From positions 1 through 11,512 of the forward strand of contig SKQM01000203.1 of NCBI GenBank assembly GCA_007119005.1: 11,512 nucleotides of DNA, read 5' to 3'. The stretch's first letter is position 1. Every line of letters starts with the position of its first letter. The stretch is from Thioalkalivibrio sp. (lineage in GTDB: Bacteria > Pseudomonadota > Gammaproteobacteria > Ectothiorhodospirales > Ectothiorhodospiraceae). Positions 1 through 11,512 of the stretch are shown here, piece after piece. The notes beneath the pieces were generated by a model, which was not told where the DNA came from, made no database searches, and worked only from the letters and a program-made list of their open reading frames with translations. Position numbers and translations under genes: made by a program.

Positions 1-12
1 GATTTATAAATC
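1..12. repeat. AT-rich perfect palindrome at window edge
   Basis: GATTTATAAATC reads the same on both strands and is followed directly by TGTCCCC. It stands out from the GC-rich surroundings. If the symmetry continues to the left of the window, the preceding bases would be GGGGACA, giving a 26-bp palindrome. From memory, GGGGACAGATTTAT-type ends occur beside REP-associated transposase genes and as dispersed repeats in gammaproteobacteria, but this cannot be checked here. The TAA stop of the minus-strand gene lies inside the palindrome. Confidence 0.55.
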
Positions 13-231
13 TGTCCCCGTCCCTGCACCGGTCGCCTCCGCCTGCTCCGCAACCGTCCGCGCCCAGCGCACCATCGTCTCCCCCCACCGATGCGCGGTC
101 GCGGGATCGAGCTCGAGCTTCGTATAACGGCCGCCGTCGCGGACCAGAACCCGCAACAGCGGCACACCGGAATCATGAATGATCTGGCGCAGTTCGATGA
201 CCTCGCCGAAGGGTGCCTCGATAGAGTCCAT
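4..231 (-). CDS. small uncharacterised protein (75 aa)
   Basis: I do not recognise the function. The ATG at 229-231 was chosen because AGAGGA (238-243) lies 6 bases upstream. The reading frame stays open further upstream (TTG at 358-360), but that extension is Cys/Gly/Arg-rich and low in complexity and has no good ribosome site. The protein is soluble and begins MDSIEAPFGEVIELRQI. A beta-rich core follows (VPLLRVLVRDGGRYTKLELD, about 24-43), then an amphipathic helix with HRWGETMVRWART near 48-60. There are no membrane segments. The pattern recalls small conserved proteins that I loosely associate with nitrogen-fixation regions (possibly DUF6967), but this is memory only and no nif gene is in view. 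The last residues (GTGTDL) are encoded by the edge repeat, so the natural C-terminus may have been replaced. It is transcribed divergently from the chorismatase gene. Confidence 0.6.
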   Translation of the reverse strand: MDSIEAPFGEVIELRQIIHDSGVPLLRVLVRDGGRYTKLELDPATAHRWGETMVRWARTVAEQAEATGAGTGTDL

Positions 232-255
232 GCCGTGTCCTCTTCCCGTTCCAAC

Positions 256-272
256 GTCGCCCACGGGGCGAC
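256..272. promoter_or_regulatory. GC-rich inverted repeat in divergent gap
   Basis: GTCGCCC-ACG-GGGCGAC is a perfect 7-bp stem with a 3-base loop. It lies 24 bases upstream of the small minus-strand gene, just beyond its ribosome-binding site. It could be a leader hairpin in that mRNA or a protein-binding site. There is no T-tract on either side, so it is not an intrinsic terminator. The symmetry is plain in the sequence; the role is unknown. Confidence 0.35.
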
Positions 273-476
273 ACTCCACGTCCACGCCATCCTCGCACAC
301 CGGCCGCCCGCGTCCCAGATCACCGGCGCAACAGGTCGATTCACCACAGCAATGCGCCAAGCCAAGGTACCCGGCACCACCGAGTCCGACTCCCTCGAAT
401 GGCCGGACCCTCCCCCGTCGATCCTGAGCCGACGACTCGATCCGGCCGGGGATCCACCCGAAACCGCGCCCGGTAC

Positions 477-505
477 TTCGCCTGCGCGCTGCAAAAGCCT
501 ATGCT
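477..505 (+). promoter_or_regulatory. weak sigma70-like promoter candidate
   Basis: TTCGCC (477-482) and TATGCT (500-505) are separated by 17 bases. The -10 box matches the consensus in four of six positions and the -35 box is poor. It would place a transcript start near 512, about 80 bases before the chorismatase ATG. It is the best plus-strand candidate in this gap but could easily be chance. Confidence 0.2.
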
Positions 506-590
506 TGCGGTCCAGCGATGTCAGCCGCAGAACGCACCCGGCAGACCGCACCCAACCCATTGCCCCGCACGGGCCGGGCCACGATCGAAC

Positions 591-1544
591 ATGGCGCTGC
601 CACTGAGAACCCGACTGTTGCCGGAAGGGCCTTTCGAGGCCACCCCCGGCGCCTGCTTGCACGTCCGTGCCGACGCCCCTCCGGGGGTGGAACTGAACGG
701 CCACTGCCTGGTGGTATCGCCCGGCCTGCAAACCGTTGCCGGCGATCGAGTCGTCGAAGAATGGCGCGCCGACGGACCCGGCCTGGCCACACGTGAAGGC
801 GATGTCCACCTGCTCGAGCACGCCGACCTGCTGTTCGCCGCCTGGCATCGCCCGGACGACCCGTTGGCGGATCACACCCAGCAGGCCTACCTCGACCTCT
901 TCCAGGCGATCCGCGCGCGGGGATTCCCGTACCCGATCCGGATCTGGAATTACTTCAGCCGCATCCACGGCGACGAGTGCGGGCTGGAACGGTACCAGTC
1001 CTTCTGTATCGGCCGGGCCCGGGCGCTGGACGAAATGGAGATGCCCGAGCACGCCATGCCCGCGGCCACCGCGATCGGCACCGGGGCGCCGGGGCTGTTC
1101 GTCTACCTGATCGCCGCGCGCGAACCCGCGCACGCGGTGGAGAACCCGCGGCAGACCAGCGCCTGGCGCTATCCGGAACAGTACAGCCCGGAGAGCCCCG
1201 CCTTCGCGCGCGCCACCCGGATCGAGACCGGCATCGGTCCGCAACTGCTGCTCTCCGGGACCGCGAGCATCATCGGCCACGAGAGCCGCCACATTGGCGA
1301 CTGTGCGGCCCAGACCCGCGAAATCCTGGCCAACCTGGACGCGCTCCACGCCACCGCCGGCGACGACCTGCCACCGCCCGCCTGGCTGCGCGTCTACCTT
1401 CGCCGCCCGGAAGACCAGCCGCTCGTGGCCGCGATCCTCGCCGAGCACTACCGGCAACTCCCTGCGCTGCACTGGGTGAGAGGCGACGTGTGCCGGCGTG
1501 AGTTGCTGGTGGAGATCGAGGGCGTGCATGCCCGAACTGCCTGA
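591..1544 (+). CDS. chorismatase family protein (XanB2/FkbO/Hyg5-like)
   Basis: This 317-residue protein has features of the chorismatase family, which cleaves chorismate to pyruvate and hydroxybenzoate or a dihydrodiol. In XanB2-type members the products are 3- and 4-hydroxybenzoate, and the latter feeds ubiquinone synthesis. Visible family-like blocks are PIRIWNYFSRIH (115-126), YQSFCIGRARAL (135-146), the AREPAHAVENPRQTSAWRYP stretch (176-195) and LLSGTASIIGHESRHIGD (220-237), which belongs to the RidA/YjgF-like fold. The C-terminal RRELLVEIE (302-310) carries the acidic residues expected near the active site. The ATG at 591 gives a normal family length, although its ribosome site is weak; in-frame codons reach back to 399 but encode unlikely sequence. 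The gene overlaps mutM by 17 bases, so the two probably share a transcript. The family is fairly sure; the exact product (3-HBA, 4-HBA or dihydrodiol) cannot be read from the sequence by eye. Confidence 0.85.
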   Translation: MALPLRTRLLPEGPFEATPGACLHVRADAPPGVELNGHCLVVSPGLQTVAGDRVVEEWRADGPGLATREGDVHLLEHADLLFAAWHRPDDPLADHTQQAYLDLFQAIRARGFPYPIRIWNYFSRIHGDECGLERYQSFCIGRARALDEMEMPEHAMPAATAIGTGAPGLFVYLIAAREPAHAVENPRQTSAWRYPEQYSPESPAFARATRIETGIGPQLLLSGTASIIGHESRHIGDCAAQTREILANLDALHATAGDDLPPPAWLRVYLRRPEDQPLVAAILAEHYRQLPALHWVRGDVCRRELLVEIEGVHARTA

Positions 1545-2343
1545 GGTCGAGACCACGCGGCGCGGCCTGGAGCCGCACCTGCTGAGGCGGCGGATCCGCA
1601 CGCTGGAACTGCGCGACCCGCGGCTGCGCTGGCCGGTGCCGCCCGAACTCCCAGCGCTGGTCGCCGGAAGGCGCATCCAGGGACTGACCCGGCGCGCCAA
1701 GTATCTGCTGCTGGAGACCGACGGCCCCTCGCTGCTGCTGCACCTGGGCATGTCGGGGAGCCTGCGCCGCTGCGCGCCCGGCACGCCATTGAAACCGCAC
1801 GATCACCTCGTGTTCCACCTGGACGACGGCTTCGAGATCCGCCTGCACGACCCGCGCCGCTTCGGCTGCTGCCTGCCGCTGCCGGACGCACCGGCCGTGC
1901 ATCCCCTGCTTTCAGCACTCGGACCCGAACCGCTCTCGGAAGATTTCGACGGCGGCTACCTGCACCGACTGAGCCGCGGCCGCCGCGCAGCGATCAAGGC
2001 CTTCGTGATGGACCAACAGGTGGTCGTCGGCGTCGGAAACATCTACGCGAGCGAAGCGCTGTTTCTTGCGGGGATCCGGCCAGGCAGGGCGGCCGGACGG
2101 GTGAGCCGGCGCGAATACCAGCTTCTCGTCAGCCGGATCCGCACGGTGCTCACCGACGCGATCACCCAGGGCGGCACCACGCTGCGCGACTTCGTGCGCG
2201 AGGACGGCACCCACGGCTACTTCCGCCAGCAGCTGCGCGTGTACGGCCGCGAGGGACAGCCCTGCCTTTCCTGCGGAACACTCATTCGCAACCGCCGCAT
2301 CGGCAACCGGGCCAGCACCTACTGCCCCCGCTGCCAGCGCTGA
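1528..2343 (+). CDS. mutM: formamidopyrimidine-DNA glycosylase (Fpg/MutM)
   Basis: This 271-residue base-excision repair enzyme removes 8-oxoguanine and formamidopyrimidines and nicks the abasic site by beta,delta-elimination. All hallmarks are present. The N-terminus MPELPEVET supplies the catalytic Pro2 and Glu3. Lys58 (RRAKYLLLE) is the conserved phosphate-contacting lysine. LHLGMSGSLR lies at 71-80 and the DPRRFG loop follows further on. VGVGNIYASEALF is the helix-two-turn-helix segment. The C-terminal zinc finger is C-X2-C-X16-C-X2-C (CLSC...CPRC) with the GNRASTYC arginine loop. Length is typical. The ATG at 1528 is fixed by the required Met-Pro-Glu start, with GAGG 6 bases upstream; it lies inside the end of the chorismatase gene. 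The gene ends 15 bases before the REP array and converges on hemY. Confidence 0.98.
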   Translation: MPELPEVETTRRGLEPHLLRRRIRTLELRDPRLRWPVPPELPALVAGRRIQGLTRRAKYLLLETDGPSLLLHLGMSGSLRRCAPGTPLKPHDHLVFHLDDGFEIRLHDPRRFGCCLPLPDAPAVHPLLSALGPEPLSEDFDGGYLHRLSRGRRAAIKAFVMDQQVVVGVGNIYASEALFLAGIRPGRAAGRVSRREYQLLVSRIRTVLTDAITQGGTTLRDFVREDGTHGYFRQQLRVYGREGQPCLSCGTLIRNRRIGNRASTYCPRCQR

Positions 2344-2357
2344 AGGCGCCGCCGCAC

Positions 2358-2729
2358 GCCTCGAGGCATTCCCGACCGTCGCCCAGGGGGCTGGCCTCCC
2401 ACAGGCAGAGCCAGACCCTTGTGGGAGGCGAGCCCTCTCGGCGACCTTCAGCCTCGGGGCATTCCCGACCGTCGCCCAGGGGGCTGGCCTCCCACAGGCA
2501 GGGCCAGGCCCTTGTGGGAGGCGAGCCCTCTCGGCGACCTTCGGCCTCGGGGCATTCCAGACCGTCGCCCAGGGGGCTGGCCTCCCACAGGCAGAGCCAG
2601 GCCCTTGTGGGAGGCGAGCCCTCTCGGCGACCTTCGGCCTCGGGGCATTCCCGACCGTCGCCCAGCGGGCTGGCCTCCTACAGGCAGGGCCAGGCCCTTG
2701 TGGGAGGCGAGCCCTCTCGGCGACCTTCG
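2358..2729. repeat. REP/BIME array: four 93-bp tandem units
   Basis: Four consecutive units begin at 2358, 2451, 2544 and 2637, each exactly 93 bp and differing at only a few bases. Each unit holds two REP-like elements in inverted orientation. In unit 1 they are at 2379-2403 and 2420-2444, with perfect inner arms GCCTCCCACA and TGTGGGAGGC around a 16-base spacer. Each element carries its own short hairpin: CCAG-GGGG-CTGG in the left one, and CGAG-CCCT-CTCG in the right one as read on the plus strand. Read outward, each begins GTGGGAGG, consistent with the GGAG-type foot of known REP elements. The array lies between two convergent genes, the classic REP location, and may limit read-through or protect 3' ends. 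Unit 4 has two changes in its left element. No REP-associated transposase gene is in the window. Confidence 0.9.
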
Positions 2730-2732
2730 GCG

Positions 2733-4067
2733 TCAGGCCGGTGCCTGCGCCAGCTTCTCCGCCAGTTCGCGCCCATTGCGCACGCAATCGTTCATCGCGA
2801 TCCCGCGGTAGGCGTTGCCGCCGAGATGCAGGCCCGGGTAGCGCTCGAGATGATCGAAGATCGCGTCCACCGCCGCGATGTGCCCGACCCGATAGGACGG
2901 AATCCCGTTGTCCCAGCGCTGCACGAAGGTCACATCCGGCAGCTGCTCCACGTCCATCGTAATGCGCACACCCTCGCGCGCGGTCCGGATCAGCCCGGCT
3001 TCGTCCTGCTGCACCAGTTCGGGATTGCGCTGTCCGCCGATCATCACGCGCACGCTCTTCGCGCCCTCGGGCGCACGGTCCGGGAAAATGCTGCTGTCCC
3101 AGAGCACGCCGAGCACCGGTAGCTTCGCGCTGGTGGTGGTCAGCAGCCCGAACCCGTCCAGCGGGTGGTCCAGCTGTTTCCAGCCCAGTCCGACCACCGC
3201 GACGGGTGAATATTCGATGTCGGCCAGGCGCCCGGCCAGTTCGGCGTCCAGCCCCTTGAGCATCGCGGCGGCCGCGTGCGCCTGGGTGCTGATCACCACC
3301 TGGTCGAAGACGCCTTCGTAGTCGCCCGCGCGCACACGGTAACCCCCGTCCTCGCGCCGCACCTCGGTCACCGGCGTGCCGACGTGCCATTCGGCAGGGA
3401 TGATCCGCTGCAGGTGCGCGATGAAACTCCCGACACCGCCCTTGAAGCTCATCAGGATCCCGCCCGGGCCCGCCTCCTTCTTGCGCCGCGCGATCATGCC
3501 CTTGAACAGCCCACCATGTTCCTGCTCCAGGCGTACCACCAGCGGGAAGGCGGCATTCACCGAGACCTTGTCCGGGGTGGTTGCGTAGATCCCGGCGGTC
3601 ATCGCATCCAGGAACACGTCGGTGAATTCCTTGCCGATCCGCCGGTAGCCGAAGGCCTGCAGGGTCTCTTCACCCTGCTCGCGCCGCTTCGGAACGAAGA
3701 ATTCGCCCGCCAGCCGGAGCTTGGCCCGCATCCCGATCAGGCGCGTACCCAGGAAAGGCAGTGGCGCCTCGGGCAGCCGGTGCAGCCGATCGGTGTAGAT
3801 GTAGCGCTTGCGCGCCGCGTCCGAGCTGGGCAGCAGCAGATCCTCCGCCCCGGAATCCTTCACCAGCTGCAGGCTGTCGGGCTTGCTGGTCAGGAATCCA
3901 TTGCCTCCCGCCTCGAAGTGGAATCCGCTGAGAGTGTCCGTCCGCATGGTGCCACCGGGGATCGGTTCGACGTCAAACATATGAATTTCTCGATCGGAAC
4001 GGGCCTTCTGGAGGTAAAAAGCCGTCGTCAATCCACTGATGCCGGCGCCGATGATCGCGGTGCGCAT
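2733..4067 (-). CDS. hemY: protoporphyrinogen oxidase, FAD-dependent HemY type
   Basis: This 444-residue flavoprotein is predicted to oxidise protoporphyrinogen IX (or coproporphyrinogen III) with oxygen in late heme synthesis, probably at the inner membrane face. It opens with the dinucleotide-binding motif IIGAGISGLTTAFYL (5-19), followed by PGGTMRTDTLSGFHFEAGGN (37-56). FKGGVGSF (208-215) is typical of amine-oxidase/PPOX flavoproteins. The C-terminal FAD clamp LGGNAYRGIAMNDCVRNG (415-432) is a strong family signature. There are no membrane spans. The start at 4067 is set by AGGAG (4074-4078), 6 bases upstream, and by the motif beginning at residue 1 (MRTAIIGAGI); an upstream in-frame ATG at 4151 would add 28 unlikely residues. 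The gene is transcribed away from the antiporter operon and ends 3 bases from the REP array. A related amine oxidase cannot be wholly excluded, but the fit to PPOX is good. Confidence 0.9.
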   Translation of the reverse strand: MRTAIIGAGISGLTTAFYLQKARSDREIHMFDVEPIPGGTMRTDTLSGFHFEAGGNGFLTSKPDSLQLVKDSGAEDLLLPSSDAARKRYIYTDRLHRLPEAPLPFLGTRLIGMRAKLRLAGEFFVPKRREQGEETLQAFGYRRIGKEFTDVFLDAMTAGIYATTPDKVSVNAAFPLVVRLEQEHGGLFKGMIARRKKEAGPGGILMSFKGGVGSFIAHLQRIIPAEWHVGTPVTEVRREDGGYRVRAGDYEGVFDQVVISTQAHAAAAMLKGLDAELAGRLADIEYSPVAVVGLGWKQLDHPLDGFGLLTTTSAKLPVLGVLWDSSIFPDRAPEGAKSVRVMIGGQRNPELVQQDEAGLIRTAREGVRITMDVEQLPDVTFVQRWDNGIPSYRVGHIAAVDAIFDHLERYPGLHLGGNAYRGIAMNDCVRNGRELAEKLAQAPA

Positions 4068-4234
4068 GGAGTACTCCTGGGTAGGCGGTTGATTTTTTGG
4101 GACTTGAAGACCCGATTCTGTGCCAGCGATCCTGCCCGCTTTATGATCCACCGCATCGGACGGGGGGATTCGCGGCTAGGCCCGCATCCCCAAACTGTTG
4201 GATAATCGGTCGCGTCCATGCACGATGGAGCGCG
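4068..4234. promoter_or_regulatory. divergent promoter region hemY / mnh operon
   Basis: These 167 bases must contain the promoters of both hemY and the antiporter operon, since no other gene lies between them. Plus-strand -10 candidates are TATGAT (4142-4147) and GATAAT (4201-4206), each five of six to consensus, but neither has a good -35 box at 16-18 bases. The region is more AT-rich than the genes, including a TTGATTTTTTGG stretch at 4089-4100. I found no clear minus-strand promoter and no recognisable operator. Confidence 0.4.
4074..4078 (-). promoter_or_regulatory. Shine-Dalgarno site of hemY in a palindrome
   Basis: AGGAG on the minus strand, 6 bases before the hemY ATG, decides that start. 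Most of it lies in the perfect 10-bp palindrome GGAGTACTCC (4068-4077), which directly abuts the start codon. Confidence 0.75.
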
Positions 4235-4768
4235 ATGACAGAGCAAAGGCATGCCATGCACCGCTCGTCCCGGGTCAGCGCCTACCTTCTGCGGCTCGGA
4301 ATCCTGCTCGCTGCCTGGTGGATCCTCAGTGGCAGCAGCAGTGACTGGTGGTTCGGCCTCCCGCTGGCGATCATCGCCGCGGCGGTAAGCCTGTGGCTGA
4401 CGCCCCCGGGCCACTTTCTGCTGCGCCCGCAACGCATCCCGGGTTTCGCCGCCTTCTTCCTTTGGCAGTCGCTGCTGGCCGGCTGGGATGTGGCCAAACG
4501 CACCCTGAGCCCGGCGTTGCCATTGCATCCCGAGATCCTGCGTATCCCGATGGCCCTGCCGCCTGGCGCGCCAACCTGGTGGCTGATGCTGACCATCAGC
4601 CTGCTGCCGGGAACACTGAGCGTGCGGCTGCACCGGGGCCGCATCCTCGAAGTGCACTGCCTGGACTCACGGCTCGACGTCGCGGGCAGCGTGCGCGAGA
4701 CCGAGGAGCAACTGGCAAGACTGTTCAGGGTGGAAATGCGCGCAACCGAGCACGGTCACCCGTCATGA
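4235..4768 (+). CDS. mnhE: Mrp/Mnh antiporter subunit E
   Basis: This first gene of the operon encodes a 177-residue membrane protein of the MnhE/MrpE/PhaE family, a small subunit needed for assembly and activity of the multi-subunit Na+(K+)/H+ antiporter. Membrane segments are visible at about 17-33, 38-55 and 70-86, then a cytoplasmic domain. The family motif is LTISLLPGTLSV (119-130) followed by GRILEVHCLD (135-144). The ATG at 4235 has GGAG 4 bases upstream; an in-frame ATG at 4256 with AAGG upstream would give 170 residues and is a fair alternative. The stop overlaps the mnhF start as ATGA. It corresponds to MbhA of archaeal Mbh complexes. Confidence 0.93.
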   Translation: MTEQRHAMHRSSRVSAYLLRLGILLAAWWILSGSSSDWWFGLPLAIIAAAVSLWLTPPGHFLLRPQRIPGFAAFFLWQSLLAGWDVAKRTLSPALPLHPEILRIPMALPPGAPTWWLMLTISLLPGTLSVRLHRGRILEVHCLDSRLDVAGSVRETEEQLARLFRVEMRATEHGHPS

Positions 4769-5055
4769 CCTGGCTGCTCGAAACCGTTGCGCTGCTGCTG
4801 CTGGTGACCCTGGCACTGGGGCTGATCCGGATCTGGCGCGGTCCGACCATCGCCGACCGCATGCTCGCCGCCCAGCTGTTCGGCACCACCGGCGTCGGCC
4901 TGCTGCTGGTGCTCGCGGAACTGCAGCAGTTGGCCGCGCTGCGCGATGTCGCGCTGGTGCTGGCATTGCTGGCGGTGATGGCGGTGCTCGCTTTCGTCGC
5001 CCGGGTCTGGCGGCGGGAATCGCAGGACGCGACCGAGGAGGACCCCCGCGAATGA
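4765..5055 (+). CDS. mnhF: Mrp/Mnh antiporter subunit F
   Basis: This 96-residue protein is the MnhF/MrpF/PhaF subunit of the cation/proton antiporter. Three membrane helices are visible at about 2-20, 33-52 and 60-79. The diagnostic motif is RIWRGPTIADRMLAAQ (22-37), matching the GPT..DR pattern of the family. A short charged C-terminal tail (RRESQDATEEDPRE) follows. The start ATG overlaps the mnhE stop by 4 bases and the stop overlaps the mnhG start by 4 bases, so translation is probably coupled. It is equivalent to MbhB. Confidence 0.95.
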   Translation: MTWLLETVALLLLVTLALGLIRIWRGPTIADRMLAAQLFGTTGVGLLLVLAELQQLAALRDVALVLALLAVMAVLAFVARVWRRESQDATEEDPRE

Positions 5056-5369
5056 TTCTGATCGAACTGCTGCAGGCGCTGCTGCTGCTCGCGGGGGTCG
5101 GCTTCTTCCTGGTCGGCACCCTGGGCATCCTGCGCTTTCCGGATGTCTACACCCGCATCCACGCGCTCACCAAGGCCGACAACCTCGGACTCGGCCTGAT
5201 CGTCTTCGGCCTGCTGCTCGGTGCCGATTCCGTGCCGGTGGCCCTGAAACTGCTGCTGGTCTGGGGGCTGGCACTGATCGCCAGCGCGACCGCGGGCTAC
5301 CTGGTGGCAAGGGCCGCGCGGCGCCGGGGCGTACGGCCATGGAAGGCCCGCAACTGGGAGAACGGCTGA
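5052..5369 (+). CDS. mnhG: Mrp/Mnh antiporter subunit G
   Basis: This 105-residue protein is the MnhG/MrpG/PhaG subunit. It has three membrane helices, at about 4-24, 44-60 and 64-86. The signature VGTLGILRFPDVYTRIHAL (21-39), followed by TKADNLG (40-46), is diagnostic for the family. The C-terminus is basic (RAARRRGVRPWKARNWENG) and probably cytoplasmic. It overlaps mnhF by 4 bases and the MbhD-like gene by one base (TGATG). Small E, F and G subunits are essential for assembly in characterised Mrp antiporters. It is equivalent to MbhC. Confidence 0.95.
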   Translation: MILIELLQALLLLAGVGFFLVGTLGILRFPDVYTRIHALTKADNLGLGLIVFGLLLGADSVPVALKLLLVWGLALIASATAGYLVARAARRRGVRPWKARNWENG

Positions 5370-5638
5370 TGCCCTGGCTCGACCTTCTGCTGGGCTTCAC
5401 GATCTGCGTGACCGCGGGGCTCGCCCTGATCGCCCGGGACATGTTTCGCGCGGTGATCATGTTCATCGTCTTTGGTCTGTTGATGTCCATCGCGTGGGTG
5501 CGCCTGCACGCACCGGACATCGCGCTGGCCGAGGCGGCGATCGGCGCCGGCCTCACCGGTGTGTTGCTGCTGGACACCCTGGGCTACCTGCGGCGCCCGT
5601 TCGGAAGCCGCGTCGATAACCCGGACGACCCGACGTGA
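5369..5638 (+). CDS. MbhD-like subunit (detached MrpA C-terminal domain)
   Basis: This 89-residue membrane protein matches the MbhD-like (DUF4040) domain, which in canonical Mrp complexes is a C-terminal part of MrpA and in Mbh hydrogenases is a separate subunit. Helices lie at about 3-21, 28-46 and 52-70. The conserved acidic pair is in HAPDIALAEAAIGAG (47-61), with Asp50 and Glu55; the corresponding region in NuoJ/MrpA contributes to the ion path. The start at 5369 was chosen because it restarts on the mnhG stop (TGATG) with GGAG 8 bases upstream; an ATG at 5339 would overlap mnhG by 31 bases and is less likely. The stop overlaps the next gene as GTGA. Its presence as a free protein shows that no full-length MrpA is encoded here. 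Confidence 0.88.
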   Translation: MPWLDLLLGFTICVTAGLALIARDMFRAVIMFIVFGLLMSIAWVRLHAPDIALAEAAIGAGLTGVLLLDTLGYLRRPFGSRVDNPDDPT

Positions 5639-6336
5639 TCCTGCGCATCGTTCTCGCGGGACTGCTCTGCCTGGGCGTCACCGTCGCTCTGGGCTGGGCC
5701 GTGCTGGAGCGCCCGATGCCCGTAGAGAACCTGCCGGAGCGGGTCGCCTCGGCGATGCCCGAGAGCGGCGTCGAGCACCCGATTACCGCGGTGCTGCTGA
5801 ACTTCCGCAGCTACGACACGCTGCTCGAGATCGCGGTGCTGCTGGTGGCCGTGGTGGTGGCGCTCGCGCTGCGCGAGGCCCAGCCCGACCAGCCGGAACA
5901 GATGGGCCTGGACAACCCGTTGCTGCGGGCAGTGATGGCCTGGCTGCTGCCACTGATCCTCGTCGTCGCCGGCTTCCTGCTCTGGGCGGGTTCCTACCAG
6001 CCCGGCGGGGCATTCCAGGCCGGCTCGGTGCTGGCCGCGGCGGGCGTGCTGCTGCGCCTGGCCGGAGTCACCACGAACTGGCTGGACAACGCCCTGCTGA
6101 TGCGCGCGGGCCTCGCGCTGGGACTGCTGACCTTCCTCGGCATCGGGCTGCTGGTGATGCTGCCCGGCGTCCCCTTCCTGACCTACCCGGCCGCACACGC
6201 GGGCACGCTGATCCTGGTGATCGAACTCACGCTGACCCTCTCCATCGGCCTGACGCTGCTCAGCCTGTTCCGGCTGACCCCGCCCTACGCCGACGATCCG
6301 GACGACGCCCGCCCGCAGGAGGACCGGAACCTGTGA
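5635..6336 (+). CDS. mnhB: MnhB subunit with N-terminal MbhE-like domain
   Basis: This 233-residue protein appears to be a fusion. Residues 1-80 look like the MbhE-like domain, with a first helix at 4-24 and VLLNFRSYDTLLEIAVLLVA at 53-72, the usual ending of MrpA. Residues 95-215 form the MnhB/MrpB domain, with four helices and PGGAFQAGSVLAAAGVLLR (123-141), a variant of the family's PGGGFQGG loop. The tail is acidic. The start is GTG at 5635, overlapping the previous stop as GTGA; the stop overlaps mnhC in the same way. The region matches the MbhE-MbhF step in archaeal order. Related fused B subunits are known in non-canonical Mrp operons, so the join is probably genuine rather than a sequencing artefact. 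Confidence 0.88.
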   Translation: MILRIVLAGLLCLGVTVALGWAVLERPMPVENLPERVASAMPESGVEHPITAVLLNFRSYDTLLEIAVLLVAVVVALALREAQPDQPEQMGLDNPLLRAVMAWLLPLILVVAGFLLWAGSYQPGGAFQAGSVLAAAGVLLRLAGVTTNWLDNALLMRAGLALGLLTFLGIGLLVMLPGVPFLTYPAAHAGTLILVIELTLTLSIGLTLLSLFRLTPPYADDPDDARPQEDRNL

Positions 6337-6629
6337 GCGGATCACTGGTATTCGCCTGGTCCGGCGTGCTGCTGTTCGGCCTGGGGCTGTTCGGTTTCAT
6401 CGCCCACCGGCACCTGCTGCGCCGCCTGCTGGCGTTCAACATCATGGGCAGCGGGTCATTCCTCGTGTTGGTCGGGCTGGCCCAGGAAGGGCGCGGGGTG
6501 GACCCGGTACCGCATGCACTGGTGATCACCGGCATCGTCGTCGCGGTGGCCTCCACCGCGCTTGCGCTGGTGGTGTTCCGACGCTGGTACCGCGCAAGCG
6601 GGCGCACCGATCTGCCGGAGGACACGTGA
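6333..6629 (+). CDS. mnhC: Mrp/Mnh antiporter subunit C (NuoK-like)
   Basis: This 98-residue protein belongs to the MnhC/MrpC family, homologous to NuoK of complex I. It has three helices, at about 6-24, 33-50 and 62-83. The family signature DPVPHALVITGIVVAVASTA (57-76) is clear; the usual form is DP.PQALVLT, so a histidine replaces the common glutamine. The start is GTG at 6333, overlapping the mnhB stop as GTGA. AGGAGG lies about 10 bases upstream inside mnhB. The stop overlaps mnhD as GTGA. It packs against MrpD and MrpA in known complexes and is equivalent to MbhG. Confidence 0.93.
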   Translation: MSGSLVFAWSGVLLFGLGLFGFIAHRHLLRRLLAFNIMGSGSFLVLVGLAQEGRGVDPVPHALVITGIVVAVASTALALVVFRRWYRASGRTDLPEDT

Positions 6630-8086
6630 TCGGCCTGTGGTCCGTCCCGCTGCTGTTCGCGCTGCCACTGGCACTGGGAATCCTCAGCCTGCTCGTGGTG
6701 CCGGCCTGGCGGCCACGCCTGATCTTCGTCGGACTGCCGCTGCTGGCGGCGGCCAGCCTGGATGTGCTCGCTGGCCTGGCGACGGCGGGCCCTCAGGTGT
6801 ACAGGCTGGGGGACTGGATCGCGCCACTGGGCATCAACCTGGTGGTCGACGGGCTCGCCGTGGGCATGATCCTGATGACCACGCTGGTCGCCACTCTCTG
6901 CGCGCTGTACGCGCGGGTCTACCTGCGCGACCACCCTCCCGCGAGCAGCTTCTTCTGGCCGCTGCTGTGGTTCCTCTGGGCCGGGATGAATGGCATCTGG
7001 CTCGCTGAAGACATCTTCAACCTCTATGTCGGCCTCGAAGTGATGGGGCTGGCCGCGGTGGGCATGGTCGCGTTGCGGGCGACACCCCAGGCCCTGGCCG
7101 CCGCGATGCGCTACCTGCTCGCGGCCCTGCTCGGCTCGCTGGCCTACCTGCTCGGCGTGGCGCTGCTCTACGCCGCCTACGGCACGCTGTCGATGGCGGG
7201 CCTGCACGAGGCCGCCACGAACAACGCGACCACCCAGGTGGCGCTCGCGCTGATCATCCTCGGCCTGCTGCTGAAGACGGCTCTGTTCCCCCTGCACGCG
7301 TGGCTGCCACCGGCCCACGGCGGCGCGCTGACGCCGGTGAGCGCGCTGCTCTCGGCGCTGGTGATCAAGGCCTCGTTCTACATCCTGCTGCGGCTTTGGC
7401 TGGTACTGGGGCCCGAAGTCACGCCGGAGCTCACTGCCCAACTGCTGGGCGTGCTCGGCGCGGGTGCCGTGTTCTACGGCGGCTGGATGGCCTGGCGTCA
7501 GCATCACCTCAAGCAGCTGGTCGCCTATTCCACGGTGGCCCAGATCGGCTACCTGTTCCTGTTCTTCCCGCTGGTCACCAACACCAGCCCCGAGGCCGCA
7601 CGCCTGGCCTGGGACGGCACGCTGATGATGCTGGTCGCGCATGCGCTGGCAAAGGCCGCGCTGTTCCTCAGCGCCGGCAACCTGATTCTCGCCGTCGGCA
7701 GCCCGCAGATCAGCCACCTGGTGGGAATCAGCCGGTTCCGGCCGATGTCCCTGTTCAGCTTCGGGCTCGCCGGGGTCAGCCTGATGGGCCTGCCGCCGAG
7801 CGGCGGCTTCACGGCCAAGTGGCTGCTGCTGCACAGCGCGATCCTCAGCGGCCAGTGGTGGTGGCTGATCGTGCTGTTCCTCGGCGGCCTGCTCAGCGCA
7901 GCCTACATTTTCAAAGTCTTCCGCATGTCGTTCCGTGAGGGCCCGCAGATCGACCGTTCGGTCACGCCGCCACTGACGCTGGACGTGGTCGCGCTGGTGC
8001 TGGCAGCCAGCGCGATCCTCATCGGCCTGTTCGCCCACCTGCCGCTGCACTGGCTGCGCATGGGCAGCGTACTGGGGATGGGCTGA
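6626..8086 (+). CDS. mnhD: Mrp/Mnh antiporter subunit D (antiporter-like 1)
   Basis: This 486-residue protein with about 14 membrane helices is a member of the NuoL/M/N-MrpA/D superfamily (proton-conducting membrane transporter domain). It keeps the expected charged residues: Glu138 in NLYVGLEVMGL (TM5), Lys217 and His224 in LLKTALFPLHAWLP (TM7), His231 in PPAHGG, Lys248 in VIKASFY (TM8), Lys296 in HHLKQLVAYSTVAQIGY, and Lys343 in HALAKAALFLSAG. The length is normal for MrpD. The start is GTG at 6626, overlapping mnhC as GTGA; the stop is followed by a TGATG restart. Its place directly after mnhC matches canonical CD order and MbhG-MbhH, so this is the subunit most likely to be the orthologue of MrpD. 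Confidence 0.93.
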   Translation: MIGLWSVPLLFALPLALGILSLLVVPAWRPRLIFVGLPLLAAASLDVLAGLATAGPQVYRLGDWIAPLGINLVVDGLAVGMILMTTLVATLCALYARVYLRDHPPASSFFWPLLWFLWAGMNGIWLAEDIFNLYVGLEVMGLAAVGMVALRATPQALAAAMRYLLAALLGSLAYLLGVALLYAAYGTLSMAGLHEAATNNATTQVALALIILGLLLKTALFPLHAWLPPAHGGALTPVSALLSALVIKASFYILLRLWLVLGPEVTPELTAQLLGVLGAGAVFYGGWMAWRQHHLKQLVAYSTVAQIGYLFLFFPLVTNTSPEAARLAWDGTLMMLVAHALAKAALFLSAGNLILAVGSPQISHLVGISRFRPMSLFSFGLAGVSLMGLPPSGGFTAKWLLLHSAILSGQWWWLIVLFLGGLLSAAYIFKVFRMSFREGPQIDRSVTPPLTLDVVALVLAASAILIGLFAHLPLHWLRMGSVLGMG

Positions 8087-9582
8087 TGGACTGGAACGGT
8101 CTGATCCTGTTCGGCGTGCTCGCGACCTCCCTGGTTGCGTCCGGCGTGATCTTCCTGCTCGCGGAATCGCGGGTGATGCTGCGCAGCGTGTTCAACCTGG
8201 CCGCAGCGGTGCTGAAGCTGGTGCTGGTGGGGTGGATCATCCTCGGCGTCTACAGAAACGTCGACTACGAGCTGCGCTTCACGATCATCGAGGGCGTGGA
8301 CTTCATTCTTCGCGCGGATGCGCTGGGCATCATGTTCGTCGGCCTGTCCTCGCTGCTGTGGCTGTTCACCACCATCTACGCGATCGGCTACCTCGAAAAG
8401 GCCCCGAACCGCAGCCGCTTCTTCGGCTTCTTCAGCCTCTGCGTCGCCAGTACCGTCGGGATCGCGCTGGCCGGCAACCTGTTCACCTTCCTGCTGTTCT
8501 ACGAACTGCTGACCCTGTCCACCTACCCGCTGGTGGTGCATCGCGGTACGCGCGAGTCGCTGCGCGCCGGGCAGGTATACCTGTACTACACGCTGGGTGG
8601 CGGCGCGCTGCTGCTGTTCGGCGTGGTGGCGCTGCACGTGTTGGTCGGCGACACCGAGTTCGTCCCCGGCGGCAGCCTGTCGGGACTGGACCCGTCGCTG
8701 TACCCGCTGCTGATCGGGATCTTCCTGATGATGGTGATCGGGCTCGGCGTGAAGGCCGCGCTGTTCCCGCTGCACGCCTGGCTGCCGATGGCGATGGTCG
8801 CGCCGGCGCCGGTCAGCGCGCTGCTGCACGCGGTGGCCGTGGTTAAGGCCGGCGCCTTTGGCATCGCCCGACTCGTTTACGACGTGTATGGAGTCGAGTT
8901 CGCCCAGTCACTGGGCCTGCTCGCCCCGCTCGCGGTGGCTGCGTCGATCACCATCATCTACGGCTCGCTGCGCGCACTGGCCCAGGACGACCTGAAAAAA
9001 CGGCTGGCGTTCTCCACCGTGAGCCAGGTCTCGTACATCGTGCTCGGCATCAGCCTGTTTGGGCCGGTCGGGTCCATCGGCGGCCTGATGCACCTGCTGC
9101 ACCAGGGCCTGATGAAAATCACGCTGTTCTTCTGCGCGGGGAACTACGCCGAGACGCTGGGCGTACACAAGATCAGCGAACTGGACGGTGCGGGCGCGCG
9201 CATGCCTGCGACCAGCGTGGCCTTCACGCTGGGTGCGTTCGGCATGATCGGCATCCCGCCGATGGCCGGGTTCATCAGCAAGTGGTACCTGGGGATCGGC
9301 GCGCTCGAGGCACAGATGAACTGGGTGCTCGGGGTATTGATCCTCAGCAGCCTGCTCAACGCGGCGTATTTCCTGCCAATCCTGTACCGAATCTGGTTCC
9401 GCAAGCGTGATCGCCTGTGGTGCGAGGGCAAGGTGCTCGGGCGTTTCGAGACCCAGGGCTCGTTGCTGATCCCGACTCTGGCGACCGCCGCTTTCGCACT
9501 GGCGGCCGGGGTGCTGGCCGGCATGCCGTTCAGCCCGCTGTACTGGGCAGACCTGATCGTCAGCCGCGAGTACCTGCAGTGA
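8086..9582 (+). CDS. antiporter-like subunit 2 (NuoL/M-MrpA/D superfamily)
   Basis: This 498-residue polytopic membrane protein is the second paralogue in the operon. Functional residues are retained: Glu140 in LLFYELLTLSTYPLV, Lys223 and His230 in GVKAALFPLHAWLP, His248, Lys254 in VVKAGAFGIAR, Lys344 in GLMKITLFFCAG, and Lys399 in GFISKWYL. The TM7-TM8 stretch PMAMVAPAPVSALLHAVAVV (234-253), including His248, is closer to NuoL/MrpA-type sequences (P.AM.APTPVSALLHA..MVKAG) than to typical MrpD. It may therefore stand in for the missing MrpA N-terminal domain; this is inference. It lacks the long C-terminal lateral helix of NuoL and ends with a short tail. The ATG at 8086 restarts on the mnhD stop (TGATG). 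The superfamily is certain; the exact subgroup is not. Confidence 0.88.
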   Translation: MDWNGLILFGVLATSLVASGVIFLLAESRVMLRSVFNLAAAVLKLVLVGWIILGVYRNVDYELRFTIIEGVDFILRADALGIMFVGLSSLLWLFTTIYAIGYLEKAPNRSRFFGFFSLCVASTVGIALAGNLFTFLLFYELLTLSTYPLVVHRGTRESLRAGQVYLYYTLGGGALLLFGVVALHVLVGDTEFVPGGSLSGLDPSLYPLLIGIFLMMVIGLGVKAALFPLHAWLPMAMVAPAPVSALLHAVAVVKAGAFGIARLVYDVYGVEFAQSLGLLAPLAVAASITIIYGSLRALAQDDLKKRLAFSTVSQVSYIVLGISLFGPVGSIGGLMHLLHQGLMKITLFFCAGNYAETLGVHKISELDGAGARMPATSVAFTLGAFGMIGIPPMAGFISKWYLGIGALEAQMNWVLGVLILSSLLNAAYFLPILYRIWFRKRDRLWCEGKVLGRFETQGSLLIPTLATAAFALAAGVLAGMPFSPLYWADLIVSREYLQ

Positions 9583-11318
9583 GCTCGGTGGTCGGCACGG
9601 TCACGCTGTTGCTCGCACCCGGCTTGCCGTTTGCGCTGGGCCTGCTCTGGAGTTTCCCGCGGCTGCGTCCGCATATCGGCCCGATCGCACCCTGGGCGGC
9701 GATCCCGGCGCTGCTGCTGGCCCTGTTCGGCAAACCCGGCGAAACCGTAGAACTCAGCTGGCTGCTGTTCGGCGCCGAGATCGGGATGACACCAACCACG
9801 CAGGTGTTCCTGTTCTTCACCGCGCTGATCTGGTTCGCGGCCGGCATCCACGGCCGCGGGCACCTGAGCGAGGACGACCACTGCGAGCGGTTCTGCGTGT
9901 TCTGGCTGTTCACGCTCGCGGGCAACATCGGCCTGATCCTCGCGCTGGATGTCGCGCTGTTCTACACCAGCTTCGCGCTGATGACCTTCGCGGCTTACGG
10001 GCTGATCGTGCACAGCAGCAGCCCCGCCGCGCTGCGCGCAGGCCGCGTGTACCTGGTGCTGGCGGTGCTCGGCGAGGCGCTTATCCTGATCGGGCTCATT
10101 CTCGCCGCACGCGGCACCGAAGCGCCCCTGCTGCCCCTGCTCGCGGACCTCCCCGAGGCGATCGCCGCGGCACCCGAGCGCGACCTGATCATCGCCAGCC
10201 TTTGGCTGGGCTTCGGCGTGAAGGCCGGACTGCCGCTGCTGCACTTCAGCCTGCCGCTCGCCTATGCCGCCGCGCCGGTGCCGGTGGCCGCGGCGCTCGC
10301 AGGCGCCATGATCAAGGCCGGGCTGCTCGGCTGGCTGGTGACCCTGCCGCTGGGTCAGGCCGGGCTGGCCGACTGGGGGACGATCGTGATTGCCACCGGG
10401 CTGATCGCGGCCTTCGGCGGCGCGCTGATCGGCGTGCACCAGAACCGGCCGCGCATCGTGCTCGCCTACTCCAGCATCAGCCAGATGGGGATGGCGACGG
10501 TCGCCATTGGAGCGTGGTTGTCGGCCCCGGCACTCGGGCCTCTGCTCGCGATCGCGATCACCGTCTTCGCGCTGCACCACGCGCTGGCGAAAGCCGCGCT
10601 CTTCCTGGGCACCGAGGTCGTGCGACACCGTACCCGGCGGCCCGTCTTGTGGCTCTGGATCGGGCTCGGGATACCCGCACTGGGGCTGGCTGGCTTAATG
10701 CCCAGCGGCCTCCTGACGAAAACCACACTGAAGGCTGCGCTGACCGCAGGCGATGCATTGCCGGAGACATGGGCAAACCTCCCGCTGCTGCTCGGTATCG
10801 CAGCGATCGGCACCACCGCGCTGATGGCCCGCCATCTCTGGCTGCTGCGCCTGGAGGCCGGGCGCGATGATGCCCGCCCGGCGGCCTGGCACGGATGGGC
10901 GCTGATCACCGCGGCGACGGTGCTCGGAGTATTCCTGCTGCCCATCTGGGGCATTTCGCCTTCCTGGTGGGCGGCGCTCGGCGGCCTGTTCGATGCGTTC
11001 TGGCCGGTGGCAATCGGGCTGGTACTGGCGGTGATCGCCTGGCGCTGGCTGCGGCCATGGCCGATTCCGCCTGCCGACGTGCTCGTGCTGCTGACGCCGC
11101 TTCCGGGTCTGGCCGTGCGCGCGGGTCAGGCGCTGGGGGTCACCGGCCCTGCGATCCAGCGCGTGTTCCGCCACCTGCAGGCACTGGCGCTGGACCGTTA
11201 CCGCCGTGCCGACCACCGCATCGGCCGCGCCAGCGTGCACCTCTGGCGCCGCGACGCCTCACTGCTGTTCGCGCTGATCCTGGCGCTGCTGGCGGTCTAT
11301 GGCCTGAGCATCGTCTGA
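9579..11318 (+). CDS. antiporter-like subunit 3, lacking TM5 Glu, C-terminally extended
   Basis: This last operon gene encodes 579 residues of the same superfamily, but divergent. Aligned on the shared LRAG(Q/R)VYL motif and the preceding His, the TM5 glutamate of subunit 2 (Glu140) becomes Ala133 (FYTSFALMTFAAYG), with no acidic neighbour. Lysines remain: Lys215 (GFGVKAGLPLLH), Lys246 (AMIKAGLLGW), Lys338 (HHALAKAALFLG) and Lys381 (SGLLTKTTL). His222 sits in LLHFSLP in place of the PLHAWLP histidine. After the 14-helix core, residues 472-579 add a helix (475-491), a long basic amphipathic stretch (about 515-560, with RHLQALALDRYRRADHRIGR) and a final membrane helix (561-578). This resembles the lateral helix plus anchor of NuoL. 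The start is GTG at 9579, overlapping subunit 2 as GTGA; open codons upstream back to 9417 lie inside that gene. The operon ends here, 10 bases before the second REP block. Confidence 0.85.
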   Translation: MSSVVGTVTLLLAPGLPFALGLLWSFPRLRPHIGPIAPWAAIPALLLALFGKPGETVELSWLLFGAEIGMTPTTQVFLFFTALIWFAAGIHGRGHLSEDDHCERFCVFWLFTLAGNIGLILALDVALFYTSFALMTFAAYGLIVHSSSPAALRAGRVYLVLAVLGEALILIGLILAARGTEAPLLPLLADLPEAIAAAPERDLIIASLWLGFGVKAGLPLLHFSLPLAYAAAPVPVAAALAGAMIKAGLLGWLVTLPLGQAGLADWGTIVIATGLIAAFGGALIGVHQNRPRIVLAYSSISQMGMATVAIGAWLSAPALGPLLAIAITVFALHHALAKAALFLGTEVVRHRTRRPVLWLWIGLGIPALGLAGLMPSGLLTKTTLKAALTAGDALPETWANLPLLLGIAAIGTTALMARHLWLLRLEAGRDDARPAAWHGWALITAATVLGVFLLPIWGISPSWWAALGGLFDAFWPVAIGLVLAVIAWRWLRPWPIPPADVLVLLTPLPGLAVRAGQALGVTGPAIQRVFRHLQALALDRYRRADHRIGRASVHLWRRDASLLFALILALLAVYGLSIV

Positions 11319-11328
11319 AACCACCAAG

Positions 11329-11512
11329 TCGCCGAGGGGGCTCGCCTCCCACAAGGGCCGGGGGGCATACCGGGCTGTGGGAGGCCAGCCCCCTGGGCGA
11401 CATTCCCCAGCGCCAGGTCGCCGAGAGGGCTCGCCGCCCACAAGGGCCGGGGGCATACCGGGCTGTGGGAGGCCAGCCCCCTGGGCGACATTCCCCAGCG
11501 CCAGATCGCCGA
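11329..11512. repeat. second REP block, inverted, runs off the window
   Basis: Units begin at 11329 (89 bp), 11418 (88 bp) and 11506 (cut by the window end). The arms at 11329-11353 and 11376-11400 are a near-perfect 25-base inverted repeat with two mismatches, around a 22-base spacer; the second pair is at 11418-11442 and 11464-11488. Here the CGAG/CTCG element comes first and the CCAG/CTGG element second, so the block is the reverse complement in order of the array at 2358-2729. The elements are of the same family, while the spacer and the linker between units differ. The length change between units is one G in a G-run. It lies directly downstream of the antiporter operon and may attenuate transcription. 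Confidence 0.88.

Follow-up and report, generated by a model that had tools for sequence, protein, structure and literature searches.

Group 3 Mrp antiporters are defined by the lack of mrpA and carry mrpD-type genes, sometimes several of them, according to PMC8415708, and PMC5703873 lists them with irregular gene order, that of Microbacterium TS-1 being mrpFGBCDDAE. In the group 3 cluster of Candidatus Nitrospira alkalitolerans, two NuoM/NuoL-like genes follow mrpD, and its authors interpret these as additional mrpA/D-like genes (PMC7784846). The stand-alone Mrp of Pyrococcus furiosus, mrpEFGBB'CD, has neither MrpA nor a redox module (PMC8415708), and green complex I is credited with two MrpD-like subunits (PMC9040806). 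Canonical group 1 and 2 systems, in contrast to the locus described below, have MrpA as one chain of NuoL-like, MbhD, and MbhE parts.

The operon considered here lies in a window of 11512 bases, the whole stretch of DNA analyzed, which is an entire contig (C86) of a MAG of 244 contigs and 1.56 Mb that is 58.55% complete. Going by the names of its relatives, the host would be a Thioalkalivibrio-like haloalkaliphile of the soda-lake type. Nine overlapping genes run along the plus strand from 4235 to 11318. All nine reading frames are uninterrupted, and at each of the eight junctions the neighboring genes share 1 or 4 bases, as would be expected of a single operon with translational coupling; substitutions relative to relatives fall mainly at third codon positions (27/18/146 at positions 1/2/3 for D2 against the Thioalkalivibrio locus L014). 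By Pfam scan, the series begins with mrpE (4235..4768, 177 aa; PF01899 MNHE, 85.2 bits), which overlaps the following gene at ATGA, mrpF (4765..5055, 96 aa; PF04066 MrpF_PhaF, 37.2 bits), whose GPT..DR motif recurs in a canonical-type MrpF, and mrpG (5052..5369, 105 aa; PF03334 PhaG_MnhG, 88.5 bits). These are followed by a gene for a free MbhD-type subunit (5369..5638, 89 aa; PF13244, 72.1 bits), an MbhE-MnhB fusion (5635..6336, 233 aa; PF20501, 31.4 bits, and PF04039, 58.2 bits, in one protein), and the NuoK-like mrpC (6333..6629, 98 aa; PF00420 Oxidored_q2, 66.7 bits). Three antiporter-like genes complete the operon: the MrpD-type D1 (6626..8086, 486 aa; PF00361 Proton_antipo_M, 177 bits), D2 (8086..9582, 498 aa; PF00361, 187.7 bits), and D3 (9579..11318, 579 aa; PF00361, 89.5 bits), the last with a C-terminal extension containing helices. 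A block of two ~88-bp units recovered by repeat search (11324..11512) ends both operon and contig, and its units stand in inverted relation to a 93-bp tandem array at ~2358-2729. On the 5' side, the Pfam scan finds genes for a chorismatase-like protein, a formamidopyrimidine-DNA glycosylase, and, in the opposite orientation, a flavin amine oxidoreductase, presumably protoporphyrinogen oxidase. The gene content and order proposed in the first-pass annotation, with MbhD free and MbhE fused to MnhB, are thus confirmed, and the repeat block that it placed at the end of the operon is real.

With mrpA absent from the cluster and E, F, G, B, C, and D all present in irregular order, the operon answers to group 3, and the Mbh-like order without a redox partner that had been read from the window is supported. 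The parts joined in the MrpA chain of group 1/2 systems are separate proteins here, E, F, G, B, C, and D being common to both. The 12 window genes scanned with Pfam include no MrpA and no subunit of a hydrogenase or of NADH dehydrogenase; they likewise hold no linked hydrogenase or sulfane reductase subunits of the Mbh/Mbs kind, and the window holds none of the NADH dehydrogenase subunits found in the rhizobial green complex I operon. DabA (PF10070), which sits beside a NuoL-like gene in DAB systems, has no match in this incomplete genome and is not found by one DabA query near the cluster in the best 80 related loci; with no DabA nearby, a DAB-type inorganic carbon pump was rejected. The P. 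furiosus system (PMC8415708) resembles the window in order and in what it lacks but has one antiporter-like subunit rather than three, and fuses MbhD to MbhE rather than MbhE to MnhB. The Nitrospira cluster, likened by description, has three such genes as the window does, although nhaB, bicA, and motB also occur in that region (PMC7784846). In the gene letters of Microbacterium TS-1, C is followed by three that denote large subunits (D, D, A; PMC5703873); on letters alone, this order would match that of two of our loci (L027 and L057; F-G-DEB-C-D1-D2-D3-E), whereas the window has E first and MbhD free. Haloarchaeal Mrp loci (L012, L013) read E-F-G-MbhDE-MnhB-C-D1-D2-D3. The first-pass annotation had set the three antiporter-like subunits apart from the two of known Mrp; this does not stand, since three-gene clusters are in print for Nitrospira and, by gene letters, for Microbacterium, and also occur in haloarchaea. 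Its milder expectation, that similar clusters may exist in other bacteria, is borne out by those in PMC8415708, PMC7784846, and PMC5703873. The gene order is a catalogued but uncharacterized kind of Mrp operon, not a new one; the new detail is an acid shifted from TM5 to TM6 in D3, the placement of D1, D2, and D3 in the tree, and the predicted fold of D3.

A search of genome contigs with an alignment of bacterial D3 returned at least 572 relatives, of which the best 80 were kept as loci. The nearest are Thioalkalivibrio MAGs (best segment 95% in L022, and 81% in L014 and L015), and the titles of the others span Gamma-, Beta-, and Alphaproteobacteria, Desulfobulbaceae, Myxococcus, Dehalococcoidia, Anaerolineales, Phycisphaeraceae, Verrucomicrobia, Actinobacteria, an anammox bacterium, and Cyclobacteriaceae. 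Of 369 genomes drawn evenly from the class, 21 have a D3 match at E <= 1e-60, as do 14 of 398 drawn evenly from the phylum, the genome studied here being included in both counts. Of the best 80 loci, 54 are sufficiently long, with 7300 bases or more to the left of the start of the D3 match. D1, D2, and D3 are adjacent in every one of these 54, which supports the earlier claim that the three are kept together, and the genome search that the first-pass annotation proposed for the nine-gene order finds it intact, as E-F-G-(MbhD/MbhE/MnhB)-C-D1-D2-D3, in 42. Among the remaining 12, E follows D3 in two (L027, L057), F was missed in L075 (though labelled in another scan), E was not found in L089, and several small subunits are missing from six Halomonadaceae loci (L054, L056, L062, L070, L073, L090) and from L077 and L093. 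With Nuo and Hyf references at >60 bits, the fetched flanks contain redox subunits in none of the 54 loci, and MrpA exceeds 200 bits in one (L044). Across the best 80, many of them short, D1-D2-D3 is seen in 72 and D2-D3 in 75, and one locus (L088) has D1-D3 without D2; L088 and L119 represent two-subunit versions of the cluster. The order recurs on plasmids of Rhizobium rosettiformans, Aminobacter, and a Rhodobacteraceae strain, where MbhD, MbhE, and MnhB form a single protein, and Rubrobacter has D3 ahead of D1 and D2. Solo D3 genes also exist, sited away from Mrp genes. Natural D2-D3 fusions occur, as in the haloarchaeal L013, and suggest that D3 is part of the same complex as its neighbors. 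Homologues of D3 are named hydrogenase-4 component B or complex I subunit 5 in several sources.

The large-subunit phylogeny (FastTree, 103 sequences, 439 columns, FastTree support values) had likewise been proposed at the outset. D1 groups with canonical MrpD and haloarchaeal D1 (0.927), and D2 with haloarchaeal D2, that of L012 included, and rhizobial green complex I D2 (1.0), but bacterial D3 forms a clade of its own (1.0) outside MrpA and NuoL, which group with DabB (0.725). D1 alone is not monophyletic because D1_L028, which falls inside the canonical MrpD clade, comes from a locus with two clusters from which one D1 was taken, as for every locus. Haloarchaeal D3 and the D3 of green complex I form one clade (1.0) apart from bacterial D3; the green complex I locus (L011) resembles the window in having a D2-type subunit followed by a NuoL-like partner, yet differs in its NADH dehydrogenase operon and in the affinity of that partner. 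An unfinished IQ-TREE tree, without support values, recovers the same five groups. Fold comparison of an AlphaFold2 model (mean pLDDT 88.7) shows the predicted fold of D3 to be like that of NuoL and the N-terminal part of MrpA, although the separation is weak, MrpD or NdhD chains being just 2-3 Z units lower (6z16_D 37.6, 6tjv_D 38.2). This corrects the statement that a NuoL-like part is absent, for a protein whose model is uncertain from about residue 500: block means are 41-76 from residue 491 onward, and the C-terminal helices are of low confidence. Much of this extension is missing from five D3 proteins of 493-504 aa, four from Marinobacter and one from Aliidiomarina.

Inter-subunit coupling points are described, in PMC7419157, as the TM5 Glu/TM7 Lys of one subunit and the TM12 Lys of the next. 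D1 has Glu138, Lys217, Lys248, and Lys398, and D2 has Glu140, Lys223, Lys254, and Lys399, whereas D3 has Ala133 in place of the TM5 Glu, with Glu166 in TM6, Lys215 in TM7, Lys246 in TM8, and Lys381 in TM12. Residues were counted in a 259-row alignment holding 78 of 83 collected D1 proteins (including three MrpD of canonical-type clusters, L028, L044, and L120), 79 of 87 D2, and 81 of 93 D3 (including three solo genes, L019-L021); the other 12 D3 comprise eight dropped for length and four set apart. The TM5 Glu is present in 78/78 D1 and 78/79 D2, the exception being Asp, and in 0/81 D3 (Ala 68, Ser 4, Gly 3, Thr 3, Val 3), which makes the three channels envisaged earlier doubtful. Conversely, the TM6 Glu is found in 81/81 D3 and in 0/78 D1 and 0/79 D2. 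It recurs in all four set-apart D3, of which three are solo genes and one comes from the two-subunit cluster L119, and in all of the 120 database homologues listed out of 1682 found, some of which overlap the loci; none of the 120 has the TM5 Glu. We defined the D3 family by this combination, which the window protein shows. The lysines of TM7 and TM12 are present in 81/81, a second Lys standing four residues further on in 79/81. The TM6 Glu aligns with E. coli NuoL Asp178, which according to PMC13324432 lies 3.3 A from K229, these two joining E144 and R175 in a double ion pair. At the R175 position, D3 has an uncharged V, I, M, or L in 120/120 listed homologues, and there is no charge at the E144 position; D3 thus retains that half of the NuoL pair which involves TM6 and TM7, and has lost the neighbor-facing part. 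The opposite change, TM5 Glu kept and TM7 Lys replaced by Asn, is seen in one haloarchaeal D3 (L012, of the other family) and one green complex I D3. DabB also lacks the TM5 Glu (His in 6/6, five of them from the same genus) and has an acid on TM6; it is not known to have such a neighboring antiporter-like subunit. Loss of the TM5 Glu need not abolish function, since MrpA-E113Q retained Na+ export in one assay, contrary to an earlier report quoted there (PMC4938563), and changes of NuoN E133 had a mild effect (PMC3046159). A search of the open literature found no description of the TM5-to-TM6 change in D3.

The MbhD protein, with its LAEAAIGAG motif and Glu55, scores best against the stand-alone DUF4040 family (NCBIfam, 65.5 bits; best MrpA model, 26.7 bits), and the motif resembles that of the haloarchaeal protein, not MrpA; an origin by splitting of MrpA, implied in the first-pass description of a dismantled MrpA, was rejected on these grounds. 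The MbhE part keeps FRxxDTxxE, with Asp61 and Glu65 aligning with an Asp and a Glu of the C-terminal part of MrpA. The C protein has Asn36 at a position where NuoK carries Glu. Asn also stands there in 16/16 C proteins compared from clusters of this kind, 15 of them bacterial and one haloarchaeal, but not in the canonical-type MrpC of L120.

A full mrpA elsewhere in the genome had been named as evidence that would tell against a system lacking it, and this expectation was half realized. Among 29 same-genus genomes, 27 have a D3 match >250 bits (exceptions G003, G006), 24 have an MrpA match (TIGR00940) >480 bits, all below the curated cut-off, and 23 have both. However, in G012, the sole same-genus genome whose MrpA context was opened, matches to B, C, D, F, and G come after an MrpA of 783 aa (L120; E not found with the query used) in a separate canonical-type mrp operon, so that the three-subunit operon is there a further system. 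The MAG itself has no MrpA match >480 bits, which is uninformative because the assembly is so incomplete.

Taken together, the locus probably encodes a stand-alone group 3 Mrp (CPA3) Na+/H+ antiporter with a complex-I-like three-subunit arm, in which D1 and D2 are complete and D3 is a rewired cap. E, F, G, MnhB, MbhD/MbhE, and C would form the cation module, adjoined by D1 with D2 next in the arm, and D3 would cap the arm in place of NuoL or the N-terminal part of MrpA, its C-terminal helices running back along it. The membrane potential would drive protons inward through D1 and D2, with their complete TM5-Glu/TM7-Lys pairs, and Na+ would be expelled. On the D3 side, the acid that pairs with the TM7 Lys would have shifted from TM5 to TM6, so that the usual coupling point between the D2 TM12 Lys and a D3 TM5 Glu would be missing; the likeliest role of D3 is hence that of a cap, or of a proton path with loose coupling, and not of a third ordinary pump. 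The place given to D3 rests on gene order, fusions, and a weakly separating fold, as its clade is separate and the Z margins are small. Against this reading stand that position outside MrpA/NuoL, the solo genes, the low-confidence C-terminal helices, and the five short proteins. The transported ion is uncertain as well, because Halomonadaceae versions in which E, F, and G were not found keep D1-D2-D3.

It is possible, though not probable, that D3 represents a distinct antiporter-like class, with the partner of its TM7 Lys on TM6 and electrically set apart from its neighbor. The arm would then be of complex-I length, with a last unit that either has its own rhythm or serves just as a cap under regulation, and the solo genes of Thioalkalivibrio-like bacteria would be self-standing versions of this unit. 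Rather unlikely is a full third proton path in which Glu166 takes over the role of the TM5 Glu, moving more H+ per Na+ than canonical Mrp; such a ratio would be of benefit for expelling Na+ when the pH is very alkaline. The near invariance of the TM6 Glu and of the TM7, TM8, and TM12 lysines agrees with it, as does the acid of NuoL at the same position in the ion pair described in PMC13324432, but D3 is uncharged at both of the positions that complete that pair. We give little credence to transport of another ion (K+, Ca2+) or cooperation with a neighboring pump: 11 of the best 80 loci, and L119 as well, have a P-type ATPase no more than 5 kb from the cluster, the three scanned having a calcium PMR1-type protein as best NCBIfam match, below the curated cut-off, yet no ATPase is present among the window genes checked, and the MbhE-part residues are kept. 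A redox-linked complex was rejected as the main reading because the fetched flanks of the 54 loci yield no redox subunit with the references used. Docking on an unlinked Mbh- or complex-I-like module as a redox-driven pump is highly improbable, given those flanks and the strong hydrogenase matches of the single-contig G010 and G012, which lie >1 Mb from the cluster. In its favor are the likeness of the gene order to the membrane arm of Mbh, the D2-type subunit of rhizobial green complex I, and the NiFe hydrogenases of some same-genus genomes, the MAG itself having one weak match (34.5 bits, contig C159).

The gene arrangement by itself holds modest interest; what deserves further attention is the conserved rewiring of D3, together with its fusion to D2 in some relatives and its occurrence alone or in two-subunit clusters. 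For annotation, it matters that homologues of D3 carry hydrogenase-4 or complex I names even though genes of neither kind were found next to them in the 54 loci. More generally, complex I, Mbh, and Mrp all raise the question of how energy passes between the charge pairs of neighboring antiporter-like subunits. D3 is a natural experiment on this question, the TM5 Glu proposed to form the coupling point being missing in every D3 examined and the acid placed on TM6, and a comparison of three-subunit, two-subunit, fused, and solo forms could separate the charges needed for coupling from those of a single proton path.

The three antiporter-like large subunits D1-D2-D3 are retained at six Halomonadaceae loci (L054, L056, L062, L070, L073, and L090), where none of the small subunits E, F, and G was found. 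At two of these, L062 and L070, the protein preceding the large subunits contains an MbhD domain, and that of L070 additionally shows a NuoK-like match slightly under the Pfam cut-off. L119 and L088 display a two-subunit version, in which D1 is directly followed by D3 without D2, and in L061, L078, and L040 D2 is followed by two consecutive D3-like genes. At the anammox locus L028, MrpB-, C-, D-, E-, and F-like matches lie immediately 5' of the three-subunit cluster, a pattern that a second Mrp cluster would give.

A type II P-type ATPase is encoded near the Mrp cluster at 12 of the compared loci (L030, L034, L035, L042, L048, L068, L072, L079, L085, L086, L093, and L119), with five of the 12 on the same strand and no more than 200 bases away. 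For the three ATPases scanned, the top NCBIfam match was the calcium PMR1-type, under the cut-off.

Within the window, the Mrp operon and a flavin oxidoreductase gene are bracketed by a 93-bp tandem repeat array (2358-2729) on one side and, on the other, by two related repeats that are inverted relative to it (11324-11512). The window also carries an FkbO/Hyg5-like chorismatase-like gene (591-1544). Natronochrome is a membrane pigment produced by relatives, and one paper (PMC3368412) describes the genes for it as unidentified; a link between the pigment and this gene is only a guess.

Finally, D3 also occurs as a solo gene of 572 aa in Thioalkalivibrio-like genomes, at L123 (G000:C70, 100-1815), L117 (8896-10611), L121 (8261-9976), L019, L020, and L021, with no adjoining Mrp genes found at any of these six loci. 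The versions from L123 and L117 are 53% identical to the window D3, and the solo proteins retain the TM6 Glu.
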